A stretch of 64,000 nucleotides of DNA, taken from Firmicutes bacterium ASF500. GTDB lineage: Bacteria; Bacillota; Clostridia; Oscillospirales; Oscillospiraceae. The DNA lies in the NCBI GenBank assembly GCA_000492175.2, contig CP097573.1:1736001-1800000 (forward strand), read 5' to 3'. Shown piece after piece: positions 1-64,000 of the stretch. The position numbers and the translations under genes are program-made. Positions within the stretch are counted from its first letter, which is position 1; each line of letters begins with the position of its first letter. Below the pieces are notes generated by a model, which saw only the letters and a list, made by a program, of their open reading frames with translations, searched no databases and was not told where the DNA came from.

Positions 1-177
1 GATCTGCGTCCCCGCCTCCACATAGGCCCGGTGGATATCCAGGAGCCAGTCCGGGTGCTCCAGCGCGGCCAGCTCGGGGTGCTCCCCCAGTTTGAGCCCC
101 TTGGCCTGGAGCATGGTGCCCATGCCGCCGTCCAGAATCACGGGGCCGGGTGCCTTCAACAATTTACGAAATTCCAC
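1..177 (-). CDS. metH: Methionine synthase / homocysteine S-methyltransferase, N-terminal fragment (runs off the left edge)
   Basis: Only the first 59 codons are inside the window. They read like the start of the homocysteine-binding domain of cobalamin-dependent methionine synthase, with the DGGMGTMLQ segment followed by a HPDWLLDIHRAYVEAGTQI segment. This domain transfers a methyl group to homocysteine to make methionine in the cytosol. I chose a GTG start because the upstream gene, whose product resembles the methionine synthase activation domain, ends 11 bases inside this frame, so the two are overlapped and presumably co-translated. The split of activation domain and catalytic part into separate genes is common in Clostridia. 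Whether the missing part carries the folate and B12 domains cannot be seen. Confidence 0.8.
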   Translation of the reverse strand, partial: MEFRKLLKAPGPVILDGGMGTMLQAKGLKLGEHPELAALEHPDWLLDIHRAYVEAGTQI

Positions 178-841
178 AGTGTCCGCCCGCCTTTCGATAT
201 TGACAGCTCCCCTGGGCGGGACAGCCCAGACAGCTTCTCTTTGTGCGTTCAATCTCCCCCTCAGCCACCCCCAACAGGGCGGTGACCGACTTCCGGGGGG
301 TGAGCAGATGGTTTGCCGTGGCGCACAGCCCCGCCCTGCGGGGGGCGTCCAGCAGCTCGAGGATGGGCCCCTGGACCTCTAGGGGCAGATCGCCGTAGCC
401 CGGGCTGTACCGGAAGGGGAAGGAGCAGCCCGGAAATTTTTCCTGGAGCTCTGTCTCGATCTGGTCGCACACCGCCTCAATGGCGGCGGAGGCACAGCAG
501 TCCAGGGTGAGGGCACGGCCCATGTCCAGCCGCTCCGCCCGGCGGATGAGGGCGTCCGCCTCCGCCCCCAGGGTGGCGCAGAAGACCGCCGCCCGGTCAC
601 AGCCGGTCAGGTGGGCTTTCAGGTCCTCCCCGGGCAGGAGCAGTCCGTTTTCCAGACGCACGCCCCCCGCCTCAAGGATGAGGCCCACGGCCCGCCAGCT
701 CCACCGGGGCCGGACGGCCCCCAGCACCTCCCGGGCGCAGTCCTCCACCTGGGCCGTCAGGGCACCGTCCGCCCTTTCGGGGGGACAGCCCATGTACCGC
801 AGGACCTCGGCGGTGTTCAGTTGGGTGAGGGTGATGGGCAT
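164..841 (-). CDS. Vitamin B12-dependent methionine synthase activation-domain protein
   Basis: A 225-residue protein resembling the stand-alone reactivation (AdoMet-binding) domain of MetH, which in the full-length enzyme rescues oxidised cob(II)alamin by reductive methylation. Visible landmarks are a central ATLGAEADALIRRAE stretch, a YSPGYGDLPLEVQ segment typical of the activation-domain fold, and a C-terminal cysteine cluster (SCLGCPAQGSCQ, then GGHC) that could bind a metal or an iron-sulfur cluster. It overlaps the metH-like start, so the pair is one translational unit. Start is the ATG preceded by AGGAGA. A role as reactivase partner of the downstream methyltransferase is inference from family and context. 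Confidence 0.8.
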   Translation of the reverse strand: MPITLTQLNTAEVLRYMGCPPERADGALTAQVEDCAREVLGAVRPRWSWRAVGLILEAGGVRLENGLLLPGEDLKAHLTGCDRAAVFCATLGAEADALIRRAERLDMGRALTLDCCASAAIEAVCDQIETELQEKFPGCSFPFRYSPGYGDLPLEVQGPILELLDAPRRAGLCATANHLLTPRKSVTALLGVAEGEIERTKRSCLGCPAQGSCQYRKAGGHCGIS

Positions 842-873
842 ATTTTCTCCTTTCGTCCCCGCCCGCAGGCGGC

Positions 874-1051
874 AAGCCTCCTTTTGAAAGGAGGTGCCCC
901 AGTTCGCAAACTGGAGCGGAGGATTGATTTCGCCGCAGGCGAAATGTGCGAAGCAAACGAGGTCTCTGCAAACCTTATTTACTTCGTATGTTCGGCTTCG
1001 CCGAACGCAATCCTCAGTCAGCTTCGCTGACAGCTCCTTTCAAAAGGAGCC
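874..1051. repeat. Long multi-hairpin intergenic repeat, family D, copy 1
   Basis: About 178 bp made almost wholly of short inverted repeats in series: CCTCCTTTTGAAAGGAGG, CCAGTTCGCAAACTGG, ATTTCGCCGCAGGCGAAAT, GTTCGGCTTCGCCGAAC, TCAGCTTCGCTGA and GCTCCTTTCAAAAGGAGC. An almost identical copy in the opposite orientation lies at 32810–32985 and a fragment at 35788–35826. It fills the gap between the methionine synthase genes and asnA. Confidence 0.85.
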
Positions 1052-1076
1052 CCGCTGCGGCGGGCCGAGGGTTCTG

Positions 1077-2090
1077 TTACAGCAGCGTAATCCCCGCCTT
1101 CTCGGCGGCAGCAATGTTGGCCTCGTCCCACAGGGAGGACTGGACCTCGCCAATGTGGGCCTTGCCCAGCAGGAGCATGGACACCCGGCTCTGGCCGATG
1201 CCGCCGCCCATGGTGAGGGGCAGCTCGCCATTGAGAAGCATTTTATGGAAGGGCAGCTCCCGGCGCTCCTCACAGCCGGCCAGTTTGAGCTGGCGGGACA
1301 TACTCTCCTCGTCCACCCGGATGCCCATGGAGGACACCTCGAAGGACCGGCCTCCCACGCTGTCCCACACCAGCAGGTCGCCGTTCAGGTCCCAGTCGTC
1401 ATAGTCGGGGGCCCGGCCGTCGTGGGGCTTGCCCGACTTCAACGCTCCGCCGATGCCCATGAGGAAGGTGGTGGGGTGGTCCTTGACAAAGGCGTCCTCC
1501 CGCTCCTTGGGGGTCTTTTCGGGGAACATATCCTCCAGCTCCTGGGCGGTGACAAAGGTCACCTCGGTGGACAACCGGGGCAGGACGTTCAGCTGAGGAA
1601 ACACCGTCCGCAGGAAGGACTGGGTCTCAGACAGGGCGTTCACAATGGAGCACACGGTCTGCTTCAAAAAGTCGATGTTCCGCTGCTCCCGGGTGATGAT
1701 CTTCTCCCAGTCCCACTGGTCCACATAGGCGGAGTGGAGGCTGTCCAGCTCCTCGTCCCGGCGGATGGCGTTCATGTTGGTGTAGAGGCCCTCGCCGGGG
1801 TGGAACTGATAGCGCTTCAGGGCGAAGCGCTTCCACTTGGCCAGGGAGTGGACCACCGCCGCGTCCCCCTCCACGCCGTTGATGTCAAAGGCCACCGCCC
1901 GCTCCACGCCGTTCAGGTCGTCGTTCAGGCCGGAGGACACCGCCACGAACAGCGGGGCGGACACCCGGTGCAGCCGCAGGCTCCCGGCCAGCTTGTCGGC
2001 AAAGAGCCGGTTGCCCAGGCTGATGGCCTTCTGGGTCTCATAGATGGATAACAGGGGCTTGTACCCCTGGGGCAGGCATATCTCTTTCAT
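1077..2090 (-). CDS. asnA: Aspartate–ammonia ligase (AsnA-type asparagine synthetase)
   Basis: A 337-residue cytosolic enzyme that makes asparagine from aspartate, ammonia and ATP. It is full length for the AsnA family (about 330 residues) and shows its class II tRNA-synthetase-like landmarks: the N-terminal YKPLLSIYETQKAIS, VAVSSGLNDDLNG, a YTNMNAIRRDEELDSLHSAYVDQWDWE stretch centred near residue 110, and the C-terminal GGGIGQSRVSMLLLGKAHIGEVQ. The ATG was chosen because AAGGAG lies just upstream; the longer open frame has no such site. It has its own promoter at 2122–2150 and is divergent from the Asp23 gene. Confidence 0.96.
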   Translation of the reverse strand: MKEICLPQGYKPLLSIYETQKAISLGNRLFADKLAGSLRLHRVSAPLFVAVSSGLNDDLNGVERAVAFDINGVEGDAAVVHSLAKWKRFALKRYQFHPGEGLYTNMNAIRRDEELDSLHSAYVDQWDWEKIITREQRNIDFLKQTVCSIVNALSETQSFLRTVFPQLNVLPRLSTEVTFVTAQELEDMFPEKTPKEREDAFVKDHPTTFLMGIGGALKSGKPHDGRAPDYDDWDLNGDLLVWDSVGGRSFEVSSMGIRVDEESMSRQLKLAGCEERRELPFHKMLLNGELPLTMGGGIGQSRVSMLLLGKAHIGEVQSSLWDEANIAAAEKAGITLL

Positions 2091-2121
2091 GGTAAAACTC
2101 CTTTGCTCCTTGGATTTTCCC

Positions 2122-2150
2122 ATTATACTCGCTGGGGGTGGGAAATGCAA
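2122..2150 (-). promoter_or_regulatory. Sigma-A type promoter of asnA
   Basis: Read on the minus strand: TTGCAT, a 17-base spacer, then TATAAT, about 30 bases before the asnA start. Confidence 0.7.
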
Positions 2151-2199
2151 TAAAAAATCCGCCGGCGCGGCCCGGGCGGAAAGTTTTTCCCCGGCGCGG

Positions 2200-2228
2200 T
2201 TGTCAAGTGGGAAAATGTGTGGTATAAT
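2200..2228 (+). promoter_or_regulatory. Sigma-A type promoter of the Asp23 gene
   Basis: TTGTCA, 17-base spacer, TATAAT, about 50 bases before the start of the Asp23-family gene. It is divergent from the asnA promoter. Confidence 0.75.
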
Positions 2229-2277
2229 AACCGGGCATTCCCCATTTGAAAAAGCCGGGAACAGGAGTGGTATCATA

Positions 2278-2628
2278 ATGAGCGACAGCAAGGATTACGT
2301 CTCCCGCTCTGATGAGCTGGGCAATATTCACATCTCCGAGGAGGTGCTGGCGGCCATCTCCGCCGCCGCCGCCCTGGAGGTGGAGGGGGTGGCCTGCCTG
2401 ACCAACCCCAACAAAAAGAACTCCACCAAGGGCATCCACATCAAGCTGGAGGAGGAGCAGGTGGTGGTCACCATGTCCGTCCTCATGACCTATGGGCACA
2501 CCATCCCCGAGATGGGCAAGGCCGTCCAGGAGGCGGTGAAAAACGCCATCGAGTCCATGACCGGCCTGGCGGTCTCCGCCGTCAACGTCAATGTGGGCGG
2601 CATCATGTTTCCCCCAAAAGAGCCTTGA
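2278..2628 (+). CDS. Asp23/Gls24 family envelope stress response protein
   Basis: A 116-residue protein of the Asp23/Gls24 (DUF322, YloU/AmaP partner) family. Landmarks are GNIHISEEVLAAISAAAALEVEGV at the N terminus and the C-terminal VKNAIESMTGLAVSAVNVNVGGI strand-helix-strand signature. Family members sit at the cytoplasmic face of the membrane or act as small alkaline-shock or envelope-stress proteins; exact function is unsettled. The start is the ATG behind GGAGTGGTATCATA, with its own promoter upstream and a strong terminator directly downstream, so it is a monocistronic unit. Confidence 0.9.
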   Translation: MSDSKDYVSRSDELGNIHISEEVLAAISAAAALEVEGVACLTNPNKKNSTKGIHIKLEEEQVVVTMSVLMTYGHTIPEMGKAVQEAVKNAIESMTGLAVSAVNVNVGGIMFPPKEP

Positions 2629-2634
2629 AAAAAC

Positions 2635-2680
2635 GCTCCCTGACCCGGTCCCGCCCGAGTCAGGGAGCTGTTTTTATTTT
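2635..2680 (+). terminator. Intrinsic terminator after the Asp23 gene
   Basis: GCTCCCTGAC pairs with GTCAGGGAGC across a 14-base loop and is followed by TGTTTTTATTTT. It overlaps the 3' end of the convergent lipoprotein gene. Confidence 0.9.
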
Positions 2681-3141
2681 AGTCCCACGGCCCCCTTGGC
2701 CGCGTCCAGGTCGCTGGCCACCACCAGCAGGAGGGTCTCCCCCCGCCGGTCCACCAGGGCGGACTCCAGCTTGGGGATCTCGGCGGGGCGGTAGTCGGTG
2801 TTGGCGTCGATCTGGCTCTGGACATAGTCCTCCAGCGCGCCCTGGGCCGCCTCCGCATGGTCCGCGCCGGCGAAGACCAGTACCGCGCCCTCCTCGCAGG
2901 TCGCCCCGGCGGAGCGCAGGACGGCGCACTCCTTCAAATCCTCCCGGCTCAGGCCCGCGCCGGCCAGCCGGTACAGGGCAAAGGCGGTGTCGGCGTCCAC
3001 CTCCTCCAGCTCCTCGGAGAAGGCCCCGGCCTCGGCCATAGCCGCCGTCTGAGCGGCCTCATACCGGTCTGAATCACCGGCTCCGCCGCCGCAGGCCGTC
3101 AGGGCCAGGGTCAGGGCCAGCATCACAGCAATTTTCTTCAT
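2674..3141 (-). CDS. DUF4358-type lipoprotein
   Basis: A 155-residue secreted lipoprotein: a short basic N terminus, hydrophobic core, and the lipobox LTAC at residues 14–17, so Cys17 would be lipidated and the protein anchored outside the membrane. The remainder is acidic and helical with a C-terminal strand-helix segment (ETLLLVVASDLDAAKGAV), consistent with the DUF4358 family of Clostridia. No catalytic residues are evident. Its start overlaps the stop of the SGNH hydrolase gene by 4 bases (ATGA), a translational coupling that suggests joint work at the cell surface. Confidence 0.8.
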   Translation of the reverse strand: MKKIAVMLALTLALTACGGGAGDSDRYEAAQTAAMAEAGAFSEELEEVDADTAFALYRLAGAGLSREDLKECAVLRSAGATCEEGAVLVFAGADHAEAAQGALEDYVQSQIDANTDYRPAEIPKLESALVDRRGETLLLVVASDLDAAKGAVGLK

Positions 3142-4097
3142 CCTTGTTCACTCCCGTCGGCTGTTGTTGTCTGCGGGGCCTCCTCCACCGGGGGCGGTCC
3201 GTCGGGATACAGCGCGTCGAAGTCCGCCGTATGGGTCTTGAGGTAGGCCAGCCACTGCTGGCAGTACTCCTTGCCCAGGTGGACCCCGTCCCGGCTGGCC
3301 TCCGCGGGCAGCTCGTTGTTCTCGTCCACAAATTCGCTGTACAGGTCCAGGAATACCACCTGTTTTTCCTCCGCCGCCTGGCGCATCAGGCCGTTGTACA
3401 CCCTCAGGTGGTCGTTGGTCAGATACTGGTTGCCGCTGGAGGCCATGACCTGCTCCTCGTTCAGGGGGATCAGCCCCTGGATGTAGATAACCGCCTGGGG
3501 CTGGAGGCGGCGGATCTCGTCGATGGCGGCGCAGTAGCTGGCGTAAAAGCCCTCGTCGTTTTGATAGCCCAGCTCGTTGACCCCCAGGGAGAGATAGACC
3601 TTGCCGTACCGCTCCATCGCCAGGGCCTCCAGCAAGGTGTACTTCTCCCCGTCAATGGTCAGCGCCTTTTTCTCCCCCAGCTTGAAGATGGACAGGCCGT
3701 TGGAGGTCAGGTTTTTGCCGGTTCCGATGCCGCTGTAGATCATAAAGCCGTCGGTGCGGGAGTCGCCCACAAAGGCGGCGTCGTCAAAATAACTGTTGTC
3801 CACCGCCTCGCTCTCGGGGGCGGGCTGGGAGAAGTCGTAGGCCGGGGGCGGCGGCTCGTCCTCCCGGGTCTGGGGCTGGGAGGCGTCGGGCTCCTGAACT
3901 GGAGCGGCGCTTCCCGACATGTCTCCGCTCCCATCCACCGGTTTCAGGTTTCCCGCCGGGACAATGGGCTCCGCCGGTCTGGAATTGTTTAAGTAAAAGG
4001 CGGTTGCCGACACGATCACGGCCAGCGCCACCAGCGCGGCGACAGCCCACACAGCGGCCCTTCGCCCGAACCGTTTGCCCCGATAGCTGCGCGACAT
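3138..4097 (-). CDS. SGNH/GDSL-family hydrolase with N-terminal membrane anchor
   Basis: A 319-residue protein with a basic N terminus, one transmembrane segment (about residues 15–37), a Pro/Glu-rich linker and an extracellular SGNH domain. The nucleophile block reads FVGDSRTDG, and the C-terminal DGVHLG supplies the Asp-x-x-His pair, so the triad seems intact. Family members remove O-acetyl groups from polysaccharides or cleave lipids; the substrate cannot be told from sequence. The ATG is preferred over a GTG nine bases upstream because GAGGGGG is then correctly spaced. It is co-transcribed with the lipoprotein gene it overlaps. Confidence 0.85.
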   Translation of the reverse strand: MSRSYRGKRFGRRAAVWAVAALVALAVIVSATAFYLNNSRPAEPIVPAGNLKPVDGSGDMSGSAAPVQEPDASQPQTREDEPPPPAYDFSQPAPESEAVDNSYFDDAAFVGDSRTDGFMIYSGIGTGKNLTSNGLSIFKLGEKKALTIDGEKYTLLEALAMERYGKVYLSLGVNELGYQNDEGFYASYCAAIDEIRRLQPQAVIYIQGLIPLNEEQVMASSGNQYLTNDHLRVYNGLMRQAAEEKQVVFLDLYSEFVDENNELPAEASRDGVHLGKEYCQQWLAYLKTHTADFDALYPDGPPPVEEAPQTTTADGSEQG

Positions 4098-4150
4098 CAC
4101 GCGCACCCCCTCACCATGTTATGTCAACCCCTGTCGAATGGTACCCACTT

Positions 4151-4178
4151 AGAATACCACACTTTATTAAAATTTCAA
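4151..4178 (-). promoter_or_regulatory. Probable promoter of the SGNH hydrolase–lipoprotein pair
   Basis: On the minus strand TTGAAA, 16-base spacer, TATTCT, ending about 54 bases before the hydrolase start, in a locally AT-rich stretch. Confidence 0.5.
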
Positions 4179-4241
4179 GTGACAAATCAGTTACAAATTC
4201 CTCCAGATTTTCCGGTCATTTTTACACCTCTGATCTGCCAC

Positions 4242-4273
4242 GAAAACAGGCCCCCGGCTGTGCCAGCCGGGGG
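4242..4273 (-). terminator. Intrinsic terminator after degV
   Basis: On the minus strand CCCCCGGCTG and CAGCCGGGGG form a tight hairpin followed by CCTGTTTTC, 16 bases beyond the degV stop. Confidence 0.75.
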
Positions 4274-4288
4274 TCCGCTGTCCTCTGT

Positions 4289-5182
4289 TTATGCCCGGCG
4301 CAGCAGGCCTACGCCGATGGGGGTGGGGCCGGTGTGGACACCGATGGTCACGCCGATCTGGTAGGGCTTTTTCACCTCCGGCCGGTCATAGCCCAGGGCC
4401 AGCAGGCCCTGATAGACCTCCTCGGCGAAGGCCCGGTGCTCCTCCCCGTCCAGGCCGAAGCCGGTGGCCAGCCGGTACCGGTCCAGGTCGATCCCCTCCC
4501 GGCTCACATAGCGGAAAAACAGCTCCCGCACCTTGACCAGCGACCGCTTCCGCCCCTGGGCGATGCCGTCGGACACCAGGCCGGCATCCTGGTAGCCGAT
4601 GAGGGGCTTGACCTTCAGCAGCGTCCCGGTGGCCGCCGCCGCCCGGCCGATCCGCCCGCCGTGGCGCAGGTATTCCAGATCGTTGGTGGTAAAAAAGATG
4701 CGCCCGGTGGACCGGACAGCCTCCAGCCGCGCAGCCGCCTCCTCCAGGGTACAGCCCTGGTCTCGGAGCTCCGCCGCCTCCAGCACCAGCAGGCCCTGGA
4801 GCACGGTGGCAAGGGTGGAGTCCAGCACCTCCACCCGGGCCTGGGGGCACTCCTCCCGCAGCTCCTCCGCCGCGTTCCGGGCCGCCTGGATGGAGCCGCT
4901 GAACTGGGCGTTGAGGCAGATACACAGGATAGGCAGTCCCTGGGCGGCCACCGGACGGAAGGCCTCCAGATAGTCGTCCATGGTGGGCATGGAGGTCTTG
5001 GGGAACACGCCGGGGGCGTCCGCCATCATCTGGTAAAACCGGTGGGTGGGGATGTCCCGCTCCTCCCGGTAGCTGCGCTCGTCCCCCATGGACGCGTAAA
5101 AGGACACCAGGGAGACCCCCAGCCGTTCCGCCTCCTCCCGGCCTAAATCGCAGGAGCTGTCGCTGACAATATGAAATTTCAC
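4289..5182 (-). CDS. DegV family fatty-acid-binding protein
   Basis: A 297-residue member of the DegV family, which bind a fatty acid and in Gram-positives (FakB) present it to the kinase FakA for phosphorylation and use in phospholipid synthesis. The N-terminal IVSDSSCDLG, the central TSMPTMDDYLEAF, the CLNAQFSGSIQAA ligand-pocket block, the TNDLEYLRHGGRIG segment and the C-terminal IGVHTGPTPIGVGLL are all typical. No FakA gene is near. It has its own promoter and terminator. The family assignment is secure; the fatty-acid role is from studied relatives. Confidence 0.92.
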   Translation of the reverse strand: MKFHIVSDSSCDLGREEAERLGVSLVSFYASMGDERSYREERDIPTHRFYQMMADAPGVFPKTSMPTMDDYLEAFRPVAAQGLPILCICLNAQFSGSIQAARNAAEELREECPQARVEVLDSTLATVLQGLLVLEAAELRDQGCTLEEAAARLEAVRSTGRIFFTTNDLEYLRHGGRIGRAAAATGTLLKVKPLIGYQDAGLVSDGIAQGRKRSLVKVRELFFRYVSREGIDLDRYRLATGFGLDGEEHRAFAEEVYQGLLALGYDRPEVKKPYQIGVTIGVHTGPTPIGVGLLRRA

Positions 5183-5255
5183 TAACTCTCTCCTCTACTT
5201 CCCGCCCGCCTCCGGCGGGCCGTGACCGGGTCTCCGCCCGGTGGGTATTAGTGTA

Positions 5256-5284
5256 ATTATATAACACCCTCTTCAAAATCTCAA
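5256..5284 (-). promoter_or_regulatory. Sigma-A type promoter of degV
   Basis: On the minus strand TTGAGA, 17-base spacer, TATAAT. The 73 bases down to the degV start hold two GC-rich palindromes (around 5203–5243) that may fold in the leader. Confidence 0.7.
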
Positions 5285-5296
5285 TCGTTTTTCGTA

Positions 5297-6631
5297 TTAT
5301 TTACAATTTGTTCCCATTTCTTCCTTTTTCTCCCTGCGGTAGGACAGGACCCAGCAGTACAGGGGGAGCAGATAGAGGTAAAAGGCCAGGGGCAGGATTT
5401 CCGGTCCCACCTCCATGGTGGCCAGGGGCACGCTGGCCGCGATGGCCCAGGGCACCAGCCCCGCCAGGTTGACCGCCCCGTTGCCGATGTTCTCCGCCAG
5501 GACCATGGGCTCCAGTCCCCGCCAGCGGTACTCCTCCCCCAGCAGCTGGGCGTTCATCACGATCGCCACCGTCTGGTTGCAGAACAGGGCGCTGCTTCCC
5601 AGGGAGACCGCCGTGTGGGCGGCAAACAGGCCGTACCGCTCCGACATCCGGCCCACCCGCCCGGTCACCGGGGCCAGCAGGCCGGTGCCGTCGAACATGC
5701 CGGAGTAGGCGCAGGACAGGATCACAATGACGCACACACTGACCATGGAAATCAGTCCGCCCCCGGCCATCAGCTCCGCCAGAGCGGGCAGGGCGGGGCG
5801 GTAGCCCAGCGCGCAGGCCCGGAGGACCTCCCCCTAAGGCATTTTCTGAACCAGCAGGGCGCACCCGGCGGACAGCACACAGCTCACCGCGATGGAGGCC
5901 ATAGCGCTCACCTTCAGCCAGGGCAGGAGGAGCAGCGCGGCGGCGGGCAGTACGGTGGGCCAGGTGAGGGAAAATCCCTCCTCCAGGGCGGCGACGATCT
6001 CCGCGTCCACCCGCTGGATGGGGCAGACCGCCGACAGGACGCCGTACAGGGCCAGGGTAAGGAGCAGGGGAACCGGGGTGGTCCTCCACATCCGAAGCTG
6101 AAAGTCCCGTTGGTCCACACCGGACACCGCCGCCGCCAGAGCCGCCGAGGAGGAGGCCGGAGACAGGCGCTCCCCCACATAGATGCCCGACATGACGGCC
6201 CCCGCCGTCACCGCCAGGTTGGCCCCTCCGCTGCGGGCAATGGTCATCAGGATGACTCCCGCCGTCCCCACCACGCCGAAGCTGCTTCCAAAGGCCAGGC
6301 TGAACACGGCGGACAGCCCGAAGGCCACCAGCACAAAGGTCTCCGGCGTAATCAGCCGCACACCCGCCCAGACAAAAAAGGCCACCGTCCCTCCGGCCCG
6401 CCACAGGGCGGTGAGCAGTCCCAGCAGCAGAAGAATCCGGAGCACCTTCATCGAGGCCGCCATTCCCCCCGCCGCCATCTTCCACAGCTGGGGCGCCGGG
6501 GTCCCCCGGCGGACTCCCACGATAAAAAAGCACACAAAGCCCGCCGCCAGGGCCCAGCCCAGGGACAGTCCCCCCACCATGCACCCCATCACACAGGCCA
6601 AAAACACACCAAACGCTAACAGCAGGTCCAT
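5297..6631 (-). pseudogene. nhaC: NhaC-type Na+/H+ antiporter gene interrupted by an in-frame amber codon
   Basis: The two halves (5837–6631 and 5297–5833) lie in the same frame and together would make about 444 residues, the usual size of the NhaC family of membrane antiporters. The N-terminal half carries AFGSSFGVVGTAGVILMTIA, YVGERLSPASSSAALAAAV and successive hydrophobic segments; the C-terminal half continues with AGGGLISMVSVCVIVI, YSGMFDGTG and ALFCNQTVAIVMNAQL. A single TAG at 5834–5836 follows QKMP and precedes GEVLRACALGYRP, so no frameshift is needed to explain the break. The start ATG has GGGGGAG ahead of it. It is probably a recent pseudogene or a sequencing error; readthrough cannot be excluded. 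Confidence 0.8.
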
Positions 6632-6761
6632 TGATCTCTCCCCCATTTCGTATACGGGGGATTGTACCATTTCTCCCTCAGTTTGTCATCCCCTTTTCCC
6701 CGTTTTGGGGTATGGCTCCCGGGTGTTTGTCAAACCTATCCCAGAAGGCTGATACTACTCC

Positions 6762-6840
6762 TGTAGGGGCGGGTATCACCCGCCCGCCGTTATCGTAGGA
6801 TTGACCGGTGTCCCGCGGGCGGATGATATCCGCCCCTACA
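6762..6840. repeat. Palindromic intergenic repeat, family A, copy 1
   Basis: Begins TGTAGGGGCGGGTATCACCC and ends with the near mirror image GGATGATATCCGCCCCTACA. About 79 bp, in the gap between nhaC and aroK. The rest of the 345-base gap holds a TATACT box near 6934 that may serve aroK, and nothing else I recognise. Confidence 0.85.
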
Positions 6841-6976
6841 AATGGAAGCCTTTGCGTAATTTTACAGAACCGCTTTAATTTGCGGAAGGGCAGTTTTTCC
6901 TTGCTTTCCCCTTTTCTTTTCCCTTCGCCTGTGTTATACTACAAAATGAATTTGTATGTAAAGGTTGGGAGCTCTT

Positions 6977-7492
6977 TTGGATAACATCGTCCTCGTTGGA
7001 ATGCCGGGCTCCGGCAAGAGTACCATCGGCGTTTTGCTGGCCAAGGCGCTGGGATACAGCTTTTTGGATGTGGACCTGGTCATTCAGGAACGGGAGGGGG
7101 CGCTGCTCCAGGAGATTTTAGACAGCCGGGGAACCCAGGCCTTTCTGGCGGCGGAGGAGCAGGCGGTGCTCAGTCTGGACTGCCGCCACACGGTGATCGC
7201 CCCCGGGGGCAGCGCCCTGTGCCGGGAGGGGGCCGCCCTCCATCTGCAAAGCCTGGGCCGCATTGTCTATCTCAACGTCCCTCTGGAGGAGCTGTCCCGG
7301 CGCATCCGCAACATGGCCCAGCGGGGCATCGCCATGGAGCCGGGACAGACTCTGGCCGACGTGCTGGCCTTCCGGGACCCCCTTTACCGCAAATATGCCG
7401 GATTGATCGTGGACTGTCCCCCGAGACAGCCCCTGGATCAGACCGTCCAGCTGGTGCGGTCCGCTCTGAGCGCAAGCGGCCTGCTCCGCTGA
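6977..7492 (+). CDS. aroK: Shikimate kinase
   Basis: A 171-residue cytosolic kinase that phosphorylates shikimate at its 3-hydroxyl with ATP, step five of chorismate synthesis. The P-loop GMPGSGKST sits at residues 8–16, FLDVD and the shikimate-binding region follow, then the IAPGGSALC block in place of the usual GGG motif, and a lid-like [11 protein letters not shown] arginine segment. Length is normal. I prefer the TTG start because GGGAG lies five bases ahead; another TTG four codons upstream would have almost no spacing. No other aromatic genes are adjacent, so the gene stands alone. Confidence 0.9.
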
Positions 7493-7551
7493 AAACCACC
7501 CCAGCCCGCAGGGAAAAGCGCGGGCCGGATATGTACGGCGTCCCCTCGAAT

Positions 7552-7624
7552 GCAGGACAAGGGCTCTGCCCCTGCCTTCTGGTGGACCTCCATGAAAGGC
7601 AGGGGCAGAGCCCCTGCCCTGCAG
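7552..7624. repeat. Long perfect-arm inverted repeat ahead of the helicase gene
   Basis: Arms of about 20 bases built on GGGCTCTGCCCCTGCCTT and AAGGCAGGGGCAGAGCCC, with flanking GCAGG/CCTGC, around a 17-base centre. This would be a very stable RNA hairpin directly upstream of the helicase ribosome-binding site. It does not belong to the A–D families. Confidence 0.8.
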
Positions 7625-7650
7625 TCCGAAACGAAAAAGGAAGTATATCA

Positions 7651-9477
7651 GTGACTTTTAAAGACCTGGGGCTGAACGCCCCCATCTTGCGCGCCCTGAA
7701 GGAGCAGGGCTATGACAAGCCGTCCCCCATTCAGGAAAAAGCCATCCCCCCCGCCCTGGCCGGGCGGGACGTGCTGGGCTGTGCCCAGACAGGCACCGGC
7801 AAGACCTGTGCCTTCGCCTCCCCCATTTTGCAGCGCCTGGAGCCCAAAGCCGGCCCCAAGCGCCCCATCCGGGTCCTCATCCTCACCCCCACCCGGGAGC
7901 TGGCGATCCAGATCGGCGAGAGTTTTGACGCCTATGGCAAATACCTCAAGCTGCGCCACGCCGTCATCTTCGGCGGGGTGGGCCAGAATCCCCAGGTGGA
8001 GGCCCTGAAAAGGGGGATCGACATCCTGGTGGCCACCCCCGGCCGGCTGATGGACCTCCACGACCAGGGCTTTGTCAATCTGGACGGCCTGGAGATCTTC
8101 GTGCTGGACGAGGCCGACCGGATGCTGGACATGGGCTTTATCCACGACGTACGGAAGATTTTGAAGTGGCTTCCCCAGAAGAAGCAGACCCTGTTCTTCT
8201 CCGCCACCATGCCCCCGGAGATCACCGACCTGGTGAACTCTCTGCTGAAAAACCCGGTAAAGGTGGCGGTGAACCCCATCTCCTCCCCGGTGGAGGTCAT
8301 CCGCCAGAGCGTCTATCTGGTGGACAAGGGGAACAAGACCGCCCTGCTGGCCCACCTTATGGAGGAAAAGCGGGTCAAGAACGCCCTGGTATTCACCCGC
8401 ACCAAGCACGGGGCCAACAAGGTGGCCCGGGACCTGGGCAAGGCGGGCATCTCCGCCGCCGCCATCCACGGCAACAAGAGCCAGACCGCCCGCCAGCAGG
8501 CCCTGGCCGACTTCAAAGCGGGCCGTATCCGCTGCTTGGTCGCCACCGACATCGCCGCCCGTGGGCTGGACATTGAGGAGCTGTCCCACGTGTTCAACTA
8601 CAACCTGCCCGAGGTGCCCGAGACCTACGTCCACCGCATTGGCCGCACCGGCCGGGCGGGCCGGGGCGGGGAGGCCGTCGCCTTCTGCGATTTTGGCGAA
8701 AAGCCTCTGCTCCGGGACATTGAGAAGCTCATCGGCAAGAAGGTTCCCCTAATCGAGGACCACCCCTACCCCATGCAGGTCTTCGAGGCCCCCAAGCGGG
8801 ACAGAAACGGCAAGATCATCAACGAGGAGGACCAGGAGGCCCGTCAGGCCGCCCGGGAGCTCCGCCGCCAGCGGGAGGAGGCCCGTCAGGCCGCCCCCCA
8901 GGCCAGGCAGAAAAAGGCGGAGAAAATGGAGCCCAAAAAGGCGGAGCTGAAGCGGGTGGAGGCCCCCAAGGAGCCCCCCAAGCGGACGGAGAAGGAGTCC
9001 CCCCGGCGGGGCGTCCGGGCCGGAACCCTCATGGACACCGGCGACGCTATGCCCAACACCGACTTCCGCCGCCCCAACCCTCTGGACAGCGACACCATCA
9101 TGGACGCCACCGCTCGGATGCTGTCCTCCCGCCGGTCTCTTCTGTCCTCCATCCTGCCCAAGGGCGGGGAGAAGAAGGACCAGAAGGGGAAGCAGGCCAA
9201 AGGCAAGCAGGCCAAGCAGGTCAAGGCGGAGGAGCCCAAGGCGGAGCCGGTGAAGCAGGAGCCGGTAAAAAAGGCCAGGAGGCCCGCCAAGGGGAAGCAG
9301 GGGACCATCCAGGCGGCGCGGGAGGCCAAGCCCGCCCCTCAGAAGAAGCGCGCCGCCTCCAAGCCCCCCCGCCGGGACCGCCGTATGCCCCCGGAGCCCC
9401 CCCGGAAAAACCAGCCCAAGGACTCCACCGAGCAGGCCAGCCTGATGAAGCCCTATTATTTGGACATCGGGCGGTAA
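7651..9477 (+). CDS. DEAD-box ATP-dependent RNA helicase with long basic tail
   Basis: A 608-residue helicase that remodels RNA duplexes at the cost of ATP. Motifs in order: Q motif [10 protein letters not shown] near 25–34, Walker A AQTGTGKT at 45–52, PTREL, DEAD box [19 protein letters not shown] and [13 protein letters not shown]; the core ends near residue 380. Beyond it lies a low-complexity tail of about 220 residues rich in Lys, Arg, Ala, Gln and Pro, including tandem [15 protein letters not shown] repeats, probably a disordered RNA-binding tail. The GTG start is chosen because AAGGAAG lies 8 bases upstream and the Q-motif spacing is then normal. Likely cold-shock or ribosome-assembly role. 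Confidence 0.93.
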
Positions 9478-9489
9478 TACGTCACGGCG

Positions 9490-9568
9490 TGTAGGGGCGG
9501 ATATCATCCGCCCGCTCCCCAACCGCAAGCCCCTCATTATAAACGGGCGGGTAATACCCGCCCCTACA
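9490..9568. repeat. Palindromic intergenic repeat, family A, copy 2
   Basis: Starts TGTAGGGGCGGATATCATCC and ends GGGTAATACCCGCCCCTACA. It lies 12 bases beyond the helicase stop and 30 bases before the CoA-transferase start. Confidence 0.85.
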
Positions 9569-9598
9569 TCAAAGATATATCAACAGGAGGAGATCAAC

Positions 9599-10936
9599 AT
9601 GGATTATCAGGCCCTTTATCAACAGAAGCTGACCACCGCCGAGCAGGCCGTCAAGGCCGTCCAGTCGGGCGACTGGGTGGACTACGGCTGGTGCACCAAC
9701 CACCCCGTGGCTCTGGACCGCGCCCTGGCCACCCGAAAGGATGAGCTCACCGATGTGAAGGTGCGCGGCGGCGTTACCATGTGGATGCCCGAGATCGCCA
9801 AGGCCGACGACGCCGGGGACCACTTCACCTGGAACTCCTGGCACTGCTCCGGCATCGACCGGAAGATTATCGGCAAGGGGATGGGCTTTTTCGCCCCCAT
9901 GCGGTACTCTGAGCTCCCCCGGTTCTACCGGGAGAACGTCACCGTGGACGTGGCTATGATCCAGGTCACCCCCATGGACAGCCACGGCAATTTCAGCTAC
10001 GCCCTGGCCGCCTCCCACCTGGCCGACATGCTGAACAAGGCCAAGACCATCATCGTGGAGGTCAACCAGAATCTGCCCTGGGTCTACGGCCTGACGGGCT
10101 GTGAGATCAACATCGCCGACGTGGACTATGTGGTGGAGGGGGACAACCCCGCCGTGGCCCAGCTGGGCGCGGGCGGCGAGCCCACCGATGTGGACCGGGC
10201 GGTGGCCAAGCTCATCGTGGAGCAGATCCCCAACGGGGCCTGCCTCCAGCTGGGCATCGGCGGTATGCCCAACACCGTGGGCTCCATGATCGCCCAGTCC
10301 GATTTGAAGGACCTGGGCGTACACACCGAGATGTATGTGGACGGCTTTGTGGACATGGCTCTGGCGGGCAAGCTCACCGGCGGTCGCAAGGCCCTGGACA
10401 AGGGCCGTCAGGTCTACGCCTTCGCCGCCGGCACCCAGAAGCTCTACGACTACATCAACCGCAACCCCGCCGTTATGGCCGCTCCGGTGGACTACACCAA
10501 CGACGTGCGGGTGCTGGCCCAGCTGGATAACTTCATCTCCATCAACAACGCCATCGACATGGACCTCTTCGGCCAGGTCAACGCCGAGTCCGCCGGGTTG
10601 AAGCACATCTCCGGCACCGGCGGTCAGCTGGACTTCGTCATGGGGGCCTACCTGTCCAAGGGGGGCAAGAGCTTCATCTGCATGTCCTCCACCGTCACCG
10701 GCAAGGACGGCACCGTGAAGAGCCGCATCGTCCCCACCCTCACCCCCGGCTCCATCGCCACCGACCCCCGGTCCTGCGTGCAGTACATCGTCACCGAGCA
10801 CGGCATGATTAACCTCAAAGGCCTGTCCACCTGGGAGCGGGCCGAGGCCATCATCTCCATCGCCGACCCCCAGTTCCGGGAGCAGCTCATTCAGGACGCT
10901 GAAAAGATGGGCATCTGGCGCAGAAGCAGCAAATAA
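9599..10936 (+). CDS. Acetyl-CoA hydrolase/transferase family protein, probably butyryl-CoA:acetate CoA-transferase
   Basis: A 445-residue CoA-transferase of the acetyl-CoA hydrolase/4-hydroxybutyrate CoA-transferase family. The likely catalytic glutamate is in [15 protein letters not shown], and the CoA-contacting [20 protein letters not shown] block and C-terminal [12 protein letters not shown] are clear. In gut Clostridia such enzymes exchange CoA between butyryl-CoA and acetate, the last step of butyrate formation; 4-hydroxybutyrate or acetate CoA-transferase activity is an alternative that sequence alone does not settle. AGGAGGAGATCAAC precedes the ATG. It is followed two bases later by ogt, with which it probably shares a transcript. 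Confidence 0.88.
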
Positions 10937-10938
10937 CG

Positions 10939-11400
10939 ATGGACGGCTATACCGTGTACCCCTTCCCCTTCGGGCAGCTGCTCGTAAAATATCAGGACGG
11001 GGCAGTCACCCGCCTCACCCGGACGGAGGAGCCCGTCCGGGAGGAGGGGCGGACCGCCCTCACCGACCTGGTCTTTCAGCAGATCAGCGAATACCTGGAG
11101 GGCCGGCGGAGGACCTTCGACTTCCCCTATGTCCTGAAGGGCACCCCCTTTCAGCAGCGGGTGTGGCAGGCCCTGTGTACCATCCCCTACGGCGAGACCC
11201 GCACCTATGGGGAGATCGCCGCCGCTGCGGGAAGCCCCAAGGCCTTCCGGGCCGTAGGGATGGCCAACCACCAAAATCCCATCTTCATCGCCGTCCCCTG
11301 TCACCGGGTCATCGGCGCGGGGGGAAAGCTGGTGGGCTATGGAGGGGGCCTCGACATGAAGGAAGCGCTGTTACAAATGGAAAGACGGGCCCTGGAATAG
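10939..11400 (+). CDS. ogt: Methylated-DNA–protein-cysteine S-methyltransferase
   Basis: A 153-residue suicide repair protein that moves the methyl group from O6-methylguanine (or O4-methylthymine) onto its own cysteine. The acceptor site is PCHRV, preceded by GMANHQNPIFIAV and followed by GYGGGLDMKEALL, all diagnostic; the winged-helix segment TPFQQRVWQALCTIPYGETRTYGEIA carries the recognition-helix region. There is no Ada regulatory domain. The start lies two bases after the CoA-transferase stop, so it depends on that transcript. Its 3' end overlaps a GC hairpin. Confidence 0.95.
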   Translation: MDGYTVYPFPFGQLLVKYQDGAVTRLTRTEEPVREEGRTALTDLVFQQISEYLEGRRRTFDFPYVLKGTPFQQRVWQALCTIPYGETRTYGEIAAAAGSPKAFRAVGMANHQNPIFIAVPCHRVIGAGGKLVGYGGGLDMKEALLQMERRALE

Positions 11401-11408
11401 GGCCCGTC
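11384..11408 (+). terminator. GC-rich hairpin at the end of ogt
   Basis: GACGGGCCC and GGGCCCGTC pair across a 7-base loop that contains the ogt stop codon; the following CTCATTTATC is only weakly T-rich, so termination may be incomplete. The convergent HPr-like gene ends 17 bases further on. Confidence 0.6.
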
Positions 11409-11424
11409 TCATTTATCACGGGGC

Positions 11425-11646
11425 TTATGACATTTTCGCCACCATGTGCTGGAAGGACCGGGGGGAGACGCCGTCGTCCACCACCACCTTGGCCTTCTTG
11501 CCGATCAAGGCGAACAGTCCCAGCAGGGAGCGGGCGTCCAGCATCATGTCCTTTGTAAACAGCCACACCTCATAGGGGGCCTGGCAGGCCAGGCGGTTGA
11601 TCTGCTCCACCTGCTCCTTGCTCTTGATTTCAATTTCCTTCAGCAT
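11425..11646 (-). CDS. HPr-like protein lacking the phosphorylatable histidine
   Basis: A 73-residue protein with the length and fold pattern of HPr phosphocarriers, including MLDARSLLGLFALIGKKAKVVV, which matches the KSIMGVMSL (Ser46) helix region. The loop that should carry the active histidine (G-x-H-A-R-P) instead reads RLACQAPYEV, around residues 18–26, with no histidine, so it should not accept phosphate from enzyme I. It may be a regulatory paralogue. It has its own promoter at 11725–11754, and AGGAGG sits ahead of the start. Confidence 0.75.
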   Translation of the reverse strand: MLKEIEIKSKEQVEQINRLACQAPYEVWLFTKDMMLDARSLLGLFALIGKKAKVVVDDGVSPRSFQHMVAKMS

Positions 11647-11724
11647 GAGGGAACCTCCTTTTCAAACGCGGTTTCGTTCCTCGCCCCGCCCCGGGGGCGC
11701 GCCGCTTTTTCAGCGGCTGACTGT

Positions 11725-11754
11725 ATTTTAGCAGGGAAAACTTGCCTGCGTCAA
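11725..11754 (-). promoter_or_regulatory. Promoter of the HPr-like gene
   Basis: On the minus strand TTGACG, 18-base spacer, TAAAAT, about 80 bases before the start; the transcript leader contains a GC-rich hairpin near 11685–11720. Confidence 0.65.
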
Positions 11755-11836
11755 GGACACTTCTATCCGAAATGCACAAATCAGTATTCCCGTTTTTGTA
11801 TGTTCTATACAAAGACTCCCTTCTTTCTTTTTGCCA

Positions 11837-11865
11837 TTGACACCCCTTTTCCCTCGGACTATAAT
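11837..11865 (+). promoter_or_regulatory. Consensus sigma-A promoter of serC
   Basis: Perfect TTGACA, 17-base spacer, perfect TATAAT. The start of serC is about 50 bases downstream, so the leader is short and leaves no room for a T-box or riboswitch. Confidence 0.85.
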
Positions 11866-11918
11866 TAGAAGCTGTTACCATAGCACGACCATTTTGATGC
11901 TTGAAAGGGGCTTTTTCT

Positions 11919-13004
11919 ATGAGCAGTACCCGTGTTTATAATTTTGCCGCCGGCCCCTCCGTGCTCCCGCTGTCCGTGCTGGAGCGCGCCGGGGCGGAGA
12001 TCACAAACTACCAGGGCTCCGGCATGTCCGTGATGGAGATGAGCCACCGGTCCAAGGTCTTTATGTCCATCTTTCAGGAGACCCAGGATAAGCTGCGCCG
12101 GCTGATGAACGTGCCGGAGGGCTACCGCATCCTGTTCCTCCAGACCGGGGCCTCCGGCCAGTTCTCCGCCGTCCCCCTGAACCTGATCGGCAAAACCGGC
12201 CGGGCGGACTACGCCGTCACCGGCAACTTCTCCGACCTGGCCTGCAAGGAGGCCCGGAAGTACGGGCAGATCAGCCTGGCCTGCGACACCGGGGACCGGA
12301 ATCACTGCTACATCCCCCGGCAGGAGGGGTTGACGCTGGACCCCCAGGCCAGCTACTTCTACTACTGCGCCAACAACACCATCTACGGCACCGAGTGGGA
12401 CTACGTGCCCCAGACCGGAGACGTGCCGCTGGTGTGCGATATGTCCTCCGACATCCTGTCTATGCCGGTGGACGTGTCCCAATACGGCGTCATCTACGCC
12501 GGGGCGCAAAAAAATATGGCCCCCGCCGGCCTGACGGTGGTCATCATCCGGGAGGACCTGGCCGGTCACGAGCTGCCCTGCACCCCCCTGATGATGAACT
12601 ACAGGACCATGATCGACAAGGACTCCATGTACAACACGCCCCCCTGCTGGTGCATCTATATGCTGGGCCTGGTGCTGGACTGGGTGGAGGAAAACGGCGG
12701 TCTGTCCGGGATGAAAAAGCTCCGGGACCTGCGCTCCGGGATGCTCTACGATACCCTGGAACACGCCCGCCGCTTCCAGCTCCACGCGGACAGGGACTCC
12801 CGCTCCGGCATGAACGTCACCTTCCGCACCGGCGACGAGGCCCTGGACGCCAAATTCATCCAGGAGGCCGCGGCCGCCGGCTTCGTCAACCTGAAGGGCC
12901 ACCGGAAAACCGGGGGAATGCGGGCCTCCATCTACAACGCTATGCCCGTGGAGGGCGTGGAGAAGCTGTGCGAGTTCATTCGGAGGTTTGACAAGGAGAA
13001 TTGA
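11919..13004 (+). CDS. serC: Phosphoserine aminotransferase
   Basis: A 361-residue PLP enzyme that converts 3-phosphohydroxypyruvate and glutamate to phosphoserine, the second step of serine synthesis. The family start VYNFAAGPSVLPLSVLE, the GSGMSVMEMSHRSK loop, TGASGQFSAVPLNL, and the PLP-lysine context YAGAQKNMAPAGLT are all present; length is standard. ATG chosen with AAAGGGG ahead of it. A consensus promoter lies 50 bases upstream. The DUF1963 gene follows with a one-base gap. Its pathway partner serA is 2.8 kb downstream on the same strand; no serB is present in the window. Confidence 0.97.
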   Translation: MSSTRVYNFAAGPSVLPLSVLERAGAEITNYQGSGMSVMEMSHRSKVFMSIFQETQDKLRRLMNVPEGYRILFLQTGASGQFSAVPLNLIGKTGRADYAVTGNFSDLACKEARKYGQISLACDTGDRNHCYIPRQEGLTLDPQASYFYYCANNTIYGTEWDYVPQTGDVPLVCDMSSDILSMPVDVSQYGVIYAGAQKNMAPAGLTVVIIREDLAGHELPCTPLMMNYRTMIDKDSMYNTPPCWCIYMLGLVLDWVEENGGLSGMKKLRDLRSGMLYDTLEHARRFQLHADRDSRSGMNVTFRTGDEALDAKFIQEAAAAGFVNLKGHRKTGGMRASIYNAMPVEGVEKLCEFIRRFDKEN

Positions 13005-13005
13005 C

Positions 13006-13911
13006 ATGGCGGACAAAATGCTGGAAAACAACGAGCGGGCCAGGAGCGAGGCCAGGGAGGTCTATGATCTGGCCCGGAAAATCACGGCGGAGCTCCACGC
13101 GGAACACCACCGCACCGCCGTCCGCTTCACGCTGGAGCCGGGGGAGCCGGGAATCTTCGAGAGCAAGGCGGCCGGCACGCCCTATCTGCCCCACGATATG
13201 CCCTGGCCGCTGGATTCCAAAGGGCAGGGGCTGACCCTGCTGGCTCAGGTGGACTGCGCAGGTCTGGGCGGTCTGCCCGACTTCCCTCAGTGCGGGCTTT
13301 TGCAGTTCTTCTCTGGATTGGACGACCTGTTTGGGGCAGAATTTGACCACATGACGGAACAGAAGGATTTCCGAGTGCTTTACCATGAGACGGTGGACCG
13401 CTCCGTCACAGCGGAGGAAGTGGAGGCCAAACGGCCCCCGCTGCCGGAGGATTCGGAGGACTATTCTCCCGTGTTTCAGCCCTGCCGTATTCTGCTGAAA
13501 GCCCCCGCTGAGCAGGGAATCACGGAGCAGGACCCCCGCTTTAACCCTCTGTTTGCGGATAAATGGAACCCGCTGCGTCCCGATGCTCCGGTGAAGGGTA
13601 CGTGGGATGTACACAAGCTGGTTCCGGACCGCCTGCGGGACTATGACGCCACTGAACAGCCCGGATGGGACGGCCCTCATCACCAGCTGGGCGGTTATCC
13701 CTTCTTTACCCAGTCCGACCCCCGGCCTGGAGAGTGTGAGGATTTAGATGTACTGCTGTTCCAGCTGGACAGCGATATGCTTCCCCGGGAGCAGGGCGGG
13801 CGTGATTTGGTCCTCTGGGGCGACTGCGGCGTGGGCAACTTCTTTATCAACCGGGAGGCCTTGAAGCGCCGGGATTTCTCCCGGGTGGCCTATAACTGGG
13901 ACTGCTGCTAA
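13006..13911 (+). CDS. DUF1963 (YwqG-like) protein
   Basis: A 301-residue protein of the YwqG/DUF1963 family, known from structure but with no proven function. Recognisable pieces are SKAAGTPYLPHDMPWP, LTLLAQVDCAGLGGLPDFPQCGLLQFF near residues 75–105, the HHQLGGYPFFTQSDPR segment and the C-terminal DLDVLLFQLDSD…LVLWGDCGVGNFFINREALKRRDFSRVAYNWDCC. The ATG has AAGGAG ahead and lies one base after the serC stop, so it is in the serC transcript. Codon use from about 13300 onward is slightly less GC-biased than in serC. No role in serine metabolism should be assumed. Confidence 0.85.
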   Translation: MADKMLENNERARSEAREVYDLARKITAELHAEHHRTAVRFTLEPGEPGIFESKAAGTPYLPHDMPWPLDSKGQGLTLLAQVDCAGLGGLPDFPQCGLLQFFSGLDDLFGAEFDHMTEQKDFRVLYHETVDRSVTAEEVEAKRPPLPEDSEDYSPVFQPCRILLKAPAEQGITEQDPRFNPLFADKWNPLRPDAPVKGTWDVHKLVPDRLRDYDATEQPGWDGPHHQLGGYPFFTQSDPRPGECEDLDVLLFQLDSDMLPREQGGRDLVLWGDCGVGNFFINREALKRRDFSRVAYNWDCC

Positions 13912-13930
13912 ATAAAAGGGAGATGCGTTT

Positions 13931-14446
13931 ATGTCCCGTTCAAATCAACAAACACATCTGCGCCAGCTGGTGCTGACCGCCCTATTTGCCTCGGCCATCA
14001 CGGTGATGACAGCCTATATCCTCCATATCCCCATCCCCACTGGGGGCTATATCCACCTGGGGGACGCCCTGATCTATCTGGCGGCCTGCCTGCTGCCTCT
14101 CCCCTATGCGGCGGCGGCCGCCGCCGTCGGTGCAGGGCTGGCCGACCTGCTCACCGCCCCTATGTGGGTGCTGCCCACTCTGGTTATCAAGGCTGTGCTG
14201 GTGCTGTTCTTCACCAGTAAGTCGGAGCGCATCCTCTGCCCGCGCAACTGCGCCGCTGTGGTTATGGCGGGACTCTTCTCCCCCGCCGCCTACGCCCTGG
14301 CCGGCTGCGCCATGGCCGGAACCATGACCGCCTTCCTGCCCCAGTTCCTGGGCACTCTGGTCCAGGGCATCGGCAGCGGGGCCCTGTTCCTGGTGATTGC
14401 CCCCGCGCTGGACGGCGTTAAGTTGAAGGAGCACGTGAAGGCGTAA
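13931..14446 (+). CDS. ECF-transporter S-component-like membrane protein (TIGR04002 type)
   Basis: A 171-residue integral membrane protein with about five hydrophobic segments. Its start QLVLTALFASAITVMTAYILHIPIPTGGYIHLGDALIYLAACLLPLPYA carries the GGYIHLGDA motif typical of substrate-specific S components of energy-coupling-factor vitamin transporters; it resembles the uncharacterised TIGR04002 group. The ligand is unknown, and no EcfA/EcfT genes are near, so it would rely on a shared ECF module. It lies 20 bases after the DUF1963 gene and probably ends the serC operon. Confidence 0.75.
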   Translation: MSRSNQQTHLRQLVLTALFASAITVMTAYILHIPIPTGGYIHLGDALIYLAACLLPLPYAAAAAAVGAGLADLLTAPMWVLPTLVIKAVLVLFFTSKSERILCPRNCAAVVMAGLFSPAAYALAGCAMAGTMTAFLPQFLGTLVQGIGSGALFLVIAPALDGVKLKEHVKA

Positions 14447-14453
14447 GCGCCGC

Positions 14454-14717
14454 TTACGCCCGCACCAGCTTATTCAGTTCTTGGGCCAGAGACAGAGCGG
14501 CGCAAAACAGATGCTCACTTGTAATGTCGCCCTGAGCAGCTGCCGCATCCATCAGCGCGCGCAGCTCCGGCTGCTGTTCCTTGCTCAGATAGGAGGCCAC
14601 CCGCTTCTCCTGCCGCTCCGCTCCCAGCACGGCGTCTATATACTCCTGGTCCTCTGACAGGCTCCCCAGCCGCTTTTCGCATACAAATGCGTATAGGCAT
14701 CTGGTCAGTTCGTCCAT
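14454..14717 (-). CDS. Small helical DUF6809-like protein
   Basis: An 87-residue, mostly helical, charged protein with no signal peptide. The pattern LY near the N terminus, a YxxAV...E middle and a C-terminal EHLFCAALSLAQEL helix resembles the DUF6809 family of Clostridia, whose function is unknown. It is divergent from the first of three 70-residue Xre proteins, and a second protein of this kind (36197–36466) also sits divergently beside a 70-residue Xre gene. GGAGACACC lies before the start. The family call is by pattern only. Confidence 0.6.
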   Translation of the reverse strand: MDELTRCLYAFVCEKRLGSLSEDQEYIDAVLGAERQEKRVASYLSKEQQPELRALMDAAAAQGDITSEHLFCAALSLAQELNKLVRA

Positions 14718-14759
14718 GGTGTCTCCTCCATTTCGTTATATCAAGTGGGTGAGTGAAAA

Positions 14760-14972
14760 ATGTTGATCGTCGCAGAACGTCTCTATATCCTTCGCAAAGA
14801 GCTCAACTTAACTCAGGAAGCAGTAAGTAAGGAGCTGGGCATCTCGTTGATGTCCTACCGCCGCTATGAGACAAACGAGCGGGAACCAACCGCCCCCACT
14901 CTGGCAAAAATGGCGAGGTTCTACCACGTTTCCCTGGACTATCTGGTTGGACTGAAAGACGAGCGGCAGTAA
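14760..14972 (+). CDS. Xre-family HTH protein, tandem copy 1
   Basis: A 70-residue DNA-binding protein consisting only of a Cro/C1-type helix-turn-helix: RLYILRKELNLTQEAVSKELGISLMSYRRYETNEREPTAPTLAKMARFYHVSLDYLVGLKDERQ. It is one of three same-length paralogues in a row; all end in the same LDYLVGLKDERQ. There is no sensor domain, so it would act as a simple repressor or anti-repressor. The palindromic operator pair immediately downstream (14990–15040) suggests control of the next copy. Divergent from the small DUF6809-like gene. Confidence 0.85.
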   Translation: MLIVAERLYILRKELNLTQEAVSKELGISLMSYRRYETNEREPTAPTLAKMARFYHVSLDYLVGLKDERQ

Positions 14973-14989
14973 AGCACAGCCTCCAGCTT

Positions 14990-15040
14990 ACACCTGATTG
15001 GGTGTTTATGTTTGGCATTATATTACACCTGATTGGGTGT
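14990..15040. promoter_or_regulatory. Twin palindromic operator between Xre genes 1 and 2
   Basis: The 16-mer ACACCTGATTGGGTGT, itself an inverted repeat (ACACC…GGTGT), occurs twice without change at 14990–15005 and 15025–15040, 35 bases apart, with a TATATT box between them. Spacing and symmetry are what dimeric Xre proteins bind. Confidence 0.75.
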
Positions 15041-15060
15041 GTCAAGGGGGTAATCGCAAA

Positions 15061-15273
15061 ATGGTGATATTGTCTGAACGGCTCTGTTCTCTTCGCAAGG
15101 AACGGAGCATGACCCAGGAGGCGGTAGCCAAGGAGTTGGGTATTTCTCTGAACTCCTATCAGCGCTATGAAACGGACGAGAGGGAGCCAACCGCCCCCAC
15201 TCTGGCAAAAATGGCGAGGTTTTACCACGTCTCCCTGGACTATCTAGTTGGGCTGAAAGACGAGCGGCAATAA
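15061..15273 (+). CDS. Xre-family HTH protein, tandem copy 2
   Basis: A 70-residue helix-turn-helix protein, closest to copy 1 in its second half (TDEREPTAPTLAKMARFYHVSLDYLVGLKDERQ). The ATG at this point gives exactly the same length as its neighbours and has GGGGG upstream; a longer reading from 14998 would run through the operator pair and is unlikely. Differences concentrate around the recognition helix (ISLNSYQRYET versus ISLMSYRRYET), so the copies may prefer slightly different sites. It lies directly behind the twin operator and is probably autoregulated. Confidence 0.85.
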   Translation: MVILSERLCSLRKERSMTQEAVAKELGISLNSYQRYETDEREPTAPTLAKMARFYHVSLDYLVGLKDERQ

Positions 15274-15301
15274 AAACACGATTTGGGGTAATTCAAAAAA
15301 A

Positions 15302-15514
15302 ATGCTGAAATTGTCTGAAAGACTTTATAGCCTCCGCAAAGAACGGAAGCTTACACAAGACAGTGTGGCAAAGGAGCTGGGCATTTCCATGAAGTCCTAT
15401 TGCCGCTATGAGAAAAATGAGCGGGAGCCGACCGCCTCTCTTCTGGTGGAGATGGCAATGCTTTATCACGTCTCCCTGGACTATCTGGTTGGGCTGAAGG
15501 ACGAACGGCAATGA
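15302..15514 (+). CDS. Xre-family HTH protein, tandem copy 3
   Basis: The third 70-residue helix-turn-helix paralogue, 28 bases after copy 2. It reads LSERLYSLRKERKLTQDSVAKELGISMKSYCRYEKNEREPTASLLVEMAMLYHVSLDYLVGLKDERQ-like in pattern, with a more diverged helix after the HTH (LLVEMAMLYHV). No palindrome like the twin operator is visible in the short gap before it, so it is likely read through from copy 2. It is followed by the composite repeat before serA. Confidence 0.83.
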   Translation: MLKLSERLYSLRKERKLTQDSVAKELGISMKSYCRYEKNEREPTASLLVEMAMLYHVSLDYLVGLKDERQ

Positions 15515-15543
15515 ATAGGGACGGCCTGTGGCCGCCCGCCTGT

Positions 15544-15820
15544 TGTAGGGCGTGACCACTGGGCACGCCGCTGCGCAAAGCCAGAGATACGGCGCGCCGA
15601 GTCGTCGCGCCCTACGCCCTATGTCCCCCGCAGGGCAAAGCCTCCCTTGTGAAAGGGAGGGGGACCGCCGCCGAAGGCGGGGGTGGAGGGATTCCTCCGG
15701 AGCACCACCATTTATACGGAATCCCCCCGCCGCTTCGCGGCCCTCCCCCCTTTGGCAAGGGGGGAGGGCCGCCTGCGGGCGGGACGGGGGAGACGGCGCG
15801 CCGAGTCGTCGCGCCCTACA
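15544..15820. repeat. Composite repeat: family B unit, family C unit and a second family B end
   Basis: 15544–15615 is a family B unit (TGTAGGGCG…GTCGTCGCGCCCTAC). 15622–15790 is a family C unit made of GCCTCCCTTGTGAAAGGGAGG, a Gly-codon-like GGCGGGGGTGGAGGGATT block and CCCCCCTTTGGCAAGGGGGG hairpins. 15791–15820 is another family B right end. The arrangement looks like C inserted next to or into B. A degenerate family A half lies at 15516–15541. This fills the 338-base gap before serA. Confidence 0.8.
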
Positions 15821-15852
15821 CACCAAACAAACACAGACACGAGGTAATTCAC

Positions 15853-17025
15853 ATGTATCGCATCAAAACCCTGAACAAAATCTCCTCTGTGGGGCTGGCC
15901 CGGCTGGACCGGGAGCGGTTCCGGGTGGGGAGCGACGTGGAGAACGAGGACGGCGTTCTGGTCCGCTCCGCGCCCATGCACGAGTATGAATTTTCCAGCT
16001 CCCTCCGGGCCATCGCCCGGGCGGGGGCGGGCACCAACAACATCCCTGTGGACCGCTGCTCAGAAAACGGCATTGTGGTCTTCAACACCCCCGGAGCCAA
16101 CGCCAACGCGGTGAAGGAGCTGGTCATCGCCGCCATGCTGGTGGCCTCCCGGGACATTCTGGGAGGGGCCGACTGGGTGCAGGAGCAGGCCCACACCCCA
16201 AAGGTGGACGTAGCCGCCGCCGTGGAGAAGGGAAAATCCGCCTTCGCCGGACCGGAGCTGTACAAAAAGACCCTGGGCGTCATCGGCCTGGGAGCCATCG
16301 GGGCGCTGGTGTGCAACATCGCCCTGGACCTGGGCATGGACGTCTACGGCTACGACCCCTTCCTCTCAGTGGACGCCGCCCTGCGGCTGGACCGCCACGT
16401 CCATGTGGTCAAGGAGGTGGATGAGCTGTACAAGGTCTCCGACTACATCACCCTCCACATCCCCTACAGCGGCGCCACCAAGGACTTCATCAACGCCGAG
16501 GCCATCGGCAAAATGAAGGGCCAGGTCCGGGTGCTCAACCTGGCCCGGGGCGGGCTGGTGAACGACGAGGACATGATCGCCGCCCTGGAGTCGGGCCGGG
16601 TGGCCAAATACGTCACCGACTTCCCCGACGAGCGGATTACCACGGTGAAAAATGTCATCGCCCTGCCCCATCTGGGGGCCTCCACCCCGGAGAGCGAGGA
16701 GAACTGCGCCGTTATGGCGGTGCGCCAGCTCCAGGACTACCTCCTCAACGGCAACATCACCAACTCGGTGAACCTGCCCAACGTCTCCCAGGACTGGAGC
16801 GGCATCGCCCGCATCTGTCTGATTCACAAAAATGTCCCCGGTATGCTGACCCAGATCATGGGGGTCCTGTCCGACGACCACATCAACGTGGAGAACCTGA
16901 CCAACAAGTCCAAAAAGGACTACGCCTACACCCTGGTGGACGTGAACACCCGCCTCACCGAGGAGGCCGCGGAGGAGCTGCGGGCCATCCCCAACATGAT
17001 CCGGGTGCGTATTTTGAACCACTGA
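15853..17025 (+). CDS. serA: D-3-phosphoglycerate dehydrogenase
   Basis: A 390-residue NAD-dependent enzyme that oxidises 3-phosphoglycerate to 3-phosphohydroxypyruvate, the committed step of serine synthesis. It has the short SerA layout: catalytic and nucleotide-binding domain with GVIGLGAIGALVCNIA near residue 140, NLARGGLVN and LPHLGASTPESEENC with the catalytic His, then a C-terminal ACT domain (LIHKNVPGMLTQIMGVLSDDHINVENL) that would sense serine. I chose the ATG with GAGG upstream; the longer frame runs through repeats. It is cut off from serC by the Xre cluster but is on the same strand. A strong terminator follows. Confidence 0.96.
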   Translation: MYRIKTLNKISSVGLARLDRERFRVGSDVENEDGVLVRSAPMHEYEFSSSLRAIARAGAGTNNIPVDRCSENGIVVFNTPGANANAVKELVIAAMLVASRDILGGADWVQEQAHTPKVDVAAAVEKGKSAFAGPELYKKTLGVIGLGAIGALVCNIALDLGMDVYGYDPFLSVDAALRLDRHVHVVKEVDELYKVSDYITLHIPYSGATKDFINAEAIGKMKGQVRVLNLARGGLVNDEDMIAALESGRVAKYVTDFPDERITTVKNVIALPHLGASTPESEENCAVMAVRQLQDYLLNGNITNSVNLPNVSQDWSGIARICLIHKNVPGMLTQIMGVLSDDHINVENLTNKSKKDYAYTLVDVNTRLTEEAAEELRAIPNMIRVRILNH

Positions 17026-17034
17026 CGCCAGCGC

Positions 17035-17061
17035 GGCGGCCCGAACGGGCCGCCTTTTTTT
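17035..17061 (+). terminator. Intrinsic terminator after serA
   Basis: GGCGGCCC and GGGCCGCC pair across GAAC, followed by seven T. Confidence 0.92.
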
Positions 17062-17140
17062 ATGGAACCGGCTCCCCTCCCCCGCCATAGAATGGCAAAG
17101 AGGGCCCCAGGGCCCTCAATACCGGAGAGGAGTAAGGCTT

Positions 17141-17932
17141 ATGAGGCTGCGCAGACAGTACCTCACCCAAAACGACTGCTACCGGACGGACCGGACCATT
17201 CAGGTCCAGGGCGTCATGGTCCACTCCACCGGAGCCAACAACCCCCGCGTCAGCCGGTATGTGCCCGGTGACCAGGAGATGGGCTTTAACACAGCGGACA
17301 ACCACTGGGACCGCCCCGGCCTGACCAAGTGCGTCCACGCCTTTGTGGGGAAATTCGCCGACGGGGAGCCGGGGACCGTCCAGACCCTGCCCTGGACCCA
17401 CCGGGGCTGGCACGCCGGAGGCGCGGCCAACAACACCCACATCGGCTTTGAGATCTGCGAGGACGGGCTGGACAACCCGGTCTATTTTCAAAAAATCTAT
17501 GAGGAGTCGGTCCAGCTCACCGCCATGCTGTGCCGGCAGTTCCAACTGGATCCTCTGGCCGAGGGGGTGGTCATCTGCCACGCCGAGGGCCACCAGCTGG
17601 GCATCGCCTCCCAGCACGGCGACGTGCTCCACTGGTTTCCCAAGCGGGGCAAATCCATGGACGACTTCCGTCAGGACGTGGCCGCCCGCCTGCGGGAGGA
17701 CCCCGAGCCGGAGGAGCCCGAAGAGGAGGGAGGTGACGGCGGCGTGACCTATGAGCAGTGGAAGGAATTTATGGAGCGCTACCGCCAGGAGCTGGCCCAG
17801 CTCCCCGGCTCGGACTGGGGGCAGGAGGAGCTGGAGAAAGGGGTTGCCCAAGGCTTTACCGACGGCCAGCGCCCCCAGGACCTGGCGACCCGTCAGGAGG
17901 TCGTCTCCATGATCGTCCGGGCTGAAAAATAG
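17141..17932 (+). CDS. N-acetylmuramoyl-L-alanine amidase (Amidase_2/PGRP fold) with C-terminal SLH-like tail
   Basis: A 263-residue peptidoglycan amidase that cuts the bond between muramic acid and the stem peptide. Zinc ligands are visible in MVHSTGANN and in the ICHAEGHQLGIASQHGDVLHWF region; the substrate-binding THRGWHAGG is typical of phage and prophage-type enzymes. There is no signal peptide, as in phage endolysins. After an acidic PEPEEPEEEGGDGG linker (about 185–200) comes a helical tail with GVAQGFTDGQRPQDLATRQEVVSMI, close to an S-layer-homology motif. It stands alone between terminators, so it may be a domesticated lysin. Confidence 0.88.
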   Translation: MRLRRQYLTQNDCYRTDRTIQVQGVMVHSTGANNPRVSRYVPGDQEMGFNTADNHWDRPGLTKCVHAFVGKFADGEPGTVQTLPWTHRGWHAGGAANNTHIGFEICEDGLDNPVYFQKIYEESVQLTAMLCRQFQLDPLAEGVVICHAEGHQLGIASQHGDVLHWFPKRGKSMDDFRQDVAARLREDPEPEEPEEEGGDGGVTYEQWKEFMERYRQELAQLPGSDWGQEELEKGVAQGFTDGQRPQDLATRQEVVSMIVRAEK

Positions 17933-17934
17933 AG

Positions 17935-17962
17935 ATTCCCGCCCCAATGGGGCGGGAATTTT
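17935..17962. terminator. Bidirectional terminator between the amidase and the M42 cluster
   Basis: ATTCCCGCCCC and GGGGCGGGAAT form a perfect stem with an AAT loop and T-runs on both strands, between two convergent genes. Confidence 0.88.
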
Positions 17963-18948
17963 CACTTCTCAACAAAGGCCGCCAGCAGCTGGACGCAGGC
18001 CTCGGCGTCCTGGAGGCTGGCGGTCTCCGCCGGGGTGTGGATATACCGGCAGGGGATGGACACCCCGCCGGTTTTTACCCCCAGGCGGGTGGTGTGGAGG
18101 GCTCCGGCGTCGGTGCCGCCGCCCCGCATGATGTCCCGCTGGGCGGGGATGTCCCCGGTCTTTGCCAGCTCCTCCAGCCGGGCCACCACCTGGGGGTGGC
18201 AGATTACGGAGGAGTCCATCACCTTGATGCCCGCGCCCCCGCCCAGGCGGGTGGTGCCGCACCGCTCCGAGCCGGGGGTGTCGTCCACGTCGGTGACATC
18301 CACCGCCAAGCCCACCTCCGGCTCCGCCCACCAGGCGGCGGTACGCGCTCCCCGCAGGCCCACCTCCTCCTGGACGGTAAAGACCAGATACAGGTCACAG
18401 GCGGGGGTTTTGATCCGCTCCAGGGCGAACAGCAGCACGGCGCAGGCGATACGGTCGTCCAGATATGGGCCGGTCACCCGGCCGCTCTGGACCCGGAGGG
18501 GCGCGTCATAGACGCAGGTGTCCCCCACCTGGACCAGTTTCTTCGCTTCTGTCTCGTTTTCCGCGCCGATGTCGAGAAAGCACTCGTCCAGCTTCAGCTT
18601 GCCGAAGTCGGCCTTCTCCTCGGGGACGAACACCCCACGGACGCCGTTCTTGAACCGGACGGAGGCGTAGGCCGCCTCCTTGGGGGCGATGCCCCCCAGC
18701 CGTCCCACCCGGAGGAAGCCCTCCTTCTCGATGTGGGTGACGATGAAGCCGATGCTGTCCATGTGGGCGGCGAACATCACCCGGGGGCCGGCCCCCTTTT
18801 TGTGGACGATCAGATTGCCTAGAGTGTCGGCCATGATTTCATCGGCATAGGGCCGGGCCAGCTCCTCAATCTTTGCCCGGACGCCCCCCTCGTCCCCGGA
18901 GGGACCGTGGGTCTGGTTCAGGGCTTCTAAAATTTCAATCAGTTCCAT
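17962..18948 (-). CDS. M42 family metallo-aminopeptidase, paralogue 1
   Basis: A 328-residue di-metal aminopeptidase of the M42 (glutamyl aminopeptidase/FrvX/tetrahedral aminopeptidase) family, cytosolic, acting on peptides. Metal and catalytic residues appear in FAAHMDSIGFI (His-x-Asp), PYLDDRIACAVLL (bridging Asp), VQEEVGLRGA (catalytic and metal Glu), AVDVTDVDDTPGSE and the final CRYIHTPAE. Length is normal. It is the last gene of a leftward cluster of three M42 paralogues and lies 9 bases after the DUF4253 gene. The similar CelM annotation as endoglucanase is historical and unlikely here. Confidence 0.93.
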   Translation of the reverse strand: MELIEILEALNQTHGPSGDEGGVRAKIEELARPYADEIMADTLGNLIVHKKGAGPRVMFAAHMDSIGFIVTHIEKEGFLRVGRLGGIAPKEAAYASVRFKNGVRGVFVPEEKADFGKLKLDECFLDIGAENETEAKKLVQVGDTCVYDAPLRVQSGRVTGPYLDDRIACAVLLFALERIKTPACDLYLVFTVQEEVGLRGARTAAWWAEPEVGLAVDVTDVDDTPGSERCGTTRLGGGAGIKVMDSSVICHPQVVARLEELAKTGDIPAQRDIMRGGGTDAGALHTTRLGVKTGGVSIPCRYIHTPAETASLQDAEACVQLLAAFVEK

Positions 18949-18957
18949 AGCGTCTCC

Positions 18958-19704
18958 TCAGTCCCACCAGAAGTACCAATAGCTGGATTTCGCCAGACCG
19001 TCCGCCAGCCGCCCGACGGTCTCCACCCCCTGGTCCACGATGTCGTTGCAGTAGGCGTACTGCTCCAGAGCCAGGTCCAGGGCCTGTTCCTTTGAAATAC
19101 CGTGGACATCAGGCAGGGCATACTCCAGTACATCATGGGTCATCAGGGCGGGGAAGGCCCCGTACTTTTCAAACCAGTACTTTGCCACCGCCATATGCTC
19201 TTCATTGGCGGGGCACTCGTTCCAGCCGCCGAAGGGCAGGTAGGCGAAGACCTCCCAGGGGTTTTTGACCGGAATCTCCGCCAGAATGATGGGGATTGTC
19301 TGTTCGCCGCTATAGTCCCAAATACTCAAAAAGCGGTCGATCGCCTCGCCGCCGGCCACCTCGCCCATCAGCTGCTCCCAATAGCCGGGCTCCTCCTCCA
19401 CGTCCTCCTTGTATTCGCTCAGCCGGTTTTGGAGAAATTCCTCTCCCGACTCCAGCGGGGTGGACAAAAGCTCCCGCCGGACCTGGTCCTTGTCCTCGCC
19501 GTTGAGCTCAAAGCACTCCAGCAGCAGCTCGTCCACCGCCACCATCATGGGGACAAAGCCCTCCTTCTTTCCCCGGGCACGGGCCTGGCAGAAGTCGGAA
19601 ATCATCGGCTGGCAGTCGTCGGACGGGGGATAGTAGGTACAGGGACAGCCCAGGTACTCCTTCATCTGCTCTACCTGTTCTTCGATTGTGTGTTCTCCTC
19701 GCAT
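18958..19704 (-). CDS. DUF4253 domain protein
   Basis: A 248-residue cytosolic protein. The C-terminal part shows the DUF4253 pattern: NPWEVFAYLPFGGWNECPANEEHMAVAKYWFEKYGAFPALMTHDVLEY, then EQYAYCNDIVDQGVETVGRLADGLAKSSYWYFWWD. The family has no known function. The N-terminal 100 residues contain CPCTYY and a second helical region outside the recognised domain. It sits inside the M42 peptidase cluster, 9 bases before paralogue 1, and AGAAGGAG lies ahead of its start. Involvement in peptide use is only suggested by position. Confidence 0.8.
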   Translation of the reverse strand: MRGEHTIEEQVEQMKEYLGCPCTYYPPSDDCQPMISDFCQARARGKKEGFVPMMVAVDELLLECFELNGEDKDQVRRELLSTPLESGEEFLQNRLSEYKEDVEEEPGYWEQLMGEVAGGEAIDRFLSIWDYSGEQTIPIILAEIPVKNPWEVFAYLPFGGWNECPANEEHMAVAKYWFEKYGAFPALMTHDVLEYALPDVHGISKEQALDLALEQYAYCNDIVDQGVETVGRLADGLAKSSYWYFWWD

Positions 19705-19730
19705 AACGTCATTCTCCTTCTGTATGTTAT

Positions 19731-19829
19731 TGTAGGGGCGGCCTGTGGCCGCCCGTTTGCGACGGGCGTTTTTTGCTCTTTGCGGGCGGTTGTCTTGTTC
19801 CCTGCGGGCGGCCGAAGGCCGCCCCTACA
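19731..19829. repeat. Family A-like repeat inside the M42 cluster
   Basis: Starts TGTAGGGGCGGCCTGTGGCC and ends GGCCGAAGGCCGCCCCTACA, with several internal GGCGG palindromes. Its right end supplies the TAG stop codon of M42 paralogue 2 (19825–19827). Confidence 0.8.
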
Positions 19830-20847
19830 GGCCTGCCATTTCCTCCAGGAACAGCCGGGTGAGCTTGAGCATATTTTCAAAGTCGGCGATACTGCCCACG
19901 CTGGCGGGGGCGTGGAGATACCGCACGGCGGCGGACAGGGCGGCCACCCTCACCCCCGCCTTGGTGCGCTGGATGGTGCGGGCGTCGTTGCCCCCGGCGA
20001 TATACTCCTTGGTCTGCCAGGGGATGCCGTTCTCCTCCGCCAGGCGGCGCAGAGTCTCGAAGAGCTCCCGGTCGTAGATGGTGGCCCCGTCCATATAGGA
20101 GATTACCGGCCCCCTGCCTGGAGCGCACACCCGGCGGTGGGCCTCCACCCCGGGCAGGCCGGCGGCGGTGGTGGTCTCCAGCACCAGGGTGATCTCCGGG
20201 GTGACGGAAAAGGCCGCGCCGAAGGCCCCCCGGGTGCCCACCTCCTCCTGGGCGGTGAAAGCGAAGGTCACGTCCAGAGGCAGGTCCTCCTCCAGCAGCT
20301 TGAGCATCACGGCACAGCCCACCCGGTCGTCGATGGCCTTGGCCTTGAACAGGCCGTCGCCAATTTCCTCGGGCTGGCAGACAAAGGCGCCGTAGTCCCC
20401 CAGCTCCACCAGCTGTTCGGCGGCTTCCCGGTCCCTGGCCCCGATGTCGATATACAGGGATTCCGTCTTGGGGGCCTTCTTCCGCTCCTCCTTGGTGGTC
20501 AGGTGGATGGCTTTCAGGCCGATCACTCCGGGAACCTTTTTCTCTCCAATGACCACCGGCTTGCCGATGGCTACCCGGCGGTCCACCCCGCCCACAAAGT
20601 CGAACTTGAGGAAGCCCTCGTCGGTGACGCGGGTAATGATGACCCCCACCTCGTCCATGTGGGCGCAGAGCATCAGCCTGTTCCCGGTGGACTTTTTCCC
20701 TTTTTTGAAGACAATCAGATTTCCAATGCGGTCCAAACGGGGTTCAGCGGAACACTCCAGCGCCCGCCGGGTGAGGTAACTGCGCACCTCGCTCTCGTTT
20801 CCCGAGACGCCGTCAAGCAGGCACAGCTCTTTCAACGTATTCAGCAT
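19825..20847 (-). CDS. M42 family metallo-aminopeptidase, paralogue 2
   Basis: A 340-residue M42 aminopeptidase. The metal-site blocks are LCAHMDEVGVII, KAIDDRVGCAVML and FTAQEEVGTRGAFGA, with a GGNDARTIQRTKAGV segment and a terminal RYLHAPASV. All expected ligands seem present, so it should be active. The start overlaps the stop of paralogue 3 by 7 bases, showing translational coupling, and its own stop codon lies in a family A repeat. The three copies differ strongly outside the motifs, so they probably have different peptide preferences. Confidence 0.93.
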   Translation of the reverse strand: MLNTLKELCLLDGVSGNESEVRSYLTRRALECSAEPRLDRIGNLIVFKKGKKSTGNRLMLCAHMDEVGVIITRVTDEGFLKFDFVGGVDRRVAIGKPVVIGEKKVPGVIGLKAIHLTTKEERKKAPKTESLYIDIGARDREAAEQLVELGDYGAFVCQPEEIGDGLFKAKAIDDRVGCAVMLKLLEEDLPLDVTFAFTAQEEVGTRGAFGAAFSVTPEITLVLETTTAAGLPGVEAHRRVCAPGRGPVISYMDGATIYDRELFETLRRLAEENGIPWQTKEYIAGGNDARTIQRTKAGVRVAALSAAVRYLHAPASVGSIADFENMLKLTRLFLEEMAGL

Positions 20848-21890
20848 GGTTCATCCTCCTCCCGGTAAGGGCCGCAGTCCTCCTCCACATAGGCGGCCAG
20901 CAGTGCGGCGGTGTTCTCCAGGTCCGTCTTGCTCACCACCTCCAGCGGGGTGTGCATATACCGCTCCGGGATGGACAGCACCGCTGTGGCTACACCCTCT
21001 CGGCTAATCTGAATGGGCCATGCGTTGGTGCCGCTGGACCCGGACGAGACCTCAATCTGAAGGGGCATGTCCAGCGCCGCCGCCAGCGCTTTCAGGCGGC
21101 GGGACATCGCCGGGGCGCAGTTGGGCCCCACGCCGATGACCGGACCGCCCCCCAGCTTGAAGGTCTCGTGTTTGGACGCGTCCGGGCTGTCTCCGTGGGT
21201 CACGTCCACCGCCACACACAGGTTGGGGGCGATTTCATAGGCGGCGGTAATAGCCCCGGAGCTGTGGGTCTCCTCCTGGGTGGAGCCCAGGACGTACAGA
21301 TCCACGTCCAGCTCCTTCCCCCGCAGCCGCTCCAGCACGTCCAGCAGGACGGCGAAGCCCGCCCGGTCGTCCAGAGCCTTGCCGCAGAGCAGGTCCTCCC
21401 CCAGGGGCGTACAGCCCCCCCGGTAGGTGGCCGGGGTGCCGATGGGGATCTTTTTCTCCGCCTCCTCCTGACTGAGGCCCACGTCAATAAACAGGTCTTT
21501 GATGGGCAGGGATTTGTCCATATCCTCCCCGCTCTGGACGTGGGGAGGCAGGCAGGCCACTACCCCATAGATGGGGGGATCGGTGAGCAGCACCACCTCC
21601 CGGTCGGGGAGCATTCTGGGGTCCACGCCCCCCAGGGGGGCGAAGCGGAGGAAGCCCTCGTCGTGGCCGGTAACGATGAAGCCGATCTCGTCCAGGTGGG
21701 CGTCCAGCAGCAGCTTTGGGGCATTCTCTGCCCCGCACTGGCGCACCCCCACCACACTGCCCAGCGGGGTGGTATACACCTCGTCCACCAGGGGCCGGAG
21801 CAGCTCCGCCGCCGCCTCAGCCACCCCTGTCTCAAAGCCGCTGGGCCCGGACAGGGCGCACATCCGGCTCAGCGTCTGTTCATAGTTCAA
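20841..21890 (-). CDS. M42 family metallo-aminopeptidase, paralogue 3
   Basis: A 349-residue M42 aminopeptidase and the first gene of the cluster. Blocks: LLDAHLDEIGFIVT, GKALDDRAGFAVLL, GSTQEETHSSGA and SIPERYMHTPLEV. The catalytic-glutamate block has Thr-His after the Glu-Glu where the other two copies have Val-Gly. I use a TTG start because GGGAGGG precedes it at good spacing and the length then matches the family; the longer frame starts in the divergent promoter region. Transcribed leftward with paralogue 2. Confidence 0.9.
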   Translation of the reverse strand: MNYEQTLSRMCALSGPSGFETGVAEAAAELLRPLVDEVYTTPLGSVVGVRQCGAENAPKLLLDAHLDEIGFIVTGHDEGFLRFAPLGGVDPRMLPDREVVLLTDPPIYGVVACLPPHVQSGEDMDKSLPIKDLFIDVGLSQEEAEKKIPIGTPATYRGGCTPLGEDLLCGKALDDRAGFAVLLDVLERLRGKELDVDLYVLGSTQEETHSSGAITAAYEIAPNLCVAVDVTHGDSPDASKHETFKLGGGPVIGVGPNCAPAMSRRLKALAAALDMPLQIEVSSGSSGTNAWPIQISREGVATAVLSIPERYMHTPLEVVSKTDLENTAALLAAYVEEDCGPYREEDEPC

Positions 21891-21972
21891 ATCAAGTCCC
21901 TCCCGATGGTCGATGCCTCGCGCCCGCCGGCGCCCGCCGGCGGGGACAGGGCTAGTTTGCCAAGGTATTCCT

Positions 21973-22001
21973 ATCCTAATACGGAACGGAAAAACTTGCA
22001 A
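21973..22001 (-). promoter_or_regulatory. Probable promoter of the M42 cluster
   Basis: On the minus strand TTGCAA, 17-base spacer, TAGGAT, about 85 bases before the first M42 gene; back to back with the pot promoter. Confidence 0.5.
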
Positions 22002-22029
22002 GTCCTTTGAAAAATTTTGGGGAAAATGA

Positions 22030-22058
22030 TTGACAATTAGGGGATAACCCGCTATAGT
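22030..22058 (+). promoter_or_regulatory. Promoter of the pot operon
   Basis: TTGACA, 17-base spacer, TATAGT, about 120 bases before potA. The leader includes CGGTCACCGCACCGCCGTCC and CCCCAGGACGGTCTGGCCGCC stretches that could fold, but I see no known riboswitch. Confidence 0.75.
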
Positions 22059-22177
22059 GTAACTCGCTATCCGTGAAAGCCGGTCACCGCACCGCCGTCC
22101 CCCCAGGACGGTCTGGCCGCCCGGTGAATAAATCGAGGGAGCTGACAAAGTAAAACAACAGAAATGGGGGAGGATAC

Positions 22178-23347
22178 ATGTCCAAGGAGTTGATCCGCCT
22201 GACCGACTGCGTCGTGGCGTTCGACGAGGATATCGTACTCGACAAAATCAATTTAAGCATCAGGGATAAGGAATTCCTCACACTGCTCGGACCCAGCGGG
22301 TGCGGCAAGACAACCACGCTCAGAATCATTGGTGGTTTTCAGACGCCGACTGCTGGAGATGTTTTGTTCGACGGGGTGAGGATTAATGCTGTCCCGCCCC
22401 ACAAGCGGACCATCAACACGGTGTTCCAGAAGTACGCCCTGTTCCCGCACCTGAACGTGTATGAGAACATCGCCTTCGGCCTGCGCATTCCCAAGGCGGA
22501 CGCCTCTGGAAACAAGGTGAAGCTGCCCGAGGAGGAGATCGACCGGCGGGTGCTGGAGATGCTGGAGATTGTCAATCTCAAGGGCTTTGAAAAGCGGCGG
22601 ACCAGCCAGCTGTCCGGCGGACAGCAGCAGCGGGTGGCTATCGCCCGGGCGCTGGTCAACCGGCCCAAGGTGCTGCTTCTGGACGAGCCCCTGGGGGCGC
22701 TGGACCTAAAGCTGCGCAAGGACATGCAGAACGAGCTCAAGCGCATCCAGAAGGCCATGGAGATCACCTTCGTCTACGTCACCCACGACCAGGAAGAGGC
22801 GCTGGCGATGTCGGACACCGTGGTGGTTATGGACGCCGGGCGCATTCAGCAGATCGGCTCTCCGGAGGACATCTACAACGAGCCGCGCAACGCCTTCGTG
22901 GCCGACTTCATCGGCGAGTCCAACATCATCGACGGCATCATGCGCGCCGACGGGGTGGTGGAGATCTTTAACCGGAAGTTCCAGTGTCTGGACAGCGGCT
23001 TTGAGAAGGATGAGCCGGTGGACGTGGTTATCCGGCCCGAGGACGTGGACATCGTTCCCGAGGACCAGGGCCAGCTGAAAGGTACCGTCACCTCCGTCAC
23101 CTTCAAGGGGATGCAGTACGATATCATCGTGGATTTCTCCGGCTTTAAGTGGCTGATTCAGACCACCGACCTGTCCCCCGTGGGCAGCCGCATCGGCATC
23201 AAGATCGACCCCGACGGCATCCACGTCATGAAAAAGAGCGGCTACTCCGGCCTGTTCGGCGACTACTCCTCCTACTCCGAGGAGTATGAGGAGATCAGCG
23301 ACGCCAGCTTTGACCCGGAGGGGGAGGACGGCGGGGATGAAGAATAA
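22178..23347 (+). CDS. potA: Spermidine/putrescine ABC transporter ATP-binding protein
   Basis: A 389-residue ATPase powering polyamine import. Walker [11 protein letters not shown] sits near residue 40, the signature [15 protein letters not shown] and Walker [13 protein letters not shown] follow, then the switch His in [10 protein letters not shown]; the C-terminal 120 residues form the TOBE regulatory domain and end in an acidic tail. GGGGGAGG precedes the ATG. The potB gene overlaps its end by 11 bases. Polyamine specificity is inferred from the PotA-type sequence and from PotD downstream. Confidence 0.94.
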
Positions 23348-24173
23348 GCTGTCCTGGTTCGCCGTCCCCTATGTGGGGTGGATGGCGCTGATGGTGGTCA
23401 TCCCCATCCTCATTATGGTGGTATATGCCTTTACCACCGCGGACTTTGAGGGCACCACGGAAAACTTTTCCGAAATGGGCCTCTACGCCTCGGTCTTTGT
23501 CCGCTCCTTCCGGCTGGCGCTGATCGCCACCCTGGTCTGCCTGTTCATCGGCTATCCGGTGTCCTACTGGATGGCCCACGAGGGCCCCGGCTTTCAGCGG
23601 CTGGCTATGGCCCTCATCATGCTCCCCATGTGGATGAACTTCCTTCTGCGGACCTACTCCTGGATGTCCATTCTGGAGAACAACGGCCTGCTCAACCAGT
23701 TCTTCGGGGCCATCGGCCTGCTGGACCTGCTGGGAGTGGAGTACATCCCCATGATCGGCACCCCCGGGGCGGTGGTGCTGGGCATGGTGTATAACTACCT
23801 GCCCTTTATGATTCTGCCTATCTACTCGGTGATTGTCAAGCTGGACGGCTCCCTCCTCGAGGCCGCCCGGGACCTGGGGGCGGACAGCGGCCGGGTGTTC
23901 CGCAAAGTGATCCTGCCCCTGTCCCTGCCCGGGGTGCTGTCCGGGGTGACTATGGTGTTTGTCCCCTCGGTGTCCACCTTCGCCATCTCCCGCCTGCTGG
24001 GAGGCGGCACCCAGATCATGCTGGGCGACCTCATTGAACAGCAATTCCTGGGCGGGGCCTACGACCCCCACCTGGGCGCGGCCATCTCCATGGTGATGAT
24101 GGTCATTGTGGTGGTCTGCATGGTGGTTATGAACCGCTTCGGCGAGGGCGAAAGGGAGGCGGTGCTGCTATGA
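23337..24173 (+). CDS. potB: Spermidine/putrescine ABC transporter permease
   Basis: A 278-residue inner-membrane permease with six predicted membrane segments. The cytoplasmic loop that docks with the ATPase ([25 protein letters not shown]) has the EAA motif, and [15 protein letters not shown] is typical of PotB. The start is the ATG overlapping the potA end, with GGAGGACGGCGGGG ahead. A 75-base family B repeat separates it from potC, which is unusual within an operon. Confidence 0.93.
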
Positions 24174-24198
24174 CTTATGTTGTTTGGAACGCCGCGCA

Positions 24199-24273
24199 TG
24201 TAGGGCGGGACGACTCGGCCCGCCGCGCCGCGGGCCCCCTGATTTCGGCGCGCCGGGGTCGTCGCGCCCTACA
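24199..24273. repeat. Palindromic repeat, family B, inside the pot operon
   Basis: Starts TGTAGGGCGGGACGACTCGG and ends GGGGTCGTCGCGCCCTACAG between potB and potCD. The AGAGGAGG immediately after it is the ribosome-binding site of potCD. Confidence 0.85.
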
Positions 24274-24288
24274 GAGGAGGGCCTGTTT

Positions 24289-26301
24289 ATGAAGAGCTCC
24301 AACCGTCTTGGCAGCCGTCTGCTCATCGGGCTGATGTTCCTCTTTCTGTACGCCCCCATTGTCCTGCTCATTATTTTCTCCTTCAACGCCGGGGACTCCA
24401 GCGCCGTTTGGAAGGGCTTTTCCCTCCACTGGTACGCCAAGCTGTTTCAGAACCGGCTGATTATGGAGAGCGTCTACACCACCCTGCTGGTCTCCCTTCT
24501 GGCCACCGCCATCGCCACCGTGGCCGGCACCTTCGCCGCCATCGGGCTGTACAGCCTGGGCCGGCGGCGGCGGGAGGCCCTGCTGACGGTGAACAACATC
24601 CCCATGATGAACGCCGATATCGTCACCGGCGTCAGCCTGTGCCTGTTCTTTGTGGCCTTTTTTCAGGGCTGGGGGACCTTCGCCCGGTGGTTCAACTCCA
24701 TCCAGAGCGCGGTGGAGCTGCCCGACCGGCTGGTGCTGGGCTTTACCACCCTGCTGCTGGCCCACGTATCCTTCAACATCCCCTATGTGATCCTCAACGT
24801 GGCCCCCAAGCTGCGGCAGATGGACCGCAACCTGATGGACGCGGCCCAGGACCTGGGCTGTACCTGGATGCAGGCCTTCTGGAAGGTGATGCTTCCCGAG
24901 ATCAAGCCGGGCATCGTCTCCGGGGCCCTCATCGCCTTCACCATGTCCATTGACGACTTCATCATCTCCTACTTCACCGCCGGGTCGGCCAGCTCCACCC
25001 TGGCAATGGCGATTTACGGCATGACCAAGAAGCGGGTCACCCCGGAGGTCAACGCCATCTCCACTCTGCTGTTTCTGTCGGTGCTCCTCCTGCTGCTGGC
25101 CTCCAACCTCAAGGAGATCCGTCAGGAGCGCCGGGCGGCGGGAGGAGTGGTTCGGAAGCCCTCCCCCCTGGACCGCGTCTGGCAGCGGCTGGGCGAGCCC
25201 CGGTTCAAATGGCTGCGCTGGGGGACGGCGGGGGCGCTGGCCTGCGTCTTTGTGGCGCTGGTCTCCTTCCTCAGCTACGCCACCGGCTCCCGGCCCGTGG
25301 TCAATGTGTGCTCCTGGGGAGAGTACATCGACGAGGACCTCATTACTCAATTTGAGGCGCAGACCGGCATCCGGGTGAACTACCAGACCGCCGAGAGCAA
25401 CGAGGCCCTGTATTCCCTGCTGAAGAGCGGTGGGGCGGACTACGACGTGGTGGTCCCCTCCGACTATATGATCGGCCGCCTCATCGCCGAGGACATGCTG
25501 GAGCCCCTGGATTACAGCCAGATTCCCAACTTTTCACTCATCGACGGCCGCTTTAAAAACCTGTCCTACGACCCGGACAACCGGTACACCGTCCCCTACA
25601 CCTGGGGTACCCTGGGGATCATCTACAACACCGAGATGGTAGACGAGGAGATCACCAGCTGGGGGGCCCTGTACGACGGCAAATACGCCGGGAACGTCCT
25701 GCTCATCAACAACTCCCGGGATGCCCTGGGGGCGGCGCTGATGTACCTGGGCTATTCGGTGAACACCACCGACCCGGCGGAGATTCGTCAGGCCTATGAG
25801 CTGGTGGCCGACGCCAACCGCCGGGGGGTCTTCCAGGGCCGGGTGATGGACGAGGTCTTTCAGAAGATGGAGGGCGGCAACGCCGCCATCGCCACCTACT
25901 ACGCCGGCGACTATCTGTCCATGGTGGACAACCAGGCCGACGGGGTGGACCTGGCCTTCGTCGTCCCGGAGGAGGGCTCCAACTGGTTCGTGGACGCCAT
26001 GTGCGTGCTGAAGGACGCCCCCCACTACGACGCGGCCATGGAGTGGATTAACTTCATCGCCTCCACCGAGGCCAACCTGGCCAACATGGACTATATCTGG
26101 TACGCCTCCCCCAACCGGGAGGCCCTGGAGCAGTATCCCGCCTACTACGAGGAGCTCTACGGCGAGGAGCTGGACCGGTCGGTCTATGAGATTATGGCCG
26201 CTCCCCCTGAAACCCTGGAGCGGTGCGAGGCCTATGTCAATCTGCCCGCCGAGACCTTGAATCTGTACAACACCCTTTGGACGCAGCTGGGAATTGACTG
26301 A
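24289..26301 (+). CDS. potCD: Fused polyamine ABC permease and substrate-binding protein (PotC–PotD)
   Basis: A 670-residue fusion. Residues 1–280 are a PotC-type permease with six membrane segments and the EAA loop (DAAQDLGCTWMQAFWKVMLPEIKPG). After an Arg-rich linker (about 281–310) and one more membrane helix (about 312–332), residues 338–670 form a PotD-type periplasm-side binding domain starting VVNVCSWGEYIDEDLITQFEAQTGIRVNY. The binding domain is thus tethered through a seventh helix instead of being a free lipoprotein. There is no internal stop or separate start with ribosome-binding site. Such fusions occur in some Firmicutes. The start ATG uses AGAGGAGG at the repeat edge. Confidence 0.93.
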   Translation: MKSSNRLGSRLLIGLMFLFLYAPIVLLIIFSFNAGDSSAVWKGFSLHWYAKLFQNRLIMESVYTTLLVSLLATAIATVAGTFAAIGLYSLGRRRREALLTVNNIPMMNADIVTGVSLCLFFVAFFQGWGTFARWFNSIQSAVELPDRLVLGFTTLLLAHVSFNIPYVILNVAPKLRQMDRNLMDAAQDLGCTWMQAFWKVMLPEIKPGIVSGALIAFTMSIDDFIISYFTAGSASSTLAMAIYGMTKKRVTPEVNAISTLLFLSVLLLLLASNLKEIRQERRAAGGVVRKPSPLDRVWQRLGEPRFKWLRWGTAGALACVFVALVSFLSYATGSRPVVNVCSWGEYIDEDLITQFEAQTGIRVNYQTAESNEALYSLLKSGGADYDVVVPSDYMIGRLIAEDMLEPLDYSQIPNFSLIDGRFKNLSYDPDNRYTVPYTWGTLGIIYNTEMVDEEITSWGALYDGKYAGNVLLINNSRDALGAALMYLGYSVNTTDPAEIRQAYELVADANRRGVFQGRVMDEVFQKMEGGNAAIATYYAGDYLSMVDNQADGVDLAFVVPEEGSNWFVDAMCVLKDAPHYDAAMEWINFIASTEANLANMDYIWYASPNREALEQYPAYYEELYGEELDRSVYEIMAAPPETLERCEAYVNLPAETLNLYNTLWTQLGID

Positions 26302-26323
26302 CCCTTTCTTTAATTAGCCCAAC

Positions 26324-26352
26324 AAAAAGCCTCGCCGCTGGCGAGGCTTTTT
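26324..26352 (+). terminator. Intrinsic terminator after the pot operon
   Basis: AAAAAGCCTCGCC and GGCGAGGCTTTTT pair with a GCT loop; symmetric, so it could work in both directions. Confidence 0.9.
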
Positions 26353-26361
26353 GACAGACCA

Positions 26362-26394
26362 ACAGGCCGCCCGTCTGGGCGGCCTGTGCTTTTT
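26362..26394. terminator. Second hairpin between pot and greA
   Basis: ACAGGCCGCCC and GGGCGGCCTGT with a GTCT loop, followed on the plus strand by GCTTTTT; it touches the greA stop codon. T-tract exists mainly on the plus strand. Confidence 0.75.
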
Positions 26395-26896
26395 AGAAGC
26401 GGTTCAGCTCGGCGGAGCCGTCGTCGCGGCCCTTTTCGATGGCGCGGACAACGGCCCAGTAGCCGAAATCCTTGTTGACCTGGACATAGAAGCGGTCGCC
26501 CGCCCTTTTGCCCAGGAGGGCGGAGCCCATGGGGGACTCCTTGCTGATGAGGCCGTGGGAGACATCCTGACGCACGGTGGTCACCACCTGCCAGGTCTCC
26601 TCCTCCTCGTCCTCCTCCAGCCAGATGGTCACCTTGTCGTACAGGCCCACCGTGTCGGCGGCGGAGTGGTCCTCGATAACCCGGGCGGTTTTAATCATGT
26701 TCTCCAGATAGCGGATGCGGCTCTCGTTCTTGTTCTTCTCCTGCTTAGCCGCCTTGTACTCAAAATTCTCGCTCAGGTCGCCGAAGCCCCGGGCCACCTT
26801 CACCTCCTCCAGCAGCTGGGGCCGGAGGGTGATCCGCCGGTAGTTCAGCTCCTCCCGCATCTTTTGGAGGTCGATTTTGGTTAATTCGTTGTGCAT
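26393..26896 (-). CDS. greA: GreA/GreB family transcription elongation factor
   Basis: A 167-residue factor that enters the RNA polymerase secondary channel and stimulates cleavage of backtracked RNA. The N-terminal coiled coil holds the acidic tip in GFGDLSENFEYKAAKQEKNKNESRIRYLENMI (Asp and Glu catalytic pair), followed by a C-terminal FKBP-like domain with an unusually acidic EEDEEEE strand and SKESPMGSALLGKRAGD. It is slightly longer than E. coli GreA (158). Transcribed leftward, alone, from a gap that carries a family A repeat. Confidence 0.93.
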   Translation of the reverse strand: MHNELTKIDLQKMREELNYRRITLRPQLLEEVKVARGFGDLSENFEYKAAKQEKNKNESRIRYLENMIKTARVIEDHSAADTVGLYDKVTIWLEEDEEEETWQVVTTVRQDVSHGLISKESPMGSALLGKRAGDRFYVQVNKDFGYWAVVRAIEKGRDDGSAELNRF

Positions 26897-26913
26897 GGTT
26901 TCCTCTTTCCATT

Positions 26914-26989
26914 TGTAGGGGCGGCCTGTGGCCGCCTCTACAAATCCTTGTCCTGTCCAGGGGACGGGCGGATCATATCCGCCCCTACA
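26914..26989. repeat. Palindromic intergenic repeat, family A, copy at greA/ahcY
   Basis: Starts TGTAGGGGCGGCCTGTGGCC and ends GGATCATATCCGCCCCTACA. It lies 4 bases from the ahcY stop codon and just upstream of greA. Confidence 0.82.
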
Positions 26990-26992
26990 CAG

Positions 26993-28237
26993 TTAAGCCT
27001 CCCAGCCGGCCAGATAGGCTTTCTGGTCCTCGGTGAGGGTGTCGATGGTAAGGCCCATAGCGGCCAGCTTCACCCGGCCAATCTGGTCGTCGATCTCGTC
27101 GGGGACGAGGTAGACCTTTTTCTCCAGACCCTCCCGGTGCTTGGCCAGCCACTCCAGGGACAGAGCCTGGACGGCGAAGGACATATCCATAATCTCGGCG
27201 GGGTGGCCGTTGCCCCCGGCCAGGTTGACCAGACGGCCCTCGGCCAGCACGTTGAGGGTGCGGCCGTCGGACAGCTTGAAGCCCTCGATATTCTGCCGGC
27301 GGGGGAAGGTCTCCGCCGACATCTGACGCAGAGCGGCCACATCCACCTCGCAGTCGAAGTGGCCGGAGTTGCACAGGACGGCGTTGTTCTTCATCACCTC
27401 AAAGTGGCGCTTCACAATCACGTCCTTACAGCCAGTGGCGGTAACGAAGATGTCGCCGATCTTGGCGGCCTCGTCCATGGACATGACCTGGAAATTCTCC
27501 ATGGTGGCCTCCAGGGCCTTGAAGGGGTCCACCTCGCAGACCACCACGTTGGCCCCCATACCCTTGGCCCGCATGGCGATGCCCTTGCCGCACCAGCCGT
27601 AGCCGGCGACAACGACGGTCTTGCCCGCCACGATCAGGTTGGTGGTGTGCATGATAGCGTCCCAGGTGGACTGGCCGGTGCCGTATTTGTTGTCATAGTA
27701 GTGCTTGGCCTTGGCGTCGTTCACAGCCATCATGGGGCAGGGCAGGATACCCTCCCGCTGGCGGGCGTAGAGACGGTGAATGCCGGTGGTGGTCTCCTCA
27801 CAGCCGCCGATGAGCCGGTCGCCGTACTGGGCGCACTTGCCGCCCAGCAGGTTGATAAGGTCGCCGCCGTCGTCCACGATCAGGTGGGGGCGGCATTTCA
27901 GGGTCTCCACCAGGAGGTTTTCATACTCCTCCATGCTGACCCCGTGGACGCCGTAGGTGTCCACGCCGGAGTCGGCCACGGCGGCGGCTACGTCGTCCTG
28001 GGTGGACAGGGGGTTACAGCCGGTGAGGTGAACCTCCGCGCCCCCCTCCCGGAGGACCAGGCCCAGATTGGCGGTCTTGGCCTCCAGATGGACCGAGACG
28101 GCGATGGTCAGCCCGGCAAAGGGCTTTTCCCTGCGGAACCGCTCCTCAATTCCGCTGAGGGCGGGCATGAAATCCCGCACCCACTGGATTTTCTGATGGC
28201 CCGAGGGGGCCAGGGACATGTCTTTTACAACACTCAT
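26993..28237 (-). CDS. ahcY: Adenosylhomocysteinase
   Basis: A 414-residue NAD-containing enzyme that splits S-adenosylhomocysteine to adenosine and homocysteine, clearing the inhibitor of methyltransferases. The NAD site VVVAGYGWCGKGIAMRAKGMGA, the catalytic Lys/Asp region VNDAKAKHYYDNKYGTGQS, and the substrate-loop NSGHFDCEVDV are present. It is of the shorter bacterial type (E. coli lacks it). The leader has a short hairpin AATCCGC/GCGGATT before the start, but no SAH-riboswitch pattern that I recognise. The product homocysteine could feed the methionine synthase at the left edge of the window. Confidence 0.96.
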   Translation of the reverse strand: MSVVKDMSLAPSGHQKIQWVRDFMPALSGIEERFRREKPFAGLTIAVSVHLEAKTANLGLVLREGGAEVHLTGCNPLSTQDDVAAAVADSGVDTYGVHGVSMEEYENLLVETLKCRPHLIVDDGGDLINLLGGKCAQYGDRLIGGCEETTTGIHRLYARQREGILPCPMMAVNDAKAKHYYDNKYGTGQSTWDAIMHTTNLIVAGKTVVVAGYGWCGKGIAMRAKGMGANVVVCEVDPFKALEATMENFQVMSMDEAAKIGDIFVTATGCKDVIVKRHFEVMKNNAVLCNSGHFDCEVDVAALRQMSAETFPRRQNIEGFKLSDGRTLNVLAEGRLVNLAGGNGHPAEIMDMSFAVQALSLEWLAKHREGLEKKVYLVPDEIDDQIGRVKLAAMGLTIDTLTEDQKAYLAGWEA

Positions 28238-28352
28238 GGTGATCCTCCCTATTTGTAATCCGCTTTGTGCGGATTTTTATCCTCTCTATCTTATCATACT
28301 TTGCGCCGGAGGGAAAGGGGGAAATCAATGTATTTTGTTCACACTTTAGACG

Positions 28353-28381
28353 TAGACTTTCCTGGAAAAAACGGGTACAAT
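28353..28381 (+). promoter_or_regulatory. Probable promoter of the rhomboid-like gene
   Basis: TAGACT, 17-base spacer, TACAAT, about 37 bases before the start. Confidence 0.55.
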
Positions 28382-28417
28382 AAACGTTATGAATTTGAAT
28401 CCTGAGGAGGCTCGTTT

Positions 28418-29284
28418 ATGAGAACCCTGTCCCGATGGCTGTCCCGATTCAGCTATAACCACCCAAATCTGAGCGTGGAGGGATTGATCCGCTATATTGT
28501 GGGAGGAAACCTTCTGGTCTTTATGCTGGACCTGTTCACCCACGGCGTGTCCACGAATTTCCTCACCTTCGTTCCCGCCTATATCTTCCGGGGGCAGATC
28601 TGGCGGCTGATTACCTTTATCTTCGTCCCCATGAGCTTCAGCCCGTTGACCTTCATTCTGTCCACCGTGTTCTTCTACTATATGGGCGTCCGTCTGGAAG
28701 GGGCGTGGGGCTCAGCCAGGTTTACTATTTATTACGGCCTGGGGGTGCTGCTGAATATTCTGGTGGGGCTGCTTCTGCCGGTGGTCAACCCTATGTACAT
28801 GGTGACCATCACCGCAAGCATGCACTACCTCCACCTGGCTATGTTCTTCGCCTACGCCACCCTGTACCCCGATCTACAGGTGCTGTTCATGTTCATCATC
28901 CCTATCCGCATCAAGTGGCTGGCTCTGCTGGACGCCGCCTTGTTTGCCTACGACATCCTGTCATACCTGTCCTACGGCCACTTCGCCATGGCCCTGCTGC
29001 CCATCATCGCCATCTTCAACTACTTTATCTTCTTCTGGGATGACCTGATGGACTACCTCAGCCGGGGCAGGGCAAGGGCCGTGCATCAGCATTCCGCTCA
29101 GACCATCAACTTCAAAAAGGCCCAGAAGGATCTGCGCCAGCGGCGGGGCTACCTCCACAAATGCACGGTCTGCGGCATCACCGATCAGGACAACCCGGAT
29201 ATGGAGTTCCGTTACTGCTCCAAGTGCAATGGCTACTACTGCTACTGCACCAACCATATCAACAACCACACCCATGTGCAGTAA
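28418..29284 (+). CDS. Rhomboid-like membrane protein with C-terminal zinc-ribbon cysteines, probably without protease activity
   Basis: A 288-residue protein with about six membrane segments in a rhomboid-like order: an amphipathic start, IWRLITFIFVPMSF resembling the W-R motif of rhomboids, then FYYMGVRLEGAWGSARFTIYYGLGVLLN. The position where active rhomboids have Gly-x-Ser-Gly reads TITASMHY, so the nucleophile motif is not conserved. The C-terminal cytosolic tail has CTVCG…CSKCNGYYCYC with His residues after it, a likely zinc site. GAGGAGG precedes the ATG. It has its own promoter and is followed by repeats. Function unknown; a membrane pseudoprotease or adaptor is possible. Confidence 0.7.
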   Translation: MRTLSRWLSRFSYNHPNLSVEGLIRYIVGGNLLVFMLDLFTHGVSTNFLTFVPAYIFRGQIWRLITFIFVPMSFSPLTFILSTVFFYYMGVRLEGAWGSARFTIYYGLGVLLNILVGLLLPVVNPMYMVTITASMHYLHLAMFFAYATLYPDLQVLFMFIIPIRIKWLALLDAALFAYDILSYLSYGHFAMALLPIIAIFNYFIFFWDDLMDYLSRGRARAVHQHSAQTINFKKAQKDLRQRRGYLHKCTVCGITDQDNPDMEFRYCSKCNGYYCYCTNHINNHTHVQ

Positions 29285-29318
29285 AATTCAGGGAAATCAA
29301 TTTTGAGAAAACAGCATT

Positions 29319-29401
29319 TGTAGGGCGCGACGACCCGGCGCGCCGTCCACGGAGAGCGGGTGTCCTCGGGAGACGGCGCGCCGGGGTCGTCGCGCCCTAC
29401 A
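29319..29401. repeat. Palindromic repeat, family B, after the rhomboid-like gene
   Basis: Starts TGTAGGGCGCGACGACCCGG and ends GGGGTCGTCGCGCCCTACA, with CCACGGAGAGCGGGTGTCCTC at the centre. Confidence 0.85.
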
Positions 29402-29403
29402 CC

Positions 29404-29563
29404 CAGCGTCCCCCGCAGGGCAAAGCCTCCCTTGCGAAAGGGAGGGGGACCGCCGCCGGAGGCGGGGGTGGAGGGATTCTTCCGGAGCACCATCGTTTAT
29501 ACGAAATCCCCCCGCCGCTTTGCGGCCCTCCCCCCTTTGGCAAGGGGGGCTTATCGCCTGCGG
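29404..29563. repeat. Family C repeat, copy 2
   Basis: Almost the same as 15622–15790: CCCCCGCAGGGCAAAGCCTCC at the start, GGCGGGGGTGGAGGGATT in the middle, TTTATACGAAATCCCCCCGC and CCCCCCTTTGGCAAGGGGGG at the end. In both places it directly follows a family B unit. With the B unit it fills the 388-base gap between the rhomboid-like gene and rsfS. Confidence 0.85.
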
Positions 29564-29637
29564 GCCAGCCGCAGTTCCAGGCGTTCCGTTTTCTTGTTGC
29601 TGGTTGGACGTGATGCCAAGAAATATTTTGATGTATC

Positions 29638-29666
29638 AAAAAACCTCGCCAGCGGCGAGGTTTTTT
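29638..29666 (-). terminator. Intrinsic terminator after rsfS
   Basis: AAAAAACCTCGCC and GGCGAGGTTTTTT with an AGC loop, 7 bases beyond the rsfS stop; the same core as the pot terminator, and bidirectional in form. Confidence 0.9.
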
Positions 29667-29672
29667 GCTTGC

Positions 29673-30029
29673 TTATTCGCTCAGCACCTTGGCGATATCA
29701 ATTTCTTCAGCATCGCTCCACAGGCGTTCCAGGTCGTAGAATTTCCGGGCCTCGTCGGTAAACACATGGACCACCACCGAGGAAAAATCCATCAGCAGCC
29801 ATGTGCCGCCCCGGTGGCCCTCGATGTGGTGGGCCCGTTCGCCGTTCTTCTCCGCCGCCTCTTCACAGGCGTCGGACATAGCCTTGATCTGGGTGTTGGA
29901 GGCGGCGGTGCAGATCACGAAGTAGTCGGCCAGCGTGGTAAGGCCCTCCGTTTTCAGCACCTTGAGGCCGTCGGCCTTTTTACTGTCCAGCGCTTTGGCC
30001 AGCAGGATCGCCAGGTCGTAGGAATCCAT
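29673..30029 (-). CDS. rsfS: Ribosomal silencing factor RsfS
   Basis: A 118-residue protein that binds uL14 and blocks subunit joining in stationary phase. The KKADGLKVLKTEGLTTLADYFVICTAASNTQIKAMSDACEEAAEKNG block and GTWLLMDFSSVVVHVFTDEARKFYDLERLWSDAE are characteristic of the RsfS/Iojap family. It is the last gene of the conserved nadD/yqeK–LCP–rsfS order and has a terminator directly after it. Length is normal. Confidence 0.96.
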   Translation of the reverse strand: MDSYDLAILLAKALDSKKADGLKVLKTEGLTTLADYFVICTAASNTQIKAMSDACEEAAEKNGERAHHIEGHRGGTWLLMDFSSVVVHVFTDEARKFYDLERLWSDAEEIDIAKVLSE

Positions 30030-30052
30030 CTGTTTTGCTCCTTTCTGTTTGT

Positions 30053-31543
30053 TCAGCCCGCAGGACCCATGTCCGGCGGGACCGGTACCCCGCCCGCAGG
30101 CGGGAAGATGTCCGACGGGTCGATGGTAGGAATATCACTGGGCGGCTCCCCGCCCGGGGTCCCATTGCCCGGGGTCCCGTCTCCTTGGGTCCCATCTCCC
30201 GGCTGGACGGGAGTGCCAGGCTCCGGAGTGTCCGGGATATCCGGGACATCCCCCTGAGGCGGCTCGCTCCCCTCCGGCAGATCGTCCTCCGGCGGAGGCT
30301 CATCCTCCTCGTCCTTGGGGGCGGAGGGGGCCTGGGCCTTCCCCACCGCCGGGTCGGCCAGGGTGGCGTTGGTCACGCCGTAGCCGCCCCCGCTCTTGCG
30401 ATACATCAGCTGGAGGTCGTCCGAGCCGATCTCCCCCTGGTAGGGGTTGAGGCCTCCGTTCAGCAGCTCCAGCAGCTCGTCCTCCCGGGCCAGGGCCAGC
30501 GAGGCCCCCTTATAGGATGTGTTGTCGAAGGGCATGGAGAGGAATTTGACGTTGTTTTCTGCGTCCATCCCCACCGCCAGCTGGGCGAAGGCCAGGATAT
30601 TGCCCACCGTCAAGTCGGTCTCCACGTTATCCACAAAAATGTCCACCAGGGCGGGCAGCTTCAGGATGATGTCGGGGGTGAGGCACTTTTTCAGCACCGC
30701 CGTGAGGAAGTCCCGCTGGATCTGAGTCCGGCCCGCGTCCCCCAGGATGTGGGTGCCGTCGCTGTTCTTCCGGAAGCGGATGACCTCCATGGCGTCCTGC
30801 CCGTCCAGCAGGCGCAGGCCCGCCTTCTGCTTGATGCGCAGGTCCTGGCCGGGGGTGCTGTCGTAGTAGTCCATGTCAAAGGGGACCTCAAACTCCACTC
30901 CGCCGATGGCATCCACCAGCCGGCCGATGGCTTCCCACTGGACCAGGACGTAGTAGTCCGGATAGATGCCGGTGAGCTTGCTCACCTCCTGGCGCAGGGC
31001 GGCCATGCCGTTTTCCGTCCGCTTCTTGGCGGGCAGGCTCTTGTCCCCACGGTTCCGGGCGTAGACAGTGTTGAGGCGCTTGCTGCTTGCCTTGGTGTTA
31101 ATCATCGTGTCCCGCAGCAGGCTGATGCCCTCCACCCTCTGCCCCTTCGTGTCGTAGGTAAAGAGGATCATGGTGTCCGTCGCCCCGCTGACCACGTCCT
31201 GACCGCAGACCAGGAAGGTGTAATAGCCCTCCTTCCGGCCGCTGCGGGTCACGTCGGGCAGCTGGGCCCCCTCATAGTCCACATTGGGCAGGCCCTGAGA
31301 GCCTCCGGGGCCGGTAATCCCTGGCAGTTCCGGAGCGTCGGGCACCGTGGGCAGTCTGATCCACGCCCGGAGCCACAGCCCCACGGCCAGCAGCAGCACG
31401 GCGATTACCGCCAGCGTCAGACACAGCCGGTAGCGGATCAGCCCCTTGCGGTCCAGTCCGGCCACCCAGTCCCGGTATCTTGTCCAGGGCCCCGGCTCCT
31501 TGGGGGCCTGACGCTTGCCCCGTCGATTGTTATACTCGCTCAT
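30053..31543 (-). CDS. LytR-CpsA-Psr family cell-wall protein
   Basis: A 496-residue membrane-anchored enzyme of the LCP family, which attach teichoic acids or capsule polymers to peptidoglycan outside the cell. A basic N terminus and one membrane helix (about 40–60) precede the LCP domain: DTMILFTYDTKGQRVEGISLLRDTMIN with the pyrophosphate-binding Arg, LNTVYARN, and VLVQWEAIGRLVDAIGGVEFEVP. The last 90 residues are Pro/Glu/Asp-rich low complexity (PPEDDLPEGSEPPQGD and so on), a probable wall-spanning tail. ATG preferred over an upstream GTG for RBS spacing. Six bases from the upstream nadD stop. Confidence 0.92.
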   Translation of the reverse strand: MSEYNNRRGKRQAPKEPGPWTRYRDWVAGLDRKGLIRYRLCLTLAVIAVLLLAVGLWLRAWIRLPTVPDAPELPGITGPGGSQGLPNVDYEGAQLPDVTRSGRKEGYYTFLVCGQDVVSGATDTMILFTYDTKGQRVEGISLLRDTMINTKASSKRLNTVYARNRGDKSLPAKKRTENGMAALRQEVSKLTGIYPDYYVLVQWEAIGRLVDAIGGVEFEVPFDMDYYDSTPGQDLRIKQKAGLRLLDGQDAMEVIRFRKNSDGTHILGDAGRTQIQRDFLTAVLKKCLTPDIILKLPALVDIFVDNVETDLTVGNILAFAQLAVGMDAENNVKFLSMPFDNTSYKGASLALAREDELLELLNGGLNPYQGEIGSDDLQLMYRKSGGGYGVTNATLADPAVGKAQAPSAPKDEEDEPPPEDDLPEGSEPPQGDVPDIPDTPEPGTPVQPGDGTQGDGTPGNGTPGGEPPSDIPTIDPSDIFPPAGGVPVPPDMGPAG

Positions 31544-31548
31544 TGGTC

Positions 31549-32760
31549 TCACCCTTCTGTTGTCACTCCGTGCTCCCGCAGCCAGGCCTGGGCCCGGAGG
31601 GTGCTCTGATGGACGGGGAGCCGGCGGTCCTTCATCTCCTGAATGGTGGTCTCCACCCCCAGAAGCAGGGCGGCGTCCAAATCGCTGTAGGCCAGCTGGC
31701 GCAGGCGCTCCACCCCGTCAAAATCCCGGTTGGGCTCCATGTAGTCGGCCACATAGAGAATCTTCTCCAGCGTGGTCATGTTCTCCTTGGCGGTGGTGTG
31801 CCAGAAGATGGCGTGAAAGACCTCATCAGGTTCCCCAAAAACGTGGCGAGCGATACACGCCCCCGTCTTGGAGTGGAGCAGCTTCACCGCCCGGTGCTCC
31901 AGCTCATCCAGCTCCACGCCGTATTTCTCACACAGCGCCAGCTGTTCGTCCAGCTCCAGATACTTGGTGCAGTCGTGCAGGATGCCCGCCCGCCGGGCGT
32001 AATTCTCGTCCGCCCCCCAGCGCTCAGCCAGCCGGACCGCCTCCTCCTCGGTGCCCCGGATGTGGCGCACCCGCTTCTGCATCACCATGGAGTAGGAGCA
32101 GGCCCGCAGTTCGGGGATGTCCAAATGCTTCAAATCGGCGCGGGTGCCGTAGAGGCCGTTCATCAGGATGTAGCCGTAGACGGCGGGGTAGAGGTAGCTC
32201 CGCCCCTCCCCCTTCGCCAGCAGCTCCCGCAGCCGGGTGGAGGAGATGTCCACCAGCCCGGGCAGGGTGATGGTGGTAATCCTCGCCCCGGGGAAGGTCT
32301 TTTGCAGATACTCCCGCTGGGGGGCGAAGACCTCCTCCCCGTCCTGCTCGGTGCGCCCAAAGGCGCACACACCCGCCAGCTTCAAAATCTTCTCCGGCTC
32401 GTGCCACCGGTGGAGGGTGAGGAACATATCCGTCCCCATGAGCAGCCACAGCTCCGCCCCCGGATATTCCTCGTGGAGCGCCGCCAGCGTGTCGGCGGTG
32501 TAGCTCTTTCCCTCCCGGTTCAGCTCCATCTCAGACAGCTGGACCACCTGGGGCATCAGAAGCGCGTCCGCCATTTTTTCCGCCATAGCCAGCCGGTGCT
32601 CCGGGGCCGGAGTGTCCTGGGGCAGCTCCTTGTGCGGGGGGATGGAGGCCGGGACAATATACAGCCGGTCCAGCTCCAGCACCTCAATGGCCGCCCGTGC
32701 CGCCGCCAGATGCCCCAAATGGGGCGGATTGAAGGTTCCGCCGTAAATTCCGATTTTCAT
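31549..32760 (-). CDS. nadD: Fused nicotinate-nucleotide adenylyltransferase and YqeK-type HD hydrolase
   Basis: A 403-residue fusion. Residues 1–200 are NadD, which adenylates nicotinate mononucleotide in NAD synthesis: IYGGTFNPPHLGHL at 5–18 and the late ISSTRLRELL motif. Residues from about 205 are YqeK, an HD-domain hydrolase of diadenosine tetraphosphate: RHIRGTEEEAVRLAERWG, then RAGILHDCTKYL (HD) and a later HSKTGA. In many Firmicutes these are two adjacent genes; here they are one frame. LCP and rsfS follow. The ATG is preferred to a GTG nine bases upstream because AAGGCGG is then well spaced. Confidence 0.94.
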   Translation of the reverse strand: MKIGIYGGTFNPPHLGHLAAARAAIEVLELDRLYIVPASIPPHKELPQDTPAPEHRLAMAEKMADALLMPQVVQLSEMELNREGKSYTADTLAALHEEYPGAELWLLMGTDMFLTLHRWHEPEKILKLAGVCAFGRTEQDGEEVFAPQREYLQKTFPGARITTITLPGLVDISSTRLRELLAKGEGRSYLYPAVYGYILMNGLYGTRADLKHLDIPELRACSYSMVMQKRVRHIRGTEEEAVRLAERWGADENYARRAGILHDCTKYLELDEQLALCEKYGVELDELEHRAVKLLHSKTGACIARHVFGEPDEVFHAIFWHTTAKENMTTLEKILYVADYMEPNRDFDGVERLRQLAYSDLDAALLLGVETTIQEMKDRRLPVHQSTLRAQAWLREHGVTTEG

Positions 32761-32809
32761 AACTGACACCGCCTTATTCAGAATGAAAATTTAACTGGAT
32801 TGCACCAAA

Positions 32810-32985
32810 AAGGCTCCTTTGGAAAGGAGCTGTCAGCGAAGCTGACTGAGGATTGCGTTCGCGAAGCGAACATACGAAGTAAACAAGATTTGTGCAGACC
32901 TCGTTTGCTTCGCACATTTCGCCTGCGGCGAAATCAATCCTCCGCCCCAGTTTGCGAACTGGGGCACCTCCTTTCAAAAGGAGGC
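32810..32985. repeat. Long multi-hairpin intergenic repeat, family D, copy 2 (inverted relative to copy 1)
   Basis: Nearly the same 176 bases as 874–1051, reverse-complemented: GGCTCCTTTGGAAAGGAGC, TCAGCGAAGCTGA, GTTCGCGAAGCGAAC, ATTTCGCCTGCGGCGAAAT, CCCCAGTTTGCGAACTGGGG and CCTCCTTTCAAAAGGAGG. T-runs flank the outer hairpins in both directions, so it may act as a terminator for either strand. Confidence 0.88.
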
Positions 32986-32992
32986 TTTTTTC

Positions 32993-33319
32993 CTAACCCT
33001 TCGCCCGCTTCTTGTCCTGGACCAGGACGATCTTATCCTTTTTGTCCTTCTTATGGCTTGGACGGTATAACACGAATTTTGTTCCGATCACCTGGACCAC
33101 CTCGCTCCGGGTGAGGGGGGCCAGCGCCTCCGCCGCCTCCCGGGGGGAGAGGAGGGAGTTTTCCAAAACTCTGCCCTTGATGAGCTCCCGGGCCTCCAGG
33201 GCGTCGTTGGCCTGCTTCACCAGGTTGTCCCCGATGCCGTCCTTGCCCACAATCAGGATGGTGTCGATATTATTTGCCAGGCTACGCAGCTGGGCCCGCT
33301 GTTTGCTTGTTAAATCCAT
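32993..33319 (-). CDS. yhbY: YhbY/CRM-domain RNA-binding protein
   Basis: A 108-residue protein of the CRM family that binds pre-50S ribosomal RNA. It shows LTSKQRAQLRSLANNIDTILIVGKDGIGDNLVKQANDALEARELIKGRV, with the GxxG-like loop at GKDGIGD, followed by the strand EVVQVIGTKFVLYRPS and a very basic tail (KKDKKDK). Length is standard. It lies between a family D repeat and a family A repeat, so it is probably transcribed alone or at low read-through from rdgB. Confidence 0.93.
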   Translation of the reverse strand: MDLTSKQRAQLRSLANNIDTILIVGKDGIGDNLVKQANDALEARELIKGRVLENSLLSPREAAEALAPLTRSEVVQVIGTKFVLYRPSHKKDKKDKIVLVQDKKRAKG

Positions 33320-33347
33320 GCGAAAATCCTCGTTTTTCGATATTTTC

Positions 33348-33418
33348 TGTAGGGGCGGATATCATCCGCCCGCACAATCATACGCTGAGTTCACGGGCGG
33401 ATAATATCCGCCCCTACA
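33348..33418. repeat. Palindromic intergenic repeat, family A, copy at yhbY/rdgB
   Basis: Starts TGTAGGGGCGGATATCATCC and ends GGATAATATCCGCCCCTACA; it touches the stop codon of rdgB, leaving 2 bases between them. Confidence 0.87.
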
Positions 33419-33420
33419 AA

Positions 33421-34008
33421 TCATCCGAGATACGCCTCTAATTTCTCTTTGAAGGCCTCCAGCGCCTTTCCCCGGTGGGAGACGGCGTTTTTCTCCTCAG
33501 CGGTGAGCTGGGCGAAGGTCTTTTTCAGCTCCGGGACGAAGAACACCGGGTCATAGCCAAAGCCGCCCTCCCCCATGGGGGCGTAGGCGATGGTTCCGGG
33601 GCACTCCCCCCGGGCGGACAGCACGTCGCCGTTGGGGAAGCAGCAGGTAATCACGCTGACAAATTTGGCCGTCCGGGTCATCTGGCCCCGCATGTTATCC
33701 AGCAGCATCCGATAGCGTTCGGGGTCGCTCAGGCCCTCGCCGCCGTACCGGGCGGAGTACACCCCCGGGGCCCCGTTGAGGCAGTCCACGCACAAGCCCG
33801 AGTCGTCGGCGATGGCGGGCAGACCGCTGGCCTCCATGACGGCCTTGGCCTTGAGCAGGGAATTCTCCTCAAAGGTGGTCCCGGTCTCCTCCACCTCAAT
33901 GTCCACCCCGGCCTCCGCCTCCGAGCAGACCGCTACCCCCAGATGGGACAGGATGTCGTTCATCTCAACCAGCTTTTTGGCGTTCTTACTGGCCAGCACC
34001 AGCTTCAT
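33421..34008 (-). CDS. rdgB: Non-canonical purine NTP pyrophosphatase (RdgB/HAM1)
   Basis: A 195-residue housecleaning enzyme hydrolysing XTP, ITP and dITP to the monophosphates so they stay out of nucleic acids. The N-terminal LVLASKNAKKLVEM, the EETGTTFEENSLLKAKAV block, ADDSGLCVDCLNGAPGVYSARYGG and the C-terminal GGFGYDPVFFVPELKKTFAQL…SHRGKAL are diagnostic. Length is normal. It is transcribed leftward; the preceding coiled-coil gene is 62 bases away. Confidence 0.96.
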   Translation of the reverse strand: MKLVLASKNAKKLVEMNDILSHLGVAVCSEAEAGVDIEVEETGTTFEENSLLKAKAVMEASGLPAIADDSGLCVDCLNGAPGVYSARYGGEGLSDPERYRMLLDNMRGQMTRTAKFVSVITCCFPNGDVLSARGECPGTIAYAPMGEGGFGYDPVFFVPELKKTFAQLTAEEKNAVSHRGKALEAFKEKLEAYLG

Positions 34009-34070
34009 ACATGGTTCCCCCTTATTCTACCATATTTTCTCTGTGTGTCTATGGATAAATGATTAAAATT

Positions 34071-34445
34071 TTACTGCGCCTTTTTCAGCTCGGCAATTTC
34101 CTGCGTCAGCATTTTAACGGCGTTTTTCAGGACAATAACATCGGACTCAAGCTCATCCACCCGGTCCTTCGGCGCGAGCTTGTCCAAGTATTCCATAATC
34201 GTCTCATGGCCCTCATAGAGGAGGTTCAGCTTCCGGTCAACCTCGGTCTCCAGGAGAACGGCGGTCCGCTGGGAGCGCTCGTCCAGGCGGTCCATGCGCT
34301 CCTCCATCGTGTCAAGCCGTGTGTCGATTGCTTCAAACCGTTTGTCCATAGATTCAAAGCGTTTGTCGATCGCATCAAACTGCCTGTCTGTCGATTCCTT
34401 CAGTTCAACCAGCATTGCTAAAATCTTTTCTTCATTGCTCATCAT
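34071..34445 (-). CDS. Small coiled-coil protein of unknown function
   Basis: A 124-residue, highly charged protein that is one long coiled coil. It contains a heptad-like repeat (QFDAIDKRFESMDKRFEAIDTRLDTMEERMDRLDER) in residues 20–57, a short middle region, and a C-terminal helix ELESDVIVLKNAVKMLTQEIAELKKAQ. No membrane segment or catalytic motif. GAAAGGAGATCATA gives a good start. It resembles small phage- or plasmid-type coiled-coil proteins found widely in Clostridia, but I cannot name a family. It sits between ftsY and rdgB without obvious link to either. Confidence 0.75.
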   Translation of the reverse strand: MMSNEEKILAMLVELKESTDRQFDAIDKRFESMDKRFEAIDTRLDTMEERMDRLDERSQRTAVLLETEVDRKLNLLYEGHETIMEYLDKLAPKDRVDELESDVIVLKNAVKMLTQEIAELKKAQ

Positions 34446-34501
34446 TATGATCTCCTTTCGATTTGCGTTCTCTATCCATCTGTTGCTTAAAATTGAAAAC
34501 G

Positions 34502-35371
34502 TTAGATCAGCGCCTGGGCGAACTCCTGGGCGTCGAAGGGCTTCAAGTCGTCGATGCCCTCGCCCACGCCGGCGTACTTCACGGGGACGCCCAGCTCCTT
34601 GGCGATGGCGATGGCAATGCCGCCCTTGGCGGTGCCGTCCAGCTTGGTGAGGACGATGCCGGTGATACCCGCCGCCTCCTTGAACTGCTTGGCCTGGATG
34701 AGGCCGTTCTGGCCGGTGGTGGCGTCCAGGACGAGGAGGGTTTCCCGGGCGCAGCCGGGCAGCTCCCGGTCGATGACCCGGGAGATCTTGTTCAGCTCAT
34801 TCATCAGGTTCTGCTTGTTGTGCAGCCGGCCGGCGGTGTCCACCAGCACCACGTCGGAGTTCCGGGCTTTGGCGGCGGACATGGCGTCAAAGACCACGGC
34901 GGCGGGGTCGGCCCCCTCCTGCTGCTTGATGATGTCCACCCCCGCCCGGTCGGCCCAGATGGTGAGCTGGTCGGCGGCGGCGGCCCGGAAGGTGTCGGCG
35001 GCACAGAAGAGGACCTTTTTCCGCTCCGCTTTCAGCTGATGGCCGATCTTGCCGATGGTGGTGGTCTTGCCCACCCCGTTGACCCCGATGAACAGCACCA
35101 CCGAGGGGCGTGTGGACAGGTCCAGGGCGGTGTCCCCGGCGCTGAGGGCGTCGGCGATGACCCGGACCATCACCTCCCGGGCCCCCTCGATGGTCTTGAC
35201 CCCCTCCGACTTCACCCGGCGGCGCAGCTCCTCCACCAGCTCCAGGGTCACGTCCATGCCGGTGTCGGCCAGAATCAGCGACTCCTCCAGCTCGTCGTAG
35301 AAATCGTCGGTGAGCTCGGAGCCAAATCCGGCAAAAATGTTGATCTTTTTCAGCTTATCAAAAAAACCCAT
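34502..35371 (-). CDS. ftsY: Signal recognition particle receptor FtsY
   Basis: A 289-residue SRP receptor GTPase that targets ribosome–nascent chain complexes to the membrane. It has a short N terminus ([13 protein letters not shown], amphipathic) without the long acidic A domain of E. coli, then the N domain and the G domain: [41 protein letters not shown] and [15 protein letters not shown]. Length fits short Gram-positive FtsY. It is downstream of smc on the same strand, as in the common smc–ftsY order, but the two are separated by an Xre pair and repeats. Confidence 0.96.
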
Positions 35372-35383
35372 GGTTGTTCCTCC

Positions 35384-35656
35384 TTACTGTTCGTTTTTCT
35401 CCCCACAGTAGGGACAGAACTGCCCCCACTGGAAGCTGTCGGGCAGCGCCTTGCCGCAGTGGACGCAGAAGCTGGGGGCCTCCTCGCCGCCCGTGGAGGT
35501 ATCGGGGACGCTCTGTGACACGTCCGCCGGAGGCTTGGGGATTGCCTGATCCAAGCCCCAGAATATAAATTTGATCCCGATGAACAGCACGACAATCAGG
35601 GCGATCCCCCCGACGATCAGCTTCCAGTCACCGGACTTCTTTTCGTTGTCGTTCAC
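35384..35656 (-). CDS. Small membrane protein with C-terminal zinc ribbon
   Basis: A 90-residue protein: a charged N terminus, one membrane helix (about residues 12–34), a Pro/Ser linker, and a C-terminal zinc ribbon with CVHCGKALP and CPYCGEKN, two Cys-x-x-Cys pairs. It lies 12 bases before ftsY and is probably cotranscribed with it. The architecture is common in Clostridia, but no function is known; the zinc ribbon would be cytosolic if the N terminus faces out. Confidence 0.8.
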   Translation of the reverse strand: MNDNEKKSGDWKLIVGGIALIVVLFIGIKFIFWGLDQAIPKPPADVSQSVPDTSTGGEEAPSFCVHCGKALPDSFQWGQFCPYCGEKNEQ

Positions 35657-35709
35657 GGTGTCTCCTCCCTATTCTCTCGTCCCGCCTACGGACCTGCGGG
35701 GTGCGTCCT

Positions 35710-35780
35710 TGTAGGGGCGGATATTATCCGCCCGCCGGACATCGCCTGGACCTGACGGGCGGATGATATCCGCCCCTACA
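35710..35780. repeat. Palindromic intergenic repeat, family A
   Basis: Starts TGTAGGGGCGGATATTATCC and ends GGATGATATCCGCCCCTACA, upstream of the zinc-ribbon gene. Confidence 0.87.
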
Positions 35781-35787
35781 CAAGGCT

Positions 35788-35826
35788 ATAAAACCTCGTT
35801 TGCTCCGCACATTTCGCCTGCGGCGG
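35788..35826. repeat. Fragment of a family D repeat
   Basis: AAACCTCGTTTGCTCCGCAC and ATTTCGCCTGCGGCG match the middle of the full copies at 874–1051 and 32810–32985; both outer arms are missing. Confidence 0.7.
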
Positions 35827-35836
35827 GGACATAGGC

Positions 35837-35906
35837 TGTAGGGCGCGACGACCCCGGCGCGCCGTTCTCCCGAGGGCGCCCTGCTCTCCGTGGGCGGCGG
35901 GACGGG
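35837..35906. repeat. Family B repeat, right end missing
   Basis: Starts TGTAGGGCGCGACGACCCCG and has the usual centre (CCCGAGGGCGCCCTGCTCTCC), but the mirror-image right end is replaced by GGGCGGCGGGACGGGGG. It stops 2 bases before the stop codon of the adjacent Xre gene. Confidence 0.75.
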
Positions 35907-35908
35907 GG

Positions 35909-36121
35909 TTAGAGGCCGATCCAGTCCCGGCCTACCAGCTCGTCGAGGCTGACCATGAAGAGATCGGCCAGCTTAATGAGCTGAGGGATGGACGGCTCAC
36001 TTTGCCCACCTTCATAATTTTGGTAGGTCCGAATATTGATTCCCAAATATGCCGCAACTTCTCTCTGTTTTTTATCCGATTGTTTCCGAATGGATTTCAG
36101 CGAATCAGAAAATTGGCTCAT
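35909..36121 (-). CDS. Xre-family HTH protein (70 residues)
   Basis: A stand-alone Cro/C1-type helix-turn-helix protein: SLKSIRKQSDKKQREVAAYLGINIRTYQNYEGGQSEPSIPQLIKLADLFMVSLDELVGRDW. It has the same length as the three tandem Xre proteins at 14760–15514 but a different C terminus. It diverges from a consensus promoter that drives a small 89-residue protein gene; an inverted repeat around the −10 box is a likely operator. Coding base composition is AT-richer than the flanking genes, which hints at separate origin. Confidence 0.85.
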   Translation of the reverse strand: MSQFSDSLKSIRKQSDKKQREVAAYLGINIRTYQNYEGGQSEPSIPQLIKLADLFMVSLDELVGRDWIGL

Positions 36122-36135
36122 TTATATCTCCTTAC

Positions 36136-36167
36136 TTGACATACCAAAAATTTTCGTATATAATACG
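36136..36167 (+). promoter_or_regulatory. Consensus promoter with overlapping inverted repeat
   Basis: TTGACA at 36136–36141, 17-base spacer, TATAAT at 36159–36164. The −10 box lies inside CGTATATAATACG (36155–36167), an inverted repeat CGTAT/ATACG that would let the divergent Xre protein block it. Confidence 0.75.
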
Positions 36168-36196
36168 TATATATTAAATCAAAGGAGCAACCTGTT

Positions 36197-36466
36197 ATGG
36201 ACTATCAAATTTTAGAAATGCTCTACAACATCCCGGAGCTGCAAGACCTATCATACCAGATTTACCTGCAAATGCCAGAGCGAATTGAGCGGGAAAAATA
36301 TATGCAAAAGCTCTGGCAGGAATGTACATCCATCTCCGACCCGCACACCCGAGACCTCTTTTTCTGTCTGGAGGACGCCATACACTCTGACGGCAACCTT
36401 CAGGAACGGGCGTCCTTTTTCGCCGGGCTCTATTTTGGCTGGGAGCTGTCCCGCGGCGGTCTGTAG
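36197..36466 (+). CDS. Small helical protein paired with an Xre regulator (DUF6809-like pattern)
   Basis: An 89-residue, mostly helical protein with no signal or catalytic motif. Like the 87-residue protein at 14454–14717 it starts with MD…LY, has a Tyr-rich middle and ends in an F-x-A-x-L…E-L helix (FFAGLYFGWELS), and it is likewise divergent from a 70-residue Xre gene. AAAGGAGC lies ahead of the ATG. The stop codon TAG is provided by the start of a family A repeat. Homology between the two small proteins is by eye and needs alignment. Confidence 0.7.
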   Translation: MDYQILEMLYNIPELQDLSYQIYLQMPERIEREKYMQKLWQECTSISDPHTRDLFFCLEDAIHSDGNLQERASFFAGLYFGWELSRGGL

Positions 36467-36540
36467 GGGCGGGTATTACCCGCCCGCCTCTATCGTAGCA
36501 TAGACGGGTATTTTGCGGGCGGATGATATCCGCCCCTACA
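36462..36540. repeat. Palindromic intergenic repeat, family A
   Basis: Starts TGTAGGGGCGGGTATTACCC and ends GGATGATATCCGCCCCTACA, between the small-protein gene (whose stop it contains) and the smc stop codon. Confidence 0.87.
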
Positions 36541-36558
36541 AAAGGACTCCGGAGCTCC

Positions 36559-39500
36559 TTATCGGATGTTCAGCTCCTTTTCCACATCGTTGAGGTTGAT
36601 GGTCAGCATCCGGCTGATGCCCTGCTCCTGCATGGTGACGCCGTAGAGGACATCCGCCTCCTCCATGGTGCCCCGGCGGTGGGTGATGACGATAAACTGG
36701 GTCTTGGCTGACATATTGCGCATATAGTGGGCGAAGCGGGCCACGTTGTTGTCGTCCAGAGCGGCCTCAATCTCGTCCATTACCACGAAGGGGGTGGGCC
36801 GGACCTTCAAAATGGCGAAGTACAGGGCGATGGCCACAAAGGCCTTCTCGCCGCCGGACAGAAGGGTGATGATTTTCAGCGCCTTGCCCGGGGGCTGAAC
36901 CTTGATCTCGATGCCGCAGTTAAGGATATCGTCCGGGTCCTCCAGCTCCAGGGTGGCCTTGCCGCCGCCGAAGAGCTCCAGGAAGGTCTGGCCGAAGGCC
37001 TCGTTGATGGTGTCGAACTCCCGCTGGAAGATGGTTTTCATCTCATTGGTGATGCCGGCGATGATGTCCTCCAGCTCCCTTTTGGCCTTGTCCACGTCGT
37101 CCCGCTGGTCGGTGAGGTAGGTGTACCGCTCGTTGACCCGCTGGAACTCCTCAATGGCCCCCACGTTCACACTGCCCAGCCCGGAGATGGACCGTTTCAG
37201 CTCGGCGATGCGGCGGCTGGCCTTGGGGACGGACTCGATCTCCACCCGCTGCTGGCGGGCGGCCTCGTGGCTGAGCTCGTAGTTCTCCCACAGCTTGTCC
37301 AGGAGGGCCTTTTCCTCCATGGAGGCGGACACCTTCCGCTGCTCCAGCCGGGAGACCTCCCCCTCGGTGCGCAGAAGCTCCTCGTTGAGGGACTGGCTCT
37401 CCCGGGTGGACTTGACCCGCTGGCCCTCCAGGTCGATTTTTTCCTGGTTCAGCCGGGAGATGGTCTCGTTCTGCCTCTGATTTTCCGCCTGGAGGGCGGA
37501 GAGCGCCCCCTGCTTCTCCTCGATCTCCCGGGTGAAGCCCTGGTTTTTCTCCTCATACTCGGCCATCAGGGCCCGGCTCTGGTCCCGGTCACCGGCCATG
37601 CTGGCTTTGAGGTCTTCCAGCTCGGACAGGCCGGAGCGGGTGGCCTCCCGCTCGGCCTCCAGGGCGGCCTGGGCGGCGGTGAGGGCGGCCACCTCCTGGG
37701 CGATGCGGGCGGACCGCTCCTGGACCTCGGTCTGGCCCCGGGCCTTGCCCTCGGCCTCGCTTTTCAGGGCGGCGGTCTCCCCCTCCAGCGCCTGGATGCG
37801 GGCCCTCGCGGCCCGGGTGTCGGTCTCGATCTGCTCCGCACGGCCCTTGAGCTGCTCCAGCTCCTCCCGCTGGCTCTCCCGCTGGCGCTCCAGCTCAGCG
37901 GTGACGGTACGCCGCTGGGACAGCTCGCCCTCCGCCTTGAGGATGGCGTCTTCCCATTGGCGCAGCTGGGCCTGGGCGGTCTCCAGCTCGTAGGCGGCGG
38001 CGGTGGACTCCCGCTCCGCCTCGGCCACCGTCCTCGCGGCCTCGGTCACCCGGGCGCGGATATCCCTCAGCTGGCTGTTCAGCCGCTCCAGCTCGTTGGC
38101 CCGGCTCAAAATTCCGGCGCTGCGGCTGGCGGAGCCGCCCGTCATAGACCCGCCGGGGTTGAGCACCTGGCCGTCCAGGGTGACAATGCGGAACTTATAG
38201 CCGTACTTCCGGGCGGCGGCAATGGCGGCGTCCAGGTTTTCCATGACGGCCACCCGACCCAGAAGATTGGAAAAGACATTCTGATACCGGGGGTCGAAGG
38301 AGATGAGCTGGTCGCCGACGCCCACGAAGCCAGGCTCCCGGCTCAGGGCCTCCCCCTCCCGGAGGAAGCCCGGACGGATAGAGCTGATGGGCAGGATGGT
38401 GGCCCGTCCCCCGTCCCGGCGCTTCAAGTACTGGATGACAGCCTTGCCGTCCTCCTCCCGGTCCACCACAATATTCTGCATGGCCCCGCCCAGGGCGGTC
38501 TCGATGGCCACGGTGTACCGGTCGGGCACCTTCAACAGGTCGGCCACCGGGCCGTGGATGTTCTGGAGGGCGCCCCGCTGGGCCTCGTTCATCACCAGCT
38601 TGACCGCCTTGGTGTAGCCCTCGTGCTCCCGCTCCATCTCGGTGAGCAGTCTGATCCGGGAGGTGAGGGCGTTTTCCTCCATCTGGAGCTTGACCTGCCC
38701 GTCCTTAGCCTGGTCCCACTTCTTTTTCCGGGAATCCATCCGCAGCTGATAGCCCTGGATTACGTTTTTCACGGCGTCCCGCTCCTCCACCGCGTCGTCA
38801 TACCGGCGCTTGGCGGCGCGGGCCTCCTTCTGGGCCTCCTCCAGCCGGTCCTCCAGCTCATGGGCCTCCCGGCGGACGGAGCCGTCCCGGTCCATGACCT
38901 CCTGGGCGGCGGCGGCCAGGGCGGACAGCAGGGCCTTGGCCTCGGCGGCCCCGGCGGTGCCCAGATCGGCCTGGGCGCGCAGCTCCTCCAGCTCCTGGGC
39001 CAGGGTGCCGGCGGACCGGGCGGCCTCCTCCGCCTCCCGGCTCTTGGCCTCCAGGGAGGTCCGGTCCTCTGTCAGCTGGGCCTCAATCTCCTCCAGACGC
39101 CCCCGGCGCTGGGCGATCTGCTCCGACAGGGAGCCCTCCCGGCCCTCCTGCTGCTCCAGGTCGGACTTGATGCGCTGGGCCGACTCCAGATTGTGCTGGA
39201 TGTCGTTTTTCAGCACGGCGATGGCCGACTCCAGCTCGTTGGCCCTGGCCTGACGGCCCTGCATCTCAAAGCGGAGCCGGTCGGCCTCCATATCCTTCTC
39301 CCGCATGGCCTCGGAGTACCGCTCGGCGGCGGCGTAGGCCTTCTCCTGAGAGACCTTGACCTCCTCCTTCCGGCGGGCGGCCTCCTGGTAGTCGGCCTCC
39401 AGCTTGATGCTGCTGGCCCGGATGCGCTCCAGGGTGTCCAGCCAGACGGAGATCTCCAGCCCCCGCAACTCGTCCCGGAGGACGAGGAATTTTTTTGCCT

Positions 39501-40131
39501 TCTCGCTCTGCTCCCGGAGGGGCTCTACCTGCAATTCAAGCTCAGATATTTTATCGTTGATTCGGACCAGGTTCTCGGCGGTGCGCTCCAGCTTGCGCTC
39601 GGCCTCCTCCTTCCGGTGGCGGAAGCGGGAGATGCCGGCGGCCTCCTCAAAGACCTCCCGGCGGTCGGCGGACTTCACGGACAAAATCTCGTCGATGCGG
39701 CCCTGACCGATGATGGAGTAGCCCTCCCGGCCCAGGCCGGTGTCCATGAACAGCTCATTCACGTCCTTGAGACGGACGGAGCGGCGGTTGATGTAGTACT
39801 CGCTCTCGCCGGAGCGGTAGTACCGCCGGGTGACCATCACCTCGGACTCCTCCATGTTGAAGAGGCGGGTGGTGTTGTCCAGCACCAGGGAGACCTCGGC
39901 GTAGCCCGTCTGCTTCCGCTTGGCGGTGCCGCCGAAGATCACATCCTCCATCTTGCCCCCCCGGAGAGCCCGGGTGGACTGCTCCCCCATCACCCAGCGG
40001 ATGGCGTCGGAGATATTGGACTTGCCCGACCCGTTAGGCCCCACGATAGCGGTGATGTCCTCGCCGAAGGTGAGCACCGTCTTGTCCGGGAAGGACTTGA
40101 AGCCCTGAATTTCCAGCGCTCTCAGGTACAC
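36559..40131 (-). CDS. smc: Chromosome segregation protein SMC
   Basis: A 1190-residue SMC ATPase that, with ScpA and ScpB, extrudes DNA loops and compacts the chromosome. Head parts: Walker A GPNGSGKSNISDAIRWVMGEQS at the N terminus, the C-terminal signature TLLSGGEKAFVAIALYFAI and Walker B FVVMDEIEAALDDNN. Between lie two long coiled coils around the hinge (about residues 500–680, with AIETALGGAMQNIVVDRE and NPGGSMTGGS). Full family length. No rnc or scpAB nearby. Its promoter lies in the terminator hairpin of the upstream ABC operon. Confidence 0.98.
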   Translation of the reverse strand: MYLRALEIQGFKSFPDKTVLTFGEDITAIVGPNGSGKSNISDAIRWVMGEQSTRALRGGKMEDVIFGGTAKRKQTGYAEVSLVLDNTTRLFNMEESEVMVTRRYYRSGESEYYINRRSVRLKDVNELFMDTGLGREGYSIIGQGRIDEILSVKSADRREVFEEAAGISRFRHRKEEAERKLERTAENLVRINDKISELELQVEPLREQSEKAKKFLVLRDELRGLEISVWLDTLERIRASSIKLEADYQEAARRKEEVKVSQEKAYAAAERYSEAMREKDMEADRLRFEMQGRQARANELESAIAVLKNDIQHNLESAQRIKSDLEQQEGREGSLSEQIAQRRGRLEEIEAQLTEDRTSLEAKSREAEEAARSAGTLAQELEELRAQADLGTAGAAEAKALLSALAAAAQEVMDRDGSVRREAHELEDRLEEAQKEARAAKRRYDDAVEERDAVKNVIQGYQLRMDSRKKKWDQAKDGQVKLQMEENALTSRIRLLTEMEREHEGYTKAVKLVMNEAQRGALQNIHGPVADLLKVPDRYTVAIETALGGAMQNIVVDREEDGKAVIQYLKRRDGGRATILPISSIRPGFLREGEALSREPGFVGVGDQLISFDPRYQNVFSNLLGRVAVMENLDAAIAAARKYGYKFRIVTLDGQVLNPGGSMTGGSASRSAGILSRANELERLNSQLRDIRARVTEAARTVAEAERESTAAAYELETAQAQLRQWEDAILKAEGELSQRRTVTAELERQRESQREELEQLKGRAEQIETDTRAARARIQALEGETAALKSEAEGKARGQTEVQERSARIAQEVAALTAAQAALEAEREATRSGLSELEDLKASMAGDRDQSRALMAEYEEKNQGFTREIEEKQGALSALQAENQRQNETISRLNQEKIDLEGQRVKSTRESQSLNEELLRTEGEVSRLEQRKVSASMEEKALLDKLWENYELSHEAARQQRVEIESVPKASRRIAELKRSISGLGSVNVGAIEEFQRVNERYTYLTDQRDDVDKAKRELEDIIAGITNEMKTIFQREFDTINEAFGQTFLELFGGGKATLELEDPDDILNCGIEIKVQPPGKALKIITLLSGGEKAFVAIALYFAILKVRPTPFVVMDEIEAALDDNNVARFAHYMRNMSAKTQFIVITHRRGTMEEADVLYGVTMQEQGISRMLTINLNDVEKELNIR

Positions 40132-40187
40132 GCGACCGCCCCTTTCCTCTTAAAACCCCTAAAATTCCCGCGCCGTTTGGACGCAAA

Positions 40188-40239
40188 AAAGAAATCTGAT
40201 ATAGCCTAATATTATACCATATCAGATTTCTTTTTGCAA
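40188..40239 (-). promoter_or_regulatory. smc promoter embedded in the terminator hairpin of the lar–nik unit
   Basis: The arms AAAGAAATCTGATAT and ATATCAGATTTCTTT (40188–40235) form a hairpin followed on the minus strand by T residues, and the stop codon of the ABC ATPase lies inside its loop. The same bases give, on the minus strand, TTGCAA (40234–40239), a 17-base spacer and TATAAT (40211–40216), reading toward smc. Confidence 0.7.
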
Positions 40240-40853
40240 GTTTTATACAGGTCCTTCCAGGTGAGCACCCGGGTACACAGCTGGGACAGGAGGGCGGCGT
40301 CGTGGCTGACGATGAGCATGCCCAGCCCCCGCCGCTCCCCCTGGTCCAGTAGGAAGCGCCACAGCTGGGCCTGGGTAACCAGGTCCAGCATGGCGGAGAC
40401 CTCGTCGCACAGGAGAAATTTCAGCTCCGGCCTAAGAGCCCGGGCCACGCAGACGCGCTGGAGCTCCCCGCCGGACAGCTCTGAGGGGTACCGCTCCAGC
40501 CAGCTGTCCCGGACCCCCAGGCCGTCCAGAAGCGTCCGGTCCACGGGCCCCGCCTCGTAGAGGGCCCGCCCCAGGGGCAGGAGGGGGTCCACCGCCTCCT
40601 CCGGGTGCTGCCACAGCAGCTGTACCGGGCAGAAGCCCCGGTATTGGGACAGCGGGCGGCCATCCAGCAGTACCCGCCCTCCCTGGGGCTCCTCCCATCC
40701 GGCCAGCAGGCGGCACAGGGTAGTCTTCCCCCGCCCGCTGGGGGCGGACAGGCCCACCCGCTCCCCGGCCTCCAGCGCGAGGCTCACCCCCTCCAGGGGC
40801 GCGCCCCTCTGCCGGGGGTAGCGGAAGGTGAGATTTTGGGCTTCCAGGGTCAT
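40212..40853 (-). CDS. Nik/Opp-type ABC transporter ATP-binding protein (second ATPase)
   Basis: A 213-residue ATPase, shorter than usual for this class. It has Walker A APSGRGKTT, the signature ELSGGELQRVCVARAL and Walker B KFLLCDEVSAMLDLVT, and the switch His in IVSHD. The C-terminal oligopeptide-transporter extension found in DppF/OppF is absent, as in NikE-like subunits. The ATG after GGAGG is used; the longer reading would start in the upstream repeat. It is the last gene of the leftward unit that begins with larE, so it probably powers nickel uptake together with the first ATPase. Confidence 0.88.
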   Translation of the reverse strand: MTLEAQNLTFRYPRQRGAPLEGVSLALEAGERVGLSAPSGRGKTTLCRLLAGWEEPQGGRVLLDGRPLSQYRGFCPVQLLWQHPEEAVDPLLPLGRALYEAGPVDRTLLDGLGVRDSWLERYPSELSGGELQRVCVARALRPELKFLLCDEVSAMLDLVTQAQLWRFLLDQGERRGLGMLIVSHDAALLSQLCTRVLTWKDLYKTCKKKSDMV

Positions 40854-40873
40854 ACAACGCCTCCATTTTTCTT

Positions 40874-40900
40874 TGTAGGGGCGGATATCATCCGCCCGCT
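40874..40900. repeat. Half copy of a family A repeat
   Basis: Only the left arm TGTAGGGGCGGATATCATCC plus GCCCG is present, between the two ABC ATPase genes. Confidence 0.75.
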
Positions 40901-40929
40901 TTGATCGAAGCATAGCGGGGAAAACGCCC

Positions 40930-41745
40930 TCAGTCACCGTCTGCGGCGGCGACAGCTCCCTCGGGGAGGGAGCCCTCGAACTCATTGCTTGGCATCGCCC
41001 GCCACAGGGCAAGGCTGTAGGGGTGGGTCAGCCCCTCGCCGGTCTGGAAGCGGCGGGCGGGGACCTCATCCACTGTCCGCCCCTCCCGGAGCACCACGAT
41101 CTTGTGGGCCGCGGCCCGGGCCAGACCCAGGTCGTGGGTGATGAAGAGGACCCCGGCTCCCTCCCCGGCCAGCTCCCGGAAGTGGCCCAGCACCCGCCCG
41201 GCGGACTTGGCGTCCAGGCCTGGGGTGGGCTCGTCGGCAATGATGAGCCAGGGTGACTCCATCACGGCGCAGGCGATGAGCACCCGCCGGGCCATCCCCC
41301 CGGACAGCTGGAAGGGGTACAGCTCCTCGGTCTCCGGCCCCAGGCCATAGCGCTCCAGCACCTGACGGCACCGGGCCCGGGCGGCGGGGCTGTTCTCCCC
41401 CCGGCGGACCTGGGGTCCCACCTTCATCATGGGGTCCAGGTAGGTGACCCCCTGGGGGATGAGGGCGATCTCCCTCCCACGCAGGGCCTCCGCCCGTTCC
41501 CGGGTGAGGGGGGCTCCGCCGTAGCGGATGGTCCCCGAAACCTGGGCGTTCCGGGGGAGTATGTGGAGAATGGCGTGGGCCAGCAGGCTCTTGCCCGCTC
41601 CGCTCTCCCCCACCACCGCCAGCACCTGCCCCGGCTCCACCGCCAGAGACAGCCCCCGGAGGGCGGACAGCGGCCTCCGGGACAGCCCCCGGCCATAGCG
41701 GGCAAAGCTGACCCACAGATTTTCTACCGATAAAATGGGCTCCAT
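40930..41745 (-). CDS. Nik/Opp-type ABC transporter ATP-binding protein (first ATPase)
   Basis: A 271-residue ATPase of the DppD/NikD type. Walker A VGESGAGKSLLAHAIL, the Q-loop IPQGVTYLDPMMKVG, the signature QLSGGMARRVLIACAVM (an unusual MARR in place of the common QRQR), and Walker B WLIIADEPTPGLD are present, with the switch ITHDLG. After it the C terminus is short. It lies 10 bases after the permease gene. With the second ATPase it would form the heterodimeric motor. Confidence 0.9.
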   Translation of the reverse strand: MEPILSVENLWVSFARYGRGLSRRPLSALRGLSLAVEPGQVLAVVGESGAGKSLLAHAILHILPRNAQVSGTIRYGGAPLTRERAEALRGREIALIPQGVTYLDPMMKVGPQVRRGENSPAARARCRQVLERYGLGPETEELYPFQLSGGMARRVLIACAVMESPWLIIADEPTPGLDAKSAGRVLGHFRELAGEGAGVLFITHDLGLARAAAHKIVVLREGRTVDEVPARRFQTGEGLTHPYSLALWRAMPSNEFEGSLPEGAVAAADGD

Positions 41746-41755
41746 CGTCCGCCTC

Positions 41756-42568
41756 CTATTCCTGCGCGCTGGCGGGGGCCAGAAGCAGCCGCAGCCGCTC
41801 CCCCGCCAGGGCGAAGAGGGATACCGTCGCCGCCAGGGCCAGCCCGGGGAACAGGGCCAGCCACCACCGCCCGGTGGTGAGATAGGCCATGCTCTCCGAA
41901 AGAATCACTCCGATAGCCGGCTCCTCCGGCGGCAGGCCGAAGCCCAGAAAGGTGACGCTGGCCTCGTGGAGGATGGCGTGGGGGAACTGGAGGATCAGCC
42001 CCGCCAGCAGCTGGGGCAGCAGATGGGGCACAATGTGGCCGGTCAGAACGCGCCCCCACGGGACCCCCATCCGCCGGGCCATCTGGAGATAGGGTGCCTG
42101 CCTCAGCTGGAGCGCCTCCCCCCGGAGCACCCGGGCCAGGGCGGGCCAGTGGCTCAGCGCCACCCCCAGGGTCACCCCCCAGAAGCCCCGACCGCAGGCC
42201 AGGGAGATGAGGATGATGAGCAGAATATGGGGCACCCCCATCACCAGGTCGATGAGCCAGGAAATGGCGCTGTCCACCCACCCCCCAAGGGCGGCGGAGG
42301 CCGTCCCCAGGGCCAGGGCGGCGGCGGCGCTGACGGCGGAGGTGAGCAGTCCCAGCCGGATGCTGAGGGACAGTCCGGCCAGGGTGCGCCCCAGCATATC
42401 CCGGCCCAGCCAGTCGGTGCCGAAGGGGTGGGCCGGGCAGGGGGGGAGGTTTTTTTGAGAAAAATCGGCGGCGGCGTCCGGCAGGAGGGCCCCGGCCAGC
42501 GTCACGGCGCACAGCGCCCCCCCGGCCAGGAGAAGCAGCAGGAGGGTGCTTTGACGGCGGTTTTTCAC
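41756..42568 (-). CDS. Nik/Opp-type ABC transporter permease (NikC/DppC-like)
   Basis: A 270-residue membrane permease with about six segments. The N-terminal HPFGTDWLGRDMLGRTLAGLSLSIRLG is the hallmark of the OppC/NikC subfamily, and the ATPase-docking loop is QMARRMGVPWGRVLTGHIVPHLLP. It overlaps the NikB-like gene by 4 bases (ATGA). Together the two form the membrane pore. Nickel specificity is not readable from the sequence and is inferred from the lar neighbours. Confidence 0.9.
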   Translation of the reverse strand: MKNRRQSTLLLLLLAGGALCAVTLAGALLPDAAADFSQKNLPPCPAHPFGTDWLGRDMLGRTLAGLSLSIRLGLLTSAVSAAAALALGTASAALGGWVDSAISWLIDLVMGVPHILLIILISLACGRGFWGVTLGVALSHWPALARVLRGEALQLRQAPYLQMARRMGVPWGRVLTGHIVPHLLPQLLAGLILQFPHAILHEASVTFLGFGLPPEEPAIGVILSESMAYLTTGRWWLALFPGLALAATVSLFALAGERLRLLLAPASAQE

Positions 42569-43551
42569 TGGGCGGCCGCCCCCTTCCGAATGCGGGGGTC
42601 GATGACGCCGTAGAGCAGGTCGGCGGTGAGACTGCCCCCGAAAACCAGGGCGGCGGTGACCACCGTGATGCCCAGCAGAAGGGGCATGTCGCTGCCCAGT
42701 CCGGCGCTGACCGCCGCCTGACCCAGGCCGGGGTAGGAGAACACCTGCTCCACCAGCACCGACCCGCCCACAATCTCCCCGATGGAGGCGAATTGCAGGG
42801 TGAGGGCGGGCAAGGCCACGTTGCGCAGAACGTGGCGGCGGAGGATACGCCCCTCCCCCCGGGCCCGGGCGAAGAGGATGTAGTCACTGTCCAGCACGTC
42901 CGCCGCCTTCTCCCGGGTGTGGAGGGCGATGTGCGCCGCCCCGGTGAGGGACAGAGTGAGAGCGGGCAGAACGGCGTGGCGCAGACGCTGGACCAGGGTG
43001 ACGGACGCCGCCTCCGTCCCGATGGGGACAGCCATCCCGATGGGCAGCACCCTCAGCCACACGGCAAAGATCATGAGCAGCAGCAGGGCCAGCCAGAAAG
43101 CGGGGGTGCTGGAGACTGCCAGGCAGCAGCCCCGAACCAGCCTGTCAGGCCACCGGCCCCGGCTGGCCCCGGCCAGCAGTCCCAGCCCCAGCCCCAGCGC
43201 CCCGGACATCAGCCACGCGAACACCAGCACGCCAAGGGAGGCGGACAGCCGCTGTCCGATGACCTCCGCCACCGGGCGGCGGTAGAGCAGGGAGGTCCCC
43301 AAATCCCCCCGGAGGGCGCCTCCGAGCCAGCTCAAATACCGCTCCGCCGCCGGGGTATCCGCCCCCCAATATGCCTCCAGCCTCGCCACCTGCTCCGGCG
43401 ACATGGACCCCAGCGCCGCCTGACCCACGTTGGTCTGGAGAGGGTCCAGAGGCGAGGCGTCCATGAGCAGAAAGGCCGTCAGGCTCACCCCCAGAAGGAG
43501 GAGGGCCATGCGGACCAGCTTTTTGGCGGTGAATTTTAATCGGTGTCTCAT
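42565..43551 (-). CDS. Nik/Opp-type ABC transporter permease (NikB/DppB-like)
   Basis: A 328-residue permease. The N terminus KKLVRMALLLLGVSLTAFLLMDASPLDPL is the typical OppB/NikB opening segment; YLSWLGGALRGDLGTSLLYRRPVAEVI and the loop DYILFARARGEGRILRRHVLRNVALPAL (EAA-type) follow. Normal length. Located between the solute-binding protein gene, from which a family B repeat separates it, and the second permease gene, which it overlaps. Confidence 0.92.
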   Translation of the reverse strand: MRHRLKFTAKKLVRMALLLLGVSLTAFLLMDASPLDPLQTNVGQAALGSMSPEQVARLEAYWGADTPAAERYLSWLGGALRGDLGTSLLYRRPVAEVIGQRLSASLGVLVFAWLMSGALGLGLGLLAGASRGRWPDRLVRGCCLAVSSTPAFWLALLLLMIFAVWLRVLPIGMAVPIGTEAASVTLVQRLRHAVLPALTLSLTGAAHIALHTREKAADVLDSDYILFARARGEGRILRRHVLRNVALPALTLQFASIGEIVGGSVLVEQVFSYPGLGQAAVSAGLGSDMPLLLGITVVTAALVFGGSLTADLLYGVIDPRIRKGAAAQ

Positions 43552-43566
43552 TGATAACCTCCGGCC

Positions 43567-43649
43567 TGTAGGGCGGGACGACTCGGCCCGCCGTCCACGG
43601 AGAATGTGTGCCCTCGGGGGACGGCGCGCCGGGGTCGTCGCGCCCTACA
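43567..43649. repeat. Palindromic repeat, family B, between binding-protein and permease genes
   Basis: Starts TGTAGGGCGGGACGACTCGG and ends GGGGTCGTCGCGCCCTACAC. The stop codon of the binding protein (TAG, 43645–43647) is part of its end. Confidence 0.85.
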
Positions 43650-45210
43650 CATCCCATTCCCACCGGTCCACGTTGTTGACGATGGACCAGCCGTGGCCGT
43701 GGGGGTGTATTTTCTGTTCGGCCACCTGGAGGCCGTCCCGGACCCAGTACAGGTGGTCCACGTTCACCAGCCACACCCAGGGGGCATCCTTGGCGATCTC
43801 CTCCTGAGCCGCCTGCCACAGGGCGTAGGACTCCTCCAGATCGGTGCAGGCCAGGGCGGCGTCCATCAGCTCGTCTGCCCGTTCGTTGGAATAGGGGGAG
43901 TAGAGAGCGCTGTCCGAGCCGGGGGCGGTGTGATAGATGTTGTACAGCTCCATGGGGGTGTGGGCCCCCCAGCCCCAGACCAGAGGGTTGCTGAGAGCGT
44001 CGGTATAGGCGGTGTCCCAGCCCACGCCCTTGATGTCTGTCTCAATGCCCAGCTCCTTGAGCTGGTTGGCCAGCTCAGCGGCCAGCCCCTGTCGCACCGA
44101 GTCCCCGGCGGCGTAGTAGATGGTCAGCGCGGCCCGGACCCCGTCCTTCTCCCGAACGCCGTCCGGCCCGGCCAGCCAGCCCGCCCCGGCCAGCAGTTCA
44201 GCGGCCTTCGCCCGGTCGTGCTCTATCTCATTCACAGGGCTGTACCAGGGCATTCCGTCGCACACGCTGTAGGCGGGGGTGCCATAACCGTTGAGCACAT
44301 GGTCGATCATCGCCTGACGGTCCACACCCATGTTGATGGCCTGACGGACCATGATGCTGTCGCCGGTGAACACGGTTCCGGTCAGTACAGCGGAGGGCGA
44401 GGCGAAAACGGCGGGCAGGTTGACCCCCCGGTTGTCCACACTCTTGACGGACAGCAGGGAGAAGCCGTCCACGGCCTGGCTGGCGTAGGGGGCGGAGGTG
44501 TAGGCCAGGTCGGCCTGGCCCGCCTGGACGGCCAGAAAGGCGGCGTCCTCCTCCATGAACAGGATGGTCACCCGCTTCATTTTGGGCTTTTCTCCATAAT
44601 AGTCCGGGTTGGCCTCCAGAATGATCTGCTGGCCCCGGTCCCACTGCTTCAGGATGTACCGCCCGGAGCCGATGGGACTGCTCCCGTAGCTGGCCGGGTC
44701 ATAGGCGTGCTCCGGCACGATGCCCACCACGGCCATGGTGTAGGGCCAGATGGAGAAGGGGGTCTTCATGTGAAAAACCACCGTGGCCTCGTCCGCCGCC
44801 TCGGCGTAGTCCAGCATGGTGAAATCGTTCACCGAGCTGGCGGTCTTGGCCGTGTTATAGGTGAAGGCCACGTCGGAGGCGGTGAGGGGCTCCCCGTCGG
44901 TGAACCTTACGCCCTCCCGAATGGTGACCGTCCATGTGAGACCGTCCTCACTGACGCTCATATCTGTAGCCAGGTCGTAACCGATGGTCAGGTCGGGGTT
45001 GGTCACCGTCAGGGTGGACTGAATCAGCGGCTCATGGACGTGCTCCCCCGCCCCCCAGCCGAAGGCCGGGTCGAACCCCGCCTCCGGCTCGGAGGTAGGC
45101 CCCATGACCACGGTGACGCCGGCTCGGTCCCGAACCACCTCACCCGCCGGAGCGGCCTGACAGCCAGTCAGGAAGGTGAGGGCCAGGAGGATGGCGATGA
45201 TTTTTTTCAT
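43645..45210 (-). CDS. Extracellular solute-binding lipoprotein (NikA/DppA family), probable nickel binder
   Basis: A 521-residue binding protein of ABC family 5. The lipobox is FLTGC (Cys17), giving a membrane-anchored lipoprotein. The family block IREGVRFTDGEPLTASDVAFTYNTA and the later RQAINMGVDRQAMIDHVLNGYGTPA are clear. The C terminus has HPHGHGW and other His residues that could take part in metal binding, though E. coli NikA binds nickel through chelators and one His. Peptide specificity is an alternative; position directly behind larC favours nickel. The stop codon lies in a family B repeat. Confidence 0.88.
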   Translation of the reverse strand: MKKIIAILLALTFLTGCQAAPAGEVVRDRAGVTVVMGPTSEPEAGFDPAFGWGAGEHVHEPLIQSTLTVTNPDLTIGYDLATDMSVSEDGLTWTVTIREGVRFTDGEPLTASDVAFTYNTAKTASSVNDFTMLDYAEAADEATVVFHMKTPFSIWPYTMAVVGIVPEHAYDPASYGSSPIGSGRYILKQWDRGQQIILEANPDYYGEKPKMKRVTILFMEEDAAFLAVQAGQADLAYTSAPYASQAVDGFSLLSVKSVDNRGVNLPAVFASPSAVLTGTVFTGDSIMVRQAINMGVDRQAMIDHVLNGYGTPAYSVCDGMPWYSPVNEIEHDRAKAAELLAGAGWLAGPDGVREKDGVRAALTIYYAAGDSVRQGLAAELANQLKELGIETDIKGVGWDTAYTDALSNPLVWGWGAHTPMELYNIYHTAPGSDSALYSPYSNERADELMDAALACTDLEESYALWQAAQEEIAKDAPWVWLVNVDHLYWVRDGLQVAEQKIHPHGHGWSIVNNVDRWEWDV

Positions 45211-45227
45211 AGGATCTCCTTCCTGTA

Positions 45228-45358
45228 TGTAGGGGCGGATATCATCCGCCCGTTATCACAGGTCTGGTATTGCCGTGTAGGGCGGGACGACCCGGCCCGC
45301 CGTGTTTGACCCTGCACGGGCCCTGGAGGACGGCGCGCCGGGGTCGTCGCGCCCTACA
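45228..45358. repeat. Family A half unit followed by a complete family B unit
   Basis: 45228–45252 is the left arm of family A (TGTAGGGGCGGATATCATCC). 45276–45358 is family B (TGTAGGGCGGGACGACCCGG to GGGGTCGTCGCGCCCTACAG). The B end supplies the TAG stop of larC (45354–45356). Both lie between larC and the binding-protein gene inside the operon. Confidence 0.82.
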
Positions 45359-46577
45359 GGGCGTTCATCGCCGCCCGGTACACCGTCTCATAGGGCAGGC
45401 CGTGCTCCCGAGCCAGGGCGGCCACGTCCTCAAATTCCGGTTTGACGTGGGTGACGCCGAAGCCCCCGGCGGTTTTCACCCGCACCGGGCCCCACTGGGT
45501 CTGCACCTGGGTATGCTCGGGCTTGAGGAAATATTTCATCGACAGGCGGGAACGCAGGCCGTTTGTGGTGGTGTGGGCGAATATCTGCCGGATGATATCG
45601 TTCTCCTGCTCGGGGTCGCACAGCACGGTGAGCACCCAGCCGGGCCGGCCCTTTTTCATGGTGCCGGGGGTGGTGTAGGCGTCCAGCGCCCCCGCGTCCA
45701 GCAGACGCTGGCAGGCGAAAGCCAGGGCCTCAGGGGTCATGTCGTCGATGTTGCACACCAGTTCGACGATATCCCCCGATTCCCGGGGCTCCTCCTCCCC
45801 CCAAAAGGCCCGGACGCAGTTGGCCCGCTCGAACTCCTTGGTCCCAACGCCGTAGCCGATTTTTTCCACGTCCATCTCGCCCATGGGGCCGAAGAACTGG
45901 ACAAAGGTTTTCAAAAGCGCCGCCCCGGTGGGGGTACACAGCTCCCCCTGGACCTCCCCGCCGTAGATGGGGATTCCCGTCAGCAGGTTGGCGGTGGCGG
46001 GGGCGGGGACGGGCATAACGCCGTGAGCGCAGCGTACCGTCCCGCTGCCCACGTGGACGGGAGAGGCAGTCACCAGGTCGGGGGCCAGCAGGTGGAGGGC
46101 ATAGCACACGCCAACCACGTCGGCCACCGCGTCCAGCGCCCCCACCTCGTGGAAATGGACATCCCCCACCGCGCACCCGTGGGCCTGGGCCTCCGCCTGA
46201 GCGATGGCGTCGTAGACCTTACGGGCGCGGTCCCGCACGCCCTGGGGCAGGGACAGCCCGTCGATGATCTCCCCGATGTGCCCCGGCGTGGCGTGGTGGT
46301 GATGGTGGTGGTGTTCATGGTGGCACCCGTCATGATGGTCGTGGTCGTGATGGTCGTGCTCGTGCTCCTCATGGCCGTGGACAGTCACCTTCATATGGGT
46401 GCCCGCAATTCCGCTGGTCTTGGCCGCCACGGGGGCGACCTCCACCCCGGGCAGTCCCAGACCGTTCATGGCGTCCAAAAAGGTTTTCTTCTGCTCCTCG
46501 TCCAGCAGCTCATAGAGCGCGGCCATGAGCATATCCCCCGCTGCACCCATATGGCATTCCAGATAAAGCGTTTTCAT
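45354..46577 (-). CDS. larC: Nickel pincer cofactor biosynthesis protein LarC (nickel insertase)
   Basis: A 407-residue cyclometallase that inserts nickel into the pyridinium-dithiocarboxylate nucleotide, using CTP, to finish the nickel-pincer cofactor of lactate racemase and related enzymes. The start MKTLYLECHMGAAGDMLMAAL, the FHEVGALDAVADVVG and the C-terminal GRPGWVLTVLCDP…RLSMKYFL are family marks. Residues 67–100 are extremely His-rich (HDHHDHDHHDGCHHEHHHHHHH), a nickel store or delivery loop. Unlike L. plantarum, where larC needs a ribosomal frameshift, it is one continuous frame. Overlaps larB by 4 bases. Confidence 0.95.
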   Translation of the reverse strand: MKTLYLECHMGAAGDMLMAALYELLDEEQKKTFLDAMNGLGLPGVEVAPVAAKTSGIAGTHMKVTVHGHEEHEHDHHDHDHHDGCHHEHHHHHHHATPGHIGEIIDGLSLPQGVRDRARKVYDAIAQAEAQAHGCAVGDVHFHEVGALDAVADVVGVCYALHLLAPDLVTASPVHVGSGTVRCAHGVMPVPAPATANLLTGIPIYGGEVQGELCTPTGAALLKTFVQFFGPMGEMDVEKIGYGVGTKEFERANCVRAFWGEEEPRESGDIVELVCNIDDMTPEALAFACQRLLDAGALDAYTTPGTMKKGRPGWVLTVLCDPEQENDIIRQIFAHTTTNGLRSRLSMKYFLKPEHTQVQTQWGPVRVKTAGGFGVTHVKPEFEDVAALAREHGLPYETVYRAAMNAL

Positions 46578-47332
46578 TCCAATCCCTCCATTTGGTTTAT
46601 CATACTGGCTAAATATCCGGCTCCGAAGCCGTTGTCGATGTTGACCACACTGCACCCGGAGGCGCAGGAGTTGAGCATAGCCAGCAGGGCGGACAGCCCG
46701 CCGAAGCTGGCCCCGTAGCCCACGCTGGTGGGGACGGCGACGACGGGGCAGTCCACCAGCCCGCCGATGACTGAGGCCAGCGCCCCCTCCATCCCGGCCG
46801 CGGCCACCACGCACCGGGCGTCCATCAGGGGCTCCAGGTTGGCTAAAAGCCGGTGGAGGCCCGCCACCCCCACGTCGTACAGCCGGGTGACCCTGTTGCC
46901 CAGCACCTCAGCGGTGAGGGCGGCCTCCTCGGCCACGGGCATGTCGCTGGTGCCGCCGGTGGCCACCACGATATGGCCCAGAGCGTTCCGCTCCCCGGGG
47001 AAGGCCACGGCCAGCCGGGGGATAGGGTGGTAGTCCAGGGGGACGGTCTTTGAAACCGCCTCCGCCGCCTCCGGGCCGACGCGGGTGATGAGGATGTTCT
47101 GACAACCCCGCTCCCCCATGGCGGCGGCGATGCCGGCGATCTGCTCCGGGGTCTTGCCCGCCCCGTAGATGACCTCCGCCGCCCCCTGGCGCACCCCCCG
47201 GTGCAGGTCCACCTTGGCATAGCCCAGGTCCTCAAAGGGCTGGCGCTTGAGCTGGGACAGGGCCTCCTCCGGGGGGATGGCCTCCTCCGCTACCTGGCGC
47301 AGCAGCTGTAAAATATCGTGCCGGTTGTCCAT
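46574..47332 (-). CDS. larB: Nickel pincer cofactor biosynthesis protein LarB
   Basis: A 252-residue enzyme that carboxylates and hydrolyses nicotinic acid adenine dinucleotide to pyridinium-3,5-biscarboxylic acid mononucleotide, the first step of the cofactor pathway. The N-terminal LGYAKVDLHRGVRQGAAEVIYGAGKTPEQ and the AIR-carboxylase-like core with ATGGTSDMPVAEEAALTAEVLG, AAGMEGALASVIGGLVDCPVVAVPTSVGYGASFGGLSALLAMLNSCASG fit. The C-terminal SCASG…VNIDNGFGAGYLA is typical. It lies between larE and larC in one transcript. Confidence 0.95.
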   Translation of the reverse strand: MDNRHDILQLLRQVAEEAIPPEEALSQLKRQPFEDLGYAKVDLHRGVRQGAAEVIYGAGKTPEQIAGIAAAMGERGCQNILITRVGPEAAEAVSKTVPLDYHPIPRLAVAFPGERNALGHIVVATGGTSDMPVAEEAALTAEVLGNRVTRLYDVGVAGLHRLLANLEPLMDARCVVAAAGMEGALASVIGGLVDCPVVAVPTSVGYGASFGGLSALLAMLNSCASGCSVVNIDNGFGAGYLASMINQMEGLE

Positions 47333-47342
47333 AAAAGCCTCC

Positions 47343-48098
47343 TCAATCGACGGGAACTCTGGGCCGCAGGTCCAGGGTGATTTCTGAAAACAGAGGGGAT
47401 AACGCGGCCAAAATATCCTCTCTGGAATTAAGCGCCAGGGGCATCTGTCCCTCCAGCGCCTGCATCTTGCAGCCGCCGGGGGTCAGGCGCAAGCGGAAGT
47501 CCCGAAAGCCCAGGCGGGCGAGGGCCTCCTCCCCCCGCTCCACCCGCTCCAGGTCCTCACGGGTGATGGCCCGCCCTGTGGGGACCCGGGTGGCGAGACA
47601 GGCGTAGGAGGGCTTGTCCCAGGTGAACAGCCCCGCCTGCCTGGACAGTGCCCGGATGTGCTCCTTGGTCAGCCCGCACTCCCGCAGGGGGGAGCGGACC
47701 TCCAGCTCGGACAGCGCCCGCATACCGGGGCGGTCCCCGGCCTCATCCGAGGCGTTGGTACCGTCCAGAAGGAGGGAAAAGCCCTCTGAGGCCGCGTACT
47801 CTTTCAGCGCGGAGAACAGCCGCCTCTTGCAGTGGTAGCAGCGATCAGGCGGGTTAGAGGTCACCGCCTCATCGGAGAGGATGTCAACCTCAAGGACGGT
47901 CAGGTCTACCCCCAGCTGGCCGCACAGACGGCGGGCATCCTCCAGCTCAAACCGGGGCTGAAAGGGGGTCTTGACGAAGCAGGGCCGCACCTCGGCCCCC
48001 GCCCGGAGGCCCGCCCACAGGAGAAAGGCGGAGTCCACCCCCCCGGAAAAGGCCAGGGCACAGCGGGGATTCTGTTGAAAAAATTGCTCCAGCGTCAC
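47343..48098 (-). CDS. larE: ATP-dependent sulfur transferase LarE
   Basis: A 251-residue PP-loop enzyme that activates the carboxylates of the LarB product by adenylation and replaces oxygen with sulfur. The PP-loop SGGVDS is at 18–23. Cys87 and Cys90 (RCYHCK) and Cys167 (YACLATR) are present; with three such cysteines the enzyme may bind an iron-sulfur cluster for catalytic sulfur transfer rather than sacrifice one cysteine as in L. plantarum. GTG start with GGAGGGATGATTT ahead. It is the first gene after the attenuator leader, so it sees the regulated transcript first. Confidence 0.93.
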   Translation of the reverse strand: MTLEQFFQQNPRCALAFSGGVDSAFLLWAGLRAGAEVRPCFVKTPFQPRFELEDARRLCGQLGVDLTVLEVDILSDEAVTSNPPDRCYHCKRRLFSALKEYAASEGFSLLLDGTNASDEAGDRPGMRALSELEVRSPLRECGLTKEHIRALSRQAGLFTWDKPSYACLATRVPTGRAITREDLERVERGEEALARLGFRDFRLRLTPGGCKMQALEGQMPLALNSREDILAALSPLFSEITLDLRPRVPVD

Positions 48099-48118
48099 AA
48101 ATCATCCCTCCACAGGAC

Positions 48119-48150
48119 AAAAAGAAGGCATACCGGTAGGGTATGCCTTC
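48119..48150 (-). terminator. Attenuator-type terminator directly ahead of larE
   Basis: On the minus strand GAAGGCATACC and GGTATGCCTTC make a perfect 11-bp stem with a 5-base loop, followed by TTTTT. It sits 21 bases before the larE start and after the promoter, so it must act within the operon's own leader. Confidence 0.9.
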
Positions 48151-48233
48151 TGGCAAGCTCCGGACTTCTGTCCCGGAGCGGATCAAGCTTGGGTTTCATT
48201 TGGCCTTCTGGCCTAAGCGCGGCTTCCTGCCGC
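48144..48233 (-). promoter_or_regulatory. Structured leader RNA of the lar–nik operon with three AGAA-loop hairpins
   Basis: The untranslated leader reads three small palindromes with the same loop: GGCC-AGAA-GGCC (48202–48213), GGAC-AGAA-GTCC within a longer GCTCCG stem (48157–48179), and TGCC-AGAA-GGCA (48144–48155). The third shares bases with the 5' arm of the terminator, so the two cannot form at once. This is the layout of a riboswitch or protein-dependent antiterminator. It matches no riboswitch class that I can name. Confidence 0.7.
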
Positions 48234-48239
48234 AGGGAG

Positions 48240-48269
48240 AGTATACCAAATGGAGGGCCTGCCTGTCAA
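48240..48269 (-). promoter_or_regulatory. Promoter of the lar–nik operon
   Basis: On the minus strand TTGACA (48264–48269), 18-base spacer, TATACT (48240–48245). Transcription would begin near 48233, giving a leader of about 115 bases before the terminator. Confidence 0.8.
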
Positions 48270-48284
48270 TATCTCTTTTTCCGC

Positions 48285-49361
48285 TTACAGAATATGGACC
48301 GACTCCGGGTCAAAGACCAGGGAGCACTTCTCCCCCACCTGATAAATCCGCTTGTTTTTGGGGTTGTAGTCGGTGAGCTTCACCAGGGTGCCGCCCACCT
48401 TCACATGGTAGTTCTGATAGGAGCCCATGAAGCAGGACAGGACTACCTCACAGGGCAGGCCGCCCTCGTCCCTCAAAACGGCGGACTCGGGCCGCAGGAC
48501 CACGGTGTACTCCTTTCCCTGGGCCATTCCCTCCCTGCCGGGGACCCGGGTGGGGTGGCCCTCCACATTCAGGACGGCGTGGTCTCCGTCCAGCCTCTCC
48601 AGAGCGCCCTTGAGGAAGTTGGCCTCGCCGATGAAGTCGGCCACGAACTCGCTGTTGGGGTGGTAGTAGATATCCTGGGGGGAGCCCATCTGGGCCACCA
48701 CACCCTTGTTCATGATGATGATGTTGTCCGACAGGGCCATAGCCTCGCTCTGGTCGTGGGTGACGTAGATGGCGGTAATGCCCACCTCCTGCTGGATGCG
48801 GCGGATCTCGGTGCGCATGGACACCCGGAGCTTGGCGTCCAGGTTGGACAGGGGCTCGTCAAAGAGCAGGACGCTGGGCTCGATGACCAGGGCCCGGGCC
48901 AGGGCCACCCGCTGCTGCTGTCCGCCGGACAGCTGGTTGGTCATGCGGCCCTCCATGCCGGTGAGCTCCACCAGGTCCAGGATTTTCATCACCCGCTCCT
49001 TGATCTCGGCGGCGGGCACTTTGCGCAGCTTCAGGCCGTAGGCCACGTTGTCGAACACATTGTAGTGGGGCAGCAGGGCGTAGCTCTGGAACACCATAGC
49101 GGTGTCCCGCTTGTTGGGGGTAAGGGCGTTGATGGCCTCGTTCCCCAGGAAAATTTCTCCCTCGTCCGGGCTCTCGAAGCCGGCGATCATCCGCAGGGTG
49201 GTGGTCTTGCCGCAGCCCGAGGGGCCCAGAAGGGTGACGAAGGAGCCCGGCTCGATGGTCAGGGAGGTGTCCTTTACCGCGTAAAAGTCCTTGCCCGTCT
49301 TGGGGTCCTGATAGATTTTGGAGATGTGGTCCAGACGGACCCCTTTTTTCTCTTTCGACAT
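48285..49361 (-). CDS. Fbp/Afu-type ABC transporter ATP-binding protein
   Basis: A 358-residue ATPase with Walker [19 protein letters not shown], signature [16 protein letters not shown], Walker B VLLFDEPLSNLD, switch YVTHDQSEA, and a C-terminal TOBE domain. The sequence is of the FbpC/PotA-like importer class. It lies four bases after the permease gene and ends the operon; the lar promoter begins just beyond it. Ferric iron is the usual substrate of Fbp systems, but Afu-type relatives carry sugar phosphates and others phosphonates, so substrate is open. Confidence 0.9.
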   Translation of the reverse strand: MSKEKKGVRLDHISKIYQDPKTGKDFYAVKDTSLTIEPGSFVTLLGPSGCGKTTTLRMIAGFESPDEGEIFLGNEAINALTPNKRDTAMVFQSYALLPHYNVFDNVAYGLKLRKVPAAEIKERVMKILDLVELTGMEGRMTNQLSGGQQQRVALARALVIEPSVLLFDEPLSNLDAKLRVSMRTEIRRIQQEVGITAIYVTHDQSEAMALSDNIIIMNKGVVAQMGSPQDIYYHPNSEFVADFIGEANFLKGALERLDGDHAVLNVEGHPTRVPGREGMAQGKEYTVVLRPESAVLRDEGGLPCEVVLSCFMGSYQNYHVKVGGTLVKLTDYNPKNKRIYQVGEKCSLVFDPESVHIL

Positions 49362-49364
49362 GGC

Positions 49365-51128
49365 TTAGCCCTCCTTGACAACTTGGATATTGATCCGCTT
49401 GGTTTTTGCCTTCTTGACCTTTTCCGGCTTCAGCCTTCTGCTGGTGCCAAAATATTTGATGAACAGGTTCATCAGCAGCACAGAGCCGTAGGTGATGAGG
49501 ATCAGGATGGTGGCAAAGGCGCAGGCGATGGAGTAGGCGCCCTTCTCGGCGAACTCGTTGATCTGCACCGTGATGAGGTAGACGCTGGGGGTGACCAGCA
49601 GAATAATGGCAGAGATGGCGGTGATGGACCGGACGAAGGCGGTCACCAGGCCGCTGAGGAAGGAGTCCTTAATGAGCGGGAGGGTCACCGTCATAAACAC
49701 CTTGAAGCTGTCCGCGCCCATGTCGTAGGCCGACTCCTCAATGGACTTGTCGATCTGCCGCAGGGCGGAGATGCCGCTGCGGGTGCCAGTGGGCAGGGAG
49801 CGGACCACAAAGACGATAATCAAAATGGCCGCGCTGCCGTAGAGGCTTTGAAGGAACCCGGTGTGGAATACGCCGCCGGAGAAGCCCCGGATGTATCCCA
49901 CGCCCAGCACCGTCCCGGGGACGGCCATAGCCAGCATGGACACCGCCTCGATAAAGCCCTTGGACTTAAATTTCCGCTTGACCACCAGATAGGAGATAAT
50001 CATGGACAGCAGGGCGGTAATGGGGGCGGCGATGAGGGACAGCACGAAGGAGTCCCGGAAGGCCTGGAGGCCGTGGTAGCGGGTAAAGACCTGGCTGAAC
50101 CACTTGAAGGTGAGGGGGGTGAACTTATAGCCCCAGGTGGGGAACAGCGCCCCGATGGGCACGCAGGCGTACATCATGATGACGAAGATGGTAGCCAGAG
50201 AGCACAGGAGGGTCAGCGGGATGGTGACGCTCCTGTCCTCGATCAGCATCCGGCCCCGGCTGGCCTTGCCAGTGAGGGTGGCGGCGGTTTTCGCCTCCAG
50301 ATAGTATTTTTGGACAACAAACATACCCAGCGTAATGCACAGCAGCACCACGGCCATAGCGGCCGCGCCCTGTTTGTCGTAGGCTCCGGTGATCTGGAGG
50401 TAGATGGTGGTAGCCAGGGTGTCGTAGGAGCCGCCGATAATCATGGGGTTGGCGAAGTCGGCGATGGATTCGATGAAGGTGACCAGAAAGGCGTTGCCCA
50501 GGCCGGGGAGGAGCAGGGGGAAGGTGACAGTGGCAAAGACCTTCCACCGGCTGGCCCCCATGTCCCGGGCGGCCTCCTCCAGGGAGGGGTCAATGTTTTT
50601 GAGCAGGCCTTTGAGCATCATGTAGCACACCGGGAAGAAGGTGAGGGTCTGTACAATGACAATGCCCCAGAAGCCGTAGACGCTGTTGTCATAGATTTTC
50701 AGCCACTGCCGGGTAATAATGCCAGCCTTGCCGAAGAGCATAATCATGGACAGGGACAGCACGAAGGGGGGAGAGACCACGGGCAGCATGGATACCACCT
50801 TGAACAGTCCGCCCACCGCCTTCCACATCTTCACGTAGACCTCCACATAGGCGAAGAGCAGGCCCACCAGCGTGGACAGAATGCCCACCAGGAAGCCCAC
50901 CTTCAGGGTGTTGCCGATGGCGGTGCGGAAGGTGGGCATCGCCATCACTTTCTGGAAGGTGGCCAAGGTGAAGCCCTCCCCGCCGTAGAAGCTGTCTACC
51001 AGCAGGATGGCCAGGGGATACAGGATAAACAGGGTCAGGAACGCGATCAAAACGACGATGGTACTCACCAGGATGGGGTCGGCCATCAGCTTTTTCCGTT
51101 CCAGCGCCGCGCTTTGGCTTTTTGCCAT
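49365..51128 (-). CDS. Fbp/Afu-type ABC transporter permease with two fused permease halves
   Basis: A 587-residue permease holding two homologous membrane domains, each with an EAA loop (SLEEAARDMGASRWKVFATVTFPLLLPG near residue 190 and SIEESAYDMGADSFKVFMTVTLPLIKDS near 465) and about 12 membrane segments in all. This double form is characteristic of FbpB/AfuB. The ATG has AAGGAGGG ahead. A family B repeat separates it from the binding-protein gene. The basic C-terminal tail KPEKVKKAKTKRINIQ is cytosolic. Confidence 0.92.
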   Translation of the reverse strand: MAKSQSAALERKKLMADPILVSTIVVLIAFLTLFILYPLAILLVDSFYGGEGFTLATFQKVMAMPTFRTAIGNTLKVGFLVGILSTLVGLLFAYVEVYVKMWKAVGGLFKVVSMLPVVSPPFVLSLSMIMLFGKAGIITRQWLKIYDNSVYGFWGIVIVQTLTFFPVCYMMLKGLLKNIDPSLEEAARDMGASRWKVFATVTFPLLLPGLGNAFLVTFIESIADFANPMIIGGSYDTLATTIYLQITGAYDKQGAAAMAVVLLCITLGMFVVQKYYLEAKTAATLTGKASRGRMLIEDRSVTIPLTLLCSLATIFVIMMYACVPIGALFPTWGYKFTPLTFKWFSQVFTRYHGLQAFRDSFVLSLIAAPITALLSMIISYLVVKRKFKSKGFIEAVSMLAMAVPGTVLGVGYIRGFSGGVFHTGFLQSLYGSAAILIIVFVVRSLPTGTRSGISALRQIDKSIEESAYDMGADSFKVFMTVTLPLIKDSFLSGLVTAFVRSITAISAIILLVTPSVYLITVQINEFAEKGAYSIACAFATILILITYGSVLLMNLFIKYFGTSRRLKPEKVKKAKTKRINIQVVKEG

Positions 51129-51151
51129 AGGGGTTCCCTCCTTTGGGTTGG

Positions 51152-51247
51152 TGTAGGGCGTGACGGCCCGGCACGCCGCCGCGATCATTGCCGGCACATT
51201 CTGGGCCGGCCGGGGATATCCGGCGCGCCGGGCCGTCGCGCCCCACA
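51152..51247. repeat. Family B-like repeat inside the Fbp-type operon
   Basis: Starts TGTAGGGCGTGACGGCCCGG and ends GGGCCGTCGCGCCCCACAG, a variant of family B with an extra internal palindrome (CATTCTGGGCCGGCCGGGG). It lies between the binding-protein and permease genes. Confidence 0.75.
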
Positions 51248-51303
51248 GACAAGAAACAGCACGGGGGACGGCAGCTGCGCCGTCCCCCGCTGGCTGCGGT
51301 ATG

Positions 51304-52485
51304 TTACTCAGTCTGGAACCGTCCGGTGTCGCCGGTGTTGGCGCCGGAGTTGGCCAGGGCGTTCATAACTTCCTCAATGTAGGTGCTGATGTTCTTGGTG
51401 GCGTCGTCAAAGTCGTAGTCCATCACGTTGTTGGGGTCCAGACCGAAGTCGTAAGCGGCCTGGGGCTGCTCGGCGTTGTCCAGGACCAGGAACTGGTAGG
51501 AGCCCACCTCGTCGGCCTGGTTGACGCAGTCGGGGGACAGGGCGTACTCAATCCACAGCTTGGCGGCGTTGGGGTGCTTGGCGCCCTTGAAGATGGCGGT
51601 GGCGCCGATCTCGCAGGAGGTGCCGCTGGAGGGGATGACCAGCTCGATGTTGTCATAGCCGTTGTCCAGGATCTGAGTGATGCCGTCGTGGAGGAAGCCG
51701 ATGCCGATGACGCACTCGCCGGTGCCCACGTTCTTGGAGGGGCCGGAGCCGGACTTGGTATAGACCTCGATGTTCTTGTCCAAGTCTACCAGATACTGGA
51801 TGCCCTCGTCGTGGCCGTACTTCTGGATCATGGTGTTGATGACCAGCTTGGCGGTGCCGGCGGTGTTGTAGTTGGACAGCCAGATCAGGCCCTCATACTC
51901 GGGCTTGAGCAGGTCGGGCCAGTCCTTGGGGGCCTCCAGCTCCATGCGGTCCAGCTCGTCCTTATTGACCATAAAGCCCAGAATGCCGGTGTAAATGCCG
52001 TGCCACATGTTGTCAGAGTGCTTATACACGTCCTTGGTGATGTGGGAGGCGTTCATCGCCTCGTAGGGCTCCAGCAGGCCCTCAGCTGCCACCACGTTGT
52101 AGGGGTCGGTGGTGCCGCCGAACCAGACGTCGGCGGAGGGGTTGCCGCTCTCCTCCTCAATCTTGGCCTGGACCTCGCCGGTGGACAGGCGCTGGAAGGT
52201 GGTCTTAATGCCGTACAGCTGCTCAAACTTCTGGCAGGCGGCGGCCAGGTACTCCTCCTCGCAGGAGCCGTAGACCACCAGCTCGCCCTCGGCCTTGGCG
52301 GCCTCGATCAGGGCGTCCATTCCGTCGACAGAGCCACTGGCCGCGGGCTGGCTGCCGGCGGGGGGATTGCTGGCCGCGGGGGGATTGCTGGCGTTAGGCT
52401 TGCTGGAATCGCCGCCGCCTCCGCCGCAGGCGGCCAGGGAGAGCAGCATGGCGGAAGCCAGCAGCCCGGATAACAGTTTCTTCAC
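51304..52485 (-). CDS. Extracellular solute-binding lipoprotein of the Fbp/Afu class
   Basis: A 393-residue lipoprotein: signal peptide with lipobox LSLAAC (Cys20), a Ser/Asn/Pro/Ala-rich tether to about residue 52, then a type-II periplasmic-binding fold starting MDALIEAAKAEGELVVYGSCEEE. EVQAKIEEESGNPSADVWFGGTTDPYNVVAAEGLLEPY is typical of the iron(III)/AfuA class. The conserved tyrosine pair that binds ferric iron in FbpA (YY near the C-terminal domain) is not obvious here, so a non-iron ligand is quite possible. First gene of its operon, with its own consensus promoter. Confidence 0.9.
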   Translation of the reverse strand: MKKLLSGLLASAMLLSLAACGGGGGDSSKPNASNPPAASNPPAGSQPAASGSVDGMDALIEAAKAEGELVVYGSCEEEYLAAACQKFEQLYGIKTTFQRLSTGEVQAKIEEESGNPSADVWFGGTTDPYNVVAAEGLLEPYEAMNASHITKDVYKHSDNMWHGIYTGILGFMVNKDELDRMELEAPKDWPDLLKPEYEGLIWLSNYNTAGTAKLVINTMIQKYGHDEGIQYLVDLDKNIEVYTKSGSGPSKNVGTGECVIGIGFLHDGITQILDNGYDNIELVIPSSGTSCEIGATAIFKGAKHPNAAKLWIEYALSPDCVNQADEVGSYQFLVLDNAEQPQAAYDFGLDPNNVMDYDFDDATKNISTYIEEVMNALANSGANTGDTGRFQTE

Positions 52486-52555
52486 GTTTCATTCCTCCAT
52501 ATTTCAATTTATCCTGACGTTTGGACGGGATACTTCCCGCCCTCGGGACCTTCTT

Positions 52556-52584
52556 ATTTTAAAACTTCAGACCGCAAAAGTCAA
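52556..52584 (-). promoter_or_regulatory. Promoter of the Fbp-type operon
   Basis: On the minus strand TTGACT, 17-base spacer, TAAAAT, about 70 bases before the lipoprotein start. No Fur-like 19-bp palindrome is evident around it. Confidence 0.7.
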
Positions 52585-52641
52585 TATGCCCAAATCAACT
52601 TTTTGATTTTTATAGAAAACTGTCTGTTTTGCCGTGAACAG

Positions 52642-52670
52642 CAAAAGCTCCCCCACAGAAGCGGGGGAGC
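52642..52670 (-). terminator. Intrinsic terminator after the TPM-domain gene
   Basis: On the minus strand GCTCCCCC and GGGGGAGC pair across an 8-base loop, followed by TTTTGC. Confidence 0.8.
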
Positions 52671-52684
52671 AATGCGCCAGGGGC

Positions 52685-53746
52685 TCACCGGCGTCCGAAG
52701 CCGCCGCCCCGGGAGGAGCCGCCGCCGGAAAATCCGCCGCCCCGGCCTCCGGAGAACCCTCCGCCACGGGAGATGCCGCCGCCGGAGAAGCCGCCGCCCC
52801 GCCCGTTGGAAAAGCCTCCGCCACGGCCTCCGGAGAAGCCTCCGCCCCGGGACGGGCCGTTGCCGGAAAATCCGCCCCCTCTGGGGCCGGAGAAGCCGTT
52901 GAAGCCGCCCCCGCCGCCGAAGCCGCCGGGTCCTCCCGGACCTCTCGGAGGAGGCGGAGGGGGAGGACGCCGCCAATGGCGGCGGTACCAGCTGGTACCC
53001 GGCCCGTGCCAGAAGAAGATGGGCCGGAACATCACCGGGGGATTGACCACCCCGTAGTACCGCTGGCGGTAGGTGTTGTACCGGGACTGGTCGATGGCGT
53101 TGACAACCACCACAATGGCGATGAGGATCAGGACCAGCATCACCACCCCCGCCGCCGTATCTCCGCCGGAGGCATAGGAGCCGCCGTTGTCCAGATAGCC
53201 CAGGCCGTAGCTGTTCACATAGAACTGGTTCAGCTCCAGGAACAGATTGAGGATGCCGTCGCCGTATTTGCCGCGCTCAACATACGGCTTGAGCGCGCTG
53301 TTTACATAGGTGGAGATCTGTCCGTCCGTCAGGGGGTAGTCCGGGCTGGCGGCCAGATAGGCGTCCTTGGCGGAGGCGTCGATGACCAGGATGGCGTCGG
53401 AGGCGGACAGGCCGATGTCCATGCCCAGGTCATAGGCGTAGTCGTCAATGCTGCCGGGCACCGACTCCTTCACCGCCACAGCGATGATGCTGTCGTACCG
53501 CCGGGCCCAGTTGGCGTTGTACAGGCTGATCTGCCCCTTCTGCTTGGAGGACAGCTCCCCCGTCTCATCCAGCGTGTAGTCGAGATAGTCTTTAACAGAC
53601 AGGCTCTCGTCCAGGGCGGCGCTTCCGGAGGGCGACGCCGCGGGCGGCGTGACAGCCGACGGCTTCGCCCGTCCGATGGCCACCGCCGCCACAATCATCA
53701 CAGCGGTGAGCAGCCAGGCGAACCATGCTTTTTGGAAAAGTTTCAT
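52685..53746 (-). CDS. TPM-domain membrane protein with Gly/Arg/Phe-rich tail
   Basis: A 353-residue protein. An N-terminal signal or anchor helix (about 8–26) is followed by an extracytoplasmic TPM domain (about 45–190; VKDYLDYTLDETGELSSKQKGQISLYNANWARRYDSIIAVAVKE, then LGLSASDAILVIDASAKDAYLAASPDYPLTDGQI). A second membrane helix at about 198–217 leads to a cytosolic tail with PPPPPPP and then about 90 residues of repeated RGGGFSGG/GRGGGFSN units. TPM proteins are linked to photosystem repair or phosphatase activity; here the role is unknown. It lies 16 bases downstream of the TelA gene in the same transcript. Confidence 0.85.
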   Translation of the reverse strand: MKLFQKAWFAWLLTAVMIVAAVAIGRAKPSAVTPPAASPSGSAALDESLSVKDYLDYTLDETGELSSKQKGQISLYNANWARRYDSIIAVAVKESVPGSIDDYAYDLGMDIGLSASDAILVIDASAKDAYLAASPDYPLTDGQISTYVNSALKPYVERGKYGDGILNLFLELNQFYVNSYGLGYLDNGGSYASGGDTAAGVVMLVLILIAIVVVVNAIDQSRYNTYRQRYYGVVNPPVMFRPIFFWHGPGTSWYRRHWRRPPPPPPPRGPGGPGGFGGGGGFNGFSGPRGGGFSGNGPSRGGGFSGGRGGGFSNGRGGGFSGGGISRGGGFSGGRGGGFSGGGSSRGGGFGRR

Positions 53747-53761
53747 AGCGTTCTCCTACTA

Positions 53762-54952
53762 TCAGCCCCGCAGCTCCAACAGCTTCTGCTTCAGCTCGCC
53801 CTCAATGCGGCCCAGCTCGGCCTCGGCCTCCCGGCGCTTCTGCGCGCCCTCGGTCTGAATCTTCATCACCTCGTCCAGGGTGGTGATGAGCTGCTGGTTG
53901 GTGTGCTGGAGGGTCTCGATGGAGACCACGCTCCGCTCGGCCTCCCGGGCGGTCTCGATGGTGCCCATCTTGAGCATGTCGGCGTTCTTCTGGAGGAGCT
54001 GGTTGGTCATATCGGTGACGGCGGACTGGGCGGCGACGGCCTGACGGCTGTGCTCCAGGCCCAGGGCCAGCACCATCTGGCTCTTCCACAGGGGGATGGT
54101 GTTCACCAGGGAGGACTGGATTTTCTCCAGCATCTGGGTGTCGTTGTTTTGGAGCAGGCGGGTCTGGGGGCCCATCTGGATGGAGATCATCCGGGTGAGC
54201 TCCAGGTCGTGGAGCTTCTTCTCAAACCGGCTGCACAGGTTGGCGAAGTCGTTGTAGGCCTGGGCATCCTCCTGGGCTCCGGTGGTCTCCGCCTTCTTTT
54301 TCAGGTCGGCCAGGTCGTGAGTCCGCAGGTATTCCAGCCGCTTCTTGCCGGCCAGGATATACATGGTGAGCTCCTTGTAATACTTGGTGTTCAGCTCATA
54401 CATCTGGTCGAACATGGCCACGTCCTTCATCAGGGTGACCTGGTGATTCTCCAGCACCTTGACAATCTTCTCCACGTTGACCTCGGCCTTGGCGTAGCTG
54501 GCCTTCATGGCCTCCAGCTCGTTTTTCTTCTTCTGGAAGAAGCCGCCGATGCCCTTCTTCTCGGTCTGGCCGAAGGTCTTCAGCTCCACCACCAGGGAGG
54601 ACAGGGCCTCGCCCACCTCGCCCAGGTCCTTGGTGCGCACGTTGTTCAGGGCGTTCTCAGAGAAGGCGGCGATGTTCTTCTGGGCCGCCGCGCCGTAGTT
54701 CAGCACCAAATTGCTGTCGGTGACATCAATCTTCTTGGAAAAATCCTCCACCATCTTCTTTTCCGCCTCGCTGAGCATGGACTCGTCCAGCTTGACAGCG
54801 TTGGCGTCCCGGGCGGCCTGGACAGACTCATCCACCGCAGGCGTAGCGGGGGCGGTGGGCTCCAGGGTCAGCGCCGGGGCCTCCACCGCCTGGGCGGCGG
54901 AGGGCTCAAAGGTCAGCTCCGGAGTGGTGCTCAGGTTCAGTTCGTCACTCAT
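53762..54952 (-). CDS. telA: TelA/YaaN family toxic anion resistance protein
   Basis: A 396-residue, mostly helical cytosolic protein of the TelA (KlaA/YaaN) family, associated with tellurite or other stress resistance and with antimicrobial tolerance in Firmicutes. Core blocks are NNVRTKDLGEVGEALSSLVVELKTFGQTEKKGIGGFFQKKKNELEAMKASYAKAEVNVEKIVKVLENHQVTLMKDVAMFDQMYELN, and IQMGPQTRLLQNNDTQMLEKIQSSLVNTIPLWKSQMVLALGLEHSRQA. It is in a leftward unit with XpaC-like and TPM-domain proteins, the usual company of TelA in this phylum. Confidence 0.92.
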   Translation of the reverse strand: MSDELNLSTTPELTFEPSAAQAVEAPALTLEPTAPATPAVDESVQAARDANAVKLDESMLSEAEKKMVEDFSKKIDVTDSNLVLNYGAAAQKNIAAFSENALNNVRTKDLGEVGEALSSLVVELKTFGQTEKKGIGGFFQKKKNELEAMKASYAKAEVNVEKIVKVLENHQVTLMKDVAMFDQMYELNTKYYKELTMYILAGKKRLEYLRTHDLADLKKKAETTGAQEDAQAYNDFANLCSRFEKKLHDLELTRMISIQMGPQTRLLQNNDTQMLEKIQSSLVNTIPLWKSQMVLALGLEHSRQAVAAQSAVTDMTNQLLQKNADMLKMGTIETAREAERSVVSIETLQHTNQQLITTLDEVMKIQTEGAQKRREAEAELGRIEGELKQKLLELRG

Positions 54953-54984
54953 AGTTATTTTCCTCCTGATTTTTAGTTTCAGCT

Positions 54985-55167
54985 TTACGATAAATTATAC
55001 CAGCGGCGCCACCAGATAACCGCGTTAACGGTAAATAACACGGCAGCCGCCACGGCAAGAAAACTGCTTTCGCCTGGGCGGGCCAAATTCAGGAACCAGA
55101 TTATCGTGCCAATGGTCCATATAACGGCAAACATCAGGGCCTGCTTCTTGCTTATGGGTTTCTTCAT
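54985..55167 (-). CDS. Small membrane protein of unknown function
   Basis: A 60-residue protein with two membrane helices (about 9–28 and 35–53), a basic KKPISKKQ start and a WWRRWYNLS end. AAAGGAGACGCC precedes the ATG. It lies between XpaC and TelA genes, 32 bases before telA, in the same direction, so it may assist that membrane-associated complex. I do not recognise a family. Confidence 0.7.
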   Translation of the reverse strand: MKKPISKKQALMFAVIWTIGTIIWFLNLARPGESSFLAVAAAVLFTVNAVIWWRRWYNLS

Positions 55168-55183
55168 GGCGTCTCCTTTCTCT

Positions 55184-55345
55184 CAGGGGCGGCCTGCGGC
55201 CGCTTGTTCCCAATTCGCGTACCACCGCGGGCGGATGATATCCGCCCCTACGAAATGATGGTCTGTAGGGCGCGACGACCCCGGCGCGCCGTATATGAGC
55301 CGGTGGAAATTCAGAAGACGGCGGGCCGGGTCGTCCCGCCCTACA
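55184..55345. repeat. Family A (degenerate) and family B repeats in tandem
   Basis: 55184–55251: CAGGGGCGGCCTGCGGCCGC to GGATGATATCCGCCCCTAC, a family A unit with an altered left end. 55264–55345: TGTAGGGCGCGACGACCCCG to GGGTCGTCCCGCCCTACA, family B. They lie between the XpaC-like gene, 4 bases from its stop, and the small membrane protein gene. Confidence 0.8.
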
Positions 55346-55349
55346 CGCC

Positions 55350-56054
55350 TTACAGCTCCAGCGTGGGCCCATTCATCCCGCCGGTGGGCTTCGCACCTCC
55401 GGACAGGCCTTCCTGGGCCAGCAGGTTTTCCATCACGGTAATGTCGGTGGAGATGTCCAGGGCCTCGTCGCCGAAGAGGGCGTCCAGCTGCTTGTCGAAG
55501 GCGGCGCACAGGGTATCCAGCATGGTCTCCACCTTCTCCTTGGTGGCGTCGATGTTGCTGCCCGAGATGCCGGCGGAGTCCATCCGGTCATAGGTGTTGA
55601 GCAGCTTGATGGTGGTGGGCAGGAAGTAGTCCAGAAACCGGGAAATCTGGGGCTGCTTGGACGGGTCGGCGATGACATGGTCGATGATCTTCCCTGTGAC
55701 CTCCTCCAGATGGTCGATCTGGTTGGAGATCTTCTCGTCGGGGATGGCATCGTTGAGCCGCCGCAGCTCGGAGACGGCCCGCTCCTTCTCCTTCCGGAGG
55801 GCGGCAAGCTTCGGGTCCTCCGGCTCCTTGGGCTTTTTGGCCTCCTGTTTTTTGGCCTGCTCCTGGGGGGGCCCGGGGGTCTGATAGACCTTATCGGGGA
55901 AAATGGCCTTCCCGGCCACAAAGACCGCCAGGGACAGTCCGGCGCACAGGAGATAGTGTACCGGGGCATTCAGGGGAAACAGAAGGGCGTAGCCCAGCCA
56001 GACAAGGCCCACCAGATAGATGGGCAGGACGGATACTTTTTTGTGGGTGGTCAT
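55350..56054 (-). CDS. XpaC-like (5-bromo-4-chloroindolyl phosphate hydrolysis) membrane protein
   Basis: A 234-residue protein with two N-terminal membrane helices (about 7–25 and 31–50), a charged linker (QAKKQEAKKPKEPEDPK) and a cytosolic helical domain: ALRKEKERAVSELRRLNDAIPDEKISNQIDHLEEVTGKIIDHVIADPSKQPQISRFLDYFLPTTIKLLNTYDRMDS. This matches the XpaC family, which in Bacillus is paired with YaaN/TelA, as here. Despite its old name it lacks hydrolase motifs. First gene of the XpaC–TelA–TPM unit; the ATG behind GGAGGTGCCCT is preferred to one five codons upstream. Confidence 0.85.
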   Translation of the reverse strand: MTTHKKVSVLPIYLVGLVWLGYALLFPLNAPVHYLLCAGLSLAVFVAGKAIFPDKVYQTPGPPQEQAKKQEAKKPKEPEDPKLAALRKEKERAVSELRRLNDAIPDEKISNQIDHLEEVTGKIIDHVIADPSKQPQISRFLDYFLPTTIKLLNTYDRMDSAGISGSNIDATKEKVETMLDTLCAAFDKQLDALFGDEALDISTDITVMENLLAQEGLSGGAKPTGGMNGPTLEL

Positions 56055-56085
56055 AGGGCACCTCCGCATGGCGTATATACATGGT

Positions 56086-56115
56086 ATTCTACCCCCAAAA
56101 GCCGTAAGGTGTCAA
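56086..56115 (-). promoter_or_regulatory. Promoter of the XpaC–TelA–TPM unit
   Basis: On the minus strand TTGACA, 18-base spacer, TAGAAT, about 30 bases before the XpaC-like start. Confidence 0.7.
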
Positions 56116-56130
56116 GGAAATTGGAAGAGT

Positions 56131-56159
56131 TTGCAAAATTGGCCGGGAAGGGGTATAAT
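56131..56159 (+). promoter_or_regulatory. Promoter of the patatin gene
   Basis: TTGCAA, 17-base spacer, TATAAT, about 46 bases before the start; back to back with the XpaC promoter. Confidence 0.75.
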
Positions 56160-56205
56160 AGACCACAGCAATGAAAAAGCGCCCGGCGCGGGCGCGGGAG
56201 GTTTT

Positions 56206-57054
56206 ATGAAAACAGGCTTGGTATTGGAGGGCGGGGCCCTCCGGGCAATTTTTTCCTGCGGCGTGTGCGACGCCCTGCTGGAGGGCGGAGTCATGACCGA
56301 CTACGTGATCGGCGTGTCGGCGGGCATCGCCTACGGGGTGAGCTATGTGTCCAGACAGCCCCGGCGCAATCTGGAGGTGGTCACCCGCTACGCCCCGGAC
56401 AAGCGGTACATGGGACTGCGGAACCTGACCGACAAAGAAAACCGGAGCTATTTCGGCCTGAAATTCGGGTTCAGCACCATCCCCAACGAGCTGGTCCCCT
56501 TCGATTACGACGCCTTCGCCGCCTTCCCCGGCGAGGTGGAGGCGGTGGTCACCAACCTGAACACCGGAAAGGCGGACTACCTGCCCGTCCCCCGGCGTGA
56601 CGAGGAGTCCACTGTCCTCCAGGCCAGCTGCGCCATGCCCCTGATGTTCCCCATCTTTGAGATCGACGGCCAGCCCTACCTGGACGGCGGCATTGGCGAC
56701 GCCATCCCCTGGCGGCGGGCGCTGGAGAAATGCGATCGGGTGGCGGTGGTCCTCACCCGGCCCCGGAGCTACCGGCGGAAGCCCGACCCCGTGCTGAAGG
56801 TGATCCGCAAGCAGTACGCCGACTATCCCAACTTCGTCCAGGCCATGGAGCGCCGGGCGGAGACCTATAACCGGGACCGGGAGGCCCTGTTCCAGGCGGA
56901 ACGGGAGGGCAAGCTGCTGGTCATCGCCCCCCGGACCACCCTGGGGGTGTCCCGGACGGAGCGGGACGTGGAGAAGCTCCGCCTGCTTTGGGCGGAGGGC
57001 TATCAGAGCGCCGTGGACCGCATGGAGGAGATCAGAGATTATCTGCGAGGCTGA
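56206..57054 (+). CDS. Patatin-like phospholipase
   Basis: A 282-residue lipid acyl hydrolase of the bacterial patatin (RssA/YjjU-like) group. The oxyanion hole GGALRAIFSCGV is at 10–21 (G-G-x-R/K-G region), the nucleophile elbow is GVSAGIAYG with Ser44 close by, and the catalytic Asp lies in YLDGGIGDAIPW. The Ser-Asp dyad therefore looks intact. There is no signal peptide, so it should act on the inner face of the membrane. GGGAGG precedes the ATG. Its last 23 bases overlap a convergent small gene. Confidence 0.9.
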   Translation: MKTGLVLEGGALRAIFSCGVCDALLEGGVMTDYVIGVSAGIAYGVSYVSRQPRRNLEVVTRYAPDKRYMGLRNLTDKENRSYFGLKFGFSTIPNELVPFDYDAFAAFPGEVEAVVTNLNTGKADYLPVPRRDEESTVLQASCAMPLMFPIFEIDGQPYLDGGIGDAIPWRRALEKCDRVAVVLTRPRSYRRKPDPVLKVIRKQYADYPNFVQAMERRAETYNRDREALFQAEREGKLLVIAPRTTLGVSRTERDVEKLRLLWAEGYQSAVDRMEEIRDYLRG

Positions 57055-57241
57055 GGGCCGTCCCGGCCCGGCCCGCTTGGTTGGGCTCAAGGGCGTAGAG
57101 GTTCAGGGTATCCCCCACGATGGTGAAAAAGGCCCCCAGCTTGGCCAGATTGGCCTGGCTCTGCCCCTGAGCCAGCGCGGCCGAGAGGGCCACGGCCATG
57201 GTGAGCAATTCGCCGCTGTTGGCGTTATAAATGGAAGACAA
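57032..57241 (-). CDS. Small conserved-looking helical protein (DUF6774-like)
   Basis: A 69-residue protein, ELLTMAVALSAALAQGQSQANLAKLGAFFTIVGDTLNLYALEP in its centre, with the pattern of the small Clostridial DUF6774-type proteins (A-x-A-x-x-L...L...FFTxxGDTL). GGGGGTGG lies ahead of the ATG. It overlaps the convergent patatin gene by 23 bases. Function unknown; its reality rests on the RBS and on the family-like pattern. Confidence 0.6.
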   Translation of the reverse strand: MSSIYNANSGELLTMAVALSAALAQGQSQANLAKLGAFFTIVGDTLNLYALEPNQAGRAGTALSLADNL

Positions 57242-57307
57242 TCAGACCACCCCCGAGCTATTTTATGAGAGACAGCCCCTGTCCGGTGCCAAAATAAGGA
57301 GTTTTTT

Positions 57308-57715
57308 ATGAAAATCGTAGTGATCGACGGCCAGGGCGGCCGCCTGGGCGGACTGCTGGTGGAGCGGGTCAAGGCCCGCCTGCCCCAGGCTCAGGTGTAC
57401 GCCCTGGGCACCAACACCGCCGCCACCGCCGCAATGCTTAAGGCGGGGGCCGACTTCGGAGCCACCGGGGAAAATCCGGTGGTCCGCAATGTGATGGACG
57501 CCGACGGGGTGCTGGGGCCGGTGGGCGTCGTCGTGGCCAATGCGATCCTGGGGGAGGTCACCCCCGCGATGGCAGAGGCGGTGGGCAGCTGCCGGGCCAA
57601 AAAATTTCTGGTGCCCATGAACAGCTGCGGCGTGGTGGTGGCCGGGGTGGAGGAGCTGCCCCTGCCCGCCTACGTGGCCCGGGCGGTGGACGCCCTGGCC
57701 GGAATTTTCGATTGA
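57308..57715 (+). CDS. DUF3842 family protein
   Basis: A 135-residue cytosolic protein with a Rossmann-like start: MKIVVIDGQGGRLGGLLVERVKARLP, then VYALGTNTAATAAMLKAGADFGATGENPVVRNVMDADGVLGPVGVVVANAILGEVTPAMAEAVG and a NSCGVVVAGVEELPL segment. This fits DUF3842, found widely in Clostridia with no assigned reaction; the GQGG loop suggests nucleotide binding. The tRNA-Leu promoter begins within its stop codon region. Confidence 0.88.
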   Translation: MKIVVIDGQGGRLGGLLVERVKARLPQAQVYALGTNTAATAAMLKAGADFGATGENPVVRNVMDADGVLGPVGVVVANAILGEVTPAMAEAVGSCRAKKFLVPMNSCGVVVAGVEELPLPAYVARAVDALAGIFD

Positions 57716-57740
57716 CTTTTTCTCCGCTGTCCTGTATCAT
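57712..57740 (+). promoter_or_regulatory. Promoter of tRNA-Leu
   Basis: TTGACT, 17-base spacer, TATCAT, ending 11 bases before the tRNA; its −35 box overlaps the stop codon of the DUF3842 gene. Confidence 0.75.
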
Positions 57741-57751
57741 AAGTTCGTCAA

Positions 57752-57836
57752 GCGGGTATGGCGGAATTGGCAGACGCGCAGGATTTAGGTTCCTGTGAAG
57801 CAATTCGTGTGGGTTCGACCCCCACTACCCGTACCA
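57752..57836 (+). tRNA. tRNA-Leu (anticodon UAG)
   Basis: An 85-base class II tRNA. The acceptor stem GCGGGTA pairs with TACCCGT (one G·T), the D loop has AATTGGCAGACGC, and the anticodon arm CAGGA-TTTAGGT-TCCTG shows anticodon TAG. A long variable arm (TGAAGCAATTCG) and the T arm GTGGG-TTCGACC-CCCAC follow. The discriminator A and CCA are encoded. Confidence 0.97.
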
Positions 57837-57839
57837 TGT

Positions 57840-57891
57840 AAGGACGATTATTTTGATACAATGAGTATCGAGATAATCGTCCTTGCTTTTT
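57840..57891 (+). terminator. Terminator of tRNA-Leu
   Basis: AAGGACGATTAT pairs perfectly with ATAATCGTCCTT, followed by GCTTTTT. Inside the loop a second palindrome GATACaatgaGTATC is visible. Confidence 0.9.
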
Positions 57892-57938
57892 GCCTAAAAC
57901 CGCTGAAAATAGCGGGTTTTCTAACAATTTTGAAGAAA

Positions 57939-57987
57939 GCGCCGCCTCTGGCCTGGTAGAAAACCGGGCCGGGGCGGTGCTTTTTTT
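57939..57987 (+). terminator. Second terminator-like hairpin after tRNA-Leu
   Basis: GCGCCGCCTCTGGCCTGGT pairs imperfectly with ACCGGGCCGGGGCGGTGC, followed by seven T. From here to the arsR promoter (about 140 bases) the sequence turns AT-rich and holds no gene I can support. Confidence 0.75.
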
Positions 57988-58126
57988 GCTTTTTGAGGGT
58001 CATCAGGGGCTGGGCTACCATTGATTTATTGGGTATCATTATTTTATTGGGGCTATCGTTATACAGCAAATGAGCAGGGCAATCTTGCCTTGGATAGCCA
58101 CACGACAAAAAATTTCAAAAAACATA

Positions 58127-58165
58127 TTGACAATTATCGAAGTGTTGCATATAATAATATCGAAG
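58127..58165 (+). promoter_or_regulatory. arsR promoter with direct repeats
   Basis: TTGACA (58127–58132), 17-base spacer, TATAAT (58150–58155). TATCGAAG occurs twice, at 58135–58142 and 58158–58165, bracketing the −10 box, as expected for an autoregulating ArsR repressor. Confidence 0.75.
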
Positions 58166-58187
58166 AACTTAGATGTGAGGTGAGACA

Positions 58188-58520
58188 ATGTACCTATCCG
58201 ATAAACAGAGTACACGAGTTTTCAAGGCTTTCTGTGATGAAAACCGACTGCACATCCTGTCGCTGCTGCGCGGGGGTGAGAAGTGTGCCTGCAAGCTGTT
58301 AGACGAACTGCACATAGGGCAGTCCACCCTTTCCCACCACATGAAAATCCTCTGTGATTCTGGTGTTGTTGTTGGCCGGAAAGAGGGAAAGTGGGTATAT
58401 TACCGCATCGACCCGGAGGGGAGCGCACAGGCGATTGCGTTGCTCACCCAACTGACAACCTGTACCGCAGAGGCGGAAGATGTTGACTGTTCGTGCGGTT
58501 CAAGACGTGCCGCCGTATAA
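58188..58520 (+). CDS. arsR: ArsR/SmtB family metalloid-responsive repressor
   Basis: A 110-residue winged-helix repressor that leaves its operator when trivalent arsenic (or another metalloid) binds cysteines. The HTH core is KLLDELHIGQSTLSHHMKILCDSGVVVGRKEGKWVYYRI. A Cys pair in GEKCACKLL sits at the α3 site as in the classical ELCVCDL motif, and a C-terminal pair DCSCGS could add a further ligand. It controls the arsP gene behind it, from a promoter with direct repeats. Base composition from here to 59870 is lower in GC than the chromosome around it, consistent with transfer. Confidence 0.92.
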   Translation: MYLSDKQSTRVFKAFCDENRLHILSLLRGGEKCACKLLDELHIGQSTLSHHMKILCDSGVVVGRKEGKWVYYRIDPEGSAQAIALLTQLTTCTAEAEDVDCSCGSRRAAV

Positions 58521-58580
58521 TTTTGTTAGTGCGATAAGTGAGCCGCCATGTGGCCAGTGGCGGTTTACTTTAGTAATAAT

Positions 58581-58600
58581 AAATCGACAAATTGCGATTT
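58581..58600. promoter_or_regulatory. Inverted repeat ahead of arsP
   Basis: AAATCG and CGATTT with an 8-base centre lie 27 bases before arsP. A second ArsR-type site or a small leader hairpin. Confidence 0.4.
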
Positions 58601-58626
58601 ATAGATTTTATTCATGGAGGTAACAC

Positions 58627-59640
58627 ATGGAAATCTTGCAAACAGTCTGGCTGTTCATCCAGGATCAAATCCTTGGCATGAAGTGGCTGAACGTGCTGAT
58701 TGGGAATCTGGTGTCGGCACTTGGCTTGGATACTGCTTCACATTGGGGCGGGAGCGTTCAATTCTTCATCTATGATGTAATCAAAATTACCATCCTCCTC
58801 TGCACCTTGATTTTTATAATCTCCTACATTCAGAGTTATTTCCCGCCGGAGCGCAGTAAGCGCATTTTGGGCCGGTTCCACGGCATCGGAGCTAATATCA
58901 TCGCTGCTCTGCTGGGGACGGTAACACCGTTCTGCTCCTGCTCATCCATTCCGCTGTTTATCGGATTTACCAGCGCGGGTTTACCCCTGGGCGTGACCTT
59001 CTCTTTCTTGATTTCCTCTCCAATGGTTGACCTGGGCAGCCTGGTGCTGCTTATGAGTATCTTCGGTGCAAAAATCGCCATTTGGTATGTGGTGCTGGGG
59101 CTGGTTATTGCTGTTGCGGGCGGTACACTGATCGAGAAATTGCGCATGGAGCAGTATGTAGAAGAATTTATCCGAAACGCCAGCAATGTGGATTTGGAAT
59201 CCCCCACTTTGACAAAGCGTGACCGGGTAGTTTTCGCAAAAGATCAGGTTGTCAGCACCTTCAAAAAAGTGTTTCCCTATATCTTGATTGGCGTGGGCAT
59301 TGGCGCAATCATCCACAACTGGATTCCCGAAAGCTGGATTCAAGCCATCCTTGGCAGCAATAATCCCTTTGGCGTGTTCCTTGCTGTGCTGGTCGGTGTC
59401 CCCATGTACGCAGATATTTTCGGCACTATCCCCGTGGCGGAGGCGCTGCTGGCGAAGGGCGCACAGCTTGGCACCATCCTCTCCTTTATGATGGCCGTTA
59501 CCACTTTGAGCCTGCCCTCTATCATTATGCTCCGCAAAGCGGTAAAGCCGAAACTGCTGGCCCTGTTCATTACGATCTGTTCGGTAGGCATCATTCTTGT
59601 CGGTTATCTGTTCAATGTGTTACAGCATTTGTTTATCTAA
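58627..59640 (+). CDS. arsP: Permease of the ArsP/YraQ (DUF318) family, probable organoarsenical exporter
   Basis: A 337-residue membrane protein with about eight to ten segments. The signature TPFCSCSSIPLFIGFTSAGLPLGVTFSFLISSPMVDLGSLVLL near residues 98–140 carries the Cys-x-Cys pair essential in ArsP, which exports trivalent methylarsenicals and roxarsone. A cytosolic loop (about 178–205) divides two half-domains, and the second half repeats a similar pattern (VGVPMYADIFGTIPVAEALL). GGAGG lies before the ATG. Organoarsenical specificity is from studied relatives; the ArsR partner supports it. Confidence 0.9.
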   Translation: MEILQTVWLFIQDQILGMKWLNVLIGNLVSALGLDTASHWGGSVQFFIYDVIKITILLCTLIFIISYIQSYFPPERSKRILGRFHGIGANIIAALLGTVTPFCSCSSIPLFIGFTSAGLPLGVTFSFLISSPMVDLGSLVLLMSIFGAKIAIWYVVLGLVIAVAGGTLIEKLRMEQYVEEFIRNASNVDLESPTLTKRDRVVFAKDQVVSTFKKVFPYILIGVGIGAIIHNWIPESWIQAILGSNNPFGVFLAVLVGVPMYADIFGTIPVAEALLAKGAQLGTILSFMMAVTTLSLPSIIMLRKAVKPKLLALFITICSVGIILVGYLFNVLQHLFI

Positions 59641-59652
59641 CACGGAGGCGCT

Positions 59653-59868
59653 ATGACGAAGAAAAAACTTGTAAAAATCCTGCCCCCCTGCTTGATTGTG
59701 GCAGTTATTGTTGGCATCTATCTTTTCAAAAATCCGCCTGGGGCTACTCAACCCCTGGAGGATTCCACCGCCCCGGAAGATGCTGCCTTTGCGTTGACCG
59801 CAATTGATACAATTATGACCAAAAAGTACGGCCTGTCTTTGGATAGCATTTTTCGCACAATAACTTGA
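59653..59868 (+). pseudogene. Truncated thioredoxin-like membrane-anchored protein gene of the arsenic cassette
   Basis: Seventy-one codons: an N-terminal membrane anchor (KKKLVKILPPCLIVAVIVGIYLF) and a short linker, then FALTAIDTIMTKKYGLSL, which resembles the start of the anchored thioredoxin proteins that often follow ArsR–permease genes in gut Firmicutes. The CxxC catalytic part expected next is missing, and the frame runs into unrelated DSIFRTIT and a stop. I infer that the gene was cut near 59842 by arrival of the recombinase-bearing element that begins just after. A genuine small membrane protein is the alternative. Confidence 0.6.
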
Positions 59869-59916
59869 TAAAACTGCGGTTTAGAGCGAATATGTGACCA
59901 CCAAGGAGGCGATTTT

Positions 59917-61239
59917 TTGGAAAGAACAGTTCAACGGGTGGGGTTTAGCATCCCCGCCCAGCCCAAGGCCAAGCGGGTCGCGGCCTATGCCAGAGTGTCC
60001 TCCGGCAAGGACGCCATGCTCCATTCCCTGTCGGCTCAGGTCAGCTACTACAGCGACCTTATCCAGAACCATCCTGGCTGGCTCTATTGTGGGGTGTATG
60101 CGGACGAGGCCCTGACCGGCACGAAGGAGAACCGCGCCGAGTTCCAGCGTCTGCTGGCGGAATGCCGCTCTGGGAACATCGACCTCATCATCACGAAGTC
60201 GATCTCACGGTTCGCCCGGAACACTGTAGTGCTGCTCCAAACCGTCCGGGATTTGAAATCGCTGGGTGTGGATGTTTATTTCGAGGAACAGAACATCCAT
60301 TCCATGAGCGCGGACGGAGAGCTGATGCTCACCATTCTGGCATCCTACGCCCAAGAGGAGAGCCTTTCCGCCAGCGAGAACCAGAAATGGCGCATCAAGA
60401 AAAATTTCGAGGATGGTAAGCCCTGGTCGGGGCAGGTGCTGGGCTATCGGTACGAGGATGGCGTTTACATCGTCAAGCCGGAGGAGGCCGAGATCGTGCG
60501 GAGGATCTTCGCCGACTACCTTTCCGGCATGGGCATTGAGGCCATCATGAAAAAGCTGAACGCCCAGGGCAAACCCTCCCGCAACGGCCACGCATGGTGC
60601 CGCTCCAGCGTTCGGAAGGTGCTGGGGAATTACTCCTACACAGGAAACCTGCTCCTCCAGACCACATTCCGGGAAAACCACATCACCAAAAAGACGCTGC
60701 CCAACCGGGGTGAGCTGCCCATGTACCATGCGGAGAATACACACGAGGCCATTGTCAGCATGGAGGATTACCAGGCGGTGCAGGAGGAGATGGCTCGGCG
60801 GTCCGCCAAGCACAACAAGACCGCCCACGGCCCGGTCAAGTACCCTTTCACTTCGATGATCGTCTGCGGCACCTGCGGCAAGGGCTACCGGCGAAAGGTG
60901 ACCCGCACCGGGCCGGTTTGGATTTGCAGTACCTTCAACATCTACGGCAAAGCGGCCTGCCCCTCCAAGCAGATACCGGAGGGGACGCTTGAAAAAGCTG
61001 CGGCGGAGGTGCTGGGGCTGGATGCCTTTGACGCAAAGGTACTCCACGATAAAATAACGGCAATCAGAGCCGAGGGGAACAACACTCTGGTATTTCTGTT
61101 CAAGGACGGCACTCAAACCGTTAAACGATGGGCAGACCGCTCCAGAGCGGAAAGCTGGACCCCAGAGATGAAAGCTGCCGCCAGAGAATTTGCGAAGAAA
61201 GGACGGGCGATGAGATCATGCCAGCAGCAAGAGCAGTAA
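59917..61239 (+). CDS. Large serine recombinase, first of a pair
   Basis: A 440-residue site-specific recombinase. The resolvase domain shows RVAAYARVSSGKD with the catalytic Ser near residue 28, then SISRFARN and YAQEESLSASENQKWRIKKNF; a Recombinase domain follows (PWSGQVLGYRYEDGVYIVKPEEAEIVRRIFADYLSGMGIEAI), and a zinc-ribbon has VCGTCGKGYRRKV…AACPSK. It is slightly short for the class. TTG start, with AAGGAGG upstream. The second recombinase overlaps its end by 22 bases, so they are co-translated and could form one integration–excision machine. Confidence 0.93.
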   Translation: MERTVQRVGFSIPAQPKAKRVAAYARVSSGKDAMLHSLSAQVSYYSDLIQNHPGWLYCGVYADEALTGTKENRAEFQRLLAECRSGNIDLIITKSISRFARNTVVLLQTVRDLKSLGVDVYFEEQNIHSMSADGELMLTILASYAQEESLSASENQKWRIKKNFEDGKPWSGQVLGYRYEDGVYIVKPEEAEIVRRIFADYLSGMGIEAIMKKLNAQGKPSRNGHAWCRSSVRKVLGNYSYTGNLLLQTTFRENHITKKTLPNRGELPMYHAENTHEAIVSMEDYQAVQEEMARRSAKHNKTAHGPVKYPFTSMIVCGTCGKGYRRKVTRTGPVWICSTFNIYGKAACPSKQIPEGTLEKAAAEVLGLDAFDAKVLHDKITAIRAEGNNTLVFLFKDGTQTVKRWADRSRAESWTPEMKAAAREFAKKGRAMRSCQQQEQ

Positions 61240-62801
61240 CGGTCATTCCGGCCACCATCAATCTGCACAGCCAGATTCCCGTGGTGGCGGCTGGGAAACG
61301 CCGGGTGGCGGGGTACGCCCGCGTGTCCACTGACAGCGATGAGCAGTTCACCAGTTATGAGGCACAGATTGACTATTACACCCGCTACATCAAAAACAAC
61401 CCAGAGTGGGAATTTGTGTCAGTCTATACGGACGAGGGCATTTCGGCGACCAACACCCGCCACCGGGATGGATTCAACCAGATGATTTCTGATGCCCTCG
61501 CCGGGAAGATCGACCTCATCGTCACCAAGTCGGTGAGCCGCTTTGCCCGGAACACGGTAGACAGCCTTTCCACCATCCGAAAGCTGAAAGAAAACCACAT
61601 CGAGGTCTACTTCGAGAAAGAAAACATCTGGACCTTCGATTCCAAAGGCGAGCTGCTGCTGACCATCATGTCCTCGCTGGCCCAGGAGGAGAGCCGCTCC
61701 ATTTCGGAGAACGTGACCTGGGGCCAGAGAAAGCGGTTCGCGGATGGCAAGGTCAGTCTCCCCTACAAGCAGTTCCTCGGCTATGAAAAGGGGCCGGATG
61801 ACCTCCCCGTCATTGTGGAGGAGGAGGCCATCATCGTTCGGAGGATTTACAGCCTTTTCATGGCGGGGAAAACGCCCTACCTCATCGCCAAGGCCCTGAC
61901 CGCTGACGGCATCCCTACCCCGGCGGGAAAATCGAAATGGGGAACGACCACGGTGGCCTCCATCCTGACGAATGAGAAGTACAAGGGAGCGGCGCTCCTG
62001 CAAAAGAAATTCACCATCGACTTCCTGGACAAGAAGATGAAAGTCAACGAGGGCGAGGTTCCGCAGTATTACATCGAGCAGAGCCATCAGCCCATCATCG
62101 ACCCAGAGGAATTTGACAAGGTGCAGGCCGAGTTCGTGCGCCGAAAGGGGCTGGGCCACCGCTACAGTGGCAACAGCATTTTTGCCGCCCGCATCGTCTG
62201 CGGTGACTGCGGCAGCTTTTATGGCTCCAAGGTCTGGCACTCCAACAGCAAATACCGCCGCACCATTTGGCAATGCAACGAGAAATTTGCCGGGGAGCGG
62301 AAGTGCCGGACGCCCCATCTGCGGGAGGAGGACATCAAGGCCCGGTTCCTGGCAGCGTTCAATCAACTGCTGGACGGCAAGGACACTTTGCTGGAGGATT
62401 GCCGCATCATGCAGAACCACCTCACCAACTGCTCTGCCATTGACGCCGAGCTGGAGGAACTGCGCCAGGAAATTGAGGTGGTGACGGAATTGACCCAGCG
62501 GTGCATCCAGGAGAACGCCCGGAGCGCCCAGAGCCAGGAGGAATACACTGAACGCTACAATGGCTATGTAGCACGGTATGATGCGGCAAAGGCCAAGCTG
62601 GACGCGCTCCAGATAGAGAAAGCCCAGCGGCTGGCCCAAGCGGATAGCATCGGCGGGTTTATGTTTGAACTCTCCGAGTACACCGAAGCCATCACTGAAT
62701 TTAACGAGGGACTTTGGCTGGCGGTAGTCGAGAAAGCCACGGCCTACCACGATGGGCGGCTGGTGTTCACCTTCCAGAACGGCACCGAGATAGAGGGCTG
62801 A
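61218..62801 (+). CDS. Large serine recombinase, second of a pair
   Basis: A 527-residue recombinase. The catalytic domain has RRVAGYARVSTDSDEQ, SVSRFARNTVDSLSTIRKLKENHIEVYFEKENI and SLAQEESRSISENVTWGQRKRF; the Recombinase domain and zinc ribbon (VCGDCGSFYGSKVW…RKCRTPHL) follow. From about 410 to 480 a coiled coil is present (DAELEELRQEIEVVTELTQRCIQENARSAQSQEEYTERYNGYVARYDAAKAKLDALQIEKAQ), typical of large serine integrases. It ends at a strong terminator. Only the first of the two is shortened relative to this standard form. Confidence 0.95.
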   Translation: MPAARAVTVIPATINLHSQIPVVAAGKRRVAGYARVSTDSDEQFTSYEAQIDYYTRYIKNNPEWEFVSVYTDEGISATNTRHRDGFNQMISDALAGKIDLIVTKSVSRFARNTVDSLSTIRKLKENHIEVYFEKENIWTFDSKGELLLTIMSSLAQEESRSISENVTWGQRKRFADGKVSLPYKQFLGYEKGPDDLPVIVEEEAIIVRRIYSLFMAGKTPYLIAKALTADGIPTPAGKSKWGTTTVASILTNEKYKGAALLQKKFTIDFLDKKMKVNEGEVPQYYIEQSHQPIIDPEEFDKVQAEFVRRKGLGHRYSGNSIFAARIVCGDCGSFYGSKVWHSNSKYRRTIWQCNEKFAGERKCRTPHLREEDIKARFLAAFNQLLDGKDTLLEDCRIMQNHLTNCSAIDAELEELRQEIEVVTELTQRCIQENARSAQSQEEYTERYNGYVARYDAAKAKLDALQIEKAQRLAQADSIGGFMFELSEYTEAITEFNEGLWLAVVEKATAYHDGRLVFTFQNGTEIEG

Positions 62802-62808
62802 CACAGAT

Positions 62809-62847
62809 AAAACCCGTTGATTCCGCAAAATGGGATCAACGGGTTTT
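62809..62847 (+). terminator. Intrinsic terminator after the recombinase pair
   Basis: AAAACCCGTTGAT pairs perfectly with ATCAACGGGTTTT. Symmetric, so it also serves the convergent Xre gene, whose stop codon it touches. Confidence 0.88.
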
Positions 62848-63145
62848 ACATTGTGTCCATAAGCTCCAGCAGAAGGTTCCTCTGCCTGTCCGACAGCGAG
62901 GTCCATTTGGCGAACAGCGTCTGCTGTTCATCGGTCAGCTCCAGAGGATTCCCTTCGGCGAAGAATTGTGCCAGAGTAATACCGAACGCCGTACACACCG
63001 CCTCCAAGGTCGGCAGCGTGGGAGCGTTGTTTCTCTTGAACATATTTGTAACGGTGGAGTGGGACAAGCCCGATTCTTTTGCCAGCCGGTATTCCGTCCA
63101 GCCCCGCTCCACCATCATGTCTTTGATTCGGCCTTGTGCGTCCAC
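62846..63145 (-). CDS. Xre-family HTH protein of the mobile region, copy 1
   Basis: A 99-residue regulator: N-terminal Cro/C1 helix-turn-helix (MMVERGWTEYRLAKESGLSHSTVTNMFKRNNAPTLPTLEAVCTAFGITLAQFFAEG) and a helical C-terminal part (LTDEQQTLFAKWTSLSDRQRNLLLELMDTM). It is a clear paralogue of the protein at 63589–63897; the two flank a small gene on the other strand. The gap upstream holds an inverted repeat with TATAAT boxes on both strands. Likely controls genes of the element. Confidence 0.88.
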   Translation of the reverse strand: MDAQGRIKDMMVERGWTEYRLAKESGLSHSTVTNMFKRNNAPTLPTLEAVCTAFGITLAQFFAEGNPLELTDEQQTLFAKWTSLSDRQRNLLLELMDTM

Positions 63146-63167
63146 ATCATCACCCGCCTATCTGTAA

Positions 63168-63199
63168 CTATTATAATTCCCAAAATGGTGTTATAATAG
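63168..63199. promoter_or_regulatory. Inverted repeat with divergent −10 boxes
   Basis: CTATTATAA (63168–63176) and TTATAATAG (63191–63199) are exact reverse complements and each contains a TATAAT on one strand, between the Xre gene and the small gene at 63289. Probable divergent promoter and operator. Confidence 0.6.
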
Positions 63200-63288
63200 G
63201 CACGATGGGTAGATAGCGAACGGCCCAAAAAGGACATAGTGTTTTAATAGCCCTGGCTGGGGAATACTGACTGAAACAGGAGGTTGTC

Positions 63289-63540
63289 ATGGAAGAACCT
63301 AAAACAATTTTTGAATACTTGGCCCAGAAGCAAAATATCACAGTAGAAGAAATGAGGGCCATCATCGCGGCCCGCATTGAAGCTGGGATGAATGACCCTG
63401 ACCCGGTGAAACGGGCATCGTGGGAGGAGATACCACGCGCCGGGGAAATCCCCACGCCGGAAGAATGGCTCCGCTATGCGGTGGAACAACTGGAAGCGGA
63501 AGGGCGCGGCGATCTGCTGCGCTGGTATGAAATCTTTTGA
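63289..63540 (+). CDS. Small acidic protein of unknown function
   Basis: An 83-residue protein. An N-terminal helix EEPKTIFEYLAQKQNITVEEMRAIIAARIEAGMND is followed by SWEEIPRAGEIPTPEEWLRYAVEQLEAEGRGDLLRWYEIF. I see no HTH or known fold, though the first half recalls helical parts of Spo0A-C-like or sporulation-related accessory proteins of mobile elements in Clostridia. AGGAGG stands at proper distance before the ATG, and a terminator follows. It lies between two divergently placed Xre paralogues. Confidence 0.7.
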   Translation: MEEPKTIFEYLAQKQNITVEEMRAIIAARIEAGMNDPDPVKRASWEEIPRAGEIPTPEEWLRYAVEQLEAEGRGDLLRWYEIF

Positions 63541-63555
63541 TACAGAAAATCAACG

Positions 63556-63595
63556 GTGCCGGGAACCCTGACATCCCCGGCACAGATTTTATTTT
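63556..63595 (+). terminator. Intrinsic terminator after the small acidic-protein gene
   Basis: GTGCCGGG and CCCGGCAC pair around a 12-base loop and are followed by AGATTTTATTTTG. Confidence 0.8.
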
Positions 63596-63897
63596 GTATT
63601 CATAGCCCGAAGCATTTGTAGCGCCGCCTGCTTCTGCTCTGGGGAAAGAGACACCCAATGGTCGAACAACTCCTTCAATTCTGGCGTCAATTCCACCATC
63701 TCGCTCTCGGCGAAGAATTGAGCCAGGGAGATGCCGAAAGCAGAGCATACGGCCTCCAAGGTTGCGATGGATGGAACTGTGTTTCGCTTAAAAATATTCG
63801 CCAGTGTAGACTCGGAAAGCCCGCTCTCCTTCGCCAGCCGATAGGCTGTCCAGCCCCGTTCCGCCATCAACTGCCGCAATCTGGAATGTGTGTCCAT
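63589..63897 (-). CDS. Xre-family HTH protein of the mobile region, copy 2
   Basis: A 102-residue regulator, closely related to copy 1: MAERGWTAYRLAKESGLSESTLANIFKRNTVPSIATLEAVCSAFGISLAQFFAESEMVELTPELKELFDHWVSLSPEQKQAALQMLRAMNTK in pattern. Both have the W-T-x-Y-R-L-A-K-E-S-G-L-S core, suggesting they bind similar operators. Upstream are three TACCGTT repeats over a rightward promoter (63925–63981), probably its targets. Confidence 0.9.
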   Translation of the reverse strand: MDTHSRLRQLMAERGWTAYRLAKESGLSESTLANIFKRNTVPSIATLEAVCSAFGISLAQFFAESEMVELTPELKELFDHWVSLSPEQKQAALQMLRAMNTK

Positions 63898-63924
63898 GAT
63901 GTCACCTCCCTCTTGCTCATATTT

Positions 63925-63981
63925 TACCGTTCACTTAAATGGTTTTATACCGTTGACTTGTACTGAATATACCGTTATATT
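63925..63981 (+). promoter_or_regulatory. Rightward promoter with three spaced TACCGTT repeats
   Basis: TTGACT (63953–63958), 17-base spacer, TATATT (63976–63981). TACCGTT begins at 63925, 63948 and 63970, about two helical turns apart, with the last two overlapping the −35 and the −10. This looks like a cooperative repressor site for the gene that starts beyond the window edge. Confidence 0.65.
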
Positions 63982-64000
63982 AAACAGTATTATCACACGA

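Follow-up and report, generated by a model that had tools for sequence, protein, structure and literature searches.

The leader of larE, on the minus strand at positions 48233-48106 of the 64,000-nucleotide stretch of DNA analysed here (hereafter, the window), is a real, conserved attenuator that matches no Rfam class. In our main reading, to which we assign a probability of roughly 0.5, this leader acts as an attenuator of transcription and represents a new RNA family; it would be read by an RNA-binding antiterminator, and its regulon would be the supply of the nickel-pincer nucleotide (NPN). The computations described below yield a conserved element, its mutual exclusion with a terminator in both sequence and folding, two recurrent target genes, larE and the gene for an S component of an ECF transporter, and a tendency of these two targets to replace each other. 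In the open-licence literature, we found no description of an RNA element for NPN supply or of an NPN importer.

The leader contains four small hairpins that constitute two copies of a two-hairpin module, with 18-20 nt from one GAAG to the next (Table 1). Hairpin A is followed after 5 bases by hairpin B, which is separated by 22 bases from hairpin A', and then comes TTGCC-AGAA-GGCA, the loop and second half of which form the start of the terminator, AGAAGGCATACC-CTACC-GGTATGCCTTCT followed by TTTT. The promoter-like site lies such that the transcript may begin near 48233, close to the first hairpin. An earlier reading made from the sequence only had quoted three AGAA-loop hairpins, all of which are present on the minus strand where it placed them, but its total of three omitted GCGGC-AGGAA-GCCGC, the first hairpin of the transcript. 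The terminator of that reading does end 21 bases before the GTG codon of larE, but its stem comprises 12 rather than 11 bp. Neither the paired-module organisation nor the second target gene featured in it.

Table 1. Features of the larE leader and of the adjoining lar locus in the window
Feature	Position	Strand	Basis or remark
Promoter-like site TTGACA-18-TATACT	48240..48269	-	11/12 consensus matches; consensus match only
Hairpin A, GCGGC-AGGAA-GCCGC (module 1)	48219..48233	-	first in transcript
Hairpin B, GGCC-AGAA-GGCC (module 1)	48202..48213	-	
Hairpin A', GCTCCGGGAC-AGAA-GTCCGGAGC (module 2)	48157..48179	-	longer hairpin, AGAA in loop
Hairpin B', TGCC-AGAA-GGCA, antiterminator (module 2)	48144..48155	-	sequence and computed folding of nascent RNA
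Intrinsic terminator	48119..48151	-	12-bp stem (48151-48123), then TTTT
Likely ribosome binding site GGAGGG	48106..48111	-	sequence
larE, sulfur insertase of NPN synthesis	47343..48098	-	GTG start; TIGR00268, 235 bits (cut-off 150)
larB	46574..47332	-	NF033503, 279 bits (cut-off 175)
larC	45354..46577 (about)	-	start picked by eye at MKTLYLEC; PF01969, 449.5 bits; TIGR00299 and NF052512 over cut-off
Five-gene ABC importer, peptide/nickel type, 3' of larC	40212..45210	-	best names: nickel or peptide transport

A gap of 143 nt separates larC from the genes of the ABC importer, none of which produced an NCBIfam match above the cut-off. A family scan of the nine encoded neighbours of the leader detected no regulator families among them. 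The window genome (G000) encodes LarE, LarB and LarC along with a DUF362 protein; no LarA was detected over the Pfam cut-off. In LarC, the N-terminal part is followed by a stretch that is very rich in His, HDHHDHDHHDGCHHEHHHHHHH (46200-46400).

The leader folds into a structure more stable than expected by chance (z = -4.58), with none of 200 shuffled sequences being equally stable. GAAG hairpins were defined as stems with four or more Watson-Crick pairs that carry a GAAG loop; by this rule, our script found four such hairpins in two pairs in the window leader, and none of 5000 dinucleotide shuffles of the leader reached three or more hairpins or a single pair. A terminator-like site by itself is nothing unusual in this DNA (4 found vs 2.5 expected). 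Search with the Rfam 15 covariance models, including NiCo and mini-ykkC, matched only tRNAs at the gathering score and gave no match to the leader, for which relaxation of the threshold up to E=10 added three unrelated matches at chance level, none of them relevant. On these Rfam results, assignment to a known RNA class was rejected, in agreement with the earlier statement that the leader resembles no class that can be named. A CsrA-type site was also considered; such sites have GGA in the loop, and because many of the loops lack GGA, this assignment was rejected from the sequence.

The second copy of the module apparently constitutes a switch. Hairpin B' shares 8 nt with the 5' arm of the terminator, so that the two structures are mutually exclusive, as had been noticed from the sequence. 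When the window leader was folded at growing lengths, the probability of the antiterminator was 0.98 at 94-100 nt and the hairpin was gone at 109 nt, coincident with the completion of the 3' arm of the terminator; forcing the antiterminator in the complete 142-nt leader costs 8.8 kcal/mol. In five leaders, including two that precede S-component genes, the terminators alone have energies of -19.1 to -29.8 kcal/mol, compared with -2.6 to -7.5 kcal/mol for the antiterminator hairpins. Two or more GAAG hairpins are present in 34 larE leaders. The rule of the script assigns a terminator-like stem to 33 of them, although some of these stems may not be the genuine terminator, and a GAAG hairpin excludes the 5' arm of the stem in 25 of the 33. 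The proposed attenuation by competition between hairpins and a terminator is accordingly borne out by sequence and computed folding. Given that the folding energies favour the terminator, the default state is predicted to be off, such that something must hold the antiterminator, and the bound state would then be ON. In the fold of the 142-nt leader, hairpin A' is opened and the CTCC of its 5' arm pairs with the ribosome binding site, which implies that binding of module 2 might release translation as well.

To assess conservation, we collected larE loci from two sources, the best 80 of 414 from a scan of genome contigs and 30 from 300 genomes of the window's family, with the contigs of the two sets overlapping in part. 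The resulting 110 leaders reduced to 104 that were distinct over the last 150 nt, and 102 were counted once the copy from the window and a leader shorter than 150 nt had been set aside. These 102 leaders contain 91 GAAG hairpins, compared with a mean of 1.95 and at most 6 in the shuffle sets. By a strict rule that demands two hairpins 17-21 nt apart, a pair is present in 25 of the 102 leaders, in records from Lawsonibacter, Anaeromassilibacillus, Intestinimonas, Mediterraneibacter and Emergencia, among others, and in none of 100 shuffle sets. The sequence-only reading had made the function of the hairpins depend on their presence in the lar leaders of relatives, and there they are found. The strict pair is missing from the other 77 leaders, in many of which larE closely follows another ORF. 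The stems vary freely among relatives and the GAAG is kept.

The module itself was modelled from 46 candidates (32 first and 14 second copies), 33 of which were carried on with the linker padded with N. An initial alignment (A1) was dropped on account of gaps inside stems, and L091 and L044m2 were later removed due to a register error, leaving 31 modules in alignment A2 (28 first and 3 second copies). Ten second copies, including that of L002, the closest relative of the window, were dropped because of their poorer fit to the two-loop rule. Because mostly first copies were aligned, the model describes first copies; second copies are looser. The loop is mostly ANGAA in hairpin A and NGAA in hairpin B, with the rest of the stems free; tetra- or pentaloops closed by C-G are present in 29 of the 31 modules for each hairpin, and linkers of 4-7 nt connect the 5-bp stems. 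Across the ten base pairs, 96.5 % of the 310 cells are paired, a percentage inflated by the choice of modules with a hairpin finder and the use of 31 of the 46 candidates. Sliding the partner by 1-3 columns reduced the pairing to 21-43 %. Both sides were altered in 94 pair cells vs 29.5 in shuffles; the number of pairs with any such change, 8 vs 7.6, is not above shuffles. It could be argued that the leader is only a terminator accompanied by look-alike hairpins, with no regulation involved, given that the GAAG loop of the antiterminator is complementary to the CUUC before the U run of the terminator, and this alone could keep the GAAG. We consider such an explanation hardly credible because conservation of the GAAG extends to module 1, which lies at a distance from the terminator, and to leaders that have no terminator, and because shuffled sequences do not produce the pattern.

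A covariance model (R1) built from the modules of larE leaders only was then used for blind searches. In the window genome, where 150 of the 1451 first-look candidates were scored, module 1 of the lar leader reached 30.4 bits and the next match 18.4 bits; a larger regulon in this genome was therefore rejected, as no site other than the lar leader gave a convincing score. Of the eight weaker matches, three were inspected (L115-L117), and all of these lie in long ORFs. Taken alone, module 2 of the window leader scored no more than 14.3 bits against the family model (E = 1). At E 0.02, R1 produced 21 matches in the 300 genomes of the family: 4 before larE, 6 before genes of one family of membrane proteins (in G068, G091, G058, G014, G291 and G055) and 11 elsewhere. 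The last 11 lie in long ORFs and were read as coding; TTTTT does not occur in the 150 nt after any of them, and of the ten of these ORFs that were scanned, nine match a Pfam family over the cut-off and one matches none. At the level of the class (392 genomes), where stricter filters were applied and weak matches were lost, R1 gave three matches: the window itself, a site in an ORF that by eye resembles topoisomerase I, and a site that again precedes a gene for that membrane protein, in G605. The latter genome belongs to a family other than that of the window.

The membrane protein that represents this second target is an S component of an ECF transporter (PF12822, 67.6 and 59 bits, cut-off 30.7). 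No NCBIfam equivalog scored over the cut-off, and no relative in the PDB was detected by sequence at E 0.001; the protein has at least 8000 relatives, with no settled substrate name among the matches listed. We inspected 30 S-component loci, 4 of which came from the genomes that had led us to the S component. In 9 of the remaining 26 (L162, L163, L167, L168, L169, L176, L181, L185 and L187), R1 matches the sense strand shortly upstream of the gene, 6 of these at E < 0.05. Four loci (L159, L167, L169 and L185) have no clear terminator, and there the module lies in or beside a stretch able to pair with the ribosome binding site, as read by eye and, for the place of L159, as folded; translational versions of the element may thus exist. 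At that place (L147, 5900-6080), the computed fold shows a stem covering the ribosome binding site that encloses the two-hairpin module. Several other genes recur beside the S component. P-loop ORFs, kinases by eye, adjoin it in L185, L181, L187 and L161; the two that were scanned had no Pfam match over the cut-off, and the long form had none at E 0.01. DUF3842 genes precede the S component in L163, L168 and L187 (166 bits in the scan of L187, by eye in the other two), and DUF362-like proteins are found beside it in L170 and L188.

The two targets of the element tend to replace each other. Among the 300 genomes, 106 encode the S component (E 1e-25) and 154 encode LarE (E 1e-30), and the two occur together in 14 genomes compared with 54.4 expected (Fisher p = 7e-24, a test that ignores kinship and covers partly incomplete genomes). 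With LarE at E 1e-60, 10 genomes have both vs 38.2 expected (p = 9e-14, again ignoring kinship). The tendency is also apparent within genera: 23 genera hold both kinds, with 40 LarE-only genomes, 45 S-component-only genomes and 6 double carriers, whereas dealing the labels within each genus gives 23.3 expected double carriers and a minimum of 14 in 5000 draws, a control that is conditional on the presence of at least one of the genes and hence leans towards exclusion. Within the genus of the window, LarE alone occurs in the window genome, the S component alone in four genomes and both in one.

The distribution of LarA (PF09861, E 1e-25) and LarC bears on what the S component might carry. LarA is about as frequent in genomes with the S component but no LarE (30/92) as in those with LarE (51/154), and rarer in those with neither (7/54; p = 0.01 for 30/92 vs 7/54); across all 300 genomes, the S component shows no overall association with LarA (36/106 vs 52/194, p = 0.23). 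Of the 92 LarE-negative S-component genomes, 62 lack a strong LarA and 85 lack LarC, the latter count coming from tables read by eye. The idea that S-component genomes retain LarC was accordingly rejected (7/92 do so), and the LarA counts weaken the view that NPN would be imported purely for LarA. Individual loci include that of G084, a genome that has LarA, lacks a LarE match and carries the S component directly after larC, and those of G268 and G012, in which larA is the neighbour; the G012 match is partial and contains an internal stop. An alternative is that the S component imports another vitamin and the element answers a general signal, with the replacement being a by-product of lifestyle and kinship. 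The absence of LarC and strong LarA from most of these genomes would fit such a scenario, as would the very large size of the PF12822 family, for which some sources give the names ThiT or FmnP; the replacement within 23 genera and the equal frequency of LarA with the S component alone and with LarE run against it, and we regard it as unlikely. The more economical reading is that the S component is an importer, here predicted, of NPN, its nucleoside or a late precursor, in place of synthesis. Since the same element precedes both larE and the S-component gene and these genes tend to replace each other, the element probably controls NPN supply, either by synthesis or by the predicted import. A weakness of this reading is that, with LarC and strong LarA mostly missing, finished NPN would have to come in, and users other than LarA would have to exist.

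DUF362 Fe-S proteins may be one such NPN-using family, so far unrecognised. A local hhalign match between these proteins and LarA spans 49 columns (E 4.9e-5, probability 68), and H160, K170 and H186 of the DUF362 protein of the window genome, which are invariant in five DUF362 sequences, align with His174, Lys184 and His200 of LarA. His174 of LarA is catalytic and K184 and His200 bind NPN, and DUF362 and DUF2088 belong to one Pfam clan (PMC11770544). The shared stretch was noticed in L224 from the window genome (G000:C1 about 396774), in L220-L223, and in L170 and L188 beside the S component.

The mechanism that we propose for the element combines these observations. The two-hairpin module occurs twice, its second copy overlaps the 5' arm of the intrinsic terminator, and without help the terminator would win and the operon would be off. 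A putative RNA-binding antiterminator protein would read the GAAG loops of neighbouring hairpins, working like the ANTAR proteins without being one of them, and this trans-acting factor would keep the antiterminator hairpin in place during the passage of RNA polymerase. The genes under control would be larE-larB-larC for synthesis or, elsewhere, that of the S component, which would import the cofactor or its nucleoside. An antiterminator protein is our first choice as the bound factor because the loops are small and repeated, the spacing is fixed, the stems are free, the default state is predicted to be off and the layout is ANTAR-like. Points that speak against the main reading are the lack of a regulator family among the nine scanned neighbours, the 77 larE leaders in which the strict pair is missing, and the S component showing no association with LarA across all genomes.

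The main rival is a riboswitch, with the paired hairpins as the direct binding site of NPN, a precursor or Ni2+. Thiamine and cobalamin riboswitches control both synthesis and ECF uptake. It is typical of riboswitches for cofactors that one element stands in front of biosynthetic genes in certain genomes and in front of the gene for a predicted importer elsewhere; the lar case would concern NPN. The guanidine-II (mini-ykkC) riboswitch, which consists of two tiny hairpins with short conserved ACGR loops, demonstrates that such a pair can suffice, and there is no regulator gene among the nine scanned neighbours of the leader. The lar element differs from guanidine-II in its ANGAA and NGAA loops and in the lack of an Rfam match. 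The NiCo (czcD) riboswitch, a four-way junction before metal exporters, comes to mind because of nickel; as stated above, the leader matches no such family even at E=10. Two features weigh against a riboswitch: the default fold is off and binding of module 2 would turn it on, the wrong sign for feedback by an end product, and no large conserved core exists beyond the loops. On balance, we consider a riboswitch possible but rather doubtful. More doubtful still is the far-reaching version of this idea, in which an organometallic nickel cofactor (NPN or its nucleoside) would have its first riboswitch in this element and its first importer in the second target, and NPN would be a vitamin that gut bacteria share, used by LarA and perhaps by DUF362 proteins.

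One RNA motif links the synthesis of a cofactor with an unnamed ECF S component that tends to take the place of this synthesis, also within genera, and this second target is the best clue to the function of the element. If the assignment is right, NPN would be traded between bacteria like a vitamin, a large subfamily of S components would have its substrate assigned, and either an antitermination factor or a riboswitch, in both cases new, would await isolation.

Among known systems, the closest parallel to the antiterminator protein that we prefer is provided by the dual-hexaloop antiterminators of ANTAR proteins (EutV/eutP, NasR, AmiR), which resemble the lar element in the pair of small conserved-loop hairpins with a short linker, the overlap of the last hairpin with the terminator and the termination by default (PMC3369931; PMC8934654). 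The likeness to ANTAR sites suggested by the sequence-only reading thus stands for the layout (linkers of 4-7 nt and the last hairpin in the terminator) and fails for the loop, as that reading itself had allowed. ANTAR targets are described as two adjacent hairpins, with a linker of 5-12 nt in the eut genes of E. faecalis, that need hexaloops with A at position 1 and G at position 4 (PMC3369931), and tetraloops may be shut out (PMC8934654). In contrast, the lar element has GAAG loops of 4-5 nt closed by C-G, two modules with four hairpins and other target genes, and its loops opened to six nucleotides read CNGAAG, with C1 and A4; by the hexaloop rule of PMC3369931, a canonical ANTAR target was rejected. 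A non-canonical variant, with an ANTAR protein reading an altered loop, could draw on the shared layout and on the presence of an ANTAR domain in 24 of the 27 motif genomes, the only genomes in which it was counted. No ANTAR match was obtained in the other three (G291, G061 and G167, which are 97, 98 and 80 % complete), the first two of which are nearly complete, and together with the divergent loops this makes the variant decidedly unlikely. The only ANTAR protein found in the window genome (L112, G000:C1 about 1364919) follows an ORF that by eye resembles glutamine synthetase. Tandem-hairpin antitermination is known as a kind, and the comparison suggests that the lar element is a variant of it outside the described families.
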